From assembly GCA_902564695.1 (NCBI GenBank), contig CACFCB010000005.1:1-58521 (forward strand): DNA of 58,521 bases. The letters run 5' to 3'. Origin of the DNA: an uncultured Prochlorococcus sp. GTDB taxonomy: Bacteria; Cyanobacteriota; Cyanobacteriia; PCC-6307; Cyanobiaceae. A program made the translations under genes and the position numbers. The notes under the pieces were generated by a model, which was not told the origin of the DNA, did no database searches, and saw nothing but the letters and a program-made list of their open reading frames with translations. This document shows, piece by piece, positions 1-58,521 of this stretch (positions within the stretch are counted from its first letter, which is position 1; the number at the start of each line of letters is the position of its first letter).

Positions 1-202
1 CAAAAGAACGAAGAGAGAACGTAATAAGCATTTGACGAGTTGTTCTCCCTTTCTCTTCATGAATTAATCCTATCTTTTTATGAAATCAATGACACTCAAA
101 TATCTATGAATAATCAAACAGATAGAAAAACATTCGCCTCAATGTGCTTTCACTTTTTCGTAAAGAGTGACGTCGGAATTCAAGAATAAATGTATTAAGG
201 AT

Positions 203-490
203 CTAAGACCAAAGCCACCCTTGATTATTTCCACAGTCATTAGCAAAAATAATTTTTCCTAGTTTATCTACATCTAACTCATTGAGAATATCGACAATAG
301 ATACTACAAAATTTAAATTCTGAGAATTTCAACCTCCAGGAATATTAAACGTATTCACTCCAATTACTTCACCTGTTGAATTCACATGTGGACCTGCACT
401 ATTTCGGGGAATTATTGAAGCATCATTATGGATCAAGGTTACATAACTAGAAGCGATGCCTAAGGCAACTCACAGCTTGGGTAACAAATT
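203..490 (-). pseudogene. Remnant of a trypsin-like (HtrA/DegP-type) serine protease
   Basis: Reading the minus strand gives a stretch ending at the stop 205-203 that includes LIHNDASIIPRNSAGPHV followed by NSTGEVIGVNT. This matches the active-site block of S1C proteases (usual form: H.AAINPGNSGGPLVN..GEVIGVNT). The catalytic Ser is kept, but the first Gly of the GNSGG motif is Arg and the next one Ala. There is an in-frame TGA shortly after VNTFNIPGG and another just before VALGIASSYVT. No N-terminal half with the His/Asp residues is visible upstream. I read it as a decayed C-terminal half of a periplasmic protease gene. Confidence 0.7.
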
Positions 491-883
491 ACACTCAAAA
501 ATAAGTCACTAGTTTGCAACACTTCATATCCAGACCAAGGCTTGAAAAACTTGAGCATAAGTCAACTATAGAGACCTAATGCCGAACATCCAGAAACAAA
601 AAACAACAAAAACAAACTCTTGTAGGTATATATACTTATAAGAGTTTGTTTTTGGCTTAAAAAGCCACGCAAGTAAAATCACTTGTACAAAATCCACGCA
701 ATTCAGAAATAAAGGCACTAATCAGAAGATACAATTTATTAAACGTATTTCTTCTTAAAAATCCCTTAAAGAGAAATTGAAAGAATTTTCACAAAATATA
801 AGCTTAAAAATTTTCACCTTAGATCCGAGGCGAAAACAAGCAGTTGCACTTAAAAAGCTCAAGAGGTAGTACATGAGTATCGC
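491..883. other. Gene-free stretch between protease remnant and GC-richer gene
   Basis: No convincing coding frame on either strand. It contains one strong hairpin (611-650), described separately, and a weak TGGCTT/AAGCCA stem at 653-667. The apparent minus-strand frame over 755-1078 runs antisense to the gene at 908 and is treated as a shadow. Confidence 0.5.
611..656 (+). terminator. Hairpin terminator candidate
   Basis: Arms AACAAACTCTT (611-621) and AAGAGTTTGTT (640-650) pair perfectly around an 18-base loop that itself contains the self-complementary GTATATATAC. The right arm runs into a short T tract. No intact gene lies directly upstream, so it may have served a lost gene. Confidence 0.5.
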
Positions 884-907
884 TTGTTCCGAATCGTCAC
901 AAGTCGT

Positions 908-1549
908 ATGTTTAGCAAGTATTCGACTAAACCTATGGATCTGTCTCCAACAGAGGTAGTCGACTTGGCGAATATCACCCTGAACAACGAAGTCACGAAG
1001 GGGTTGGTGCCCGCGCAAGTTGAGTACGTAAAGGAATCCGTGGCAGAGATAAACGAAGAACTGGGCTGCGTTGGCCAATCACTAAGAGCCGTAGCGGCTA
1101 ATCTTTCTGACATCAAGGACAACATCAAGCCTGGGAACTGGAGAGCCTTCCTGAAATCAGGCGCAGTAAATTGCTCTGAGAGGTTCGCTGTCGACCTAGT
1201 AAGCGCTTACACAAACTGGTTAGGAGGAGCAGACGTCGAGGATAATTTACTCGCATCTCTAACCCCGAGGTCTCTAGCTTTAATGGGGAGCAAAGGAGTA
1301 ACGGACAAGGAGAGGCAAAAGGTTTTTGAAGCGGTAGAAAGTGGGGAAAGGATGACCGAAGCCACTGTCAGGACACTTGTAAAGGGAGGAAAGAAGAAAA
1401 AAAAGAACTATTCCGCCAGAACAGAAAGCGAAAGGATAAAGGAACTAAAGGATAAAATAGATTCTTACAAGAAAGTAATCAATAACCTTCAAGACGAAAA
1501 CAGGAAGCTCAGCAAGCTGTTGTCAAACAGGGAAAAGTTCAATCATTAA
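908..1549 (+). CDS. DUF3102-like protein with coiled-coil tail, plasmid/phage type
   Basis: I read an N-terminal region of about 100 residues with the pattern INEELG...IKPGNWRAFLKSGAVNCSERFAVDLV. It resembles DUF3102-type proteins of phages and plasmids, in which a GEW..(W/F)L motif precedes a SERTAQ-like helix. A second part, LTPRSLALMG...ERQKVFEAVESGERMTEATVRTLV, resembles the segment that often follows it. A Lys-rich linker (KGGKKKKK) leads to a heptad-rich tail (IKELKDKIDSYKKVINNLQDENRKL), probably a coiled coil. Function is unknown. GC in sampled lines is about 50 percent, well above the neighbours, which suggests transfer. The frame opens with TTG at 884; ATG at 908 or 935 are alternatives and none has a good ribosome site. 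An out-of-frame ATG at 873 does have a GAGG just upstream, so the 5' end may be altered. Confidence 0.7.
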   Translation: MFSKYSTKPMDLSPTEVVDLANITLNNEVTKGLVPAQVEYVKESVAEINEELGCVGQSLRAVAANLSDIKDNIKPGNWRAFLKSGAVNCSERFAVDLVSAYTNWLGGADVEDNLLASLTPRSLALMGSKGVTDKERQKVFEAVESGERMTEATVRTLVKGGKKKKKNYSARTESERIKELKDKIDSYKKVINNLQDENRKLSKLLSNREKFNH

Positions 1550-1599
1550 AACAAGGTCGTCGATCTTAAAAACTATTTAACAAGCTTTATTATTTAAAA

Positions 1600-1782
1600 A
1601 TGAAAAAAACATTCCTAACTGATTTTCTCGAAGAACAGCCAAAAAAAGAGTTAGGTTTTTATATTTATGATTATGGAGTCACCCAAAGATTACTGGAGAA
1701 ATACAAGCCGACCAACGGGGATTCAGTTTACAAGTATAGCGATAAAAACATTAAAGTCAGAAAACAAGGTAAAACATCATGA
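1600..1782 (+). CDS. Small hypothetical protein, first of a coupled run
   Basis: A 60-residue basic protein (MKKTFLTDFLEEQPKKELGF...) with no family I recognise and no membrane segment. Its stop codon overlaps the next start as ATGA (1779-1782). That arrangement is repeated downstream, which is the main reason for believing it is translated. It follows the DUF3102-like gene by about 50 bases. Confidence 0.5.
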   Translation: MKKTFLTDFLEEQPKKELGFYIYDYGVTQRLLEKYKPTNGDSVYKYSDKNIKVRKQGKTS

Positions 1783-1934
1783 ATAAAAATCCAAACGCTA
1801 AAAAAGGATTTATCCATTTATATAATCCCAAAACAGAAGGGCTAGGGTCTTATGATGTGCATTACATTAATGCACAAAAACATCATCAAAAAATAAAGAA
1901 ACTGCATAAACAAAGTGATAGGAGTGCTGCATGA
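1779..1934 (+). CDS. Very small hypothetical protein (51 aa) in the coupled run
   Basis: ATG at 1779 overlaps the previous stop, and its own TGA (1932-1934) overlaps the next start at 1931, both as ATGA. The product begins MNKNPNAKKGFIHLYNPKT and is rich in Lys and His (QKHHQKIKKLHK). No homology recognised. The double overlap argues for translational coupling. The alternative is a chance open frame. Confidence 0.5.
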   Translation: MNKNPNAKKGFIHLYNPKTEGLGSYDVHYINAQKHHQKIKKLHKQSDRSAA

Positions 1935-2251
1935 TCTCATTTTTAAGAAGCCTTACAGAGTTAATGGCCATAACTCAATCAAGAGATCCACTAAGGAAAA
2001 AAGATCAATGCAAGGAGCTCTGTAGTTCGTCCGAAGACAGCGGGCAAAGGAAAAGATATATAAGATCTGAAAAAGAAAAAGAGATTGAAATTACTACCTT
2101 ATCTAAAATAAGCAAGCACGGCTTAGAAAAAAGCAAAGACTTTGCATCAAAATTATTTGATGAGCTTGATTACAATAATCAAATACAATCAACATATGAT
2201 CTTATTTTGCTAGAACGACAAAGTAGTTACGAAAAGCAAGATGTCGCCTAA
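1931..2251 (+). CDS. Small hypothetical protein in the coupled run
   Basis: A charged 106-residue soluble protein (MISFLRSLTELMAITQSRDP...). A good ribosome site (AGGAG, about 7 bases before ATG) lies inside the preceding frame. The middle is very rich in Lys, Arg and Glu (YIRSEKEKEIEITTLSK). No family recognised. It is followed two bases later by the next gene, so 1600-2583 looks like one transcript. Confidence 0.5.
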   Translation: MISFLRSLTELMAITQSRDPLRKKDQCKELCSSSEDSGQRKRYIRSEKEKEIEITTLSKISKHGLEKSKDFASKLFDELDYNNQIQSTYDLILLERQSSYEKQDVA

Positions 2252-2253
2252 AA

Positions 2254-2583
2254 ATGAAGAGAAATAATATTAAAAAATCATTAGAGTATGTATCTCTTTC
2301 ACTCGTTCTCTCATTTTTCTTTCTTCATAATATTTACTTAGTATGTACTGGGATTATTCTATCCCTTTATGAAATAAATAAATTTTCAATAAATAATTGC
2401 ATTAGTTTTCAAAGAAAAGACGAGATCAATAAAAGAAATAAACTTATTATCCAAGAGGAAAGAAATGGCAATAAAGATCGTCAATCGAATAAAAAAGAAT
2501 CGGCTCTGAGACTAGCCGAGAGAATAGAAGAATTAGGTTTTATACCATCGATGGAAAATATTGATGATACTAATGCTGCTTAG
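2254..2583 (+). CDS. Small membrane-anchored hypothetical protein
   Basis: A 109-residue protein with a hydrophobic segment at residues 11-38 (YVSLSLVLSFFFLHNIYLVC and following) and a charged cytoplasmic-type tail (EERNGNKDRQSNKKESALRL) ending in AERIEELGFIPSMENIDD. It is the last member of the tightly packed run that starts at 1600. Function unknown. The conserved-looking LAERIEELGFIPS tail suggests a real gene. Confidence 0.55.
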   Translation: MKRNNIKKSLEYVSLSLVLSFFFLHNIYLVCTGIILSLYEINKFSINNCISFQRKDEINKRNKLIIQEERNGNKDRQSNKKESALRLAERIEELGFIPSMENIDDTNAA

Positions 2584-2685
2584 CCAAAGTATCAACATTG
2601 ATTAATGTATATTCCTATTATTCCATTCGATATCACTGTACAAATATATATATAAAAGGTACTTTAAGGTATATACATAAAATTA

Positions 2686-2880
2686 ATGAATCGTAAAAAC
2701 CAAAATATAGAGAAAATATTAGTAAAAGGATTATCTCATATTTTAAAACGGACAATTGAAGTTAGCCCAGGTGATCAATTAGCTATTGCTCAAGAGTATA
2801 AAGAATGGATTAATTGCATTTCAGAAAGTGATTTCTCAGAACAAGAAATATTAGTCATAGATAATTATACATTTGGATAA
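2686..2880 (+). CDS. Small hypothetical protein
   Basis: A 64-residue acidic protein (MNRKNQNIEKILVKGLSHIL...), soluble, with no motif I recognise. It stands alone about 100 bases after the coupled run and is followed by the 48-base palindrome at 2952. Start is the first ATG in the frame. It could be a chance frame. Confidence 0.4.
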   Translation: MNRKNQNIEKILVKGLSHILKRTIEVSPGDQLAIAQEYKEWINCISESDFSEQEILVIDNYTFG

Positions 2881-2951
2881 ATTTATTGAAAAAATATTTG
2901 ATAACCTCTATCTAAAGAGTTAACACTAATCATCAATTTACTATAGGCCTC

Positions 2952-2999
2952 TATCACTTACCTTCTGTAGTACAGCTGTACTACAGAAGGTAAGTGATA
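2952..2999. repeat. 48-base perfect palindrome
   Basis: The 24-base halves (TATCACTTACCTTCTGTAGT + ACAG, then the exact complement) meet at 2975/2976 with no loop and no mismatch. It sits between the convergent genes ending at 2880 and 3120, so a two-way transcription terminator is possible, but there is no T tract. The core AGTACAGCTGTACT (2969-2982) also fits the cyanobacterial LexA-box pattern RGTACNNNDGTWCB as I remember it. That match is partly a consequence of being palindromic. Confidence 0.85.
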
Positions 3000-3119
3000 T
3001 TAAATAAAATCTACCCTTCAAAATCACAATTGTGTTGTATGAACTTTACATATAATCTTTCGTTTATTATTCAAATATTTTTTTTGTATTAACTAAATAA
3101 ATATCCAAAAATACGATTT

Positions 3120-3344
3120 TTAATTATTATTTTTTTCAGGAATTTCTTTATACAAACTCGGGGCAATTATTAAAAATAATGCCCACCAAGCAAGAATAAA
3201 AATACCTACTACTACAGTTAGTATTATATTATGAAAGTACGTCCAGACTAAACTTATAATTAAGATCCCAAAAGTAATAATTGACCAAGGCTGACACCAG
3301 CAAGGCTTTATATCCCAAAAACTTTTTCTAGAATTAGCTTCCAT
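3120..3344 (-). CDS. Small conserved cyanobacterial membrane protein (DUF6737-like)
   Basis: A 74-residue protein with an N-terminal FWDIKPCWCQPWSIITFGI block and two hydrophobic helices (about residues 20-37 and 41-62). The WD.KP.WCQPWSI motif is one I associate with a small membrane family widespread in cyanobacteria, likely DUF6737. Its role is unknown. It lies in the thylakoid or plasma membrane by prediction and ends in a charged tail (KEIPEKNNN). Confidence 0.65.
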   Translation of the reverse strand: MEANSRKSFWDIKPCWCQPWSIITFGILIISLVWTYFHNIILTVVVGIFILAWWALFLIIAPSLYKEIPEKNNN

Positions 3345-3383
3345 TAAAAATAGATGAAATAGTTAACTCTAATAAATTTTAAA

Positions 3384-3782
3384 CTATTCAAATGATTTCT
3401 CCTTTTCAAAAGCTTCATTTTTAGTCGCTTCTTGATCTTCTCCTAAACCTTTATCGACTTCTATAACTTCATCTTTAGTCGCTTCTTGATCTTCTCCTAA
3501 ACCTTTATCAACTTCTATAACTTCATCTTTAGTCGCTTCTTGATCTTCATTAATAGGTTTAATTTCTACAATATTCTCAATGGAAGCAGAAGTTTCGCTC
3601 GTTGTAAGAATTTGAGTAACGTCTTTCTCTCCATCTGAATCAGAGCCTTTAAGCAAAAACTTTAAAACATACCGAAGAGAAACAAACAAAGCAATTGGGA
3701 GAACTAATCCTAACAGCAATTTATAGAGAATTACCCCTATGCCAAAAACTGCGATAGCTATAAGAATGTTTTTGTTCCTCAT
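3384..3782 (-). CDS. Membrane-anchored protein with acidic tandem-repeat tail
   Basis: A 132-residue protein with two N-terminal hydrophobic stretches (residues 5-20 and 22-45: ILIAIAVFGIGVILYKLLLG and following). The acidic tail consists of two and a half copies of an 18-residue unit (EDQEATKDEVIEVDKGLG). The repeats are almost identical at DNA level, so they are young. No enzyme motif. Probably a small anchored protein with a disordered tail on one face. It sits 40 bases upstream of the DUF6737-like gene on the same strand. Confidence 0.55.
   Translation of the reverse strand: MRNKNILIAIAVFGIGVILYKLLLGLVLPIALFVSLRYVLKFLLKGSDSDGEKDVTQILTTSETSASIENIVEIKPINEDQEATKDEVIEVDKGLGEDQEATKDEVIEVDKGLGEDQEATKNEAFEKEKSFE
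3421..3549. repeat. 54-bp in-frame tandem repeat, about 2.4 copies
   Basis: Unit 1 is 3421-3474, unit 2 is 3475-3528, and a 20-base partial unit follows from 3529. Units 1 and 2 differ by one base (TATCG versus TATCA). Each unit encodes 18 residues of the acidic tail of the gene at 3384-3782, so copy-number change would keep the frame. Confidence 0.9.
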
Positions 3783-3949
3783 ATGATCTATTTTTAATAT
3801 GCTCTAAATCTAAGCTATTTCTGAGCTATCTACATCACAAGTGCTTAAGGCAATGTCTATTTAAATAATCTAGATTAGAAATATCAGCAAACAATTACAG
3901 GTTAATACAAGAGAAAGAGTTCAGAAAATTCTTCATTTTATCTTATTGA

Positions 3950-4322
3950 GTGAAAGTTCCATCTAGAGAAGAGTGGGAATCTTTATACCATAAACAAGGA
4001 AAATTCAAAGACCCCACCCAAGAAAGAAATGGTATTGAAGTATATAAAGGCCCAAGATGGATTAATAAACAGATGTGATGATATTGATCTAGAGTCAAAT
4101 TCAATCGCAATAAGCAAGAACATTGCATTTATTGAATGGACAATGGGATTAAAAATAAACGGATTCGAATTTCTATATAATGCAACAACAAGATTAATTT
4201 TAGATGAGGACGGCAAGGTAAAAGAACATAGAGATTATTTTGATTTTTGCTCTAGTACTTTTGGAAAAATACCAATCATAGGTAGTTTTATAAGATGTCT
4301 ATACTCAAGATTTGTTGACTGA
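3950..4322 (+). pseudogene. Broken SnoaL/NTF2-like protein
   Basis: Two frames together read as a cyanobacterial NTF2/SnoaL-like protein. From 3950: VPSREEWESLYHKQGKFKDP, then TQERNGIEVYKGPRW, ending at TGA near 4076. From the other frame: CDDIDLESNSIAISKNIAFI, EWTMGLKINGFEFLYNATTR, then LDEDGKVKEHRDYFDF and GSFIRCLYSRFVD. The EHRDYFD block is typical of the family. A net +1 shift is needed near 4070. A stop (3947-3949) lies right before the first codon, so the 5' end is probably also missing. The intact family is about 130-160 residues. Confidence 0.65.
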
Positions 4323-4660
4323 AATCATTAATCTCAAACAAACTCATAAGATTTCTCAATTAATTTCTTACTTTTTCAGAGAAATAATTGATATTTTAAA
4401 TATTAGAAAAAGTTCAAGAAATTATTAATCTCTAAGGTTGGGCTAAGAAATAATAATGAATAAACCGAAATAAAAATTCTAATTACATACGAGCAAAGAA
4501 AATTCACCAATTAGTTAATATGTACCAATATGTTTGATTGTTTTGTTCATTCCATAAATCAAAATCTTATTAGCCATAACAATAGGGGTACTTCTAAATC
4601 TAATGGGAACGTTAGTAGAAATAATCAAAGAAACCTATGACCATAAAGAATGCATAGAAA
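4323..4660. other. Gene-free, AT-rich stretch
   Basis: I see no supported coding frame, RNA gene or strong hairpin here. It lies between two broken genes and is probably decayed coding DNA. Confidence 0.4.
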
Positions 4661-4936
4661 TTGCCAATAGCCTTTGTTTTAAAGGGGGCATGCACTAGAC
4701 ATAATTATCAAAATGATACTCTTTTACTCTATATAAGTTATGCAGATGAGATTATCAAATACATTTCAGAAAAACTTGGATATTCCTTTCTTTCTAATCT
4801 TGCTAGAGATTTTGGATCACAACTAAAAGACAATCAAGATAGATTTTCATAGAAAGAGGTAGTATCAGTTTGTCCAAATAAAGACGACTATAAATATGCT
4901 CTTGTATGGAAGGAAATTCATAGATCTAGTAGCTAA
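4661..4936 (+). pseudogene. Possible gene remnant with internal TAG
   Basis: The frame from 4661 gives YADEIIKYISEKLGYSFLSN and LARDFGSQLKDNQDRFS, a TAG at 4850-4852, and then, still in frame, KEVVSVCPNKDDYKYALVW and KEIHRSSS before TAA at 4934. The continuous protein-like composition on both sides of the TAG suggests one interrupted gene. I do not recognise the family, and it may be chance. Confidence 0.3.
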
Positions 4937-5398
4937 TGAAAAAAGTTTAGAAATTTAATAATGATTACAAGTTTTATACTCAATTAAAAAAAAAATCGTT
5001 TTATATCGCGACCAAGAAAAAATACTATTTAATACTGTAAAGAAAGTCAACTAAGGATCTCATTCAAGGGGGATGGAAAAGGATAGAAACTAAAAAGAAG
5101 AAAAACATTGAACCTGTAATCCCATAAAATTAAATTTGTATTTCCTCCAAAATATCTTAAAACCAATTGTATAATGATTTAGTATTACTTTGTCTATTCA
5201 TTAATATAAAATAACCATAATATTATATAAGGTAAATGGAATTATCACATTTTGATTGAAAAAATATAAAAATTATTAAATCCATTCTAAATCCTTCTAG
5301 AAATAAGCGTTTCATAAATTAAATCTAAAAATTAGCCTCAAAACTCAATGAATAAAAAACACTTGTCAGAATAGGTTATTTAAAATTACATAAAGATA
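4937..5398. other. Gene-free, AT-rich stretch
   Basis: No credible coding frame on either strand and no RNA gene seen. It continues the decayed zone that starts near 3.95 kb. Confidence 0.4.
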
Positions 5399-5599
5399 TT
5401 GAAAAGTGATCTCACTGTAGAAGAAATTATTTCAGTTACGATTAATACTATCTTAATTAAGATGTCAGAAATAAAAAGAGTTGATAGGTCAGTTCTTTAT
5501 CCAGAGTTTAAAGAATTGATCATAAAATCTGAAGAGATTGATCAAAGTCAAGAAGTTTTATGCCTACGATATTTTAAAAATGATCGAGAACCCAAATAG
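5399..5599 (+). CDS. Small hypothetical protein (doubtful)
   Basis: A 66-residue frame opening with TTG (KSDLTVEEIISVTINTILIK...) with an amphipathic, mostly helical composition. There is no good ribosome site, no ATG near the 5' end and no family match that I recognise. It could be the C-terminal piece of a lost gene. Confidence 0.3.
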   Translation: MKSDLTVEEIISVTINTILIKMSEIKRVDRSVLYPEFKELIIKSEEIDQSQEVLCLRYFKNDREPK

Positions 5600-5650
5600 C
5601 CCTATTATCCTCAATTTAAATCTAAATGTATTAGCATAAAGTAAAAAAAA

Positions 5651-5926
5651 ATGTTTACATCATTTTTCACTTTTATTTTCTCAACCCTACTATGGGTTCA
5701 AGTACCTCAGTGGAACGATAATTGGGCGAAATGTGCAGTGGATGTTCCTGATAGTGCTTGCCATTGGTATATTGCTTCGCCAGATAACACATTCGGGAAA
5801 GGATTTGACTGGGCAACTGCGCCTTGGTTTGACGCGAATGGACTAAACGATGTTGCTAAAATTTCATCGAAAACAGTATTAGAAAAATTACAAAATAAGG
5901 GTATTAAAAATAAATTAATTTCATAA
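5651..5926 (+). CDS. Small secreted or anchored hypothetical protein
   Basis: A 91-residue protein. Residues 1-16 (MFTSFFTFIFSTLLWV) form a short hydrophobic signal or anchor. The next part is rich in Trp and carries two Cys (VPQWNDNWAKCAVDVPDSAC, then HWYIASPDNTFGKGFDWATA), which could form a disulfide outside the cytoplasm. The tail is basic (KGIKNKLIS). No known family. The ordered, aromatic-rich middle suggests a real gene. The A-rich leader before the ATG holds no clear Shine-Dalgarno site. Confidence 0.55.
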   Translation: MFTSFFTFIFSTLLWVQVPQWNDNWAKCAVDVPDSACHWYIASPDNTFGKGFDWATAPWFDANGLNDVAKISSKTVLEKLQNKGIKNKLIS

Positions 5927-5953
5927 TTATGAGTGCAAAATTTAAATAAAAAA

Positions 5954-6409
5954 TTAATTTGATATTTCTCCTAGAACCCTTAATGCTTCATTTACGTGAG
6001 CTGGACCATTTAAAAGATCATTGAATATATGTTTAATTATTCCCTTTGAATCACAAATATAAGTAACTCGTCCATCAAGCAAACCAAGCACTTTAGGAAC
6101 TCCAAAAGCCCTTCTTAAAGAATTATCAGTGTCGCATAATAAAGGAAAAGGCAGCTTATTTTTGTCTGCAAAAGATCTATGACTTGCTTCATCATCGCCG
6201 CTAACTCCCCATACCTCTGCTCCAAATAACTTAAATAAATCATATTTATCTCTAAATCCACAGTTCTCTGCAGTACAACCTGGAGTATCATCTTTTGGAT
6301 AAAAAAATAAAACTAGTGGCTTACCCTTTGCTTGCTTACTGGTCCTAGAAACTCCTAGCTGGTCTGAAAGTGAAAAATCAGGTATTTGATCTCCTAGTTT
6401 TAAAGTCAT
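5954..6409 (-). CDS. bcp: Thioredoxin-dependent peroxiredoxin Q (Bcp)
   Basis: Reduces hydrogen peroxide and organic hydroperoxides using thioredoxin. The 151-residue product has the PrxQ signature PKDDTPGCTAENCGFRD at about residues 38-54, with peroxidatic Cys and resolving Cys five residues apart (CTAENC). The N-terminus MTLKLGDQIPDFSL is the usual PrxQ start, so I place the start at 6409. An in-frame ATG at 6430 would add seven residues. A single-gene transcript by position, tail to tail with the gene ending at 5926. Confidence 0.92.
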   Translation of the reverse strand: MTLKLGDQIPDFSLSDQLGVSRTSKQAKGKPLVLFFYPKDDTPGCTAENCGFRDKYDLFKLFGAEVWGVSGDDEASHRSFADKNKLPFPLLCDTDNSLRRAFGVPKVLGLLDGRVTYICDSKGIIKHIFNDLLNGPAHVNEALRVLGEISN

Positions 6410-6605
6410 TTTTATTAAAAATCCATACATTTTTATTATATTAAAATTTTCCCCTTATTGCAGGAAAAAATTATAAAAGAATATTCACAGATAAAGTTAA
6501 TTAAATTAATTAACTATCACTATAAAAATAAGATTGTATATTTATTAAGCTTAAATTATAAGAATTACAAATTTAAGTATAATATTACTAACTAAAGAAA
6601 AATCA

Positions 6606-8936
6606 TTGAGTGGTTTCGGTAAAAAGAAAAAAGAGAAGCCAGGCTTTTCAAAAAAGCTCCATAAACTTTCAGAAAAGGCTCTTAAGTTAAAATCAATCAA
6701 TAGTCACTTAAAAGGTAACATAAAAGAGGCGGAGAAAGGTTATGACGCATTTTTAAAAAATGGGTTTTCTGATGCTGACATTTACTCAAATTATGCCTTA
6801 ATATGCCAAGAAAAAGGTGAAACAGATAAAGCTATTAAATTATATGAAAAGTGCATATTAATATTCCCTAATCACATTTACTCTTATCTAAATTTATCTT
6901 TTTTATATTATAAAATAGAAAATTTAGACAAAGCAGAATTACTTGTTAATAATGCAATAAACTTAAAACCAAGCTTACCAAATGGATACTGTATTAGAGG
7001 ACTTATCTTAAAAAGTTTAAATAAATATAATGAATCGAAAAGGTCACTTGAAAAAGCGATTGAATTAGATCCAAATTATCTTGATGCCTACATTAATCTA
7101 GGATTATTATATAAAGACGAAAACAACTATAATCAAGCTCAAACTTATTATAAAAGAGCTATAGAAATCAATAATAAATCTGCCATTGCTCATTTAAATC
7201 TAGGTGCTTGCTATAAAGAACAACTAGATCTAAGTAAAGCAATAATTCATACTAAAATAGCAATAGAATTAGATAATAAATTAGAGAATGCCTATTTAAA
7301 TCTTGCTACAATATATAATTTAAAGGGGGACTATAATCAATCACTATTACTTGCCCAAAAAGAACTTAAAATTAATCCAGATAGTGATTTAAGTTATCAA
7401 CTTATAAGTGATTTAATAAAAAATTTTAAACTATTAGATCTTACTATTAAAAATGATAGAGAATTACTTGGAAATATCCTAGATAGGAAAGATATTTCTC
7501 ATCGAGAACTATTTGGCAATATAGTTAAAATCATTCCAAATGTATTATTAGAGAAATTATCAATTTTAGAATTCAAACCACTCGAAAGTGAGGAATTTAC
7601 AACTCTTACAAAAGATAAAGAGTTGATAAAATCTCTTTCATTAATAATATTTTGCTCCCCAGCATGGGAAAAAGTATTACGTAATATACGAAAAAATCTG
7701 CTTTTTAACTATTCAGAAAATAGACGAGTAAATAAGAATGTACTTAATTTTACTATCGCACTTGGATCACAATGTTTCTTAAACGAGTACATATACTATA
7801 TTTCTGAAAAAGAAAAAAATAAACTAGAAGAGATTAAAAAATCACTAAATTATAATCAAGACTATAAATTGGCATTGTGTTCATGTTATCAATCTTTATC
7901 TTCAATTGACAAGGAAGTTATTAATTTAAATAATTATAGTTCTAATAATGAAGAATTTACTAAATTACTTGATTTACAATTAAAGGAGATACATATAGAA
8001 AAAGAACTCTCAACAAGAATAAAAAAAATAGGAAAGATTGCAGACTCAATTTCGAAAAAAGTAAAAAATCAGTATGAATTAAACCCATACCCTAGATGGA
8101 GATATAATTCATATGCAAAAGAAAAGAAAATAAATTTTATAACTGCTATTAATTCAGAAATTCATCCTAATCTAATCTCATCAAATCAAATAGAGTCGAA
8201 TAGAAAAATAAACCTGCTCATAGCAGGTTGTGGAACTGGAATTCAAATATTAGAAGCATCTCGATATAGTAATTGCGAAATAACAGCAATTGATTTTAGC
8301 AATTCAAGTATCTCATATGCGCAAAGAAAAGTAGAAGAATATGGAATGAAAAATATAACTTTTATAGAAATGGATTTACTTGAATTACCACAGCTAAATA
8401 AAAAATTTGATTTAATTGAATGTTCAGGTGTTCTTCATCATATGAAAGATCCTGAGAAAGGATTATCTAATCTTATTGATGCTTTAGAACATAGAGGTTT
8501 TTTAAAGTTAGGCTTCTACAGTAAAATGGCAAGACAAGAAATAATAAAAGCTAGAGAGCTTATCAAAGAAAAAGATATTAAACCAAATGTTGATGGAATA
8601 AGAAGTTTCCGAAACGACATTCTTAATGGAGAGATAATACAGTTAAATGAAATAACTAATTGGTCAGATTTCTATTCGACCTCAATGTGTAGAGATCTCT
8701 GCTTTCATAGTCACGAAAAATGTTACTCACTAATTGAGATTAAAAATATGTTAAAAAAATCTAATTTGGAATTTCTAGGTTTTACTCTTTCAAAAGATAT
8801 AAAAGATAAATATCAGAGATCAAATAAAAATACTGACTCTTTAAAAGATTTAGAATTATGGGATAAATTTGAAAAATTAAATCCTAATTGTTTTAGAGAA
8901 ATGTATCAATTCTGGACAAGGAAATCAATTAAATAG
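6606..8936 (+). CDS. TPR protein with C-terminal SAM-dependent methyltransferase domain
   Basis: A 776-residue soluble protein. Residues about 30-65 form an N-terminal cap (SHLKGNIKEAEKGYDAFLKN, then SDADIYSNYALIC) shared with the TPR proteins at 31426 and 39085. TPR units of 34 residues run to about residue 270. A long linker follows. The class I methyltransferase domain starts near residue 535 with LLIAGCGTGIQILEA (SAM-binding Gly motif), then ITAIDFSNSSISYAQRK and the DLIECSGVLHHMKDPEKGL block. Substrate unknown; TPR-fused methyltransferases may modify proteins or glycans. It opens with TTG at 6606; I see no better start. Its final codons overlap a small gene on the other strand. Confidence 0.85.
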   Translation: MSGFGKKKKEKPGFSKKLHKLSEKALKLKSINSHLKGNIKEAEKGYDAFLKNGFSDADIYSNYALICQEKGETDKAIKLYEKCILIFPNHIYSYLNLSFLYYKIENLDKAELLVNNAINLKPSLPNGYCIRGLILKSLNKYNESKRSLEKAIELDPNYLDAYINLGLLYKDENNYNQAQTYYKRAIEINNKSAIAHLNLGACYKEQLDLSKAIIHTKIAIELDNKLENAYLNLATIYNLKGDYNQSLLLAQKELKINPDSDLSYQLISDLIKNFKLLDLTIKNDRELLGNILDRKDISHRELFGNIVKIIPNVLLEKLSILEFKPLESEEFTTLTKDKELIKSLSLIIFCSPAWEKVLRNIRKNLLFNYSENRRVNKNVLNFTIALGSQCFLNEYIYYISEKEKNKLEEIKKSLNYNQDYKLALCSCYQSLSSIDKEVINLNNYSSNNEEFTKLLDLQLKEIHIEKELSTRIKKIGKIADSISKKVKNQYELNPYPRWRYNSYAKEKKINFITAINSEIHPNLISSNQIESNRKINLLIAGCGTGIQILEASRYSNCEITAIDFSNSSISYAQRKVEEYGMKNITFIEMDLLELPQLNKKFDLIECSGVLHHMKDPEKGLSNLIDALEHRGFLKLGFYSKMARQEIIKARELIKEKDIKPNVDGIRSFRNDILNGEIIQLNEITNWSDFYSTSMCRDLCFHSHEKCYSLIEIKNMLKKSNLEFLGFTLSKDIKDKYQRSNKNTDSLKDLELWDKFEKLNPNCFREMYQFWTRKSIK

Positions 8937-9092
8937 TTGATCTTCCAATCCTGGAATAAACATTTTACATAAGGAGAAAATAAATAATATTGCCAAAATA
9001 TTACCTAGCATTGCTATTGCAAAGCGAATTCTTAGATCCTTAGCAAATGGTAGTAGGTTTTCCCAAAGTTGTAATAATGGTCCGCCTGCCAT
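8925..9092 (-). CDS. Small single-helix membrane protein (55 aa)
   Basis: A 55-residue product, MAGGPLLQLWENLLPFAKDL then RIRFAIAMLGNILAILFIFS and LCKMFIPGLEDQLFN. One clear membrane helix spans about residues 24-43, with an amphipathic N-terminal helix before it. The compact, regular design is typical of small thylakoid or plasma-membrane proteins, but I cannot assign it to a known photosystem subunit. Its 3' end overlaps the end of the TPR-methyltransferase gene by 12 bases, tail to tail. Confidence 0.6.
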   Translation of the reverse strand: MAGGPLLQLWENLLPFAKDLRIRFAIAMLGNILAILFIFSLCKMFIPGLEDQLFN

Positions 9093-9189
9093 TGGATATT
9101 AATGTTTAATTACTAATAGCTTACAGTGAGACTACCTTATTGGCTACAAAAAACCAAGATTTAAAGTAAAAAGATTCTATTAATTTCCT

Positions 9190-9456
9190 TTACTTTAATT
9201 TACTTCTCATAATAAATAGAAGTATCAACCCTATCAATATAAGGGCTAAAGGATAAAACAATGCAAAGAATATATCTGTTAGGTTATCTGGTCGATTCAC
9301 AATGAATAAACCTACTATAAAAATTATTATTGGCAAAAGGATAAGTGATTTTATTAATATGCCTTGATTCCATTTTTTAATCTCATTATCTTCATCTAAT
9401 AAAGTTTCCAATTTATCCTTTAAAAAATCATCATTGAAATCAGACTGATCACTCAT
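9190..9456 (-). CDS. Small two-helix membrane protein, unknown
   Basis: 88 residues: an acidic N-terminus (SDFNDDFLKDKLETLLDEDN) and two hydrophobic helices at about residues 31-50 and 60-83 (ILIKSLILLPIIIFIVGLFI; FFALFYPLALILIGLILLFI). No family recognised. Divergent from the SemiSWEET gene with about 90 bases between the starts. Confidence 0.55.
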   Translation of the reverse strand: MSDQSDFNDDFLKDKLETLLDEDNEIKKWNQGILIKSLILLPIIIFIVGLFIVNRPDNLTDIFFALFYPLALILIGLILLFIMRSKLK

Positions 9457-9543
9457 AATTTATTGGTTCTAAACCTACTCATGTAAAATAAATCTACATG
9501 ATAATTTATTTGTTATCAAAATTATTTGATCCATTACTAAAAA

Positions 9544-9813
9544 ATGAATCATTTAAATTATATAGATTTATTTGGATTTTTAGCTGCTTTACTTACTACT
9601 ATTGCTTTTTTGCCTCAGTTATATAAAACATGGCAAACAAAATCAGCAGATGACGTGTCCTTATTTATGTTAATTCTTTTTATAACAGGTCTTCTTTGTT
9701 GGATTATTTACGGTTTTAAGATCAATTCCATACCCATTTTAATTGCCAATATAATCACCTTTATTTTTAATTTTTTAATCTTAGTTTTAAAAATCTCATA
9801 TAGAAAAAAATAA
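9544..9813 (+). CDS. SemiSWEET-type PQ-loop transporter
   Basis: An 89-residue protein with three membrane helices, the size of a bacterial SemiSWEET half-transporter (sugar uniporter that works as a dimer). The PQ-loop motif appears as LPQLYKTWQTKSADDVSLFM at about residues 24-43, with the KS.(D/E)(D/G)(V/I)S signature on helix 1-2. Helix 3 is IPILIANIITFIFNFLILVL. Substrate inferred from the family only, probably a mono- or disaccharide. Confidence 0.85.
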   Translation: MNHLNYIDLFGFLAALLTTIAFLPQLYKTWQTKSADDVSLFMLILFITGLLCWIIYGFKINSIPILIANIITFIFNFLILVLKISYRKK

Positions 9814-9900
9814 ATAACAAAGAGATTCTTTTATATATATTAAATTATTTTTCTTGTGCTCACATAGAAGCTATAGTTGATTGAGAATTGAACAAATTAA

Positions 9901-10062
9901 ATGCCTGTAGAAGAATTACAACTGATTGGAAGATCTTTAGCTTTACACCCTCCTGTAATGATAATTACCCTTGGTTTATTTATGTATATCAGGGGTAAAG
10001 CTATTGCAAGCAGCAACCCAACAAAAAAAGTCACTCCTTTTTTCCCTTTTAGAAACGTTTAA
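9901..10062 (+). CDS. Small single-helix membrane protein (53 aa)
   Basis: MPVEELQLIGRSLALHPPVM followed by IITLGLFMYIRGKAIASSNP and a basic tail ending PFFPFRNV. One short membrane helix (about residues 17-29) precedes a positively charged segment, so the N-terminus is probably outside. No family recognised. It ends just before the 51-base hairpin at 10074, which would terminate it, and it lies next to other small membrane proteins near flavodoxin. Confidence 0.6.
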   Translation: MPVEELQLIGRSLALHPPVMIITLGLFMYIRGKAIASSNPTKKVTPFFPFRNV

Positions 10063-10073
10063 CAAATATAAGA

Positions 10074-10124
10074 TAAATAAACTTAACTCTATTCAATATT
10101 ATTGAATAGAGTTAAGTTTATTTA
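10074..10124. terminator. Bidirectional hairpin terminator
   Basis: 25-base arms (TAAATAAACTTAACTCTATT...) pair perfectly around the single base 10099, giving a 51-base palindromic hairpin. It stands exactly between the convergent genes ending at 10062 and 10133. Confidence 0.8.
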
Positions 10125-10132
10125 TTTAGATC

Positions 10133-10564
10133 TCAACCAAAAGGATTAGATCCTTTAAGTGGACCTACGAAAAGAAATTCAATAAAAGTCCCCATTATTG
10201 CAACAGGGAAAACCCATATAGACATAAATCTTAAACCCATGAACTTCATTCCACCTTTACCTGCAAAAGCATCTTTGGTCATTGTATAAACAGTCTCTGT
10301 ATCAGTTACCTCATAAGAATCATTAAGACCTTGTTCGTAAGGTTTTACAAAATCCATCCTATTAAATAAATTTCTAATTTTATTAATAACGACTATTGGC
10401 CAAACCCATAAATAAAAGATACGAGATCCCAATCTATTAGCATCAGATTGTGGATTACCCAAATCCTTATTAGTGTCGCCTTTTGGAAATGAATCTTCAA
10501 TTATCGAAGCTATTGCCTCTTGATCAGTTGTGTAATCAACTACAGTATTTGCTGAATTCATCAA
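10133..10564 (-). CDS. Two-helix membrane protein, unknown, near flavodoxin
   Basis: 143 residues: a soluble N-terminus, a first hydrophobic segment SRIFYLWVWPIVVINKI (about residues 47-63), a polar loop, and a second one FMSIWVFPVAIMGTFIEFLF (about residues 112-131), ending GPLKGSNPFG. No family recognised. Size and topology resemble the neighbour at 11237-11671. It may belong to a membrane complex with the PsbF-like gene upstream on the same strand, although a terminator hairpin lies between them. Confidence 0.6.
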   Translation of the reverse strand: MMNSANTVVDYTTDQEAIASIIEDSFPKGDTNKDLGNPQSDANRLGSRIFYLWVWPIVVINKIRNLFNRMDFVKPYEQGLNDSYEVTDTETVYTMTKDAFAGKGGMKFMGLRFMSIWVFPVAIMGTFIEFLFVGPLKGSNPFG

Positions 10565-10666
10565 GAACTTAAATTTTTAATGATTATAAGATTAATTCCT
10601 TATTTTTGAATTGGAAAAATAATTTAATATTTATTGGTAACAAATATCCAAAAATCAAAAAATAAT

Positions 10667-10697
10667 AAAAAAGACCTATATTAATTTAGGTCTTTTT
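10667..10697. terminator. Bidirectional hairpin terminator
   Basis: Arms AAAAAAGACCTA (10667-10678) and TAGGTCTTTTTT (10686-10697) pair perfectly with a 7-base loop and a T tract on either strand. It would end the minus-strand gene 10748-11041. Confidence 0.8.
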
Positions 10698-10747
10698 TAT
10701 ATTTCAATTGTAAAAATAGAAATGTTAAAAGTATAAGAATTTACTTT

Positions 10748-11041
10748 TTAGGCGTTTATCACACCGCGGCGAATAAATTGCATTGCAAAAATCGCACCAA
10801 GGAAAAATACTGTTGGAATACCCAATGCATTAACCGCCAAAGTTCTAACAGTGAAAACTGGGTAGCCACCGGCTGGTCTTCCTTTATCAGCAACAATTGC
10901 AGTATCTTCCCAAACCTGTTCGTTTTTAATAGTTGGGCCATTATCCCAGACAAATACTCCCCACCTACGTAACCAATAATCAGCAAAGGCAAGAGTAAAA
11001 ATAACTGGAGATAGAACCAGCAATAATTTAAGTGTGTTCAT
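10748..11041 (-). CDS. PsbF-like (cytochrome b559 beta-like) membrane protein without heme His
   Basis: The C-terminal 40 residues ([20 protein letters not shown], then [15 protein letters not shown]) closely follow PsbF of photosystem II, whose usual block is YPIFTVRWLAVH.L.(I/V)PT(V/I)FFLGA..AMQFI.R. In PsbF the His of RWLAVH binds the heme of cytochrome b559; here that position is Asn, and the Trp is Thr. An extra N-terminal part carries another helix ([20 protein letters not shown]) and a polar loop, so the protein is about twice the length of PsbF (usually about 45 residues). I place the start at ATG 11041; the frame opens with TTG at 11086. It is divergent from the gene at 11237. Likely a membrane paralog of PsbF that cannot bind heme in the usual way. 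Confidence 0.7.
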
Positions 11042-11236
11042 CCATCTAGGATATTTATGTGAAGAATCCTGGCATATGAGAGCCAAAAAGGCTGATCAAG
11101 AACAAGACCCTAAGGATTCTGTAACAAATTAATCCAATTTCAGAAGCTTTAAAGACTCCTTGATGCCTCTAGCTTTACTTCTGATAAGGTAGTTTTATTG
11201 CCTTATGGCAGGCCTATAAATTATTGGTTTTTATTT

Positions 11237-11671
11237 ATGGAATTTGGTTTCAAAGAAATCCTTTTTGGACTTGCTGGGGTCAGCATGATTGCCTGGGCCG
11301 GAGTTATTGGCCTATGGCATACCTATATGTTTCCAAGATTTTTCAAAGAAGATTCCAGTCGAATTAATAGTGCTGCTCCAGTAGGTTCTGTTCAGTCAGG
11401 AACTAATGTGAATGGCACCAACAAACCATGGTTCATTGATGATGAAGGAGGGACACTCACTCCTAATTCAGCACTGGGTGCTATAGGTCTTAGCGATAGA
11501 GGCAAATACAGCAAAAAATCTTTTGTAGTTGCAGATTTCAACCCTATTGAAGCTGGTTATGGGGTAAATAGGCTTTACACCTCTATTTTGATTGGTTTAG
11601 CTATAAGTACTTTTGTAATAATTTCCTTTGGACTTCAAAGTGGATTTGGAATGATGGGACCAAACTTATAA
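11237..11671 (+). CDS. Two-helix membrane protein, unknown, upstream of flavodoxin
   Basis: 144 residues from ATG 11237 (MEFGFKEILFGLAGVSMIAW). The frame opens with TTG at 11198, but the ATG version places the first helix at the N-terminus. Helix 1 runs to AGVIGLWHTYMFPRFF, a polar loop of about 80 residues follows (KPWFIDDEGGTLTPNSALGA...), and helix 2 is LYTSILIGLAISTFVIISFG. No family recognised. Gly/Trp-rich helices of this type are common in small photosystem-associated proteins, but that is only a resemblance. Followed by a strong terminator. Confidence 0.6.
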   Translation: MEFGFKEILFGLAGVSMIAWAGVIGLWHTYMFPRFFKEDSSRINSAAPVGSVQSGTNVNGTNKPWFIDDEGGTLTPNSALGAIGLSDRGKYSKKSFVVADFNPIEAGYGVNRLYTSILIGLAISTFVIISFGLQSGFGMMGPNL

Positions 11672-11743
11672 ATTGATTCAACTTGAAAATAAGAAGTAAA
11701 TAACTAGCAAAATAATTTAATTCAAACAATTTTTAACAATCCT

Positions 11744-11783
11744 AAAGTCAAACTCTACAATTTTAGAGTTTGACTTTTTTTCA
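11744..11783 (+). terminator. Rho-independent terminator
   Basis: Arms AAAGTCAAACTCTA (11744-11757) and TAGAGTTTGACTTT (11764-11777), then a T tract. Ends the transcript of the gene at 11237-11671. Confidence 0.85.
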
Positions 11784-12138
11784 AGAGATTAATTTTCCTG
11801 ACCACAAATGTTTGCAGATAAAGATCTTTTGTAAATAAGACTTTGAGTGTTTTTTAAATATTTTGAATCTATTTGATTAAGAATATCTAGCATTTTATTT
11901 TTTTTCTGAAAAACTTTCAATCATTTTTTCGTCAAACCCTTTGCATAACTTGGTTTAAGAATGAAGATGATCATAAAAAGAAAAATGGAAAATGATTTTA
12001 CTAGTAAATAGGAAAACGATTCTTGTCTTTTTCATGTATCAAAAATCAATTTCCAATGGACAAGAAAATTTAAAAAAAACCAAATTCACTCTAAATGTGC
12101 AAAGCTGCTTTAAAATATCTTTGATTTTAAATTGCTCC
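11784..12138. other. Flavodoxin upstream region
   Basis: 355 bases without a supported gene. The isiB frame stays open upstream to 11992, but those codons do not match flavodoxin. A short dyad GATGATCAT near 11966 might belong to an iron-responsive (Fur) site, since isiB is Fur-controlled in many cyanobacteria, but the match to a Fur box is poor. Confidence 0.35.
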
Positions 12139-12654
12139 ATGACTGTAGGAATCTACTTTGCTACAACAACAGGTAAAACCGAAGATATAGCGGAAAGGCT
12201 GCACGGCTTACTTGACTCTGCTGAAGCTCCAAAGGATATTTCAGACGTCGATGACCTTAGTGAATTAGCCGGACATGATGGGGTTATTTGTGGAATCCCT
12301 ACATGGAATACTGGCGCAGACTCTGAGAGATCAGGAACTGCTTGGGACTCAATCCTTGAAGACATTGGAGAACTAAGTCTCAGTGGCAAGAAAGTTGCGA
12401 TTTTTGGTTTAGGTGATTCTTCTACTTACACCGAAAACTATTGCGATGCAATGGAAGAACTTCATAGGTACTTCAAGAAAGCAGGTGCTTCAATGGTTGG
12501 TTACACTTCTAAAGGGGATTACACCTTTGACGAGTCAAAAAGTGTTGTTGGAGACGAATTTTGCGGATTACCTCTTGACGAAGACAGTGAATCAGACATG
12601 ACTGATGAAAGGCTTGAAGGATGGGCTGAAAAGTTAAAAGGCGAGATGTTTTAA
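12139..12654 (+). CDS. isiB: Long-chain flavodoxin
   Basis: FMN-binding electron carrier that replaces ferredoxin between photosystem I and ferredoxin-NADP reductase when iron is scarce. The start at 12139 gives MTVGIYFATTTGKTEDIAER, in which the phosphate-binding loop ATTTGKTEDIA fits the flavodoxin T/S-x-T-G-x-T pattern. The usual 171-residue long-chain length results. GIPTWNTGADSERSGTAWDS is the 50s loop with the stacking Trp, and FGLGDSSTYTENYCDAM the 90s loop. Upstream in-frame codons back to 11992 are not part of the protein. Ends at a strong terminator. Confidence 0.95.
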   Translation: MTVGIYFATTTGKTEDIAERLHGLLDSAEAPKDISDVDDLSELAGHDGVICGIPTWNTGADSERSGTAWDSILEDIGELSLSGKKVAIFGLGDSSTYTENYCDAMEELHRYFKKAGASMVGYTSKGDYTFDESKSVVGDEFCGLPLDEDSESDMTDERLEGWAEKLKGEMF

Positions 12655-12673
12655 GCCTTAAACAAAAACTACT

Positions 12674-12711
12674 AAATCTTCCTAAGTAAGTACTTAGGAA
12701 GATTTTTTTGT
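12674..12711 (+). terminator. Rho-independent terminator after isiB
   Basis: Arms AAATCTTCCTAAGTA (12674-12688) and TACTTAGGAAGATTT (12691-12705) with a 2-base loop and a T tract. Confidence 0.85.
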
Positions 12712-12812
12712 CGATTTTTTTGATGATAGAAAAATATCCCGAAAAAAGTCATTTTCTAAAGCTATTGAAGGAATAAGCCCAAACAAGCCAATAATATCTT
12801 AATATTTTCTTT

Positions 12813-13052
12813 ATGAACTCAAATAATTGCTCAGGTCAGAACGTTTCTATTAACGTAAGTCTCTCGATAAAAGATGAGACTTTGCGAATGTTGATAGAGA
12901 TGGCAAATGATATGGGCGCAAGTCTTGAAGAAGTCATAAGCTCAATAACTGAAGACTCGGTTATTGATTTAGAGAGACTTCAAGATGAATTAGATATTGT
13001 TATAATCCCAGAAAAATGTAGCAAACAAGACTTAATAAATTCGATCCAATAG
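12813..13052 (+). CDS. Small acidic hypothetical protein
   Basis: 79 residues: MNSNNCSGQNVSINVSLSIK followed by an acidic helical part (DETLRMLIEMANDMGASLEE and ITEDSVIDLERLQDELDIVI). Soluble, no motif recognised. Tail to tail with the glycosyltransferase gene, 14 bases apart. Confidence 0.5.
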   Translation: MNSNNCSGQNVSINVSLSIKDETLRMLIEMANDMGASLEEVISSITEDSVIDLERLQDELDIVIIPEKCSKQDLINSIQ

Positions 13053-13066
13053 ATATTGAACTTTTT

Positions 13067-14905
13067 TTAAAATCTTTCGGGTCTAGGTTTTTCCCAAGTA
13101 GTAAGAACACCCTCTTTGATCAAAGATTCAGCTCTCCTTTCAAGAATTTCTCTATCAAGTCTCCAAACGCTATATACTCCAAAAACACCTAAGACTTTTT
13201 GATTAAGTCCTTGCCAATAAGATTTTTCCACTGATCTTCTATCAATCAGTAAAAGAGTAGTTTCTGATCCATTTGATCCATATATTGGCCTTCCTTTCCA
13301 ACCTCTTCGGCTCTCATTTTTAAGTCGATCTGAAACATTTACAAAAGCATTTTTAGATCGACCTTCAAAAACAATGACTTGATTAGTATAAAAATGAATT
13401 GAGGGTTTCATTGCTCCTACCATGACTATAGGCTCGTTTCTTTTTTGAGAATTTAAAAGTAATTCCGAGGCTTGTCTTAAGGGGAGTTGTCTTAACCTAT
13501 CTGCTAAATCAAAAGTTGGTAAAACAATAAGAAAATGGGATAAAAATATAGGGATTTGCAAAATTAATAGTTTTCCATATATTCTTCTAGAGGAAAATAT
13601 GATTCCTAGAAAAGCAAATAAAAGAAAAATCAATCCAGCTTTTTCAATTAAAAAGCTATTTGTTAATTCCTCTGAAAAATTGGGAATCTCAGGATCATTA
13701 AGAAGCTGAATCCATAGTTTTGAAGAGAATAGACATATAGAAAAGAGTATGGATAAAAATATTGTGAAGTTCCAAGCCAAAGATTTTAAAAATTCCTCTT
13801 TAACATTATTACTTAAGGAAAGTGATATTAAAATTGATGCTGCAGGAGTAGCAGGAAGCCAATAGCTAGGAAGCTTGGTAGCTGAAATAGTAAAGAAAAC
13901 TAATACAGCGATTAACCAAAAGAATGAAAACTCAAATAATGACTTCTCAGGTTTTTTAATAAGCCTCCTAGAAAATTTAGATATATTGCAAAAATTCTTC
14001 CAAATACTTATTAATAAAAATGGTGTAAAAGGTAAAGAAGCTATACATAAAACTATTAAAAAAAACCACCAAGGCTCACCATGAGAATTTACTACTGAGG
14101 TAAATCTTTGAAGATTATGATACCCAAAAAAGCTATCTAAAAATGGTTTTCCCTCTATTAATAATTCAATTAGGTACCAAGGAAGACTAATGGTACAAAC
14201 AATAAAAAGTCCTGGAAGTACCCTTATTATTTTTAAAATTCCAAGAAAATTATTTTGAAATAAGGCAAAAAATAAAATTGTTATTCCGGATAAAACCAAA
14301 GCAACTGGCCCTTTAGTTAAAACTGCTAGTGACAAAAAAACCCAAGACAACCACCAAGCTTCTCCTTCTGGATTAGCTAATCTTCTCCATTTAAGAAGTA
14401 AGCAAATTCCTAGAGTGCTGCAAAGGAGTGCATCACTTACAGCTATTCTTCCCCAAATTATTACCAAAGGCGACAACGCAAATACCAGCGCAGTAACAAC
14501 TGCTGTTCTTCTATTGAAATTATTTTCTTCTTGAGGATATTTAATCATTGTGTCCCCTAGAAAAAGCATTAAAAGAATCGTTGATAATGCAGAAGGAAGT
14601 CTGGCAGCCCAGGTTCCTAAAGGATCCCAAGAAAAATTCCCTGGGATTGCAAATCCCAGTCCCATCAACCAATAGACAAAAGGAGGCTTATCAAATCGAG
14701 GTAATCCATTTACTTGAGGAGTGAGCCAATTCCCCGTTTCTGCCATTGCTCTACTGGCTGCCGCAAACAAAGGTGGTGTTTCATCAACTAAACCTGTTGT
14801 TCCTAATTGCCAAACAAAAATTATTAATCCAACAAATAAGATAAAAAGAAGACCACGTCTTCTTTGTTTTAAAGTTGATGAAAAAGAGTTAGTTAAACTT
14901 TTCAA
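13067..14905 (-). CDS. ArnT/PMT-family integral membrane glycosyltransferase
   Basis: 612 residues. The N-terminal helix (GLLFILFVGLIIFVWQLGTT) leads into the first outer loop with GLVDETPPLFAAASRAMAET and LPRFDKPPFVYWLMGLGF, the DE...R and KPP.YWL pattern of ArnT-like (GT83) and PMT-type transferases that use polyprenyl-phosphate sugars. About ten further helices follow, then a soluble C-terminal domain (about residues 460-612). It probably glycosylates lipid or cell-wall material on the outer face of the plasma membrane; the exact sugar is unknown. The start ATG overlaps the stop of the upstream GT4 gene, so the two are likely co-transcribed. Confidence 0.8.
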   Translation of the reverse strand: MKSLTNSFSSTLKQRRRGLLFILFVGLIIFVWQLGTTGLVDETPPLFAAASRAMAETGNWLTPQVNGLPRFDKPPFVYWLMGLGFAIPGNFSWDPLGTWAARLPSALSTILLMLFLGDTMIKYPQEENNFNRRTAVVTALVFALSPLVIIWGRIAVSDALLCSTLGICLLLKWRRLANPEGEAWWLSWVFLSLAVLTKGPVALVLSGITILFFALFQNNFLGILKIIRVLPGLFIVCTISLPWYLIELLIEGKPFLDSFFGYHNLQRFTSVVNSHGEPWWFFLIVLCIASLPFTPFLLISIWKNFCNISKFSRRLIKKPEKSLFEFSFFWLIAVLVFFTISATKLPSYWLPATPAASILISLSLSNNVKEEFLKSLAWNFTIFLSILFSICLFSSKLWIQLLNDPEIPNFSEELTNSFLIEKAGLIFLLFAFLGIIFSSRRIYGKLLILQIPIFLSHFLIVLPTFDLADRLRQLPLRQASELLLNSQKRNEPIVMVGAMKPSIHFYTNQVIVFEGRSKNAFVNVSDRLKNESRRGWKGRPIYGSNGSETTLLLIDRRSVEKSYWQGLNQKVLGVFGVYSVWRLDREILERRAESLIKEGVLTTWEKPRPERF

Positions 14906-16015
14906 TTAATCTGGAAAATCTCAGAATTTTTTATATTTAAGCCTTTATTAAGCCAATCCTCCACTCGTTCTGCAAATACTTTGTTAGTTGCTTTCTTTTC
15001 AAACCAATCCCTACAATTTTTTCTTTTAATTTCTGAAATAGATTTTGTAGCTTTTATCAATCCTTCAATATCATTTGGCTTCACCAAAAAGCCATTGAAC
15101 CCATCTTCGATCAATTCGCCAGGTCCTCCAAGATCATATGCAATCACAGGGACACCACAAGCCATAGCTTCAACAATTACGTTACCGTAAGCTTCATTCC
15201 ATTTAGGGGTGTTTATTAAAGCTCTACATCGTCCTAATTGCTCCTGAAAATTATTAGTTGGAAGAAATCCTCTCCATTCAATAATTTTTTTCGTGAAAGA
15301 ATTTTCAATTTTTGATGCATATTCTTTATCTTCTATAAGGCCCCAAACTAATAATTTTTCTCCTAGATTCTTGGCAACTTCTACTGCATCTTCTAAACCT
15401 TTTTTCTGGCGCAATTCTACCAGCCCACCCTAAAGGTCCATTCTCATTTTCATTAAAAAAATAAATTTCTTTATCAAAACCATTACCGACAATAATTGGA
15501 TCATTTTTCAAGAAATAATCTTTAGATTGTCTTTTAGTGTGAAAGGCTAACTGGCAAGGGAATAATTGACTTATTTCACTAATAGTTTCTTTCATTATTA
15601 TTGATTCAGCACCCATACTAATTAAGTGAAATATTTTAATTGCTTGAGTTTTTGTTAGCCATAATGGAAGCCAATCATAAGCAAAATTAATAACTGCATC
15701 AGATTCATTTGCTATATCAATTACATCTTCCCATAACTTTGGTAAGACACTATTAGAGGGAATTACAACTGGATCTGTTTTCTTTTGATGTTGCCAACTA
15801 GGTTGATCAATTCCATCTATTAATCTTATTTCAAGTGATTCACTTTCAAAAGATAATTTTGATCCTTTTGGGGCAATTAAAATGATTTTATGACCTAATG
15901 AAATTAAACCTTTTATGAGAGAAACAATAGTAAGTTCAACTCCTCCACCTTTACCACTTCCCAGATAACCTATGGGTGTGCTTACAAGAATAAGTTTTAA
16001 TTGCTTATTAATCAC
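14902..16015 (-). pseudogene. GT4-family glycosyltransferase split by a one-base frameshift
   Basis: The N-terminal part (to 15326) starts MINKQLKLILVSTPIGYLGS with a GGGVE motif. It ends in frame as GPLGWAGRIAPEK, then loses sense. The C-terminal part resumes as KGLEDAVEVAKNLGEKLLVW and goes on to NTPKWNEAYGNVIVEAMACG and VPVIAYDLGGPGELI, the nucleotide-sugar block of GT-B group 1 enzymes. Joining needs one base fewer in the A6 run at 15400-15405 (T6 on the plus strand), where GAA-AAA-GGT-TTA would read EKGL. Total would be about 370 residues, the normal family size. It could be a pseudogene, a slippage-expressed gene or a sequence error. It overlaps the ArnT-like gene by 4 bases. Confidence 0.8.
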
Positions 16016-16020
16016 CTAAA

Positions 16021-16971
16021 TTAAGCCTCTTTTATTAATTCATTATTGCTTTTATCCCCCCAAAATCTTCTCCTCTGACTTACAAATAGTACTGAAATCA
16101 AGACCAAAACCACTCCAATCCATTGGAGAAGGAAGAGTCTCTCGCCCAACCATATCCCGCCAGTTATCAAAGCAAAGACAGGTGTTAAAAATGCAAGGGT
16201 GCTAAAACTTGTTAATTCTTTGCGGCTTGCAAACCAAAAAAACAATCCATAGGCCAAAGCACTACCAAACAAACTTGAATAAGACATCAAAGTCCATTCA
16301 AAAGCAGACCAATCTGGAACCAAAGGCCAATTTTTATCGAACACATGCCAAATCAGAAGAGGAACACTTCCTAAAACCATGTGCCATCCTGTTACGGCAA
16401 CAGGATCACTATTTCTGCAAGCGAAGCGAATAAGAACCGTTCCTAAAGCCATCGACGTTGCTGCACAAATCATCCATATTTCTCCATGACTTAAAAAATT
16501 AGTTCCTGATTCAAATTTCCCAAGCAGGAACCAATTCCCTAATAACTCAGTAGGGACTCCAAGACAAATTATTCCAACCAAACCAAGCACCAGGCCAATC
16601 CATCCAATGGGGTTTATGGCATCTCCAAATAAAATCCTTGCTAACAAAGCAACCATCAATGGTTGGGAATCGATAAGAACAGAACCCAACCCGGCTCCAG
16701 TTTCCATTAACCCTTTAGCTAGAAAAATCTGAAAAAGGGTTGCGTCAATCAAAGTAAATACTAAAAACCACACCAAATCATCTTTTGAAATATTCCAACT
16801 TCTCTTCAAGAAAGGTACTGAAGCCAAAACTACTAGACCTGCTGGCAAAAGCCTTAGTGAGGCAACAATCTCAGGTCCAGCAGCATTAACCAAAGGTGCC
16901 ATTGCCGCCATTGAGGTTCCCCAAAGAGCGAACGGCAATATCATCAAAAACCAACTCCAAATGATAAACAT
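16021..16971 (-). CDS. EamA/DMT-family permease
   Basis: About 316 residues with ten predicted helices in two EamA repeats. The first repeat begins MFIIWSWFLMILPFALWGTS. The second starts near GEIWMICAATSMALGTVLIR. Typical of drug/metabolite transporters. Substrate unknown. The frame is open to 17067, but the extra residues are not of membrane type and would run into sppA, so I place the start at ATG 16971. Divergent from sppA, 53 bases apart. Confidence 0.8.
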   Translation of the reverse strand: MFIIWSWFLMILPFALWGTSMAAMAPLVNAAGPEIVASLRLLPAGLVVLASVPFLKRSWNISKDDLVWFLVFTLIDATLFQIFLAKGLMETGAGLGSVLIDSQPLMVALLARILFGDAINPIGWIGLVLGLVGIICLGVPTELLGNWFLLGKFESGTNFLSHGEIWMICAATSMALGTVLIRFACRNSDPVAVTGWHMVLGSVPLLIWHVFDKNWPLVPDWSAFEWTLMSYSSLFGSALAYGLFFWFASRKELTSFSTLAFLTPVFALITGGIWLGERLFLLQWIGVVLVLISVLFVSQRRRFWGDKSNNELIKEA

Positions 16972-17024
16972 AAGGTCAGAAAGCAATCTCCTTTTTAATA
17001 TCAATAAAGTTATGCACAATTTGA

Positions 17025-17834
17025 ATGATTTGGCCCTTGAGCCGTAAATCCAAAAAAAGGATGGCACGAATTTGTATTGAAGGTCCTATCAATGCAGAGA
17101 CTCGAAAAAATGTTCTCAAATCTTTAAAACAAATTGAGGAAAGAGAATTCCCTGCACTGTTACTTCGCATTGATAGTCCTGGGGGAACAGTAGGTGATAG
17201 CCAAGAAATCCATGGAGCTCTTCTAAGACTAAGAGAAAAAGGGTGTCATGTGATAGCAAGTTTTGGCAATATCTCAGCTTCTGGAGGAGTCTATATAGGC
17301 GTTGGAGCTGAAAAAATTGTTGCCAATCCTGGAACAATAACAGGCTCTATAGGAGTAATATTGAGGGGAAATAATCTTTCCAAATTATTAGAAAAAATTG
17401 GTATTAAATTTGAGACTGTAAAAAGTGGGTTATATAAAGATATCCTCTCTCCTGATCGTTCATTATCAAATGAAGAAAGGGAACTTCTTCAATCATTGAT
17501 TGATAGTAGTTATGAACAATTTGTTTTAGCCGTTTCAAAAGGTAGAAATTTAACTCCCGAAGTTGTTAAAAATTTTGCAGATGGAAGAGTTTTTACTGGA
17601 GAGCAAGCTAAAGAATATGGCCTAGTAGATGAAATTGGCGATGAAAATGATGCAAAATTACTCGCTATAAAAATTGCAAATTTAGATGAGAAAACCAATC
17701 CCATTACATTCGGTAAAACCAAAAAGAAATTATTGGGCCTTTTACCAGGAGGAAAATTAATTAATAACCTTTTAAATGTAATAAGTCTTGAGTTAGGGGG
17801 CAATGGACAACTTCTTTGGCTCTACAAGCCATAA
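17025..17834 (+). CDS. sppA: Signal peptide peptidase SppA (protease IV, short form)
   Basis: Serine-lysine protease of the S49 family, likely membrane-associated, that degrades cleaved signal peptides; in cyanobacteria SppA proteins are also linked to light acclimation. 269 residues. LLRIDSPGGTVGDSQEIHGA is the conserved core. The nucleophile Ser lies in FGNISASGGVYIGVGAEKIV, and the general-base Lys in VKSGLYKDILSPDR. No N-terminal membrane helix is visible. It ends 3 bases before aroH, so they are probably one operon. Confidence 0.9.
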   Translation: MIWPLSRKSKKRMARICIEGPINAETRKNVLKSLKQIEEREFPALLLRIDSPGGTVGDSQEIHGALLRLREKGCHVIASFGNISASGGVYIGVGAEKIVANPGTITGSIGVILRGNNLSKLLEKIGIKFETVKSGLYKDILSPDRSLSNEERELLQSLIDSSYEQFVLAVSKGRNLTPEVVKNFADGRVFTGEQAKEYGLVDEIGDENDAKLLAIKIANLDEKTNPITFGKTKKKLLGLLPGGKLINNLLNVISLELGGNGQLLWLYKP

Positions 17835-17837
17835 CTT

Positions 17838-18215
17838 ATGAGAATACAAAATGAATCTACTCATCTTTGTGCACTAAGAGGCGCCACTACTGCTTTGAAT
17901 AATACAGTTGAATCAATTACTTCAGCAGTAGAGGAATTGTTATCAGAATTGGTTTTCAGAAATAATTTGATTCCTGATCAAATTATTTCTGTTACTTTCT
18001 CTGTAACTTCAGACTTAGATGCTTGCTTTCCTGCTTCTATTGCTAGGAAAAAACCAGGGTGGGAAAAGATAGCTCTTTTAGACTGCCAACAAATGTTTGT
18101 TAAGAATGACTTATCTCGATGTATTCGCCTACTTGCATACGTTTCTTTACCAAATGAGCAAAATCCTCAAAATCCATATCTCCGCAACGCCAAAAATCTG
18201 CGTCCAGATCGATAA
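17838..18215 (+). CDS. aroH: Chorismate mutase, AroH class
   Basis: Converts chorismate to prephenate for Phe and Tyr synthesis. 125 residues, typical of the monofunctional trimeric AroH type: LCALRGATTALNNTVESITS (with the RGAT motif), SVTFSVTSDLDACFPASIAR and LLAYVSLPNEQNPQNPYLRN. Starts 3 bases after sppA. Confidence 0.9.
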   Translation: MRIQNESTHLCALRGATTALNNTVESITSAVEELLSELVFRNNLIPDQIISVTFSVTSDLDACFPASIARKKPGWEKIALLDCQQMFVKNDLSRCIRLLAYVSLPNEQNPQNPYLRNAKNLRPDR

Positions 18216-18315
18216 CTTCAAATTTTTTTGCCAACAAACGATTATATTCAATTAACTTACATTAAATACACTTGAAAATATTCAAGTGGTAAATATTTTC
18301 TGAAAAATTCAAATC

Positions 18316-18891
18316 ATGTTTAAAAAGCAATCATTATCAATCATTAAAAAAGTTTTATTTGTTGGATCTTCAGCATTTTTATTTGGAACAGGGGCCTCAA
18401 TTATGGCTCCAAAGACTTCTGCATCGCCCGGCTTCTTTGAGTACCAATGGAATCCAGAACCAGGTTACAAAAAACTAAAATATTATCAATCTTCCTCTGA
18501 AAGGCTTGAAAGATCAACATATTACTTTTTCCTAAAAGGGAAAGAAAGGAAAGAAGAAATTATAAAATTAACCCTTAAAGTACCTGATTATTTTGAAGCC
18601 AAAATCAAGAAGGAAAAATTAAGTTTATGCAAGGTAAAGGTTGGAGGATATACCGGGAGGACTCGATGTCTAGAAAACATTCCTTCTCAAATAAAAATCA
18701 ATGATAAGCAAACATCTATTGAATTCTTTCCAGAGAAGGCTATCCCATTAAACAAAGAAAATTACGCAGTAGTAATGAAAATCTTCAACCCTAGAAAAAG
18801 AGGGATGTTTCAAATCAAAGCTATTTCAGAAAAGACAGGAGACATTCCTATCTCAACATATTTAGGAACCTGGAACGTAGACATACAATGA
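18316..18891 (+). CDS. Secreted DUF2808-type protein
   Basis: 191 residues with a signal peptide (about residues 1-37, VLFVGSSAFLFGTGASIMAP, then KTSASP). The secreted part contains YYFFLKGKERKEEIIKLTLK, VPDYFEAKIKKEKLSLCKVK and IEFFPEKAIPLNKENYAVVM, a layout I associate with the cyanobacterial DUF2808 family. Role unknown; probably periplasmic. Two Cys may form a disulfide. Confidence 0.7.
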   Translation: MFKKQSLSIIKKVLFVGSSAFLFGTGASIMAPKTSASPGFFEYQWNPEPGYKKLKYYQSSSERLERSTYYFFLKGKERKEEIIKLTLKVPDYFEAKIKKEKLSLCKVKVGGYTGRTRCLENIPSQIKINDKQTSIEFFPEKAIPLNKENYAVVMKIFNPRKRGMFQIKAISEKTGDIPISTYLGTWNVDIQ

Positions 18892-18939
18892 AATGGTAAA
18901 TTAACCTTGATATCAAGTACAAACCGAACATAAATAAAA

Positions 18940-19077
18940 ATGACAAAAAGGACCTTGGGAGGAACCAGCAGAAAAAGAAAAAGAGTTTCTGGATTCAGAG
19001 TGAGGATGAGATCTCATACAGGAAGAAGAGTTCTTAGAACCCGTAGGAAGCGAGGGAGAGCTCGCTTAACTGTTTAG
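18940..19077 (+). CDS. rpmH: 50S ribosomal protein L34
   Basis: 45 residues, [20 protein letters not shown] followed by [20 protein letters not shown] and ARLTV. This is the standard L34 sequence. Followed by rnpA, the order found in almost all bacteria. Confidence 0.97.
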
Positions 19078-19115
19078 GCAAGCCACAAAGATTCTCATAA
19101 CAAAAGTTTCTTCAA

Positions 19116-19499
19116 ATGGTTTTGCCAAAACATATGAGATTAAAAGGTCATAGATGTTTTGACTTCATATACAAAGAAGGCTCAAGGTTCCATAGCTATT
19201 CCATGGTTCTACGAGTAACTAAAGCAAATCCAAAAATCAAATCCAAAGCTATTATCCAAAATGAAAGTTTCGCTATAAAATGTGCAATTTCTATAAGCAA
19301 TAAAGTTAGTAAAAAATCAGTTACAAGAAATAAGCTAAGACGGTTATTCCACCAACATTTATCCAATAGGCTTTCTAAAATACACCCAGAATTTGAAATT
19401 TGGGCTTTTATTTCATTGAAACCAAACTGCTTGAAAAACTCCACAAGTTCTCTTCTTGGAGAATGCGACAAACTTTTATTTAAATCAGGACTAGCTTAA
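19116..19499 (+). CDS. rnpA: Ribonuclease P protein component
   Basis: Protein subunit of RNase P, which removes the 5' leader of tRNA precursors. 127 residues. The family hallmark appears as SVTRNKLRRLFHQHL (usually RNR.KR..R), and the N-terminus as LPKHMRLKGHRCFDFIYKEG. Downstream of rpmH. Its stop overlaps the next ATG (TAATG at 19497-19501). Confidence 0.95.
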   Translation: MVLPKHMRLKGHRCFDFIYKEGSRFHSYSMVLRVTKANPKIKSKAIIQNESFAIKCAISISNKVSKKSVTRNKLRRLFHQHLSNRLSKIHPEFEIWAFISLKPNCLKNSTSSLLGECDKLLFKSGLA

Positions 19500-19909
19500 T
19501 GACTATTTCTAATGAAGAAATTTTTTATGAAGGTGGTCCAGCCAGTTGAGATTTAATCATAAATCTGATAGCAGGAATAACATTAATTGGTTTACCATTT
19601 ACTTTAGGAGCTTTAGTAAGGGCTTTTTGGGTTCGTTATAAAATCACAACCAGAAGAATTTCAGTAACTGGTGGATGGTTCGGACGTGATAAGACGCAAG
19701 TTGTATACAGCCAAATATCGGAAATCAGAGCTATTCCAAGAGGTCTAGGTTCTTATGGTGATATGGTTTTGGTTTTAAAAGATGGAGCTCGTTTAGAGAT
19801 GAGATCAATTCCAAATTTCAGACAAGCAGAAAGCTATATTCTTGAAAAGATAAAAAATTCACCCATACAAATGCTTGAAAAAGATGCTAAAGGTTTTTCA
19901 AACCAATGA
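19499..19909 (+). pseudogene. PH-domain membrane protein interrupted by TGA at codon 17
   Basis: ATG 19499 overlaps the rnpA stop. The frame reads MTISNEEIFYEGGPAS, then TGA (19547-19549), then DLIINLIAGITLIGLPFTLG, VRAFWVRYKITTRRISVTGG and a complete bacterial PH-type domain (YSQISEIRAIPRGLGSYGDM and LEMRSIPNFRQAESYILEKI) to TGA at 19907. The usual residue before DL in such proteins is Trp, so TGG to TGA by one base would explain the stop. The rest of the frame is undamaged over 119 codons. No good alternative start follows the stop. The full product would be 136 residues with one or two membrane helices. Neighbouring genes end in TGA, so it is not read as Trp here. Confidence 0.8.
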
Positions 19910-19990
19910 GCCCTCACAAAAATGTGAGACAAGTGAACATCTTCTAAGGCAAACTGGCTTAACAACCTCAATCTTTCAACACTAAAAACC

Positions 19991-21139
19991 GTGATCGGGT
20001 ACATCTCAGACAATCTACTTATCCCGATCCTAGATTTTTTCTACGGATTAGTTCCTAGTTATGGACTAGCGATTGTCGCACTAACAATAGTAATTCGATT
20101 AGCACTTTTCCCATTAAGCGCAGGTTCAATTAGAAGCGCAAGAAGGATGAAAATTGCTCAGCCAGTAATGCAGAAAAGACAGGCTGAAATAAAAAGCCGC
20201 TATGCAAGTAACCCTCAAAAGCAACAAGAAGAGCTGGGGAAATTGATGGGCGAGTTTGGAAGCCCATTAGCTGGTTGTCTCCCTCTTCTTGTTCAGATGC
20301 CCATTTTGTTTGCTCTATTTGCAACTTTGAGAGGGTCACCTTTTGCAGATGTACCTTATCTAGTTAATTTTAAAGTTCTTCCTTCAGACCAAATAGCAGC
20401 GGTTGAGCCCAAACCATTTAAAACTGCAAAGCATTCAATATTTATAACTGAAAAGAATCATTTCCCAGTTATTGCAGCCCTCCCAGGCGGAACAAAAATC
20501 GGCTCAGGAGAAACTGTAAAAATAAACTTACAAACATTAAGTGGTGAATCCTACGTCAATGAATTAAAGAAATATGAAGATGGATCAAAGTTTTCGCCTT
20601 CCTGGAAAGTAACAAAAGGAGAAGAGATTATAAAAGTTTCTTCAGATGGAACAGTAGATGCTCTTGCGCCTGGTGATGCAACTGTAGAAGCTAAAATTCC
20701 TGGTTTAGCTGCTAAAAGCGGCTTCTTATTTATCAAAGCTTTAGGAAATGTTGGTTTCTATGTTGACGGAGCTATTCATTGGGATATTGCCATTCTGGTA
20801 GCAAGTTTTGGCTTAACACTAGTAATTTCTCAAGTACTTTCAGGTAGAGGAATGCCTGTAAATAAACAACAATCAACCGCTAACAAAATCACTCCTGTAA
20901 TGATTACTGGAATGTTTTTGTTCTTCCCACTGCCAGCTGGAGTTCTTCTATATATGGTTATTGCAAATATTTTCCAAGGGTTGCAAACATTTATTCTCAG
21001 TAAAGAGTCTCTTCCTGATAATTTACAAAAAATTCTTGATGATCAATTAAAAGAGCAGAGCAAACCAGCTGTTTCTATACCTTCAGAAGTAATGCCTGAT
21101 TCAGAAAGATTACCTTTTGAACCTAAGAGTAATAAATAA
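19991..21139 (+). CDS. yidC: Membrane protein insertase YidC/Oxa1/Alb3
   Basis: Inserts membrane proteins, including thylakoid light-harvesting and photosystem subunits. 382 residues from GTG 19991. The YidC core is visible as [40 protein letters not shown] and [20 protein letters not shown], with the hydrophilic-groove Arg in VIR. The later helices include [20 protein letters not shown]. Between helices 2 and 3 lies a roughly 130-residue hydrophilic insert typical of cyanobacterial YidC. Part of the rpmH-rnpA-yidC cluster. Confidence 0.95.
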
Positions 21140-21201
21140 TTATTTTCCATAAATAACCATATTATATTGATTCAACCTTGTTCAGCGTTATTAAATAACT
21201 A

Positions 21202-22677
21202 ATGTCTAAATGGGATAAACAACTAGATCTTCTAATACAAGCACGAACTCCAATTATTTGGATAAGAAGTAGAGAGGAAGAAAGAGTTGAAACTCTTTTA
21301 AAAAATTCAACAAAAAGACTTTCTCCTAGAAGACTTGCAACATGGAATTACATAGATGGACTTAAGAATATTCTTAACTCAAACAATCTTGGTTCTAGGC
21401 AACCAATGGCAGTTCTTGAATGGCTTAGAAAATTAGAGGAAAATCCTCCTACATTGCTTTTGTTAAAAGATTTTCACCATTTCTGTGAAGATCCGGGCAT
21501 TTTAAGAATGCTAAAAAATTTAACAATTACTCTTCGGTCAACGCCTCACTCAATAATTATAAGTTCAGGGTTTTGGACCCCACCTAATGATCTAGAAGAG
21601 GATCTAACAATTCTTGATCTACCATTGCCAAAAGAATCGGAAATAAAGACACTTCTATCAAATATTTCTGATGCAAGTAATTCCGAATTAGAAGAAGATG
21701 TTTTAAAAGAACTCACTCATGCATGTAGTGGTCTTAGTGAATCAAGAATTCGTAAAGTTGCAGCAAGAGCTCTTGCTCAAAGGGGTCAAATTGGTAAACA
21801 AGATCTCATAGAAGTTTTAGAGGAAAAGCGTCAATCTATTGCTCGTAGTGAAGTTTTGGAATACTGCAAAACAGATAAATCTCCAAATGATGTTGGTGGC
21901 TTAGAGATTTTGAAAGATTGGTTAAAGCAAAGAAAACAAGCTTTTTCTGAGGAGGCAAAAAACTTTGGTTTACCTCTTCCTAAAGGGGTTTTATTGGTTG
22001 GTCCTCAAGGTACTGGCAAATCGCTAGTTGCGAAAGCAATAGCAAACAGTTGGTCTATGCCTCTATTAAGACTCGATGTAGGAAGATTGTTTGCTGGACT
22101 AGTCGGAGCCAGTGAAGCTCGCACAAGAGAAACTATTCAACGAGCTGAAGCCATGGCACCTTGCGTATTATGGATAGATGAAATTGATAAGGCTTTTGGT
22201 GGAGATAGCAGAAGTGATGGAGGAACTAGTCAAAGAGTTCTGGCCAATATTCTCACCTGGATGTCAGAAAAAAATTCTTCTGTTTTTCTTGTAGCCACTG
22301 CAAATGGAATTGACAAGTTGCCTGCTGAGCTTCTCAGGAAAGGAAGGTTTGATGAGATTTTCATGTTGGAATTACCCACCAGAAACGAAAGGCATAGCAT
22401 TTTAAATCTTCACCTAAAAAAAAGAAGACCACATTTAGACATTGCTTTAGAGACAGCTGTAGATAGAACAGAAGGATTCTCAGGTGCCGAATTAGAACAA
22501 TCAGTAATAGAAGCTATGTATTTCGCATTTGCAGAAAAAAGAGAGCTTTTGGAAAGTGATCTAATTCTTGCCACTAGTCAACTTGTGCCTCTCTCAAGAA
22601 CCGCAAGAGAACAACTTGAATCATTAAAAGAATGGGCTTCAAGCGGAAGAGCTAGAGCTTCATCAACTAAGCTTTAA
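21202..22677 (+). CDS. Ycf46-type AAA ATPase
   Basis: 491 residues. Residues about 1-235 are the N-terminal domain seen in Ycf46 proteins (WDKQLDLLIQARTPIIWIRS; FHHFCEDPGILRMLKNLTIT). The AAA module has Walker A GPQGTGKS, Walker B VLWIDEIDKAF and the sensor region PAELLRKGRFDEIFMLELP. Ycf46 is implicated in the regulation of photosynthesis and carbon uptake in cyanobacteria; the molecular role is not clear. Lies between yidC and serS. Confidence 0.9.
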   Translation: MSKWDKQLDLLIQARTPIIWIRSREEERVETLLKNSTKRLSPRRLATWNYIDGLKNILNSNNLGSRQPMAVLEWLRKLEENPPTLLLLKDFHHFCEDPGILRMLKNLTITLRSTPHSIIISSGFWTPPNDLEEDLTILDLPLPKESEIKTLLSNISDASNSELEEDVLKELTHACSGLSESRIRKVAARALAQRGQIGKQDLIEVLEEKRQSIARSEVLEYCKTDKSPNDVGGLEILKDWLKQRKQAFSEEAKNFGLPLPKGVLLVGPQGTGKSLVAKAIANSWSMPLLRLDVGRLFAGLVGASEARTRETIQRAEAMAPCVLWIDEIDKAFGGDSRSDGGTSQRVLANILTWMSEKNSSVFLVATANGIDKLPAELLRKGRFDEIFMLELPTRNERHSILNLHLKKRRPHLDIALETAVDRTEGFSGAELEQSVIEAMYFAFAEKRELLESDLILATSQLVPLSRTAREQLESLKEWASSGRARASSTKL

Positions 22678-22805
22678 TAAAAAATTTTTAATTTTATAGT
22701 TTCTCACCAATACAAAAAATGCTTTTTAATTAGAAGAACTTTACAATTCCGATTATTTTCAGGAACAATTAACTACTAGGATTCTAGTACTCCCCAAAAT
22801 CAATA

Positions 22806-24086
22806 GTGATAGATCAGAGACTATTAAGAAACAATCCCGCATTAATTGAGGAAGGTCTGAAATCAAGAGGAATGAAAATTGATTTGGGTCCTCTTCAGAA
22901 GTATTGCAAAGAGCTTAAAGAACTTGAAGAAAAAAGAAATCTTCTTCAAGCACAAGGGAATTCAATAGGGAAAGAGGTTGGACAAAAAATAAAACAAGGT
23001 TTTTCTCAAAAATCAGAAGAGATTTCAAATCTTCGCATCAAAGGAAATCAAATAAAAAAACAAGTAGGACTGATTGAAGAAGAAGAGAAATCAATCACAA
23101 AAAAATTAAATGAACAAATACTATGTTTACCAAATCTTCCAGAGGAAGATTCTCTTCAAGGGGAAAGTGAAAAAGATAATAAAGAAATCAGAAGATGGGG
23201 AAACCCTATTTCAGGCGACCATCTCAAAGAACATTGGGAAATAGCCAATCAATTAAAGCTATGGGATAGTGAAAGATCGTCTTTAATAGCCAAAAGTAGA
23301 TTTGTAACTCTTTTTAATCAAGCTGCAAAACTTGAGAGATCACTTATAAATTTCATGCTTGATTTACATGTTAAGAAAGGATATTTAGAGGTCCTTCCTC
23401 CAGCACTAGTAAATACAGCAAGTCTTACAGGTTCAGGGCAGCTTCCCAAATTTGCAGAAGAAAGTTTTAAATGTGCTGATGATGATTTATGGCTTACTCC
23501 TACAGCTGAAGTGCCATTAACATCACTTCATCGTGGTGAGATTATTCCTAGTGAATTACTCCCATTAAAATATGTTGCTTATAGTCCTTGCTTTAGACGA
23601 GAAGCTGGAAGTTATGGGAGGGATACGAGAGGTTTAATTAGACTTCATCAGTTTAATAAGGTTGAACTTTATTTTTTTTCAAATCCTGATAAATCTAAAG
23701 AAGCTCTAGAACAAATCACATTAGATGCTGAATCAGTACTTCAAGAACTTGAACTTCCATATAGAGTGATTCAACTTTGCTCTGGAGATCTAGGTTTCTC
23801 TGCAAAAAAAACGTATGACTTAGAGGTTTGGCTTCCAGGAGCTAATGCCTATAGAGAAATATCAAGTTGCAGTAATTGCGGAGATTTTCAAGCTAGACGC
23901 TCTCAAATAAGAACAAAAGATAACAATAAAAAAAATATACTTTTGCACACTTTAAATGGAAGTGGATTGGCTATAGGTCGAACCATGGCTGCGATTTTAG
24001 AAAATGGCCAACAATCGGATGGAAGTATCAATTTACCAAAAGCTTTAATACCTTACTTCGGTTCGAGCAAATTAAAGCCAGAATAA
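22806..24086 (+). CDS. serS: Seryl-tRNA synthetase
   Basis: Charges tRNA-Ser. 426 residues from GTG 22806. Residues 1-105 are the antiparallel coiled coil that holds the tRNA. The class II core shows motif 2 as YSPCFRREAGSYGRDTRGLI and motif 3 as GSGLAIGRTMAAILENGQ. TAEVPLTSLHRGEII is the Ser/ATP region. About 130 bases of gene-free sequence precede it; it is followed 19 bases later by rseP. Confidence 0.97.
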   Translation: MIDQRLLRNNPALIEEGLKSRGMKIDLGPLQKYCKELKELEEKRNLLQAQGNSIGKEVGQKIKQGFSQKSEEISNLRIKGNQIKKQVGLIEEEEKSITKKLNEQILCLPNLPEEDSLQGESEKDNKEIRRWGNPISGDHLKEHWEIANQLKLWDSERSSLIAKSRFVTLFNQAAKLERSLINFMLDLHVKKGYLEVLPPALVNTASLTGSGQLPKFAEESFKCADDDLWLTPTAEVPLTSLHRGEIIPSELLPLKYVAYSPCFRREAGSYGRDTRGLIRLHQFNKVELYFFSNPDKSKEALEQITLDAESVLQELELPYRVIQLCSGDLGFSAKKTYDLEVWLPGANAYREISSCSNCGDFQARRSQIRTKDNNKKNILLHTLNGSGLAIGRTMAAILENGQQSDGSINLPKALIPYFGSSKLKPE

Positions 24087-24105
24087 CTAAATCAAAAACT
24101 AATTA

Positions 24106-25188
24106 ATGAACGTTCTTTTATCCATAGCTGTTTTAGGCCTCCTAATTTTTTTTCATGAAGCTGGTCATTTTTTGGCAGCCATCCTCCAAAAAATAAAAGT
24201 AAGTGGTTTTTCAATTGGTTTTGGACCAGCTCTTTTTCAAAAGGAAATAAATGGAATCACTTATTCTTTAAGATCTCTCCCATTAGGAGGATTTGTTTCC
24301 TTTCCTGATGAAGAAACAGATAAATTAGACTTCCAAAATGACCCTGATCTTTTAAAAAATAGACCAATTCACCAGAGAGCAATTGTAATTTCAGCTGGAG
24401 TAATAGCAAATTTATTATTAGCGTGGATAGTACTTATCGGTCAAGCAACCTTTATAGGAATCCCTAATCAACCTGAACCGGGAGTAATAATTATGGGGAT
24501 ACAGCCCGATGAGCCAGCTTACAAGTCAGGTTTGATTGCTGGCGATCAAATAATGAGCGTTAATGGTCAACCCCTAGGCAGCGGGAAAGACGGGATCATG
24601 GATCTAGTAAATATTATTCAGAATTCCTCAGGGAAAGAATTACTCTTCGAGAGAGTTAATGAAGATGAAAGCAAAATAATTTCCATAACTCCAGCTGAGA
24701 ATGAAGGTATCGGAAGGATAGGAGCTCAATTACAACCAAATCTTCCTAATAAAGTATCTAAAGCAAATAACTTTGGAGAGATATTTAAAAGCTCAAATTC
24801 TCAATTTTATGAATTACTAAGCAGAACAGTTATTGGATATAAAAGTTTGATTACTAATTTCTCTTCAACGGCTCAGCAATTAAGTGGACCAGTAAAAATT
24901 GTTGAAATTGGAGCTCAACTGTCAGAACAAGGAGGTTCAGGGCTTTTACTTTTTTCTGCATTAGTTTCAATTAACCTTGCGGTTTTAAACTCATTGCCCT
25001 TGCCCCTTTTAGATGGAGGTCAACTAGTTCTTCTTATTTTAGAGAGTATTCGTGGAAAACCAGTACCTGAAAAAATTCAATTAGCCTTTATGCAATCTGG
25101 TTTTGTTTTACTTGTCGGCCTTAGTGTGGTTTTGATAATTCGTGATACTTCTCAACTATCTCTTGTCCAACAATTTGTTAACAGATAA
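24106..25188 (+). CDS. rseP: Site-2 (RIP) metalloprotease RseP
   Basis: Intramembrane zinc protease. 360 residues. HEAGH zinc site at about residues 17-21, a PDZ domain at about residues 115-195 (GVIIMGIQPDEPAYKSGLIA and GDQIMSVNGQPLGSG), and the third zinc ligand in NSLPLPLLDGGQLVLL. The family cleaves membrane-bound anti-sigma factors and leftover signal peptides. Sits between serS and rpsN, a common cyanobacterial order. Confidence 0.93.
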   Translation: MNVLLSIAVLGLLIFFHEAGHFLAAILQKIKVSGFSIGFGPALFQKEINGITYSLRSLPLGGFVSFPDEETDKLDFQNDPDLLKNRPIHQRAIVISAGVIANLLLAWIVLIGQATFIGIPNQPEPGVIIMGIQPDEPAYKSGLIAGDQIMSVNGQPLGSGKDGIMDLVNIIQNSSGKELLFERVNEDESKIISITPAENEGIGRIGAQLQPNLPNKVSKANNFGEIFKSSNSQFYELLSRTVIGYKSLITNFSSTAQQLSGPVKIVEIGAQLSEQGGSGLLLFSALVSINLAVLNSLPLPLLDGGQLVLLILESIRGKPVPEKIQLAFMQSGFVLLVGLSVVLIIRDTSQLSLVQQFVNR

Positions 25189-25300
25189 ATAGTTTTTTAA
25201 TTACTAGCGTCAAAGATTCCTAAGAAATTTCATGGGTAATTTCTTAAAACTACAAGATCAGGAGTTAAAATATCAGATATAAAATAATTAAAGCCCCTGA

Positions 25301-25603
25301 ATGGCAAAAAAGTCAATGATAGCGCGTGATGTAAAGCGCAAAAAACTTGTAGAAAGATACGCAGTCAAGAGGAAAGCTCTTATTGATGCTTTCAAATCAT
25401 CCAAAGACCCTATGGAAAGATTAGAAATTCATAGAAAAATCCAAGCTTTGCCAAGAAACTGCGCACCAAATAGAGTGAGGAATCGTTGTTGGGCTACAGG
25501 AAAGCCAAGAGGAGTTTATAGAGATTTTGGTCTATGTAGAAATCAACTTAGAGCTAGAGCTCATAATGGAGAATTACCTGGAGTCGTAAAATCAAGCTGG
25601 TAG
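25301..25603 (+). CDS. rpsN: 30S ribosomal protein S14
   Basis: 100 residues, the long zinc-free S14 form ([60 protein letters not shown]). A small hairpin (TAAGAAATT/AATTTCTTA, 25221-25246) precedes it, and a strong terminator follows. Confidence 0.97.
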
Positions 25604-25611
25604 AAAAAAAG

Positions 25612-25672
25612 ACATAAAAAACTAAAAAAAGTGGGCTAGATTATCTATCCCACTTTTTTTAGTTTTTTATGT
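25612..25672. terminator. Strong hairpin terminator after rpsN
   Basis: 24-base arms, ACATAAAAAACTAAAAAAAG + TGGG and its complement, around a 13-base loop, with A and T tracts built into the stem. Works in either direction on paper; rpsN is the obvious client. Confidence 0.85.
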
Positions 25673-25781
25673 TCAGTACTTAAAGTAAATATTTGCTCTA
25701 AAAAACAAATCTATCCTGATTTTTACTCAATTAGTCCCATTAAGTGTAAGAATGTGTAAAGACAAAAAGCTATAAAGTAAC

Positions 25782-27947
25782 GTGCAAGGTCAGACAAAAT
25801 CAGTTTCCTTCGATGGTCGAGAAATAAAACTCACTACAGGGAGATTCGCTCCACAGGCTGGTGGTTCAGTAATGATTGAATGCGGGGACACATCAGTTCT
25901 TGTAACAGCAACCAAATCTGCAGGTCGTGAGGGGGTTGATTTCCTCCCTCTAATGTGTGATTACGAAGAAAGGCTTTATGCAGCAGGCAGAATTCCAGGA
26001 AGTTTTATGCGTCGTGAAGGTCGCCCTCCTGAAAGAGCAACACTAATATCAAGACTCATAGATCGCCCAATGAGACCTCTCTTCCCTGGTTGGATGAGAG
26101 ATGACATACAAATAGTTGCCACATGCCTTTCCTTAGACGAAAGAGTTCCTGCTGACGTTTTAGCTGTAACTGGAGCTTCAATGGCAACACTGATAGCAGG
26201 CATACCTTTTCAAGGTCCCATGGCTGCTGTCCGAGTCGGATTATTGGGAGATGATTTTGTACTTAATCCAAGTTTTAGGGAAATCGAAAGGGGAGATCTT
26301 GACTTAGTTGTTGCAGGTACTCCAGATGGTGTAGTTATGGTTGAAGCTGGTGCAAATCAACTTTCAGAACAAGATGTTATTGAAGCCATTGATTTTGGCT
26401 ATGAAGCTATTACCGAATTAATTAATGCTCAGAAAGAAGTTTTAAAAGAATCAGGAATTACACATGAAATACCTGAAGGGCCTCAAATTGATGACACAGT
26501 TTCAAACTATTTAGATAAAAACTGTACAAAATCAATAAGTGAAGTCCTTAAAAACTTTGAACAAACAAAAGAAGAAAGAGATAATAAAATTGAAGAAATA
26601 AAGACAAATATTTCTTTAAAAATTGATGGACTAAAAGATGATAACGCTGTTAAAAAATCTATAACTTCTAATAGCAAGCTTTTAGAAAATAGTTATAAGG
26701 CTTTAACTAAAAAACTAATGAGAGATCAAATAATTAAAGAAGGTAAAAGGGTAGATGGAAGAGAACTAAATGAAGTTAGAGAAATTGATGCTGCAGCTGC
26801 TGTTTTGCCTAACAGAGTTCATGGATCAGCATTATTTCAAAGAGGATTAACTCAAGTCCTATCAACCGCAACACTAGGTACTCCAAGTGATGCTCAAGAA
26901 ATGGATGATCTAAATCCAAACACTGATAAGACTTACATTCATCACTATAATTTTCCTCCATACTCTGTTGGGGAAACACGCCCAATGAGAACTCCAGGCA
27001 GAAGAGAAGTAGGTCATGGAGCTTTAGCCGAGAGAGCATTAATACCAGTACTTCCTGCGAAAGATACATTTCCTTATGTCTTACGAGTTGTTAGTGAGGT
27101 TTTGAGTTCAAATGGTTCAACGTCAATGGCTTCAGTATGCGGCAGTACTCTTGCACTTATGGATGCAGGAGTTCCATTAAAAGCTCCCGTGGGTGGAGCA
27201 GCCATGGGGTTAATCAAAGAGGGGAAAGAAGTGAAAATCTTAACTGACATTCAAGGAATTGAAGACTTTCTTGGGGATATGGATTTCAAAGTCGCAGGAA
27301 CAGAAAAAGGCATTACAGCCTTACAAATGGATATGAAAATAACTGGACTTCCACTTGAGACAATTGGAGAAGCTATAAATCAAGCACTTCCGGCAAGAAC
27401 TCATATATTAGGAAAAATGTTGGAGGCAATTGATACACCAAAAGATAATCTTTCTCCGCATGCTCCCAGACTTTTAAGTTTCAGAATAGATCCTGAGTTA
27501 ATTGGAACTGTTATTGGCCCTGGAGGAAGGACAATAAAAGGAATTACAGAAAGAACTAATACAAAAATAGATATTGAGGATGGAGGTATTGTCACTATTG
27601 CATCTCATGATGGAGCTGCTGCAGAAGAAGCACAAAGAATTATCGAGGGTTTAACAAGAAAAGTACATGAAGGAGAAATCTTCTCTGGATCGATTACTCG
27701 TATTATTCCCATAGGTGCATTTGTAGAAATTCTTCCTGGGAAAGAGGGAATGATTCACATTTCTCAATTATCTGAAGCAAGGGTAGAAAAGGTCGAAGAT
27801 GTTGTGAAAGTTGGAGACCAAGTAACAGTAAGAGTAAGAGAAATCGACAATCGTGGTCGTATCAACTTGACTTTAAGAGGAGTTCCTCAAAATGGAGGAA
27901 TGAATTATCCTGAACCAACCCCCACTCCTGTAGCGCCGCTTACCTGA
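25782..27947 (+). CDS. pnp: Polyribonucleotide nucleotidyltransferase (PNPase)
   Basis: Phosphorolytic 3'-5' RNA exonuclease and polymerase. 721 residues from GTG 25782. Two RNase PH domains (start [20 protein letters not shown]; second around [20 protein letters not shown]), a KH domain ([20 protein letters not shown]) and a C-terminal S1 domain ([20 protein letters not shown]). Full length, as in other cyanobacteria. Confidence 0.97.
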
Positions 27948-27950
27948 TAG

Positions 27951-28871
27951 TTAGACGTTATATTCTGGTATTTCTCTAGAAAAAAACTCCATTGCCTTTC
28001 GACAAAGATCTTTATGAGATTTTCCATGGCTAGCTATTAAACAACCAGACTGTGAGAAATTAGAATTTTTGTATAGCAAATCAGATCCGTCTGCATGGGT
28101 GAAGGTGCCCCCTGCGGCCTCAATAATTGCATGAGGTGCTGCCATGTCCCAATCTTTGGGAGAAGTTCTTCCAGAAAGTGAAATATAAACGTCTGATTCT
28201 CCTCTCAAAATTGATGCAACTTTGCAACCTACACTTCCTATTTTTATTACCTTAGCAAATTGCATTTTTTCTAGAAGGCCTTGAAGTCTTGCTTCTTGAT
28301 GATTTTTGCTTGAAACAAGAACTAGTTCAGATACATCTTTCCTCTCACTAAAAGAAATCAACTTTTTATCACCATTCCGATTTTCATACCAAGCACCAGT
28401 GCCGATAATTCCAAACCAAAGCTCATTTCTTTCAGGAATTAAAACTATTCCTATCTTTGGCTTATTTTTATAAACTAAAGCAATATGAACTGCATAATTT
28501 TCTGATTTTTGAATAAAGTCTTTAGTCCCATCTAGTGGATCAAGTATCCAACACCAATCATTTTTATAGTTTGATCCTCTAAAAGTTTTTTCTTTAGATG
28601 TTTCTTCACTTAAGATATCCCACTCAGCCAAAGAGAACTTTGCCTTCAGACCGGAAAGCAATATTTCATTAACTGCCATATCCGCGGCAGTCACAGGTCC
28701 ATCATTCTCCCCCCCTTCTTCTACCATTAAATATTTTGAGAATCCATAAGGAGGAGTTTGGCCACGAGCATAAGCCATCAAAACATCCGCGGCAGCCCAG
28801 CTAAGCTTTCTAAGTTCCTCCAATAAAGTCGTTAAATCGACATTTTCAGGCACTACCAGATCAATTGACAT
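27951..28871 (-). CDS. cysQ: 3'(2'),5'-bisphosphate nucleotidase (CysQ-like)
   Basis: Magnesium-dependent phosphatase of the inositol monophosphatase superfamily that recycles PAP from sulfate assimilation. About 306 residues. Metal and phosphate motifs are WILDPLDGTKDFIQ and SPKDWDMAAPHAIIEAAGG, with the Glu of LSEET as third ligand. I place the start at ATG 28871 (MSIDLVVPENVD); the frame is open to 28895, inside rsmI. Divergent from rsmI with one base between the start codons. Confidence 0.88.
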   Translation of the reverse strand: MSIDLVVPENVDLTTLLEELRKLSWAAADVLMAYARGQTPPYGFSKYLMVEEGGENDGPVTAADMAVNEILLSGLKAKFSLAEWDILSEETSKEKTFRGSNYKNDWCWILDPLDGTKDFIQKSENYAVHIALVYKNKPKIGIVLIPERNELWFGIIGTGAWYENRNGDKKLISFSERKDVSELVLVSSKNHQEARLQGLLEKMQFAKVIKIGSVGCKVASILRGESDVYISLSGRTSPKDWDMAAPHAIIEAAGGTFTHADGSDLLYKNSNFSQSGCLIASHGKSHKDLCRKAMEFFSREIPEYNV

Positions 28872-28872
28872 A

Positions 28873-29757
28873 ATGGATTTAATTGATGCGCACAAGATTA
28901 CACAAACCAGACCAGAGCCACGCCCAGGAACTCTATATATTGTAGGAACTCCTATTGGTAACCTTGGTGATTTATCTCCAAGAGCAAAATCTCTGCTTAA
29001 TAAAGTTTCGCTAATAGCCTGCGAAGATACCAGAAGAAGTGGTCAACTATTAAAAATAATCGAATCTAAGGTACCTCTAATTAGTTATCACAAACACAAT
29101 CTCAAAAGTCGTATTTCAGAAATATTAGAAATTTTAGACAAAAATGGAAGTATTGCTTTAATTAGTGACGCTGGCTTACCAGGAATCAACGATCCTGGAG
29201 AAGAACTTGTGAGGTCTGCAAGATTAAATAATCACGAGGTGATTTGCATCCCAGGTCCTTGTGCAGCAACAACGGCATTAGTCATAAGCGGACTACCTTC
29301 AGAAAGATTCTGCTTTGAAGGGTTTCTCCCCAAAAAACAAAGTATTAGAAAAGAACGTCTAAAAGAAATCTCTGAAGAAAGAAGAACAATAGTAATTTAT
29401 GAATCACCACATAAAATTCAAAAACTTCTAGAGGATTTATCTATTTTATGTGGAAAAGAACGTCCAATTCAAATTGCTAGAGAGCTTACAAAAAGATATG
29501 AAGAATCAATTGGGGAAACAATAGAACAAGCAATTGAATACTTTAATAAAAACAAGCCAAAAGGTGAGTTTACAATAGTTCTGGGAGGAAACAATAAGAA
29601 AAAGGAAAAAATAACTGAATCAGAGGCTTTAAGTAAACTTAACAAGCTAATCAAACAAGGGGAAAAATCTAATTTTGCAGCACGAAAAGTAGCAGAAGAA
29701 ACTGGCTATACAAAAAAATGGCTTTATTCCAAATTACATAAGAAACTTGACAAGTAA
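28873..29757 (+). CDS. rsmI: 16S rRNA (cytidine-1402 2'-O) methyltransferase
   Basis: SAM-dependent methylation of C1402 in 16S rRNA. 294 residues. Typical tetrapyrrole-methylase fold motifs: LYIVGTPIGNLGDLSPRAKS, ISDAGLPGINDPGEELVRSA and CIPGPCAATTALVISGLPSE. The C-terminal part carries the short helical region common in RsmI (FAARKVAEETGYTKKWLYSK). Confidence 0.95.
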   Translation: MDLIDAHKITQTRPEPRPGTLYIVGTPIGNLGDLSPRAKSLLNKVSLIACEDTRRSGQLLKIIESKVPLISYHKHNLKSRISEILEILDKNGSIALISDAGLPGINDPGEELVRSARLNNHEVICIPGPCAATTALVISGLPSERFCFEGFLPKKQSIRKERLKEISEERRTIVIYESPHKIQKLLEDLSILCGKERPIQIARELTKRYEESIGETIEQAIEYFNKNKPKGEFTIVLGGNNKKKEKITESEALSKLNKLIKQGEKSNFAARKVAEETGYTKKWLYSKLHKKLDK

Positions 29758-29811
29758 GCTTTTTCGTTCGATGCTAATAAAGATTAATTTTTATAAAAAT
29801 TAATTTTTTGA

Positions 29812-30036
29812 ATGCTTCTCAGATTAAAACTTTTCTCTTTAAATATTGCAACAGCAATATTACTAATTTTTTTCCTTTGCCTTGGGTCACAAAATCTAGA
29901 AAAAAAATATAGTTTAAACTTGATATTAAATAAAACTGTATCTCTTCCAATAGGTTTTTTAGTAGGTACTTCATTTACTTTAGGAATTTTATCAGGAGGA
30001 TTAACTTCCATTTTAATGATTAAAGAAAATAATTAA
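29812..30036 (+). CDS. Small two-helix membrane protein (LapA/DUF1049-like)
   Basis: 74 residues with helix 1 at about residues 9-26 (SLNIATAILLIFFLCLGSQN) and helix 2 at about 44-68 (LPIGFLVGTSFTLGILSGGL). The LP.GF..G..F..G...G pattern of helix 2 resembles LapA-domain proteins; cyanobacteria have short forms of unknown role. A minus-strand frame over the same bases looks like a shadow. Confidence 0.6.
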   Translation: MLLRLKLFSLNIATAILLIFFLCLGSQNLEKKYSLNLILNKTVSLPIGFLVGTSFTLGILSGGLTSILMIKENN

Positions 30037-30048
30037 TTAAAAAAATTT

Positions 30049-30861
30049 TTAATTGTCCAAAGCAATTATTGAATCTTCAACAATCAGCCTGGTAATACCT
30101 TTTGATATCAAATAAGACTTTGAAATATTGAAAATATTTGTATTTGGAATCTTTATAACTCTTTGAGTTTTCGAACAAGTTCGTTTAGCTGAACGTTGAT
30201 TGGTAAACAACAAAATTGCATTTCTATTTAACTCATTCTCAGGTAAAAAGCTCCACTCAGGTAATTCAGAAATCAATTGTGATGCTAACTCAACTTTTTT
30301 ATCAACGATCATGTAAACACTTTTAGGAAGACTATCGTAATTAAGTATCTCAAAATCTAATTTTTGTTTGTCTACATCAAAATCAAAATCAGAAACTAAG
30401 GGTGCTATTTCCTCGAAATTATTTTCATAATCATGATTAACTTTATTAGTTTCATGATTTTCATTATTTTGACTTTCATAGGTTGAGTAATCTCCAAAAT
30501 CATCTGCATCCTCTAATGCAAGAGATGTTAATTTTCCATCTTCAGAGCTATATAGATCTTTATCTATTTGCGTAGAGAGATCTTTTTCTTTATTTTTTGA
30601 TATTGGCGCAATAAAAGGATTTTCCTGTTTTAAATTCTCTTTTTTTTGATCATCAATAAATTCTCGTTTTTTACCACAGGTGGTTGATCTCTTTTCCTTT
30701 AGCAATTTGTACTCACTCTCAGATATGGAAGTTTTAACTGTTCTATTTATAGTATTTGGACTGCAACTAAATTTTTCTGCAAGTTGATTGGTATTTTCTC
30801 CTAATCGATAGGCCTCTACAATTTGAGCTTTTTGATCCTTTGTAAGCCTTTTTAAAATCAT
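30049..30861 (-). CDS. Helix-turn-helix DNA-binding protein, unknown target
   Basis: 270 residues. Residues about 5-45 form a homeodomain-like HTH (LTKDQKAQIVEAYRLGENTN and QLAEKFSCSPNTINRTVKTS), of the kind seen in transposase/Psq N-termini. An acidic, low-complexity middle of about 120 residues follows. The folded C-terminal part (about 185-270) contains SVYMIVDKKVELASQLISEL, FTNQRSAKRTCSKTQRVIKI and ISKGITRLIVEDSIIALDN. No transposase catalytic domain is present, so it is more likely a stand-alone regulator or nucleoid protein. It is followed closely, tail to tail, by the gene ending at 30036. Confidence 0.6.
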   Translation of the reverse strand: MILKRLTKDQKAQIVEAYRLGENTNQLAEKFSCSPNTINRTVKTSISESEYKLLKEKRSTTCGKKREFIDDQKKENLKQENPFIAPISKNKEKDLSTQIDKDLYSSEDGKLTSLALEDADDFGDYSTYESQNNENHETNKVNHDYENNFEEIAPLVSDFDFDVDKQKLDFEILNYDSLPKSVYMIVDKKVELASQLISELPEWSFLPENELNRNAILLFTNQRSAKRTCSKTQRVIKIPNTNIFNISKSYLISKGITRLIVEDSIIALDN

Positions 30862-31175
30862 TGCTATTGCTTTTATTTATCCAAGATAGGTCCTAATCAT
30901 AAGAAGTAGTAAGAAACGAATTCTTAGCCTTAAAGAACTACTTAAAAAAATTTAAAAAGCTAAAGCCCAAAAAATTCGCGCTAAGAGAAAGCACTGAATT
31001 TTTCTTAAAAATTTATCTTAAAAGATACTTATAGTAATCAGTTTTCTTAAAGAAATAATCAAGGTATTGTTGGTCTGCTTAATTCTGCTTGTGATGATCA
31101 ACATCAGTATGTAATCTTAAATAGATGATTTTTATGATCAGGCCGCTTAAAGCGTTTTTTCCTAAGAATCCTAGA
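30862..31175. other. Gene-free stretch upstream of tRNA-Arg
   Basis: No coding frame supported. Just before the tRNA, CGCTTAAAGCG followed by six T (31145-31160) looks like a short terminator-type element but the stem is weak. A small RNA cannot be excluded. Confidence 0.4.
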
Positions 31176-31249
<74 letters not shown>

Positions 31250-31296
31250 TTCCAAAAAACATTAATCCCAATAAAACTCATTCAGCCGTGAATTAA

Positions 31297-31321
31297 CTAT
31301 GGTAGTACTGGTATACCATAG
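31297..31321. repeat. Short inverted repeat downstream of tRNA-Arg
   Basis: Arms CTATGGTA (31297-31304) and TACCATAG (31314-31321) around 9 bases. Followed by a twofold repeat of CGACTAATC within the next 45 bases. Role unknown: tRNA processing, terminator or regulatory site for the next gene are all possible. Confidence 0.55.
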
Positions 31322-31425
31322 AGATAGTTCCCGACTAATCTTCTCTATTTAAAGATTATCTCTCGACTAATCACATAGGGTAAATTTCTTTTAAAAGTTA
31401 AACCTTAGTGAAAGATATAATCTTT

Positions 31426-33351
31426 ATGAATAGATCCTTTTTCAAATCAAGAGATGTGACTGAAAGAAAAGTAGAGCAAAAGAAAAATTTCACTGAGATA
31501 AAAACATTTCCAGTTCCATTTCCTTTAGAAGAAATTAAAGATAATATTATAGTGAATACAACTAAACCTTCTCAAACTCATAAAGAAGAATTAATTAAAC
31601 AAGCCTTAAAGTTCCATTCAGAAGGAAACATTTCAGAAGCGGCAAAATATTATCAATATTTTATAAACAAAGGTTTGAAAGATTACAGAGTCTTTTCTAA
31701 TTATGGAGTAATTTTATTAGATATTGGTAAGTTTCGAAAAGCAGAAATATTAACTCGTAAAGCAATTGAACTTAAACCTGATTTCCCAGATGCCCATGCC
31801 AATCTAGGCATCATATTAAAAGATCTTGGCAAATTAAAAGAAGCAGAGCTATCACAACGCAAAGCTATTGAACTTAAACCTAATTTTGCAAATGCTCATT
31901 CCAATCTAGGCATTATATTAAGAGGTCTCGGGAAATCAAAAGAAGCAGAACTATCACATCGCAAAGCAATTGAACTGAACCCTAATTTCGCAGATGCTTA
32001 TTCCAATCTAGCAATCATATTAAAAGATCTTGGGAAACTAAAAGAAGCAGAATTATCACAACAAAAAGCAATTCAAATTAATCCTAATCTCGCAATTTCT
32101 CATTATAATCTTGGAAACATTTTAAAAGATCTTGACAAGTTAAAAGAAGCAGAACTATCTCATCGTAAAGCAATTGAACTTAACCCTGATTTCGCAGATG
32201 CTCATTCCAATCTAGGAAGCATCTTAAAAGATCTTGGAAAATTCAATGAAGCAGAATCATCACATCGCAAAGCAATTCAAATTAATCCTAATCTCGCAAT
32301 TTCTCATTATAATCTTGGAAACATATTAAAAAATCTTGGCAAGTTAAAAGAAGCAGAACTATCTCATCGTAAAGCAATTGAACTTAACCCTGATTTCGCA
32401 AATGCTCATACGAATTTAGGAACAATATTAGAAGAGATTGGAAAACGAGAAGAAGCAATCAAGTATCTTATTAAGGCCGTTGAATTAGAGCCTGAAAAAG
32501 TTATTGCAATGAAAAATTTAGTTATGTTTTTATGTTTCAATAACAAATACGAACTAGCATTAAAATATCTACAAAAAAATAAATCTGAGGAATGTCAGAG
32601 TCTATATTTGGGCTGTTTATTATCTTTAGATAGAGAACAAGAATTTTATAAAAAGTATAACGAATTATCTAATAGAAAAATTTGCAATGCTGATATTGGA
32701 GGAATAGTAGAACATGCCAATATTATTTATCAAAGAAAAATCCACTCACCGTTTTGTAATGAATCTATTAAATATGTTCTATGTGAAAAAATAAATGAAG
32801 ACGCCTTCAGTGAAAATGACTTAAATCAACTGATTTCTTTTATAAAGAAAGATAGAACAAATATGAGGGCTCAAAAAACTCTTCATGGTGGTGTTCAAAC
32901 ATCAGGTAATTTATTTTCATTAGATTATCCATATATTAAGTCGGTTCAAAAAGCCTTAGAGGAAAAGATTGAAAGTTATAAAAATAAATTTAAAGATAGC
33001 AACCAAGGGTTTATTAATAATTGGCCTAAACATTATGAACTGCGTTCATGGATGATCAGTATGAAAAAAGGTGGATTTCTAAAGCCGCATAATCATGAGT
33101 ATGGATGGATTACTGGAAGCTTCTACCTTAAGGTGCCAAAACGGTCTGAGAATGACAATGCAGGATGCATAGCCTTTAGCTATCAAGGTCCTAGATATCC
33201 TAATAAAAACAAAAATTTTAATTTAACTATTCAAACAATCGAAGCCAGAGACATTTGTATATTCCCTTCCTCTTTATTCCATCAAACAATCCCTTTTCAT
33301 AGTAAAGAAGAGAGGATATGTTTTGTCTTTGATTTAATACAAAAAACATAA
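31426..33351 (+). CDS. TPR protein with C-terminal 2OG-Fe(II) oxygenase-like domain
   Basis: About 641 residues from ATG 31426; GTG 31408 is the alternative. Near the N-terminus lies FPVPFPLEEIKDNIIVNT, a motif repeated in the TPR protein at 39085. Then comes the shared cap (ALKFHSEGNISEAAKYYQYF; VFSNYGVIL) and about ten 34-residue TPRs, several nearly identical at DNA level. Residues about 490-641 look like a putative 2OG-Fe(II) oxygenase: KTLHGGVQTSGNLF, LRSWMISMKKGGFLKPHNHE, GWITGSFYLKVP and IFPSSLFHQTIPF, with candidate iron-binding His in KPHNHE and SLFHQT. Substrate unknown. A remnant of another C-terminal domain follows it. Confidence 0.82.
   Translation: MNRSFFKSRDVTERKVEQKKNFTEIKTFPVPFPLEEIKDNIIVNTTKPSQTHKEELIKQALKFHSEGNISEAAKYYQYFINKGLKDYRVFSNYGVILLDIGKFRKAEILTRKAIELKPDFPDAHANLGIILKDLGKLKEAELSQRKAIELKPNFANAHSNLGIILRGLGKSKEAELSHRKAIELNPNFADAYSNLAIILKDLGKLKEAELSQQKAIQINPNLAISHYNLGNILKDLDKLKEAELSHRKAIELNPDFADAHSNLGSILKDLGKFNEAESSHRKAIQINPNLAISHYNLGNILKNLGKLKEAELSHRKAIELNPDFANAHTNLGTILEEIGKREEAIKYLIKAVELEPEKVIAMKNLVMFLCFNNKYELALKYLQKNKSEECQSLYLGCLLSLDREQEFYKKYNELSNRKICNADIGGIVEHANIIYQRKIHSPFCNESIKYVLCEKINEDAFSENDLNQLISFIKKDRTNMRAQKTLHGGVQTSGNLFSLDYPYIKSVQKALEEKIESYKNKFKDSNQGFINNWPKHYELRSWMISMKKGGFLKPHNHEYGWITGSFYLKVPKRSENDNAGCIAFSYQGPRYPNKNKNFNLTIQTIEARDICIFPSSLFHQTIPFHSKEERICFVFDLIQKT
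32071..32415. repeat. 204-bp tandem duplication inside the TPR array
   Basis: The segment starting ATTCAAATTAATCCTAATCT at 32071 recurs at 32275, an offset of 204 bases or exactly two TPR units. The second copy remains almost identical to about 32405, after which the sequences diverge. It keeps the reading frame and points to recent expansion of the array by unequal recombination. Confidence 0.85.
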
Positions 33352-33362
33352 ACATTACAAGC

Positions 33363-33437
33363 CTGTTGGAATTTAATAAAAATCATCCCAATACCTTTAC
33401 AGAGATATATCAATTCTGGATTTGTAAAACTAAATAA
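33363..33437 (+). pseudogene. Orphan C-terminal fragment of a TPR-methyltransferase
   Basis: In the frame ending at TAA 33435-33437 the sequence reads LLEFNKNHPNTFTEIYQFWI then CKTK. It matches the very end of the protein at 6606-8936 (FEKLNPNCFREMYQFWTRKSIK) at most positions. No start and no methyltransferase core lie upstream; the oxygenase-like gene ends 12 bases before. It appears to be the last piece of a displaced methyltransferase domain. Confidence 0.72.
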
Positions 33438-33554
33438 TTATTCAAAAAAGATTAAATACCTGAAAACTAAGAATATCATTTATTCTTAAATTTTGAGTAA
33501 AGCAAAGATTTAACGGTTTTAATTTCTTATAAGTCCTCAAAGAATTTAACTAAT

Positions 33555-34040
33555 TTATAGACCTAATCCAACACCTCTAGCCATAAGAGTCGCCAAAAAG
33601 GGTATCGAGGCAAACCCAATAAGTTCAATATTGATTATCAATCTTAGTCTTGAAACTAGATTCTGACTAACTTGTGGGAGAGCCCCCTTACTTAGAGGTA
33701 AAGCCCATAAAACATAAGTAATTGTTGGATAAAGAGATAAAGAACCAACCAAAGCAAAGATGATTATCTTTGTCCAAAAAAATGGATTTTGAGTATAGAA
33801 TTCTGATCCCTGACCAAACTTTAAAACTCTATAAATCCCACTAACGAGAAGAGCAACCCCGGCAATTCCATAAATGACATCAGCTACAACCATAGATATT
33901 GCTTCTTGCCTATTTGGATCAGGCTTCAATGAAATACGTTCATATATCAATGCTCCAAAACAAACCATAAAGCTCAAATAATGGATATAAGCAACAGCAG
34001 CTGATTTAATCAAGTCAAAAGGAAGAATCATTTCAATCAC
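33555..34040 (-). CDS. DUF2214-type membrane protein
   Basis: 161 residues with four predicted helices: AAVAYIHYLSFMVCFGALIY, SMVVADVIYGIAGVALLVSG, KIIIFALVGSLSLYPTITYV and LIINIELIGFASIPFLATLM. The layout, with His in helix 1 and the polar loop LKFGQGSEFYTQNPFFW, is what I recall of DUF2214, a family of small bacterial membrane proteins of unknown function. ATG 34040 is used; a second in-frame ATG lies 9 bases later. Confidence 0.7.
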   Translation of the reverse strand: MIEMILPFDLIKSAAVAYIHYLSFMVCFGALIYERISLKPDPNRQEAISMVVADVIYGIAGVALLVSGIYRVLKFGQGSEFYTQNPFFWTKIIIFALVGSLSLYPTITYVLWALPLSKGALPQVSQNLVSRLRLIINIELIGFASIPFLATLMARGVGLGL

Positions 34041-34291
34041 AATTAAATCATTGTTGTCAATTTATACGTTAGCAAAAATCATTAATCACAGTAAAGGAAG
34101 TCAGATAAGCAATCCATAGAAAGGTCATTAATCAAAAAAGCATCAATATATTGATACCAATTCACATACTCAAGAGTGATAGTCATGAATACTCCTAAAG
34201 TTCTCTATAGATATGAGAGCTGTTACAAGTATTTCAAAAAAAATCGTCAAGCAAGTTTATTGGACTAATTTATTCTTATTTCAAATAAGTT

Positions 34292-34687
34292 ATGAAAGAA
34301 AAACTAAAGAAGTCTCTTCTTCTCATTACCTCATCAATTTTCATTCTGCTAACAATACTCATTGGTATTAATATAGAGATAGTATCTGCCTCGGAAGTTG
34401 AGTCTTCTAGTCTTATCAAAAAAGTATCAAAATCTTATACAAAAAAGTTTTGCAATGCAATCGCATTTGGACTTTCAAAAGAGAGTGCGATGAACTTTTC
34501 AATAAAAGAAAACAAACAAGTATTTGAGAAAAGAAAAGGTATGGAAAAAATTAATAGAGACCTACTGGCAGAAGAAATTTCTACTTCTGTTGTAGAACAA
34601 TGTGGATATCCAATCAATCTATCTGGAGAAAAAGGTATTAAAGAGTTCAAAAGTTATTATCTATCAAAAGATAGTGAATCATTCTAA
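34292..34687 (+). CDS. Secreted hypothetical protein
   Basis: 131 residues. A signal peptide is clear (MKEKLKKSLLLITSSIFILL, then TILIGINIEIVSAS). The mature part (SLIKKVSKSYTKKFCNAIAF, GLSKESAMNFSIKENKQVFE, LAEEISTSVVEQCGYPINLS) holds two Cys that could pair. A secreted or periplasmic protein of unknown role, of a type I have seen only in picocyanobacteria. Confidence 0.6.
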   Translation: MKEKLKKSLLLITSSIFILLTILIGINIEIVSASEVESSSLIKKVSKSYTKKFCNAIAFGLSKESAMNFSIKENKQVFEKRKGMEKINRDLLAEEISTSVVEQCGYPINLSGEKGIKEFKSYYLSKDSESF

Positions 34688-34698
34688 ACATCATAAAA

Positions 34699-34779
34699 AT
34701 GAGTAATAAGAAAAAATGCAAAAAAAAGAAATGTTCAAAATGGCAAGGTGGAAAATGCATATGTCATAAAAAAAACTAA
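34699..34779 (+). CDS. Possible 26-residue Cys/Lys-rich peptide
   Basis: MSNKKKCKKKKCSKWQGGKC followed by ICHKKN. Four Cys and one His (C-x4-C-x7-C-x-C-H) in 26 residues with nine or more Lys resemble a small zinc-binding or nucleic-acid-binding peptide. No homolog known to me. It starts 11 bases after the previous stop, so it could be co-transcribed. Chance is a real alternative in A-rich DNA. Confidence 0.35.
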   Translation: MSNKKKCKKKKCSKWQGGKCICHKKN

Positions 34780-34814
34780 AACAAATACAATTCCAATGAA
34801 CAAATAAAAATAAT

Positions 34815-35609
34815 TTAAATAAATAATTCTTTTTTAATAGCAAGAGTGTCAGAAGAGCTATATGTCTTTATATAATAATTATTTAAAGACATATAATCAA
34901 ATAAAGTTTTTTTCTTTTCTTTAGTGAAATGCATATGTTCAAAATTAACGACTTTCGGTTGATAAATATCAATATTTGAATGATAAATTACTTCATCATC
35001 AAACCCCTCTGTATCAATTTGTAGAATATCTATATTAGATAATTTACACTTTTCAAGAATAGTTTTCAATTCTACCGAAACGATCTCAAATTCTTCTATC
35101 GCTTCATCAATATCAATATCTAAAGGTAACTTATTATAAATATGCCTTCTTACATGTTCATAACTTGCACTAACAAAACCTGCAGGGACTCGATATAAAG
35201 GGGCATCCTTTAAATAAGTCCTTCTCAGGAGTTTATGATATTTATCTTTCAACTTAAATAATTTTTTATTACCAGGTTTTCCAACTGCTAAATTAATAAT
35301 AAATTTCTTTTGATGGAAAGAGTAATTGCTTTCTATTATAGGATTTAAATCTCTCTGCGGCTCAATTAAGATAAGTTTATCAGTTTTAATTTTATGCTTT
35401 ATAAGATTAAAAATTGGATCATTGATACATCCATCACAAGTACCAACCTGGACTATATTAGCAGGTTTATTATTAAATAATGATAAGACTATCTCATTAA
35501 ATATATTTTTTTTTACAAGATTAGAGTTTAAATATATATCATTTTTAAGATTATAACTTTTATAATAATTTCTATAATAAATATTATCCTCAAGTGAAAA
35601 ATTTATCAT
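34815..35609 (-). CDS. FkbM-family SAM-dependent methyltransferase
   Basis: About 264 residues from ATG 35609; the frame opens with TTG at 35642. SAM-binding region NKPANIVQVGTCDGCINDPI (usual VG...G), acidic motif LILIEPQRDLNPIIE, and the C-terminal FkbM block SNIDILQIDTEGFDDEVIYH. Such enzymes methylate hydroxyls of sugars or secondary metabolites. Convergent with the secreted protein and set among TPR/glycosyltransferase genes, so a role in surface glycan modification is plausible. Confidence 0.82.
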   Translation of the reverse strand: MINFSLEDNIYYRNYYKSYNLKNDIYLNSNLVKKNIFNEIVLSLFNNKPANIVQVGTCDGCINDPIFNLIKHKIKTDKLILIEPQRDLNPIIESNYSFHQKKFIINLAVGKPGNKKLFKLKDKYHKLLRRTYLKDAPLYRVPAGFVSASYEHVRRHIYNKLPLDIDIDEAIEEFEIVSVELKTILEKCKLSNIDILQIDTEGFDDEVIYHSNIDIYQPKVVNFEHMHFTKEKKKTLFDYMSLNNYYIKTYSSSDTLAIKKELFI

Positions 35610-36035
35610 AATTTTATTTTGATAACCTATACAACTTGGCAATTCTAATTGATAAAGTCGACTTTTGATCCTGAGGGCCAGATTGATACGAAAGATATTT
35701 TTTCTCTAAATCAACTTCTATGACTGAACTTAAGAAGAATATTAAACATTAAAACATAAAAATGAACTTATCGAAAACCAATAAATATTTGTGATCATAA
35801 AAGCACAAATAAGAAATACGAAAGGAAAAGATTTACTAAAGAGGGCAAGCAAAATCTTTGTGATATCTTACTTAGATTTGGCAAAACAGAATTAAGCCAG
35901 ACTCCACCGCCTAGCAGTTACAGGACTAACGCAATAAATATTCGCAATCTTTTTCCAGCACCAATGTCATCCGAAGGCTCGGAATTTCTCTAGCGACTTC
36001 AATTTGAATTTTGAGAATGGACTCAAAAACAAAAA
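35610..36035. other. Gene-free stretch before the displaced tRNA-Ala fragment
   Basis: No supported gene on either strand. Short protein-like pieces occur (for example FDPEGQIDTKDIFSLNQLL ending near 35722), possibly debris of lost genes. Confidence 0.4.
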
Positions 36036-36083
36036 TGGAGCCAAGCGGACTCCAACCGCTGCCCCCCTGCATGCCATGTAAGC
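36036..36083. repeat. Displaced tRNA-Ala 3'-half (attachment-site copy)
   Basis: TGGAGCCAAGCGGACTC and the following bases repeat 38623 onward in the same orientation over about 46 bases, with three or four mismatches (36053, 36062 and the last few bases). It spans the tRNA 3' end, T arm, variable loop and the 3' side of the anticodon arm, and stops there. Confidence 0.85.
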
Positions 36084-36274
36084 AAATATTTTATAAAATC
36101 TAGTTATATCAAATGGTCTCAAGGAACAAGAAAAACAGTTAGAAAAGAAATTATAGCAGAATCCCATTGCATACGACACGCGTGTTCCAAAAGTGGTCAT
36201 TTTGCAGCTCAGTATTAAATGTAATTAATTACCCTGTAAAGTCATTCACACCAATAGATAACGATATTAAGGAT

Positions 36275-36582
36275 TCAACGATTAGCGACATTAAATCTTC
36301 GTGCTTGCTTAAGGTCTTTTCTATTAAAAAGGCTGCAGTAACCGCTTCTATCACAATCATATTGCTTCCCATTTTCATCAACTATTATTCCACCCCCATA
36401 GAGACCTCCATTAGGTGAATACAGTGGATCATCATCGTAATATTTACCAGAGGAATCCTGATAAGAATTACCTCCATATAAACCTGAACCAGAGCGATAA
36501 ACAGTCTCTGCCTGAGCAGTCGCTGATAGTAAAGAAACCCCTGAGACTGCCAAAGCAGAAACAACCGAAATTATTTATTCAT
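36275..36582 (-). pseudogene. Small Gly/Tyr-rich secreted protein with a broken start
   Basis: The ATG at 36582 is followed by AAT AAA and then TAA. If the A run had one more base, the frame would read MNKIISVVSALAVSGVSLLS then ATAQA, a normal signal peptide, and continue as ETVYRSGSGLYGGNSYQDSS, YYDDDPLYSPNGGLYGGGII and VDENGKQYDCDRSGYC. So a one-base deletion at 36572-36576 separates start from body. The only start left in the body frame is TTG 36553, which would lose half of the signal. About 102 residues if repaired. Function unknown. Confidence 0.65.
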
Positions 36583-36780
36583 TTTGCCAAGAATCAATAA
36601 GCTTAATCTTATGTAAATAAAATGACTGAAGTCGAGGAAATTTTTGTGTTTTATTAAGTCAAAGTTGTGAGGGAATATGCCCCCTTTCTTGTTCCTTCGT
36701 AAATTTTACTTACCTGATTTAAGTCCTTTCCACTCGCCTAACTTCTGCATTTTCTCCCATGCTTCGATTGCATTGGATTA

Positions 36781-36834
36781 GCTGTTTCAAAACAATGGCC
36801 CACTCATAAGAGCGTGCCATTGTTTTGAAACAGC
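36781..36834. repeat. 19-bp perfect inverted repeat
   Basis: GCTGTTTCAAAACAATGGC (36781-36799) and its exact complement (36816-36834) enclose a 16-base loop. It lies 21 bases after the stop of the GC-rich gene on the minus strand, so it may be its terminator. There is no T tract, and a transposon-end origin is also possible. Confidence 0.8.
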
Positions 36835-36855
36835 GTTGCTTAGAAGGGGCAGCCG

Positions 36856-37611
36856 TCAAACGCTAAAAAGATTGATCATCTGACCAGAATTGTCGCCGAT
36901 CATTGCTGTCATGAATTGAGCACCTTGCCAGTCACCCTCGCCGACTGCAAGAACAGGGTTTGGTGATTCCCCGAAGCTGTTCATCTCGGCGATTGATTCA
37001 AAGCGTTCGATCACAAACCTGTTCTCGCTTCTGAGGCGTTCACTGAAATCTTCATTTCCGGGGAAGATAACGGCTGCGTCACGGACAGTTCCAGCCGCTT
37101 CCTGGACTTGAAGACTGTTCATTGCAACTTGACCTTGGTGCATAAAGGAAGCACTCGTATCTAAGGACATTCGGTCTTCTAATGCGCTGGCACTACCGTT
37201 TTTCCAGACATTTAATGGAGAACCTTGACCTGTGATGGAGTCGCCGCCACTACCTGGCTTGAAGTGGTTGTCGCCAACGATCACGCTGCCTTTGGTGTCG
37301 ATGTCTTGAGGCTTGAAGACGCCTTCACCACTGATAGGACCAAGGATTCTTGGATCGCCATCGCCAAATGTCTCTAACAGAGAGTCACTCGAATCTGTGT
37401 CGTAACCCGTTTTGAACTCGGGATGAACAATGCTGATGTTTTCGTCTTTGGTTGGTTTGACGTTGGTTGTTCTGTTCAAGGCATCGAAGTTGCCGGTCAG
37501 CTCATCTGCTTGGAATTCAGCTTTGATGTCGCCCAACTTGATGAAGTCATCTGCTGCCTTAGGGCCAGCCTGGCGGGCATTGAGACCGTTCCATGTGGTG
37601 ATGTGAGGCAT
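36856..37611 (-). CDS. GC-rich gene of unknown function, likely acquired
   Basis: 251 residues, MPHITTWNGLNARQAGPKAA..., with no signal peptide or membrane segment. It is rich in Asp, Gly and Ser (FKTGYDTDSSDSLLETFGDG; KGSVIVGDNHFKPGSGGDSI), with a more ordered C-terminal part (GTVRDAAVIFPGNEDFSERL; RFVIERFESIAEMNSFGESP; LAVGEGDWQGAQFMTAMIGD). GC is about 50 percent in sampled lines, against roughly 35 for its surroundings. No family recognised. It could be a structural or secreted surface protein, but nothing shows this. A CRP-type operator and a TATAAC box lie upstream. Confidence 0.65.
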   Translation of the reverse strand: MPHITTWNGLNARQAGPKAADDFIKLGDIKAEFQADELTGNFDALNRTTNVKPTKDENISIVHPEFKTGYDTDSSDSLLETFGDGDPRILGPISGEGVFKPQDIDTKGSVIVGDNHFKPGSGGDSITGQGSPLNVWKNGSASALEDRMSLDTSASFMHQGQVAMNSLQVQEAAGTVRDAAVIFPGNEDFSERLRSENRFVIERFESIAEMNSFGESPNPVLAVGEGDWQGAQFMTAMIGDNSGQMINLFSV

Positions 37612-37675
37612 GGTTTGAAAGCGATGGAGGGTTGTTCCCTCTCGATGCAGGTATCATCTCCGAACCAAGTGATCC

Positions 37676-37717
37676 GTTATATGACCCAGATCAATCGTGA
37701 CTGTGATCTTAGTCACA
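37676..37717 (-). promoter_or_regulatory. CRP-type operator with class II promoter spacing
   Basis: TGTGATCTTAGTCACA at 37702-37717 is a perfect TGTGA-N6-TCACA site. On the minus strand TATAAC (37681-37676) follows, its centre 31 bases from the centre of the operator; class II CRP promoters have 32 between a site at -41.5 and the -10 box. Transcription would start near 37668, about 57 bases before the ATG of the GC-rich gene (37611). The CRP-type regulator gene ends 60 bases upstream. Confidence 0.7.
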
Positions 37718-37776
37718 AAGGCTTACAGCCGTACTCATGAGCCCAAGATATTTTGTTTTATATGCAGAAGATAAAC

Positions 37777-38478
37777 CTATTTATAATTTCCAAGGGGTAT
37801 CAAACTTCGCTTTATAAGAGGTTCTGGGCTAGTTATACGAAGAGATCCTTTGTTATCTTCTAAGATTCCTCTATTTTTTAACTTGTTTATGACTCTTGAA
37901 GTAGTTTCTCTTGATGAACCTGATAAAACACCTAGCTCTTTTTGAGCTAAAGGAGGAATAAAAGCTAATGAATCGTTGTTAATAGAGCTTTTACGAGCTA
38001 AATATGCTAATGAATTTAGAATACGAGAAGTAGCGTCACTAGTATGTAAAGCAAAGCGAAGATTTAGATCCCTTAATCGAGAAGCTTCAAGTTTTGCAAT
38101 TGTCAAAGCAAAGGCAACCTCCTTGTGCAGCAATGTTTCGAAAGGAGAAGAACGTAATTTCAATACTCGGCCAGGAGTAAGCGCAACAACATCAGCAGAT
38201 CGAGGTAAATCATCAAGCGCAGCCATTTCACCAAATAAATCATTTGTTCCAAGCACTGACATAACAACCTCAATACCATCAGCGGTATAAGTACGTACTT
38301 TCGCTAAACCTGAAAGTAAAACAAAAATGGTTTTTTCCCATTCTTCCTCCATTAAAAAAACTTGTTCGGCTGAATGAGTAGATACAAAATGACGGTCTAG
38401 TAACTTCGAACATTGTTCAATGGTCAAACAAGAAAAAAGTTGATATGCATTTAAATCTTCAGCGTTTATCTTAGTCAT
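37777..38478 (-). CDS. CRP/FNR-family transcription regulator, cAMP-pocket type
   Basis: About 233 residues from ATG 38478 (MTKINAEDLNAYQLFSCLTI); the frame opens at 38550. Residues about 10-130 form the cyclic-nucleotide domain, with phosphate cassette DLFGEMAALDDLPRSADVV: the FGE and RSA residues that hold cAMP in E. coli CRP are present. The C-terminal winged helix has ELGVLSGSSRETTSRVINKL, in which R-E-x-x-x-R matches the CRP residues that read TGTGA. No iron-sulfur Cys as in FNR. A perfect CRP site follows the gene. Lies immediately downstream of tRNA-Ala. Confidence 0.88.
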   Translation of the reverse strand: MTKINAEDLNAYQLFSCLTIEQCSKLLDRHFVSTHSAEQVFLMEEEWEKTIFVLLSGLAKVRTYTADGIEVVMSVLGTNDLFGEMAALDDLPRSADVVALTPGRVLKLRSSPFETLLHKEVAFALTIAKLEASRLRDLNLRFALHTSDATSRILNSLAYLARKSSINNDSLAFIPPLAQKELGVLSGSSRETTSRVINKLKNRGILEDNKGSLRITSPEPLIKRSLIPLGNYK

Positions 38479-38535
38479 AAGAAGTATTACCTGGCCAAGC
38501 GAAGAGGAACTAAATTCTAAGTAATAGAAGACATT

Positions 38536-38563
38536 AATAAAACTACTCATTATTAGTTTTATT
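38536..38563. repeat. Hairpin between tRNA-Ala and the CRP-type gene
   Basis: AATAAAACTA and TAGTTTTATT around 8 bases. On the minus strand it comes after tRNA-Ala and before the regulator; it may end the tRNA transcript or lie in the regulator leader. Confidence 0.5.
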
Positions 38564-38622
38564 CCCTATATATTGCTCTAATCTAATTTTCCTGAAAACC
38601 CTTGCTAATCCTTAAAAATCAA

Positions 38623-38695
38623 TGGAGCCAAGCGGACTCGAACCGCTGACCCCCTGCATGCCATGCAGGTGCTCTACCAGCTGAGCTATGGCCCC
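38623..38695 (-). tRNA. tRNA-Ala (TGC)
   Basis: 73 bases on the minus strand: GGGGCCATAGCTCAGCTGGT..., anticodon stem CCTGC/GCAGG with loop around TGC, T arm GGTTCGAGTCC, 3' end TCCA (no encoded CCA beyond the discriminator). The 3' half is duplicated at 36036. Confidence 0.97.
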
Positions 38696-39042
38696 AAATC
38701 GTTGATATGACTTTGATTTCAATCAATATCATCCAACCAAATTATTATACTTCAATAAAAGAGTGCATAATCGCAGCTACTTAAAAGTCTCCGATCTACG
38801 TGAAGGAAAAAAGAGAAAACCAGAGATTTTAAAAGGCTTGATAAAGACCTCAATACTTTTATTGATGGGGAGTGGTGGGAAGTTAGCAAATAAATTTATT
38901 ATCGATAGGTCTAGGAAGCTAATTACTTCTCTTTGTTGGCAGATGATCCCCTGCCAATTCAAAAAACAAAGTAAAGAAATGTCTCTTGAAAGTTTACAAG
39001 TAATTTAGATATATAATTTAGTTCTAATACAAACAAATAGAT
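38696..39042. other. Stretch between tRNA-Ala and the TPR-GT9 gene
   Basis: Open frames exist on both strands (plus 38763-39008, minus 38777-38962), but neither has a good start or a recognisable protein pattern. I do not call a gene here. Confidence 0.4.
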
Positions 39043-39084
39043 GTGACTCAGAGAAGAAAAGATCAAAAACAAGAAGGGCATAAC

Positions 39085-40944
39085 ATGAAAATATTCCCAG
39101 TTCCATTTACCCCAGATAAAATCATAGACAATATTACTATTTCAACTGATAATTCATTCAATACAAGTAAAGTACAAAAAAAAGATTCTAATATACCTAA
39201 ATTCACGATTCCATTTACTTTAGACAAACAAAAAGAAAATCTTATTATTAATAACAATAGACTTTCTAAATTTTCTAAAGAGCAAATAATTAATCAAGCA
39301 ATTAATTTTCATCTTGAAGGTAATATTCAAGAAGCGTCAAAATACTATAAATATTGTATTAATCATAGTTTTAGTGACCACATAATCTTTTCTAATTATG
39401 GAGTGATTTTAAAAGGTCTCGGAAAACTTAAAGAGGCTGAAGCAATGCAAAGAAAATCAATTAACATTAAGCCTGATTTCGCTGATGCATACTATAATCT
39501 TGGAAATACAATGATAGATCTTAATAAACTAAAAAAAGCAGAATCTTGCTATCGAAAAGCCATTAAACTCAGACCTGATTATGCAAAATACTATAATAAT
39601 TTGGGCAACTTATTGTTAGATCTTGGCAGAGCAGAAGAAGCAGAAGAATCACAAAGAAAAGCTATTCAAATTAATCCAGATTTTGCATTAGCTCATTGCA
39701 ATCTAGGTACGATTTTAAAAGATCTTGGTAAATTGAAAGAAGCAGAAATATCAACGCGTAAAGCAATTGAACTTAATCCTACTCTAGCCAATGCCCATAA
39801 CAACTTAGGAATTATTTTAAAGAACCTTGGTAAGCTAGATCTAGCAGAGATATCAATTCGAAAAGCTATTGATATCTCTGATCATTTTGCAGATGCTTAT
39901 TGTAATTTAGGAACTATATTAAAAGATCTTGGCAAACTAAATCAAGCAGAGCTATCAATTCGAAAAGCAATCAAGTTAAAACCTGATTTTTATGATGCAT
40001 ATTTTAATCTTGCTTTAATTGAACTAATTCAAGAAAATTATAAATCAGGCCTAGACAACTATGAATATAGATTTAAGAAGATACAACCAGTTATTATTCT
40101 AGCCAAACCAAAAATCAAAAGATTCAAAAATAGTAACTTAAATAAATTAGAAAAGCTTTTAATAGTTTGCGAACAAGGTTTAGGTGACACTCTTCAATAT
40201 ATGAGATATATTCCTCATTTAAGAAATCAAGGTTTTGATATTTCTTTTTGCGCTCAAAAGAAACTTCATTCCTTAATCAAATCCTCAGGTATTGATCCCT
40301 ATCCATTAACTCCAGAGCAAGCCAATCAATTCTCACAAGGAAAATGGATCCCATTGTTATCTTTACCAAAATATTTAAAAGTAAATCCAGAAAATCCAAT
40401 CGTTTGCAAGCCTTACATCTTTTCAAAGCCTGAACTAAAACAAAAGTGGAAAAATACACTATCTACCGAGAAGAAACCAATCATTGGTATTAATTGGCAA
40501 GGCAATAAAGAAATGGAAAAAACATATCAAGGAAGATCAATTCCTTTAGAAACATTTTCAATACTTCTTAATCAAGCTCAAATAACAATGCTTTCTCTCC
40601 AAAAAGGTTTTGGGTCAGAACAATTAGAGAAATGCTCATTTAAAAATAAGTTTGTAGAATGCCAAAAACAAATAGATTCTACTTGGGATTTCCTTGAAAA
40701 TGCTGCTATTATTGATAACTGTGATTTGATTATTACTTGTGATACATCAATAGCTCACTTAGCCGGTGGTATGGGAAAAAAAGTCTGGTTATTACTAAAA
40801 TATATACCATTTTGGACTTGGGGAGTATACTCAGAAAGTACCTTTTGGTATCCTTCAATGAGATTATTCCGACAAAAAGAAAAACAAAGCTGGCAAGAAG
40901 TAATGAATAAAGTATCAACTGAACTAAACAAAGAATTGAGATAA
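39085..40944 (+). CDS. TPR protein with C-terminal GT9-like glycosyltransferase domain
   Basis: 619 residues from ATG 39085, which has a good AAGGG ribosome site six bases upstream; the frame opens with GTG at 39043. The protein begins MKIFPVPFTPDKIIDNITIS and a second copy of the motif follows (PKFTIPFTLDKQKENLII). Then come the shared cap (AINFHLEGNIQEASKYYKYC; IFSNYGVIL) and about seven TPRs. The C-terminal domain has LLIVCEQGLGDTLQYMRYIP, IIGINWQGNKEMEKTYQGRS and CDLIITCDTSIAHLAGGMGK, the heptosyltransferase-like (GT9) pattern found in TPR-linked transferases. Substrate unknown. Probably co-transcribed with the DUF6165-like gene, 4 bases on. Confidence 0.85.
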   Translation: MKIFPVPFTPDKIIDNITISTDNSFNTSKVQKKDSNIPKFTIPFTLDKQKENLIINNNRLSKFSKEQIINQAINFHLEGNIQEASKYYKYCINHSFSDHIIFSNYGVILKGLGKLKEAEAMQRKSINIKPDFADAYYNLGNTMIDLNKLKKAESCYRKAIKLRPDYAKYYNNLGNLLLDLGRAEEAEESQRKAIQINPDFALAHCNLGTILKDLGKLKEAEISTRKAIELNPTLANAHNNLGIILKNLGKLDLAEISIRKAIDISDHFADAYCNLGTILKDLGKLNQAELSIRKAIKLKPDFYDAYFNLALIELIQENYKSGLDNYEYRFKKIQPVIILAKPKIKRFKNSNLNKLEKLLIVCEQGLGDTLQYMRYIPHLRNQGFDISFCAQKKLHSLIKSSGIDPYPLTPEQANQFSQGKWIPLLSLPKYLKVNPENPIVCKPYIFSKPELKQKWKNTLSTEKKPIIGINWQGNKEMEKTYQGRSIPLETFSILLNQAQITMLSLQKGFGSEQLEKCSFKNKFVECQKQIDSTWDFLENAAIIDNCDLIITCDTSIAHLAGGMGKKVWLLLKYIPFWTWGVYSESTFWYPSMRLFRQKEKQSWQEVMNKVSTELNKELR

Positions 40945-40948
40945 AAAC

Positions 40949-41350
40949 TTGATTTCTCAAAATAAACCTATATCTAATTTTTTAGCTCCAGTCTCATTAG
41001 GAGAAATAGTAGATAAAATAACAATTCTAGAAATAAAGAAGAAACATATGACTGGAAAAAAGCTAAAAAATGTTATTAAAGAGCTTAAACTATTGAAAAC
41101 GACAATTGAAGAAAAAAATATTGAAGTTGACTTTACTTTAATCCATCATCTCAAGGAAGTGAACAATACTCTTTGGGAAATTGAAGATAAAATAAGGAGA
41201 AAAGAACGGCTACAAGTTTTCGATCAAGAATTTATTCAATTAGCTCGGTCGGTTTATATCCAAAATGATAAAAGAGCCTCGATAAAACAAGACATTAACC
41301 TCAAATATAATTCTGAACTTATTGAAGAAAAATATTATGAAGACTATTAA
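40949..41350 (+). CDS. DUF6165-type protein
   Basis: 133 residues, opening with TTG 40949. FLAPVSLGEIVDKITILEIK followed by a helical charged region (LKNVIKELKLLKTTIEEKNI; LHHLKEVNNTLWEIEDKIRR is the approximate sense of the middle) and RSVYIQNDKRASIKQDINLK. The VSLGE..DKITILEIK opening is what I associate with DUF6165, often next to TPR/glycosyltransferase genes, as here. Function unknown. Confidence 0.7.
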   Translation: MISQNKPISNFLAPVSLGEIVDKITILEIKKKHMTGKKLKNVIKELKLLKTTIEEKNIEVDFTLIHHLKEVNNTLWEIEDKIRRKERLQVFDQEFIQLARSVYIQNDKRASIKQDINLKYNSELIEEKYYEDY

Positions 41351-42125
41351 ATTACTAATCTTAAAGATCAACAAACAATTTCGAAGTTTTTATTAGATTA
41401 AAATAAATTCTTCAACTCCTAAAGAATTAAAAGTTTAATTTAACAACTAATCACTTTTATCATATAGATAGGCGTTGATCCTCTATTTCTCTGAAAAAAA
41501 CTAATCAGAGCTGATTCTGAAAAAATCTCACGAATATTCCATTTAATCTCCAATAATCTTTTTACTTTGCTTGGTTTTAAAGGTTCATGCATTAGATCAA
41601 TGGAAATTTCTAGTAATTAAAAATCTAAATGCTTTGCAAGGGGGTTGTCCAAAAAAAAATCACTCAAGAAATCAGACATTCAATATATTCTACTCTTTTT
41701 CTTTGAAAAAACTGATGAATCTCTTATTCCCCTACCTACATATGACCATTTTGAGCATTAGAAGTAAAAATTGATACTTTTCCACATTTTTCTCTTTTCC
41801 AGATATTTCACAATGTTTTGTGAGTGAATTTAAAAACGAACTTTTTAATGTATCAAGAGATACTAAATAGCTGAAAAAGCCTGCAGTAACTAAACTTTAC
41901 TTGAGCTCTTCATCTTTTGTAATTAATCCACTAATACAATTGGCATCTCTTCTTTAAAAGAAAATTTGAGATTATCTATTTTGTGGAAAAGTGGAAAAAC
42001 TCTATCCAAAAAATGAAAATTATTTATTTATTTATTTTTTTCACTAAAACTCAAACATTAAATTAATTTTCGTACCTAAAAAAAACTTTCAAGAAACGAA
42101 AAATTATCTAACAAGTCTATACTTT
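41351..42125. other. Long AT-rich gene-free stretch
   Basis: About 775 bases without a supported gene. A frame at 41571-41774 lacks a protein-like pattern. No tRNA or strong hairpin noticed. Probably debris at the edge of the accessory zone. Confidence 0.45.
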
Positions 42126-42263
42126 CTAGTCTATATAGACCTTTTCTTCTTCCACTTCTTTAGTTAATAAATCTAATTGTTTTTCAAGAGCATCGATTGT
42201 TTTAAAACCCAAAGCTTCTATAGTTTCATTACCTAAAGATTTTTCGAAAGAAGTCATTTTCAT
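42126..42263 (-). CDS. Very small acidic helical protein (45 aa)
   Basis: MKMTSFEKSLGNETIEALGF followed by KTIDALEKQLDLLTKEVEEE and KVYID. A regular amphipathic helix pattern suggests a genuine small protein with a short coiled coil. Second ATG at 42257 is an alternative start. No family recognised. Confidence 0.45.
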   Translation of the reverse strand: MKMTSFEKSLGNETIEALGFKTIDALEKQLDLLTKEVEEEKVYID

Positions 42264-42423
42264 TATCTAAGATTTAATTAAACAAAAATAGATAATAAAA
42301 TAAAAAATTCAATTATTTATGTTGAAAGTAAGTTTAAATTATTAATAAAATCATTAATCGGATAATTAATTTCCTTCCCTAACTTTAACCACAATTAAAG
42401 GCAATAAGAGTCATATTTAAATT

Positions 42424-42654
42424 ATGAATAATCCTTTCTCACTTTATTGGAACAAAAACTGGAGCTTTCAAATAGTACATATGGAAGGTGGAATTTATTT
42501 AGAAGCAAAAGGACTAGGAATTCTTATGAGGAAGCCTTTGTTTCCCAATGAAAATCCGTCAAGTGCTGCTGATGATTTAATTTATAATGAAGACAAAAAT
42601 AGAAAATCCTTATTAAATTCTTGGAAATCTAAATCACATAATACGTTGAATTAA
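42424..42654 (+). CDS. Small hypothetical protein
   Basis: 76 residues: MNNPFSLYWNKNWSFQIVHM, EGGIYLEAKGLGILMRKPLF, PNENPSSAADDLIYNEDKNR. A soluble, aromatic-rich protein with an ordered first half. Convergent with lexA, 11 bases apart. I believe similar proteins occur in picocyanobacteria but cannot name a family. Confidence 0.55.
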   Translation: MNNPFSLYWNKNWSFQIVHMEGGIYLEAKGLGILMRKPLFPNENPSSAADDLIYNEDKNRKSLLNSWKSKSHNTLN

Positions 42655-42665
42655 CCATAAAGAAA

Positions 42666-43274
42666 TCAGGTTTGCCTCCAAACAGCAGCTAATTTACCTT
42701 GAACATGCACTTGTTCAGCTTCAATTTCTATAGGTTCATATGAAGGATTAGCTGCTTCTAAACGAACCAAATTTCCTTTGCGAAAGAAATGTTTTAAGGT
42801 CGTCCCTAGGCCAGGAACCATTGCACTTACAATTGTTCCATTCCTCAATAGAGATGGTTCCTGTACAGGTTCCATCAAAACCATATCTCCATCTGCAATA
42901 AAGGAGTCAATCATTGAATCTCCATTAACTGTTAATGCAAAAAGTCCTTTTAATTGAAGTATTGAATTTAAGTCCAGAGTTTCCTGTACATCATCAAAAG
43001 TTTCAATTAATCCTCCCGCCGCGATTGATCCCATTACAGGAACACCTGAAATAGAATCCTCAATTAATTGAAGGGTCCTAGCTTGGCCTTCTTGCCATTT
43101 TATCCAACCTTTTTCTTGTAAATGTCTCAGTCGACTTTGAATTGGAGCTGGAGACCTAAGTCCCATGGCTTGCATCATCTGCCTTATTGAAGGACTGTGA
43201 TGATGATTGCTAATAAAATCAACAAGCCAGTCATATAGCTCTTGCTGAGCTGTAGTTAGCGCTTCATCTGGCAT
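42666..43274 (-). CDS. lexA: LexA repressor
   Basis: SOS-type repressor and S24 self-cleaving protease. 202 residues from ATG 43274 (MPDEALTTAQQELYDWLVDF); the six-codon extension to 43292 would run into the operators. HTH region SPSIRQMMQAMGLRSPAPIQ; self-cleavage site Ala-Gly in VMGSIAAGGLIETF; catalytic Ser in TVNGDSMIDSFIADGD and Lys in GTTLKHFFRKGN, all kept, so cleavage should be possible. In some cyanobacteria LexA controls carbon metabolism rather than DNA repair. Confidence 0.93.
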   Translation of the reverse strand: MPDEALTTAQQELYDWLVDFISNHHHSPSIRQMMQAMGLRSPAPIQSRLRHLQEKGWIKWQEGQARTLQLIEDSISGVPVMGSIAAGGLIETFDDVQETLDLNSILQLKGLFALTVNGDSMIDSFIADGDMVLMEPVQEPSLLRNGTIVSAMVPGLGTTLKHFFRKGNLVRLEAANPSYEPIEIEAEQVHVQGKLAAVWRQT

Positions 43275-43285
43275 TCGAAAAAATA

Positions 43286-43315
43286 AGTACATATGTCCTT
43301 CAATACATATGTACC
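43286..43315 (-). promoter_or_regulatory. Two candidate LexA boxes upstream of lexA
   Basis: AGTACATATGTCCT (plus, 43286-43299) and GGTACATATGTATT (minus, 43315-43302) each match the cyanobacterial LexA pattern RGTACNNNDGTWCB (recalled) with one mismatch. They share the core ACATATGT 16-17 bases apart and end 12 bases before the lexA start. This position suits self-repression. Confidence 0.6.
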
Positions 43316-43338
43316 TACGAATTTAGGTTTTTGCAACC

Positions 43339-44295
43339 CTAGAGCCCCCCAAGCTGAACAGCAAGTAAAGCTTGCTGAACATGAAGACGATTTTCAGCTT
43401 GATCAAAAATACGACTATTTTTGCTCTCCAATGCTTCTTCCGTAATTTCTTCTCCCCTATGAGCAGGCAAACAATGCAAAAGAATTACTGAATTGTCAGC
43501 AGATTCTATTAATTCTTTATCAACTTTGTACGTCTCAAAAATTTCTTTTCTCTTTACTTCTTCGTCTTCTTGTCCCATAGAAGACCAAACATCTGTATAA
43601 ATCACCTGCGATCCTTTAACTGCTTCTGATGGGTCATTACAAATAGATATTTTTGAACCAAATTCAGTTAATGATTTGGCCTTTTTTAAAATCATAGAAT
43701 CTGCTTCAAAACCATTAGGAGAGCAGATTTTCACATTAACTCCCAACATTGCTCCACATATCATCAAAGAATTTGCGACATTATTGCCATCGCCTATATA
43801 AGAAAGATTTATCCCTTTAAGCTCATTAAATGTTTCCTGAATCGTTAAGTAATCAGCAAGTGCCTGGCAAGGGTGCTCAAGATCTGTTAGAGCGTTTACA
43901 ACTGGGATAGATGACCATTCTGCGTATTCTGAGAGCTCTGCCTGAGAGAAAGTTCGTATCGCAAGAACATCACAATAACGACTCAACACTCTAGCTGTGT
44001 CTTTAATAGGCTCACCTCTTCCAAGCTGAGTTACTTGTGGGTTTAAATCAACTGTTTGACCTCCAAGTCTTGCCATTGCTACTTGAAAGCTGACTCTTGT
44101 TCTAGTTGAAGCTTTTTTAAATATTAAACCAAGAACTCGATTTCCAAGGTCGATTCTTCTATTACCGAATTTGAGCTGTTTAGCTAATTCAAATAAAGAT
44201 AATACCTGACTGGTATTTAAATCAGATGAAGAAAGAAAATCACTTCCACTAAAAGAAGAAAGTTTAGAGGCTAACCCAATAGACGCTGAAGCCAT
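43339..44295 (-). CDS. argF: Ornithine carbamoyltransferase
   Basis: Makes citrulline from ornithine and carbamoyl phosphate in arginine synthesis. 318 residues. Carbamoyl-phosphate loop KASTRTRVSFQVAMARLGGQ; LTDLEHPCQALADYLTI; ornithine-binding VILLHCLPAHRGEEI with the catalytic Cys. Complete. Downstream of ftsH with a hairpin between them. Confidence 0.95.
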   Translation of the reverse strand: MASASIGLASKLSSFSGSDFLSSSDLNTSQVLSLFELAKQLKFGNRRIDLGNRVLGLIFKKASTRTRVSFQVAMARLGGQTVDLNPQVTQLGRGEPIKDTARVLSRYCDVLAIRTFSQAELSEYAEWSSIPVVNALTDLEHPCQALADYLTIQETFNELKGINLSYIGDGNNVANSLMICGAMLGVNVKICSPNGFEADSMILKKAKSLTEFGSKISICNDPSEAVKGSQVIYTDVWSSMGQEDEEVKRKEIFETYKVDKELIESADNSVILLHCLPAHRGEEITEEALESKNSRIFDQAENRLHVQQALLAVQLGGL

Positions 44296-44309
44296 AAGAA
44301 AAGCCTCAA

Positions 44310-44336
44310 ATATCCTTTATCGTGGATAAAGGATAT
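44310..44336. repeat. Hairpin between ftsH and argF
   Basis: ATATCCTTTATC (44310-44321) and GATAAAGGATAT (44325-44336) with a 3-base loop. On the minus strand it follows the ftsH stop and precedes argF by 15 bases. It may terminate ftsH or shield a processed end; the T tract is weak. Confidence 0.65.
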
Positions 44337-44360
44337 AAAAGTCAAGTCTTTTAGTTTTTT

Positions 44361-46229
44361 TTATACTTTTTGAGGCATTACACTGCTTGATAACATTTCT
44401 TTAAGCTCATCGCCTTCTATAACTTCCTTCTCAAGAATTTTTTGGGAGATATCTTCTAGTAAAGAAAGATTATTTTTTAGAATATTTAGTGCATTTTCGT
44501 GAGCATCATCTACCAAACTCCTCACTTCTTTATCAATTGCTTGAGCTGTTGCATCACTTAATTCTCTTCTTGGATTGTTGTTGCCACCTAAAAATTTACC
44601 ACCTCCCTGTTTGTCATATGCTAATGGACCAAGAATATCGCTCATGCCATAAGTACCAACCATCTGTTCAGCCAAATCTGTAGCTCTTTGAAGATCGTTA
44701 GAAGCTCCGGTAGTTATTTTCCCAAATATTATTTCTTCTGCAGATCTACCTCCTAAAAGTGTTGCTATTTGTCCTTGCAGTTCTTCTTTCGAATTTAAAA
44801 ATCTTTCCTCAGTAGGAAGTTGTAATGTATATCCCAGTGCACTCATACCCCTAGGAACAATAGATATTTTTGCAACTTTGCTTCCACCAGGCATTAAATG
44901 TCCAACAATTGCATGTCCTACTTCGTGATAAGCAACAATTTTTTTCTCATCATCTTGCAATACTCGACTTTTTTTCTCTAATCCTGCAACAACTCTTTCA
45001 ATAGCTTCATTCAAATCTTGTTGCTCAACTTCAACTCTCTTACCACGCGCTGCGAGCAAAGCTGCTTCATTAACCATGTTTGCCAAATCAGCTCCAGCAA
45101 AGCCACTAGTAGCTTGGGCAATTCTTTCTAAATCTATGTTTTTAGATAATTTAACCTTCTTTGTATAAATTTCGAGAATTGTCTTTCTTCCAGATAAATC
45201 TGGTCTATCAACCAACACTTGTCTATCGAATCTACCTGGTCGTAATAGCGCTGCATCCAAAACTTCAGGTTGGTTAGTTGCAGCAAGTACAATTACTGGT
45301 TTATCTGTAGATGCGAAACCATCCATTTCTGTAAGGAGTTGGTTTAATGTCTGCTCTCTTTCGTCATTACCTCCAACTACTCCCATTGAACCAGATCTGC
45401 TTTTTCCAATTGCATCAAGTTCATCTATAAAAATTATGCAAGGTGCTTTTTTCTTTGCCTGCTCGAACAAATCTCTCACTCTTGCAGCACCTGCACCAAC
45501 AAATAGCTCAACAAATTCTGATCCTGAGATTATGAAAAAAGGAACTTCAGCTTCACCAGCAACTGCCTTTGATAAAAGTGTTTTCCCGGTTCCAGGAGGT
45601 CCAACAAGCAAAACACCTTTGGGAATTCTCGCTCCAATATCAGTGTATCTTTGAGGTTTTTTTAGAAAATCAACAATTTCTGTTAATTCATCTTTTGCTT
45701 CATCAACTCCAGCTACATCGTCAAAAGTAACTTTCGACTCGTCATCTGGTACATAAACTTTTGCCTTACTTTTTGTAAAGCTCAAAGCACCTTGAGCTCC
45801 TCCTCCACCCATACTTCTTCGGGCGAAAAATTGAAGAACTAGAATAAAAATAAGCGGGGGAACAACCCAACTCAATATTGTGGTGAAAATATTTGGTTTT
45901 TTCGGCGGTGCGGCTGCAAATTCTACGCCTTTGCTTTCCAATCTTTGAGGTAAATCCATATCAAAAATTGGAGTTGTTGCCAAGACTGAAGGAGCTCCTT
46001 CTTCCGCTTGAGACAACTCATATCTAATTTGGTCTTGGGTTATGTAAGCGCGTTTAACTTCACCGTCGTTAACCTGATTAATGAAAAGAGAATACGGAAC
46101 TCTTGGAACCTGCATATTTTGGCTTGGGAAGAAGCTACTGAAAAGGAGTAAAGCTCCGAAACCAATAAGAACTAAATTAATTATCCCAAAACGTCTATTA
46201 GGTTGATTTTCATCCTGTCGTATTGGCAT
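44361..46229 (-). CDS. ftsH: ATP-dependent zinc metalloprotease FtsH
   Basis: Membrane-anchored AAA protease that, in thylakoids, degrades damaged D1 and other membrane proteins. About 622 residues from ATG 46229 (MPIRQDENQPNRRFGIINLV). Two N-terminal membrane helices; Walker A GPPGTGKT, Walker B CIIFIDELDAIG, second region of homology ATNQPEVLDAALLRPGRFDR, zinc site AYHEVGHAIVGH. Full length. Several FtsH paralogs are usual in cyanobacteria; I cannot tell which this is. Confidence 0.95.
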   Translation of the reverse strand: MPIRQDENQPNRRFGIINLVLIGFGALLLFSSFFPSQNMQVPRVPYSLFINQVNDGEVKRAYITQDQIRYELSQAEEGAPSVLATTPIFDMDLPQRLESKGVEFAAAPPKKPNIFTTILSWVVPPLIFILVLQFFARRSMGGGGAQGALSFTKSKAKVYVPDDESKVTFDDVAGVDEAKDELTEIVDFLKKPQRYTDIGARIPKGVLLVGPPGTGKTLLSKAVAGEAEVPFFIISGSEFVELFVGAGAARVRDLFEQAKKKAPCIIFIDELDAIGKSRSGSMGVVGGNDEREQTLNQLLTEMDGFASTDKPVIVLAATNQPEVLDAALLRPGRFDRQVLVDRPDLSGRKTILEIYTKKVKLSKNIDLERIAQATSGFAGADLANMVNEAALLAARGKRVEVEQQDLNEAIERVVAGLEKKSRVLQDDEKKIVAYHEVGHAIVGHLMPGGSKVAKISIVPRGMSALGYTLQLPTEERFLNSKEELQGQIATLLGGRSAEEIIFGKITTGASNDLQRATDLAEQMVGTYGMSDILGPLAYDKQGGGKFLGGNNNPRRELSDATAQAIDKEVRSLVDDAHENALNILKNNLSLLEDISQKILEKEVIEGDELKEMLSSSVMPQKV

Positions 46230-46334
46230 TTGCAAAAACTTAATTATTACCAAGTTAAACAACTTTCAACCCAATTAAGCTTGTCAGGCTGGAGGGAGAT
46301 CCGAACGAATACAAAATTTTTAAAAATTAATAAC

Positions 46335-47429
46335 CTAAAAAAGTAGTCTCCAAAACAGATCTTGCTCTTTTCGATCTAAAAGAGAATGTTGCAATTTGTA
46401 GGTAGATTTTATTGATTCAAATCCAAAACTACCAAGAGGACTCATTGCAGACTTCCCTCCCAAGATTTTCGGTGCGACAAAGACAACCAACTCTTGCACG
46501 CAATTAGCCTCAATTGCACTTGTTGCTAGAACAGGTCCGCACTCCCATAGGATTTTATTACAACCTTTTTTTGCAAGTGAAGCTAATAATTCCGATGGAT
46601 CATTCGATTTTAGAGCCATTTTCTCAGGTCCCTCAGTTAAATCAGAAAAAAAAGCTTCATTAGCATCTGGGCCATAAGCAACTATTGTTTTAGCAATTTT
46701 TGTGTCCCAAAGATTTGCAGATTTTGGCAAGTCCAAGGACCTAGAAAAAACCACCCTCATTGGTTCAGGATTTGATTTTCCTCTTGATGTCAATAAAGGA
46801 TTATCGATTCGAACTGTTCCGCCTCCAACAATTACTGCATCACATTTTGATCTGATTTGATGAACTAAATCTCGAGAGGATTCATTTGTGATCCACTTAC
46901 TACAACCATTGGGCAATCCAATCCTTCCATCAAGACTCATTGCCCATTTAAGAATTCCCCAGGGTCTTCCATTGCGCACTCGAAAACTAAATTCCCGATT
47001 AATCCGTTCACATTCATTCTTCAAAACTCCATCTAAAACCTCTAATCCAGAATCTTTCAATCGTGAAATTCCATTTCCTGAAACCCTAGGATCAGGATCT
47101 ACCATTCCAATAACAACTCTCTTTAAGCCTGCTCTTAGAATTGCTTCAGTACAAGGAGGAGTCAATCCATAATGGCAACAAGGCTCTAGCGTTACGACAA
47201 TAGTCCCATCAATAGACTTATCACCTGCTTGAGCAAGTGCTTCAATTTCGGCATGAGCTTTTCCTGCACCGGAATGATACCCCTCTCCTACTAACCTTCC
47301 AGTTGAATCCAACACAACAGCACCTACAAGAGGATTTGGACTTGTCCTGCCTTCCCCTAAAAGTGCTAATTGGATTGAACGCCTCATCCATGGAACCCAT
47401 TTTTTCTGAGCCAAAAGCAAATCAATCAT
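46335..47429 (-). CDS. ribD: Bifunctional riboflavin biosynthesis deaminase/reductase RibD
   Basis: Two successive steps of riboflavin synthesis. 364 residues. The N-terminal deaminase has zinc motifs KAHAEIEALAQAG and VTLEPCCHYGLTPPCTEAIL; the C-terminal reductase begins near NGRPWGILKWAMSLDGRIGL. Complete. Followed 4 bases later by no overlap gene on the same strand (DUF3122 gene lies upstream). Confidence 0.93.
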   Translation of the reverse strand: MIDLLLAQKKWVPWMRRSIQLALLGEGRTSPNPLVGAVVLDSTGRLVGEGYHSGAGKAHAEIEALAQAGDKSIDGTIVVTLEPCCHYGLTPPCTEAILRAGLKRVVIGMVDPDPRVSGNGISRLKDSGLEVLDGVLKNECERINREFSFRVRNGRPWGILKWAMSLDGRIGLPNGCSKWITNESSRDLVHQIRSKCDAVIVGGGTVRIDNPLLTSRGKSNPEPMRVVFSRSLDLPKSANLWDTKIAKTIVAYGPDANEAFFSDLTEGPEKMALKSNDPSELLASLAKKGCNKILWECGPVLATSAIEANCVQELVVFVAPKILGGKSAMSPLGSFGFESIKSTYKLQHSLLDRKEQDLFWRLLF

Positions 47430-47432
47430 GTT

Positions 47433-47927
47433 TTACTCAGCTAAAGTTCTCCATTCACTAACCAGGTAAGGAGGTATTGTTAGATCATTTATAAAACCAG
47501 GCAAGCTAAGCCTTAGAGGTCTATTTTTTTTTAAATCAGCCATTAAAGGTCTCATATCAAATTCAGCAGTTGAATCATTTATTTCTCCTATCTTGGCTTT
47601 AGTGTTTTTTGTAATGTCTTCCAAGTTCCAATTTTTCCTTCCAGAGCTAACTACTAAATTTGTAGGGTGATCTATTCTTAAAGACCCAGGGAAGCCAACT
47701 ATTCTTAAAATCAAGTTTTTTGAGGTTTTGGTTCTTGGATAAACAATAAGCTGCCAAGTTTGATAATCCAAGTCCCGCATGCTTTCTAAACTTCTTTTAA
47801 TCTCAATTCCTTCCACATTCTCGCCAGCCTTTGAATCTGCATAAATATTTTTTGGATTACTAAAAAAACAACAAAAGATCAACATAAAAGAAATTATTAA
47901 ATAAGAAAACTTACGAAAACTTTCCAT
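47433..47927 (-). CDS. Secreted DUF3122-type protein
   Basis: About 164 residues from ATG 47927 (MESFRKFSYLIISFMLIFCC), a signal peptide ending near NPKNIYA. Mature part: RSLESMRDLDYQTWQLIVYP, LRIVGFPGSLRIDHPTNLVV, LRLSLPGFINDLTIPPYLVS. The LDYQTWQLIVYP..... and LRLVGFP motifs are those of cyanobacterial DUF3122 proteins. Function unknown, probably periplasmic or lumenal. Three bases upstream of ribD; same operon likely. Its start overlaps the end of the gene at 47911-48198. Confidence 0.75.
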   Translation of the reverse strand: MESFRKFSYLIISFMLIFCCFFSNPKNIYADSKAGENVEGIEIKRSLESMRDLDYQTWQLIVYPRTKTSKNLILRIVGFPGSLRIDHPTNLVVSSGRKNWNLEDITKNTKAKIGEINDSTAEFDMRPLMADLKKNRPLRLSLPGFINDLTIPPYLVSEWRTLAE

Positions 47928-48198
47928 CACTAAAGTCGTATTGTTCAGATTCAAGTAGAGCATCTAATGCTATTGCCGAACGAACGAGTGACTGATATTT
48001 CTTAATGATACGTTGATTTTTTTCAATTATTTTTGAAGAATCAAATTTTTCTGAATAATTCAGTGGATTATTAAAAACTTGGTCACCACCTTCCATTAAT
48101 TCTAAATCTTTTTGTTGCTTAATTAAAGCTATCAAAATTTCATGGAGTCGATTTCTCCTTATTGAGGAGTCTTCACTTGCATTATTTTTTTGATCCAC
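47911..48198 (-). CDS. Conserved-type small soluble protein, unknown
   Basis: 95 residues: SSIRRNRLHEILIALIKQQK, DLELMEGGDQVFNNPLNYSE and KNQRIIKKYQSLVRSAIALD. All-helical, charged, no motif recognised. Its last 17 bases overlap the DUF3122 gene start, suggesting coupling. Divergent from cobL; the 94 bases between hold a hairpin AAAACTCAAA/TTTGAGTTTT (48201-48228). Confidence 0.6.
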   Translation of the reverse strand: MDQKNNASEDSSIRRNRLHEILIALIKQQKDLELMEGGDQVFNNPLNYSEKFDSSKIIEKNQRIIKKYQSLVRSAIALDALLESEQYDFSDGKFS

Positions 48199-48292
48199 AA
48201 AAAACTCAAAAATAACTATTTGAGTTTTAGTTGATTTTTAGCAAAAACCTGGTAATGCTATGAAAAAGATATTTTCGACCATTTGCTGAGCG

Positions 48293-49579
48293 ATGCCTAA
48301 TGAGTCAAAAAAGATACATGTCGTGGGGATTGATACATCATGTGTAGAAAGTTATTTTGAAGCAAAAGAAAAACAAATTTCTCAAGCCGAGAGAATTGCT
48401 GGACCTCAAAGAATTTTAAATTCATTCGAAATTTGGTTAAAGACAAAAAAGGTAAATTTTTTCAATGGAGAGTTCATTTCCACTGATAACTTAAAAGGCT
48501 TTATTAATTTATTAAAAAAAGAAGAAAAAAATACAATAATATTTTCAGGAGGAGATCCTCTTTGGTTTGGAATTGGAAGATTATTAATTCAAAACTTTCC
48601 TCTATCAAAACTTTATTTCGAGCCCGCAGCAACTTCTTTTCAAATAGCTTTTTCTAGACTTGGAAAACCTTGGCAAGATTCGCAATGGATCAGCCTTCAT
48701 GGCAGAGATCCTCTTCCTTTTGAAAAAGCAATCAAGAAACTTCCTTCTTCTCTTGTCGTCTTAACTGACCCAAAAAGAGGGGGTGCATTAGAAGTCTATG
48801 AATTAGTAAATTCAGTAGGACTTGAAAAAAAATATGAATTTTGGATTTTTGAAAGACTTGGATATCAAAATGAAAGGATTTTAAAAATCGATTCAATTCA
48901 TGATTTTCCAGTTGATATTGATCCATTGCATCTTGTTATTCTTTTTAAAATAGTAAAACCAATTGATCATTCTGAGGAATTACCACTATTTGGAATTAAT
49001 GATTCAGTTTTTCTTCAAAATCCAGATTGCCCTGGATTAATGACAAAAAAAGAAGTTAGAGTTCAACTTCTTTCCGAACTTAACCTGCCAAAAGAAGGAA
49101 TAATATGGGACATAGGTAGTGGCGTTGGCAGTATAGGCTTAGAGGCATTAAGAATAGCTCCCAATCTAAAGTTAGTTTCAATAGATAAAAGAATTGGAAG
49201 CAAAAACATTATTGAAGAAAATGCTAGAAGGCTTAAAGTTAAGCCTTCATTAATAATTGAAGATGAAGCATTAAATGTATTAAAAACAAATCAAATAACT
49301 AAAAATCTATTACCTCCTAATAGGATAATATTAGGAGGTGGCGGCTCAAACTCTCATTTAATTATTCAAGAACTAATCAAAACAATAGATTCTAAATGTA
49401 TTTTAGTTATTCCATTAATATCCTTAAAATCTTTATCAAAATTAGAGTCTTTATTAAAGCCTAAAGTTAGAAAATTATCTATTAGTCAACATCAATCATA
49501 TCGAGGATTAAATATTGGAAATGATATACGCCTATCGCCTCTAAATCCTGTTTTTATTTTAAAAGGGGAATTCAAATAA
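48293..49579 (+). CDS. cobL: Precorrin-6Y methyltransferase/decarboxylase CobL (CbiE-CbiT fusion)
   Basis: Cobalamin (pseudocobalamin in this group) corrin-ring synthesis: methylation at C5 and C15 with decarboxylation. 428 residues. The N-terminal CbiE half contains VHVVGIDTSCVESY and TIIFSGGDPLWFGIGRLLIQ. The C-terminal CbiT half has the SAM site GIIWDIGSGVGSIGLEALRI and ILGGGGSNSHLIIQEL. Fusion is the normal form in cyanobacteria. Confidence 0.9.
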   Translation: MPNESKKIHVVGIDTSCVESYFEAKEKQISQAERIAGPQRILNSFEIWLKTKKVNFFNGEFISTDNLKGFINLLKKEEKNTIIFSGGDPLWFGIGRLLIQNFPLSKLYFEPAATSFQIAFSRLGKPWQDSQWISLHGRDPLPFEKAIKKLPSSLVVLTDPKRGGALEVYELVNSVGLEKKYEFWIFERLGYQNERILKIDSIHDFPVDIDPLHLVILFKIVKPIDHSEELPLFGINDSVFLQNPDCPGLMTKKEVRVQLLSELNLPKEGIIWDIGSGVGSIGLEALRIAPNLKLVSIDKRIGSKNIIEENARRLKVKPSLIIEDEALNVLKTNQITKNLLPPNRIILGGGGSNSHLIIQELIKTIDSKCILVIPLISLKSLSKLESLLKPKVRKLSISQHQSYRGLNIGNDIRLSPLNPVFILKGEFK

Positions 49580-49584
49580 CCTTC

Positions 49585-50493
49585 TTATCTTTTATCAGGC
49601 TTTGCAACATGAGGTAGTCCCCAGCCTAATTTATTCCTGAGAACCTGAAAAAATTCATGATCTGTAAGTCTTATAAATTTAACTGGATGATCACTTTTTC
49701 GAATTAATACCCGATCCTCTGGCCATACATAACAGCCTGCGCTGCCATCTACAACCATCATCAATCTCTCAGGAGTAGCAGGAAAAACCGTTACCGGTTC
49801 TTCATTACTAAAAACAAGAGCCCTTGAAGCAAGTGAATGTGGAGATACCGGGGTAAGCTGCAAAACTGGGCAATCAGGAGTAATAACAGGTCCCCCAGCA
49901 CTAAGGGAATAGGCTGTTGAGCCAGTAGGAGTTGAAAGTATTACACCGTCCGCAGAAATATCTACAGGTGCATGCCGACCAACAGAAATTTCAAAATGAC
50001 ACATACTTGTCATAGGTTCTCTGTGCAATGCCATTTCATTAAGACAAAGAGCTTCCCATCTACACTGATCGCCCCTCATAACACTAACTACCAAACTAGT
50101 TCTTTCCTCGATATTCCATTGTCTTGCTAATAACTGTTTGAAAATTCTTTCTATATCCGAAAGGTAAGCTTCAGCCAAAAAACCTAGATGCCCAGTATTA
50201 ACAGTGAGGATAGGAATTCCGATCGGAGCTGTTTGTCTTGCTGCAGACAGAACAGTCCCATCACCACCCAAGACCACAGCAAGCAACATTGAAGAATCAA
50301 AACCTTCAGGAATACAAGAGTTGTAACCCTGCGAACTCATATATTGATCAGGATTAGTAAAACCTAATAAACCACCCGCACTACTAACTCTGACAACTTC
50401 AAAACCAGAATCTTCTAGTTTTTTTTGAAAAGTTTTTGCTGTCTTGACAGCAAGGTCTTTGCCATCATTAACGATCAGTCCTACACGGGGCAC
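49585..50493 (-). CDS. nadK: NAD kinase
   Basis: Phosphorylates NAD to NADP. 302 residues: [20 protein letters not shown] (GGDGT motif), [14 protein letters not shown] and [20 protein letters not shown] (AGGP follows). Convergent with cobL, 5 bases apart. Complete. Confidence 0.95.
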
Positions 50494-50589
50494 CGATCAA
50501 ACTTCACAAACTATTTATGAATATTAGCAATTAAAGTGAACTATTAAATATTTAATACAATAAATAATTAATTCTAAAAATATTTAAAT

Positions 50590-51597
50590 TTAAAATTGTT
50601 CCAAAAATCTCAGATCACTTGTATATAACTTTCTAATGTCATCTATCCCATGACGAACCATACAAAACCTTTCAACGCCAAGGCCAGCAGCAAATCCACT
50701 ATATTTTTCAGGGTCAATCTCTAATTCTTCGAGCACAGCAGGATCCACCATTCCGCAACCCATAACCTCTAACCATTTACCTCTCCATTGAACATCAACT
50801 TCTGCTGATGGCTCGGTAAATGGGAAATAACTCGCCCTAAAGCGAATAGGCAAATCTCCGAAAAAGGCTTTTAAAAAAGCCATTACAGTTCCCCTTAAAT
50901 GGCTAAAGTCAAGTCCTTCATCGATTGCTAATACTTCAACCTGATGGAAGACTGGAGAATGAGTCGCATCAACGGTATCTCGGCGATAAACACGTCCAGG
51001 AGAGACAATTCTTACTGGTGGTTTCTGATTCTCCAGAGAACGAATTTGAACAGGCGATGTATGGGTTCTTAAGAGATATTCACCCCCCAAATAAAAAGTA
51101 TCTTGCATATCTCTTGCAGGATGATCAGGGGGAATGTTAAGTGCCTCAAAATTGTAGTAGTCATTTTCTATTTCAGGTCCTTCAGAGACTTGATAACCAA
51201 GACCTAAAAAAAGGTCAATTATTTGGTCAGTTGTTGTTATTAATGGATGGCGATGCCCTTGTGGAACTCCAGTTGGAGGAGCAGTAACATCTATAGTTTC
51301 TTTTATTAATATTTTATCTAAAGCTTGAGTTTTCAATAATTCAAGCTTTTCTTTTATTAGCTCTTGCAATTGATTCTTTAAAACGTTTGCTCTTTGACCA
51401 ATTAGAGGTCTTTCCTCACTGGAAAGATTTTTCATCTCTCCTAATAAAAGCGAAAGTTTTCCTTTCTTGCCAAGAAAACCTAACCTTAGTTTCTCTATCG
51501 ATTCAGGATTTTTGGCTACAGCAATATCTTTTGCAGCCTCGCTTTCTAAAATCTCAAGCTCGTTAATGAGCTGCTTTAGGGATAATGTTGAACTCAA
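50590..51597 (-). CDS. pheS: Phenylalanyl-tRNA synthetase alpha subunit
   Basis: 335 residues. N-terminal coiled coil (about 1-90), then class II catalytic domain: [57 protein letters not shown] (motif 2 region) and [20 protein letters not shown] (motif 3). The beta subunit is not in this window, as is usual in cyanobacteria. Divergent from surE, 67 bases apart. Confidence 0.95.
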
Positions 51598-51664
51598 TGA
51601 ATTCCTATCTCAAGCACTACTTTAATCGGCAAGCAGTCCCAGTTCTAAAACCAACAGTTAAAAA

Positions 51665-52453
51665 ATGAAACCATTAAGAATTTTAATTAGTAATGATGAC
51701 GGAGTCTTCGCAGAGGGGATAAGAACACTTGCTTCATCAGCAGCCAGTAGAGGGCATGAAGTTACTGTTGTTTGCCCAGATCAAGAAAGATCAGCAACTG
51801 GTCATGGATTAACTTTACATTCACCAATAAGAGCTGAAAGAGCGGACGAATTATTTGGGAAAGGTATTAAAGCATGGGGGTGCAGCGGCACTCCTGCAGA
51901 TTGTGTGAAACTTGCCCTTAATGAACTACTCGAGAAAAAGCCAGATTTAATACTTTCTGGAATTAATCATGGTCCCAATCTGGGTACTGATATTTTTTGC
52001 TCTGGAACTGTAGCGGCTGCACTTGAAGGAACTTTAGATGGAATCCCATCAATCGCAGTGAGCATAGCCAGTTTTCAATGGAAAAATTTTAGTTTTGCAG
52101 GGAAATTAGCGTTAAATCTTGCAGAGAAAGCAATTGAACAAAATTGGCCAAACAAACTATTACTTAATTTAAATATCCCCCCTTGTGAAGAAAAAGAAAT
52201 GGGTCCTTTGGTTTGGACAAGACTTTCAATAAGACAATACGAAGAACAATTTATACGCAGAGTTGATCCAAGAGGTAATACTTATTTTTGGATGGCTGGA
52301 GAAGCTGTAAAAGATCTTCAGTCAGCTGGTGAGGGACCGAAAGAGTGGCCAAGTGATGTATCTCAAATTTCCTTATGTTCTCCCTCTTTGACTCCCATAC
52401 AGCCCGATCTCTTCTGGAGAGGAGAATTGGATAATTTACCCAAACTAATATAA
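51665..52453 (+). CDS. surE: 5'-nucleotidase SurE
   Basis: Metal-dependent nucleoside monophosphatase. 262 residues: [20 protein letters not shown] (metal Asp-Asp), [20 protein letters not shown] and [20 protein letters not shown]. Complete. Tail to tail with the DUF3611 gene, 3 bases apart. Confidence 0.94.
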
Positions 52454-52456
52454 AAA

Positions 52457-53020
52457 TTAGTTTGTCCTATAAATCCTTTGTATTAACCATAAAGAAAAAA
52501 TCAGGCCAATTAAATGCGCAAATAAAACCTGCGTGTTACTTAAAACTGAAAGCATTTCTAAAGAAGTAATTGGATAATTTTCCATTGCTCTCATCCCTGC
52601 ACCTATAGAAATACCAGGGGCTTGCATTGAAGCCTGAACGAACAAAGCACCTGCTAAAGATTGATATCCCACAGAAGAAAAAACTAAACCAACCAAATCC
52701 ACAATCAAGCCTCTTTTAAGCAATCGACTTGTTTCACCTCTACTTGGACGAGCGTCACTACCAAGAGCTCTGCCTTTCTTTACAATCAGCCAACCTTGCC
52801 AGAGGCTAAATAGCAATAAGATAAAAGCCAATGTTGTAAGAGAAAGACCTGGGCCCAGTCCCAATGCTCTCTCTGAGTTTCTGGCTAAACTACTTCCAAC
52901 GTTATTGAACAAAAGCACACCCACTACTACTACACCCAAAATTGTTTGTATCCAAAAACGAATCCAACCAATTCTTCGCATTCCTAAAGAAAGCAATTGA
53001 AAATCACGTTGATCTGCCAT
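52457..53020 (-). CDS. DUF3611-type membrane protein
   Basis: 187 residues from ATG 53020 (MADQRDFQLLSLGMRRIGWI); a GTG lies one codon upstream. Four helices: IRFWIQTILGVVVVGVLLFN, SLTTLAFILLLFSLWQGWLI, GLIVDLVGLVFSSVGYQSLA and NTQVLFAHLIGLIFSLWLIQ, with the acidic/Arg loop DARPSRGETSRLLKRG. This layout matches the cyanobacterial/plastid DUF3611 family, probably in thylakoids. Function unknown. Confidence 0.75.
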   Translation of the reverse strand: MADQRDFQLLSLGMRRIGWIRFWIQTILGVVVVGVLLFNNVGSSLARNSERALGLGPGLSLTTLAFILLLFSLWQGWLIVKKGRALGSDARPSRGETSRLLKRGLIVDLVGLVFSSVGYQSLAGALFVQASMQAPGISIGAGMRAMENYPITSLEMLSVLSNTQVLFAHLIGLIFSLWLIQRIYRTN

Positions 53021-53047
53021 CACGATGAATAAGGCGATAAATCAAAT

Positions 53048-54001
53048 TTGCCACCTAAGCACAAAACTTGCACGTTTATCTTGATTCCTCTCTGTGCTCC
53101 TGAAAACGCAAAACACCCTACAGCACTTGCTTTAGGAAGTTTTGACGGCCTTCATCAAGGTCATAAAAAAGTAATAAAAGCTATCGCAAAAGAACCAATT
53201 GGCGTTCCAACAGTCGTCAGTTTCTGGCCTCATCCACGCGAGGTTCTATTTGGCGAACCAAGGCTAAGACTTGATTTACCAAATGAAAAAACATTGCTTC
53301 TAAAGCCCCTCGGTATAGAACAATTAGTTTTAGTACCATTTGATAAAACTCTTGCATCTAAAACTGCTGAAGCATTTGTGAATGAAGTTCTTGTAAAAAC
53401 ACTTCAAGCAAAACACATAGCAGTTGGAGAAAATTTTAGGTTTGGGCGAAACAGAGAAGGAGACATTTCAACTTTGAAGAAAATTGGATTATCACTAGGT
53501 ATAAAAGTATCCATCGTTCCAATTTTTGAAGACAATCATGGTCGACTTAGCAGTAGCAGAATACGTAAAGCTCTTAGTGATGGAGATTTAAAGCTTGCAA
53601 AAACTCTTTTGAATCGTCCTTACACATTTCAAGGGACTGTAGAAAAAGGGAGAGGGTTAGGCAAAACGATTGGATGGCCAACAGCAAATATAAAAATAGA
53701 TGGCCGTAAATTTCTTCCATCATTAGGTGTTTATGCAGCCTGGGCATCAATCAAAAATAAAAAAGAACGGTTCTATTCAGTAATGAATCTTGGCCCTCAA
53801 CCTACTATTGACCCAAATTCATCATCAGCAGTCGAAGTTCACCTTCTAGACAAAAAAATTAATCTGCTGGGAGAAGAATTAATTATTGAGCCAGTGGAAA
53901 TAATAAGGTTTCAAAGAAAGTTTGAGAGCATTGAAGCATTGAGCAAACAAATAAGTTTAGATGCCAAATTAGCCAAAGAGATATTGACCAAAGAATATTA
54001 A
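53048..54001 (+). CDS. ribF: Riboflavin kinase/FAD synthetase
   Basis: Makes FMN and FAD. 317 residues from TTG 53048. FAD synthetase half with LALGSFDGLHQGHKKVIKAI and SSSRIRKALSDGDLKLAKTL; riboflavin kinase half with GTVEKGRGLGKTIGWPTANI and SVMNLGPQPTIDPNSSSAVE. Divergent from the DUF3611 gene, under 30 bases apart, so the promoters must overlap. Confidence 0.92.
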   Translation: MPPKHKTCTFILIPLCAPENAKHPTALALGSFDGLHQGHKKVIKAIAKEPIGVPTVVSFWPHPREVLFGEPRLRLDLPNEKTLLLKPLGIEQLVLVPFDKTLASKTAEAFVNEVLVKTLQAKHIAVGENFRFGRNREGDISTLKKIGLSLGIKVSIVPIFEDNHGRLSSSRIRKALSDGDLKLAKTLLNRPYTFQGTVEKGRGLGKTIGWPTANIKIDGRKFLPSLGVYAAWASIKNKKERFYSVMNLGPQPTIDPNSSSAVEVHLLDKKINLLGEELIIEPVEIIRFQRKFESIEALSKQISLDAKLAKEILTKEY

Positions 54002-54003
54002 AT

Positions 54004-54120
54004 TTAAGTAATTGTGGGATAGGCGTTAGATAATCCCCATACAACAAACAAGCCAATGCCACCTAACAAAAACACTCCCCAAATCAGCACATTCATATTA
54101 TTTTCAGAATCATTTTCCAC
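54004..54120 (-). CDS. Very small single-helix membrane protein (38 aa)
   Basis: From GTG 54120: VENDSENNMNVLIWGVFLLG followed by GIGLFVVWGLSNAYPTIT. One membrane helix at about residues 10-29, an acidic N-terminus and a conserved-looking WGLSNAYP end. It looks like a small thylakoid-type subunit but I cannot assign it. ATG at 54096 would leave a 30-residue form. Tail to tail with ribF. Confidence 0.55.
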   Translation of the reverse strand: MENDSENNMNVLIWGVFLLGGIGLFVVWGLSNAYPTIT

Positions 54121-54158
54121 AATAAAATTTAAATACACATTATCTAATTAAGGATGAC

Positions 54159-55205
54159 ATGAAATCAATACCTGTCACCCCTCCCTCTGATAATCGTATT
54201 GCTCAATTAATTGACGCGAACCTTGATAGAGCAAGAGAAGGGTTACGAGTTATGGAAGATTGGTGCAGATTTGTTCTTAAAAGAAAAGATTTTTCTGTCA
54301 AAATCAAAGATTGGAGGCAGCAATTAGGAGCAAATCACCACAACATCTATCGGAAAGCAAGACTCACATCACAAGACCCCTCTATTGGGGTTTCACATCC
54401 TTTACAAAAAAACAGATTAACGCCAGAGGATATATTTATTGCGAACTCTTCCAGAGTTCAAGAAGCATTAAGAGTAATAGAAGAATTCACTCGAATAACA
54501 GATCCAAAGCTTTCTGAATTGGCTACAAAAATTAGATATGAAACTTATGAGATCGAGATCAACGTACTCAATGCAAAAAAAGTTTTAGATCATAGACAAA
54601 TCCTTAAAGATTGTTCAATATATTTAATCACTAATAACAGGAGAAATCTTAAGGAAATCGTTACTCAAGCATTGGAAGCAGGTGTAAAAATAGTTCAATA
54701 CAGAGAAAAATATATAAATGATAGTGAAAAAGTAATGCAAGCTAAAGACTTATCCTCTCTTTGTAAAAAATACAATTCTCTTTTTATAGTTAATGATCGT
54801 ATTGATATTGCACTTGCCGTTGATGCCGATGGAATTCATTTGGGGCAAGAAGATATACCAACCAAAATTGCGAGAGAAATCCTAGGGTATGAAAAAATTA
54901 TTGGACGAAGCACACACTGTCTTGAAGATATAAAGAATGCCGAAGATGAAGGCTGTGATTATATTGGCATAGGACCCATTTATTCCTCTGAAACAAAAAA
55001 GACACTACATCCAATTGGAATTGACTACCTTAGCAAGGGATTAAATAAAACTTTTCTACCAGCATTTGCTATAGGTGGAATAAATAGCTCAAATATCAAC
55101 CAATTAAATCAAATCAATAATCTTCGTATTGCAGTCTCAGACGCAATCATTAATTCAAATGACCCTTTCTCAAAAACTCAAGAGCTTTTCAAATTTTTGA
55201 CATGA
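54159..55205 (+). CDS. thiE: Thiamine-phosphate synthase, long cyanobacterial form
   Basis: Joins HMP-PP and the thiazole phosphate. 348 residues. Residues 1-140 form an extra N-terminal domain (RIAQLIDANLDRAREGLRVM; SRVQEALRVIEEFTRITDPK) found in cyanobacterial ThiE. The catalytic barrel starts near DCSIYLITNNRRNLKEIVTQ, with VKIVQYREK, IVNDRIDIALAVDADGIHLG and YIGIGPIYSSETKK. The stop overlaps thiS by 4 bases. Confidence 0.93.
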   Translation: MKSIPVTPPSDNRIAQLIDANLDRAREGLRVMEDWCRFVLKRKDFSVKIKDWRQQLGANHHNIYRKARLTSQDPSIGVSHPLQKNRLTPEDIFIANSSRVQEALRVIEEFTRITDPKLSELATKIRYETYEIEINVLNAKKVLDHRQILKDCSIYLITNNRRNLKEIVTQALEAGVKIVQYREKYINDSEKVMQAKDLSSLCKKYNSLFIVNDRIDIALAVDADGIHLGQEDIPTKIAREILGYEKIIGRSTHCLEDIKNAEDEGCDYIGIGPIYSSETKKTLHPIGIDYLSKGLNKTFLPAFAIGGINSSNINQLNQINNLRIAVSDAIINSNDPFSKTQELFKFLT

Positions 55206-55420
55206 AATTAAAAATAAACGGCGAAATCAAAACGATCGATCACTTTGATGAACAATTCTCTTTGGAGGATTTAATTAAACACTTAGGTTATCAACCTCAA
55301 TTGGTCGTAGTTGAACTAAATGGCACTATCGTTAACCCACAAGGTTGGCTTAATAAAAAAATCAAAAATGGAGATTGCCTAGAAGTTGTAACAATTGTTG
55401 GAGGAGGTTCCTACAGTTGA
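55202..55420 (+). CDS. thiS: Sulfur-carrier protein ThiS
   Basis: 72 residues, ubiquitin-like: LKINGEIKTIDHFDEQFSLE, VVVELNGTIVNPQGWLNKKI and DCLEVVTIVGGGSYS. The sulfur carrier normally ends in Gly-Gly; here GGG is followed by SYS, so three residues would have to be removed, or the protein works differently. Many cyanobacterial ThiS proteins have such short tails. Coupled to thiE by an ATGA overlap. Confidence 0.88.
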   Translation: MKLKINGEIKTIDHFDEQFSLEDLIKHLGYQPQLVVVELNGTIVNPQGWLNKKIKNGDCLEVVTIVGGGSYS

Positions 55421-55437
55421 TTAATCCTTAAAAAATA

Positions 55438-56382
55438 ATGTTCCAATTTAATCGCTTTAACTGGATAAAAAGAAAAAGAATTTTTTCTTTTCTATTTGCT
55501 TCAATATTAGTTTTCTCGTTTTTATTTATCAATCCCAACTTGGCAAATGCGGCCAGCGGAGGGCGCATAGGGGGAGGAAGCTTCAAGGCCCCTTCTACAC
55601 CGCGAAGCCAAAATTACGGAGGATATGGAGGAGGTTACAGAGGAGGGGGTATTGGTTTTCCTTTCTTATTGCCAATATTTGGTTTTGGTGGTGGTGGGGT
55701 TTTTGGTTTTTTGATACTTATGTCAATAGTAGGAGTAATTGTTAATTCATTTAAAAACTCTTCAACTTTTTCCGGCTCTAATAATGACTCAGTAGTAGTT
55801 TCTCAATCTTCAGAGCCAACTAGAATATCTCTAATACAATTTCAGATTGGATTACTTGCAAGTGCCAAAGAAATTCAAGTAAAGCTCAGAGAGCTTGCTT
55901 CATCTTCAAGCACTTCAACTTCATCCGGTCTTCAAAGAATTCTTCAAGACACAACACTTTCTTTACTAAGGAAACCTGAATTATGGGTTTACTCAAATAT
56001 AGAAACGGGGTCAGTTCCATTTTCTTCCGCAGAATCAACATTTAATAGAATTTCAATAACTGAACGAAGCAAATTAAACGCGGAACTCACTTCGAACTAT
56101 TCAGGTCAAATTTCTTCATCAAAAGACACCGAATTCAATCCTGGTGATTCGGATCCAACTAACGAATACATTGCAATAACGATTCTTGTTGCAACCAAGA
56201 AGGATCTAAGACTAAGCAACTCTGCAAACATAGAACTCATTACAGAGGCCTTGAGGCTCTTAGGGTCAATTTCCTCAAATGACTTAATAGCTTTAGAAGT
56301 CATCTGGCAACCTGAGGGAGAAGGAGAGACCTTGAGAGAAGAAGAACTAATAATTCAATACCCAAATCTTAAACATTTATAA
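55438..56382 (+). CDS. DUF1517-type membrane protein
   Basis: 314 residues. Signal or anchor at residues 12-38 (IFSFLFASILVFSFLFINPN, LANAA), then a Gly-rich segment GGRIGGGSFKAPSTPRSQNY GG, a second hydrophobic stretch (GGGGVFGFLILMSIVGVIVN) and a soluble domain (about 125-314) with RISLIQFQIGLLASAKEIQV, and EYIAITILVATKKDLRL. This is the usual design of cyanobacterial/plastid DUF1517 proteins, thought to be thylakoid-associated. Function unknown. Confidence 0.82.
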   Translation: MFQFNRFNWIKRKRIFSFLFASILVFSFLFINPNLANAASGGRIGGGSFKAPSTPRSQNYGGYGGGYRGGGIGFPFLLPIFGFGGGGVFGFLILMSIVGVIVNSFKNSSTFSGSNNDSVVVSQSSEPTRISLIQFQIGLLASAKEIQVKLRELASSSSTSTSSGLQRILQDTTLSLLRKPELWVYSNIETGSVPFSSAESTFNRISITERSKLNAELTSNYSGQISSSKDTEFNPGDSDPTNEYIAITILVATKKDLRLSNSANIELITEALRLLGSISSNDLIALEVIWQPEGEGETLREEELIIQYPNLKHL

Positions 56383-56509
56383 AGTCAGTGTCCAAATTAA
56401 CCAAAAACCTAATTTCTTTATATTTTTTTCAACTTATTTACGTAAACAACAGTCAAAAAATTCACAAATAACAGTTAGCATTCCCTCACAGCTATTTATA
56501 AGTATAGAA

Positions 56510-56677
56510 GTGTCGGCTTCTTCGCAACCAGAACCTCGTTCGATGAAATGGGAAAGCTCCGGAGAGCTTGCTCAGAGAGATTTATCAGAACTAGTAAATC
56601 GTCTTCTAGATGTTGAATCGAGCAACAATAGTGACGAACTAACAAGACTAAGTAGCAAATATGACGAAGATTCTTAA
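56510..56677 (+). CDS. Small acidic conserved-type protein (55 aa)
   Basis: From GTG 56510: MSASSQPEPRSMKWESSGEL, AQRDLSELVNRLLDVESSNN, SDELTRLSSKYDEDS. ATG 56543 is the alternative start. A soluble helical protein with a protein-like pattern but no family recognised. Confidence 0.55.
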   Translation: MSASSQPEPRSMKWESSGELAQRDLSELVNRLLDVESSNNSDELTRLSSKYDEDS

Positions 56678-56730
56678 GTATATAAATTTCCTCTTGCGCT
56701 CCTTAAGTTAATAGATCAATTTAAGGCAAA

Positions 56731-56883
56731 GTGAAAAGTTTAATGAGAAGGAAATCTATTCAATGGATAAATACTCCTGTTCTTAGTGAAGCCATATTCC
56801 GTTATGAAAAAGGTCTACTTCCTAATTCATTGAAATTATGGTTAGAACAGGTTCTGGAAATAAATCCCAAGAATACTAATTAA
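56731..56883 (+). CDS. Small hypothetical protein (50 aa)
   Basis: From GTG 56731 (or ATG 56743): MRRKSIQWINTPVLSEAIFR, YEKGLLPNSLKLWLEQVLEI and NPKNTN. Looks like a single TPR-type helical hairpin (EKGLLPNSLKLWLEQVLEINP). Role unknown. Convergent with larB. Confidence 0.45.
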   Translation: MKSLMRRKSIQWINTPVLSEAIFRYEKGLLPNSLKLWLEQVLEINPKNTN

Positions 56884-56906
56884 AATTTAGCAGAAATGAC
56901 TAATAA

Positions 56907-57554
56907 TCAAGAAGATAAAATTCTTAAAGCAGCCATAGCTGCTCCATAACCATTATCAATGTTAACGACTAACAATCCAGGAGCACAACTTGCAAGCATT
57001 CCCTCCAAAGCTGTTTTCCCACCACCACTAATTCCATATCCCACTGAAACAGGAAGTCCAATAATTGGCTGAGGAATTAATCCAGCTAGAACTGTAGGCA
57101 AAGCTCCCTCCATTCCTGCACATGCAATAACTACTTTTGTTAACTTAATTTCTTCCAACCTCCCTAGCAACCGGTGAAGTCCTGCGACACCAACATCTAC
57201 AAACAATTTAGTTTTTATTCCGTGTAAGTTTAATGCTATTTCTGCTTCTGTTGCCACACCTATATCACTTGTCCCTCCTGTCAAAATAATTACTTCTTCC
57301 TTAGAAGAAGTCCATTTCTTAAAAGCCCCCATTGTCAAACATCCTGATTCTTCATGAAACTTTGCAGAGGGAAATTCAATTAAAAGTTTGTCTCCCTTTT
57401 CTTTTGTAAGTCTTGTCACCAAAGCCGTTTCAGAGGCAAGTTGATATTTTTTCAATATTTCAGAAATTTGTTCAATTGTTTTATGCTCACCCCATATGGC
57501 CTCAACTACGCCTAGTCGACTTCGTCTTTGAAAGTCAATAATTGATTGATCCAT
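56907..57554 (-). CDS. larB: LarB-like protein (PurE-related carboxylase of nickel-pincer synthesis)
   Basis: 215 residues. DFQRRSRLGVVEAIWGEHKT at the N-terminus, then the PurE-like domain: VIILTGGTSDIGVATEAEIA, IACAGMEGALPTVLAGLIPQ and GYGISGGGKTALEGMLASCA. LarB carboxylates nicotinic acid adenine dinucleotide in nickel-pincer nucleotide synthesis in other bacteria; in cyanobacteria it is often present without larC/larE, so the role here is uncertain. Two bases downstream of the TIGR03792-type gene. Confidence 0.85.
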   Translation of the reverse strand: MDQSIIDFQRRSRLGVVEAIWGEHKTIEQISEILKKYQLASETALVTRLTKEKGDKLLIEFPSAKFHEESGCLTMGAFKKWTSSKEEVIILTGGTSDIGVATEAEIALNLHGIKTKLFVDVGVAGLHRLLGRLEEIKLTKVVIACAGMEGALPTVLAGLIPQPIIGLPVSVGYGISGGGKTALEGMLASCAPGLLVVNIDNGYGAAMAALRILSS

Positions 57555-57556
57555 TT

Positions 57557-58012
57557 TTACTCAGGATTTAATTCCCCCTCATAAATCAATGGGAAAGGAT
57601 TCCCACTATTTTTTCCTGTTTCCTTTCTGGCAATTTTTTCGAAATCCTGCTGTACGAGATTTATTTCCTTTTGAGAAATATTTTTCCAAATTTCTCTCGA
57701 CTCCCAACCAATCAATAAAGTCGCTTCCTCTAATTTAGAATCCCAAAAAAGTTGTCGTCCTAAAAAACCATCTTGTTTCAATAACCATGGCTCCCAGCTT
57801 CCTTCTTCAGCTTTCAACCAGGCATTTTTAAAGTCTTTCGGAACATCAAGTTTTAAATGCTCTACAACAGCTTCTTTGGGAAAATTCACTTGCAAAAAAG
57901 ACTCAGCATTAATATTTTTCACGTTTACAAAAAAACTTGAGACTAGTATCAAATTTATTAAAAGAAAGCTAAATATTCTTTCGAAAATTTTCTTCGTTCT
58001 AATCTTTTTCAT
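57557..58012 (-). CDS. TIGR03792-type cyanobacterial protein, signal-anchored
   Basis: 151 residues. Hydrophobic N-terminus (IFSFLLINLILVSSFFVNVK), then VEHLKLDVPKDFKNAWLKAE, EGSWEPWLLKQDGFLGRQLF and ATLLIGWESREIWKNISQKE. This pattern, a ferredoxin-like ABM fold with QDGFLG and W.SRE.W, fits the TIGR03792 family as I know it. Function unknown. Its ATG (58012) overlaps the stop of the ispF remnant, which suggests an ancestral ispF-TIGR03792-larB operon. Confidence 0.75.
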   Translation of the reverse strand: MKKIRTKKIFERIFSFLLINLILVSSFFVNVKNINAESFLQVNFPKEAVVEHLKLDVPKDFKNAWLKAEEGSWEPWLLKQDGFLGRQLFWDSKLEEATLLIGWESREIWKNISQKEINLVQQDFEKIARKETGKNSGNPFPLIYEGELNPE

Positions 58013-58200
58013 TTTCTTTCATCAAAACTACTGCATGACAAGATATACCTTCCTCTCTACCCTCTGCACCTAATTTTTCATTGGTAGTTGCTTTGACTCC
58101 TATATCATCAATGTTAACTGATATTTTCTTTGATATATTCTCCTTCATTAAGTGTATGTGTTTCTAATTTCTTTATTTTGGTTCTGCGACTGTTAGATAA
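57999..58200 (-). pseudogene. C-terminal remnant of a second ispF
   Basis: On the minus strand the sequence reads HLMKENISKKISVNIDDIGV, then KATTNEKLGAEGREEGISCH and AVVLMKENEKD before TAG (58001-57999). KATT.E.LG..GREEGI..HAV.L is the C-terminal signature of IspF. Further upstream a different frame gives TVAEPKIKKLE, matching the preceding IspF strand, so a frameshift lies near 58160. The N-terminal two thirds are absent. The fragment runs opposite to the ispF start at 58345. Confidence 0.85.
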
Positions 58201-58344
58201 CGCATAATTAAATGTGCTTACGTTCTCTCTAGGCTTAACTATGATGAAATTGATCGAAAAATCTTTTAATTAATTCGTTCAAAACTAACGTAATTTAAAC
58301 ACAGATGAGTCACAGGTCGAAATTCTCCCTAGAAAGGCGCTGAT

Positions 58345-58521
58345 ATGTCAGACAATTTTCCACGATTACGGATCGGCAACGGTTACGACATGCACCGATT
58401 GGTCCCTGGTCGACCTTTAATTCTTGGAGGGGTTAAGTTAAATCATCCTGAAGGCTTAGGTCTTGATGGACATAGTGATGCAGATGTTCTCACTCATGCA
58501 ATTATGGATGCCATTTTAGGA
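58345..58521 (+). CDS. ispF: 2-C-methyl-D-erythritol 2,4-cyclodiphosphate synthase (5' part)
   Basis: MEP-pathway enzyme for isoprenoid precursors. The window ends inside it. [20 protein letters not shown] has the metal-binding DMH motif, followed by [20 protein letters not shown] and [18 protein letters not shown] with the HSDADV site. The first 80 bases look GC-richer than the neighbours. Its C-terminus is outside the window, so integrity cannot be judged. Confidence 0.93.

Follow-up and report, generated by a model that had tools for sequence, protein, structure and literature searches.

The stretch of DNA studied here (58,521 nt from an uncultured Prochlorococcus sp., hereafter the window) contains a gene for a CRP-type regulator, a perfect TGTGA-N6-TCACA palindrome and a GC-rich gene, all next to a tRNA gene (Table 1). 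In the initial annotation, these three parts were read as one transferred, self-contained unit in which the regulator activates its neighbor from a class II promoter. This raises the question whether the palindrome is indeed an operator of the GC-rich gene and whether regulator and target belong together.

Sequence and predicted structure show that the regulator genuinely belongs to the CRP type. The residues on which it had originally been recognized are all present: FGE at 82-84 and RSA at 93-95 of the phosphate-binding cassette, as well as the recognition helix SRETTSR, which corresponds to the R-E-x3-R pattern for TGTGA. A Pfam search found both expected domains above cut-off (PF00027 cNMP_binding, 5e-17; PF13545 HTH_Crp_2, 8e-11). 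In an alignment of 16 orthologs, G83, E84, R93 and A95 of the binding pocket are invariant, and so are R190, E191 and R195 of the recognition helix. The AlphaFold2 model (pLDDT 90) has the GlxR-cAMP complex (4cyd) as its top PDB match. At the C-helix, our alignment places L138/N139, which are invariant within the clade, where E. coli CRP has T127/S128, its contacts to the adenine. Consequently, the cAMP specificity of the regulator is uncertain and another cyclic nucleotide is possible. In composition (GC 36%, GC3 21%) the gene is close to the window (GC 34%). Its nearest orthologs, at 63-64% identity, belong to another genus of the family (g30), while only two of the 41 genomes of the window's own genus encode an ortholog, namely the window's genome and G003 (39% identity). 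The presumed rarity of CRP-type regulators in this clade is thus supported.

Table 1. Features of the island and of the regulator-target intergenic region; positions refer to the window.
Feature	Position	Strand	Basis or remark
Imperfect copy of the tRNA-Ala 3' end, att-like island boundary	36031-36078	(-)	Direct repeat
Inserted segment (2.6 kb) with regulator and target	36079-38621	.	Between tRNA-Ala and its 3'-end copy
GC-rich target, 251 aa, module-shuffled (mosaic) family	36856-37611	(-)	No double-glycine leader
Short hairpin, predicted 5' end of the mRNA	37622-37644	(-)	Stem in most of 24 leaders
Predicted transcription start	37646 (+/- 2 nt)	(-)	Inferred from spacing to the conserved -10
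Predicted -10 element GATGAT	37653-37658	(-)	Family consensus GATRRT
TATAAC, -10 of the initial annotation	37676-37681	(-)	Private to the window copy
Operator 2, degenerate TGA-N6-TCA	37682-37693	(-)	22 bp from operator 1; predicted centre ~-41
Operator 1, perfect TGTGA-N6-TCACA, TGTGATCTTAGTCACA	37702-37717	(-)	Predicted centre ~-63; kept upstream of target homologs
CRP-type transcription regulator, 233 aa	37777-38478	(-)	Pfam, orthologs, AF2 model
tRNA-Ala(GGC), insertion target	38622-38696	(-)	ARAGORN

The putative target is of a different nature. With 50% GC and a GC3 of 52%, it stands out from the 34% GC of the window. Searches of Pfam, NCBIfam, PHROGs and PDB sequences gave no match for the protein, the single-sequence AlphaFold2 model (pLDDT 31) was of no use, and the N-terminus (MPHITTWNG...) shows neither a double-glycine leader ending in GG or GA nor a signal peptide. 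Among the 41 genomes of the genus, the gene was found in the window's genome alone. Relatives in the 400 genomes of the family occur almost exclusively, and in several copies per genome, in the genus g35. Genomes of g35 are 2-3 Mb in size, and the named matches to the cassette described below are marine Synechococcus (e.g., UW105, UW140, AG-673-A03); in the named-genome collection the gapped pattern gave many chance matches in unrelated bacteria, and the Synechococcus records alone were used. Blocks of the protein are reordered among its relatives; residues 21-38, for example, lie downstream of block 86-155 in several of them. Two of its segments match the cores of double-glycine peptides with scores of 87 and 55, whereas shuffled sequences reached a maximum of 49. 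Furthermore, several of the mosaic proteins begin with what follows the double glycine in such peptides (MPHITTWN versus GG-APHITIWN; MGVFAKLDGI versus GG-GVFAKLDG), so that, as far as the sequences tell, they resemble such peptides with the leader left off. Right past the stop codon of the target, a strong inverted repeat of 25 bp (36781-36834; 92%, loop of 4 nt) is probably either its terminator or a small mobile repeat.

The palindrome between both genes was found exactly where it had been annotated. It is located 60 bp past the stop codon of the regulator, which lies upstream of the co-directional GC-rich gene, and it is the sole exact TGTGA-N6-TCACA of the window, against a mononucleotide expectation of ~0.06. 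Nearly all g35 copies of the target carry the same perfect site upstream (with a single mismatch in one copy); from operator to start codon, their DNA forms one conserved cassette. Operator 1 is thus not a chance occurrence. The same genome has another exact operator (C14:23905); it falls within a coding region that resembles, by eye, a ketoacyl synthase gene, lacks the cassette and was rejected as probably fortuitous.

In contrast, the promoter geometry initially deduced from this site is probably wrong. The hexamer TATAAC does lie 31 bp from the operator, centre to centre, as described. However, a -10-like hexamer occupies this position in just 2 of 35 other cassettes, which instead conserve a degenerate second site and, further downstream, GATRRT. 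Aligning cassettes of several genera gave the following offsets from the first base of operator 1: TGA-N6-TCA at 24-35, GATRRT at 59-64, CATCG at 70-74, then a stem-loop and the ATG at ~107. Among 120 distinct ORF-facing operator sites, part of which were fetched with operator 2 as bait, 70 have TGA-N6-TCA at offset 24 and 64 have GATRRT at offset 59; at any other offset, either motif occurs at most once. Of the 35 non-redundant cassettes, which were chosen without regard to either element, 20 have the exact operator 2 at offset 24 and 19 have GATRRT at offset 59, and the information content of their alignment peaks at these two positions. The centre of operator 2 lies 22 bp, i.e., two helical turns, from that of operator 1 and ~21 bp before the -10; a distance of ~21-22 bp between CRP site and -10 is the class II distance and is reported for cyanobacterial CRP promoters by Xu and Su (2009; PMC2633013). 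GATRRT, which reads GATGAT in the window, is a weak -10. Taken together, the alignment points to a tandem-site CRP promoter, with a conserved in-phase second site and a -10 at fixed spacing, and we predict that the transcript starts near 37646 rather than near 37668. In most of 24 diverse leaders, single-sequence folding places a stem at the same position (mean z -2.4). Since RNAalifold predicted no pairs on the MAFFT alignment although the single sequences fold, this 5' hairpin is considered just probable.

The distribution of the cassette follows that of the regulator. The tandem operator was detected in 50 of the 400 family genomes, as opposed to none of the 400 for a reversed-pattern control, and 38 of these 50 encode regulator orthologs. 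Fisher's exact test, which ignores phylogeny, gave p values of 1e-21 for all regulator homologs and ~4e-30 for orthologs of at least 50% identity. Within the 41 genomes of the window's genus, the tandem operator is confined to exactly the two with a regulator ortholog, the window's own and G003. Only one cassette was found in the window's assembly (estimated to be 72% complete; 1.33 of 1.44 Mb examined). In Synechococcus-type genomes encoding both genes, homologs of the target are located far from the regulator, yet keep the operator, and thus the relation between regulator and target is one in trans. A conserved self-contained pair, as originally claimed, is not supported: the homolog search refuted the linkage, while it bore out the operator upstream of the homologs. 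The conserved operator cassette and its tracking of the regulator nevertheless make the proposed regulator-target relation likely. Four near-complete genomes (G044, G114, G266, and G308) contain one to three cassettes each, and a profile search found no regulator ortholog in them; hence the site can persist without the regulator. We read these cases as recent secondary loss, and rapid decay of sites after loss of CRP is described by Xu and Su (2009; PMC2633013). A viral origin was considered and rejected: neither IMG/VR nor phage records held relatives, and viral contigs held no cassette.

Both genes lie in a segment enclosed by tRNA-Ala and an imperfect copy of its 3' end, a feature that, like operator 2, had escaped the initial annotation. 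The direct repeat (52 nt) is 90% identical to 38614-38665, and its 48-nt core is 92-94% identical to tRNA-Ala of three congeners. In G003, the conserved flank (33561-34672) is followed after ~70 bp by tRNA-Ala, without the inserted segment, while other congeners have different, shorter DNA at this site. To judge from these sequences, the segment looks like a tRNA-integrated, tycheposon-like insertion with a duplicated tRNA 3' end that is absent in relatives. No integrase or replication module was recognized by eye among the ORFs of 36079-38621 (the smaller ones judged by inspection), and the segment is thus at most a remnant or cargo. The notion of one transferred unit holds insofar as both genes share this insertion. 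It fails in that regulator and target differ in GC, GC3 and nearest genera (g30 versus g35), which makes separate arrivals at one hotspot likelier than a single transfer. Judged by the conserved promoter cassette, regulator and target do belong together, though their sources seem to differ. The island also contains a small glycine/tyrosine-rich ORF of secreted type (36275-36553, minus strand); the start of its signal peptide seems to lie in a different frame, and thus it appears to be frameshifted or hit by a sequencing error. Large TPR proteins (31408-33351 and 39043-40944), of which many copies exist across the genus, flank the tRNA-Ala region.

Other explanations of the locus have to be weighed against this evidence. 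The initially annotated class II promoter could be real if the perfect site were the sole functional one, with TATAAC as -10, a start at ~37668 and the downstream elements as ancestral leftovers. In the window copy, no other hexamer comes closer to a -10 than TATAAC (5/6), which lies at class II distance and could have arisen by a recent AT mutation; for cyanobacterial promoters, a spacing of ~22 bp from CRP site to -10 is reported (PMC2633013). However, TATAAC, which overlaps operator 2 at its edge, is missing from nearly all related cassettes. Operator 2 and GATRRT, by contrast, are conserved, and the window copy has both in intact form; we therefore consider this promoter unlikely. That the palindrome is a mere chance match, an autoregulatory site of the regulator or a terminator is extremely improbable. 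Although single-site palindromes are expected at ~0.06 per window, the site follows the regulator gene instead of preceding it, and conservation of the whole surrounding cassette upstream of homologs in other genera contradicts such readings.

A relic operator would be another explanation: target and promoter would have come from Synechococcus, the regulator would have become their neighbor by accident of island assembly, and no control would be exerted in the present host. The difference in GC (50% versus 36%) and in the closest genera fits such a history, as do the genomes that have cassettes but no regulator. On the other hand, both half sites, operator 2 and the -10 are intact in spite of drifted leader bases, the reading frame and the recognition residues of the regulator are intact as well, and regulator and target adjoin in one island, in a genus otherwise devoid of both. 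We thus regard a relic as rather improbable, too.

If the cassette is indeed a CRP promoter, the genes behind it should hint at the function of the target. Classified by simple patterns and thus only approximately, they are mostly double-glycine peptides (MNNTELTLDQLxxIxGG...), RTX-like and pilin-like proteins and members of the mosaic family, besides other long, probably surface or secreted proteins; in G110, a histidine-kinase-like gene carries the operator. In the donor lineages, the products under this cassette are mainly peptides of secretion type, along with secreted or surface proteins. A role of the target in cell interaction, as a peptide or protein, is therefore most likely; from the company of its gene, our best guess would be an interaction protein or a secreted one. 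At one locus of G110 (L191, C1:1005000-1013000), two double-glycine peptide genes, almost identical to each other and preceded by identical cassettes, lie ~5 kb apart, which suggests a recent duplication of the whole promoter-plus-gene unit.

The remaining parts of such a circuit are encoded close to the regulator in other genomes. A CHASE2-type cyclase adjoins it in many of them, and at the four loci examined (G003, G222, G110, and G245) a three-gene exporter with a C39 peptidase (C39 ABC/HlyD/ABC, Pfam-confirmed) is located from a few to ~13 kb away. In the window's genome, contig C34 encodes the same exporter and a two-CAP_ED protein (51-65% identical to G110), followed by a double-glycine-type peptide. 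This glycine/proline-rich peptide right after the exporter (L360, 8059-8358, minus strand) has the leader LSLDELSGVAGG, and its reading frame shifts within the repeat region. Class III cyclases occur in 3 of the 41 genus genomes: two in the window's genome and others in G003 and G014. Thus, the cell has the parts for cAMP signaling and for exporting peptides, though not on the island itself. A Cache-type sensor cyclase of 586 aa (L236, contig C1, 4785-6545, minus strand), which within the genus apparently occurs in the window's genome alone, is a candidate source of the regulator's ligand. A CHASE2-type cyclase (L237, C3:80000-89974, 2509-5948) has as neighbors an ShlB-like protein and an MscS channel that carries a cyclic-nucleotide domain; G014, which has no regulator, encodes a similar cyclase. 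We take this group for a separate cyclic-nucleotide circuit.

Starting from the sequence, the conserved cassette, its co-occurrence with the regulator and the cyclases and exporter present in the genome, we propose that the island probably combines a CRP-family activator with one member of its regulon, driven by a tandem-site promoter starting near 37646. Cyclases encoded elsewhere in the genome would produce a cyclic nucleotide, probably cAMP, that loads the regulator. The loaded regulator would bind the perfect operator and, in a cooperative manner, also the degenerate site that follows 22 bp further on. From the class II position, the second dimer might then recruit RNA polymerase to the weak -10 GATGAT and activate transcription. 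The resulting transcript would begin with a small hairpin and continue into the coding region of the GC-rich protein. Against this model weigh the weak -10, the cassettes in genomes devoid of a regulator ortholog, the uncertain cAMP specificity, the single cassette of the window's assembly and the lack of a leader or signal peptide in the target. One might further speculate, albeit tentatively, that the cassette is a CRP-controlled mobile expression unit of marine picocyanobacteria, spread before a shared pool of short, shuffled peptide modules; these would either follow double-glycine leaders and be exported or, as in the mosaic genes including that of the window, be joined to the start codon with no leader between.

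The proposed circuit would name secretion-type peptides and shuffled proteins as a clear candidate for the output of the poorly understood cAMP-CRP system of marine picocyanobacteria. Their promoter is recognizable and can be read from any genome. Here, regulator, target, cyclases and exporter are held by a low-light Prochlorococcus-type genome from a lineage that is mostly devoid of CRP. If the mobile-cassette reading is true, a combinatorial repertoire of interaction proteins would stand under one cAMP switch, with parts and switch passed on via tRNA islands.

Tandem CRP-dependent promoters of E. coli are of the class III type, with two sites in phase. The predicted promoter resembles them in that its sites are two helical turns apart with one at the class II position, and differs in that its second site is strongly degenerate. 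In cyanobacteria, CRP regulons are those of SyCRP1 and AnCRPA/B, with further ones predicted in MIT9313, MIT9303, CC9311, and CC9605 (Xu and Su, 2009; PMC2633013). The accessible text of that study covers predicted sites in MIT9313, type IV pilus genes as PCC6803 targets and the loss of crp in many picocyanobacteria including the NATL strains. Protein family and TGTGA-N6-TCACA operator are the same as in the window, while the tandem-site promoter, the conserved leader and the control of double-glycine and mosaic genes were not found in that text.

For cyanobacteria, precursors of the double-glycine (bacteriocin) type and export clusters of group V are described (Wang et al., 2011; PMC3140520). 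In contrast to these precursors, the gene in the window has no leader, and promoters and cAMP are not mentioned in that paper; in the accessible literature, we found no link of CRP to double-glycine peptides via a defined promoter. Nevertheless, the cassette drives such precursors elsewhere, and the window's genome has a group V-like exporter and the two-CAP_ED protein. The association of cyclase and CRP in Synechococcus islands is already known: in the Syn_GI122 module of marine Synechococcus, adenylate cyclases are found close to CRP or to an MscS channel under cAMP regulation, together with cell-surface and CHAT proteins (PMC7522525). The island in the window consists of CRP and one target at tRNA-Ala, without a cyclase, and an operator cassette is not described for Syn_GI122. 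The partners, however, are the same: in many genomes CRP stands beside a cyclase, G003 has a CHAT-type neighbor, and the window's genome encodes a cyclase together with an MscS-cNMP protein.
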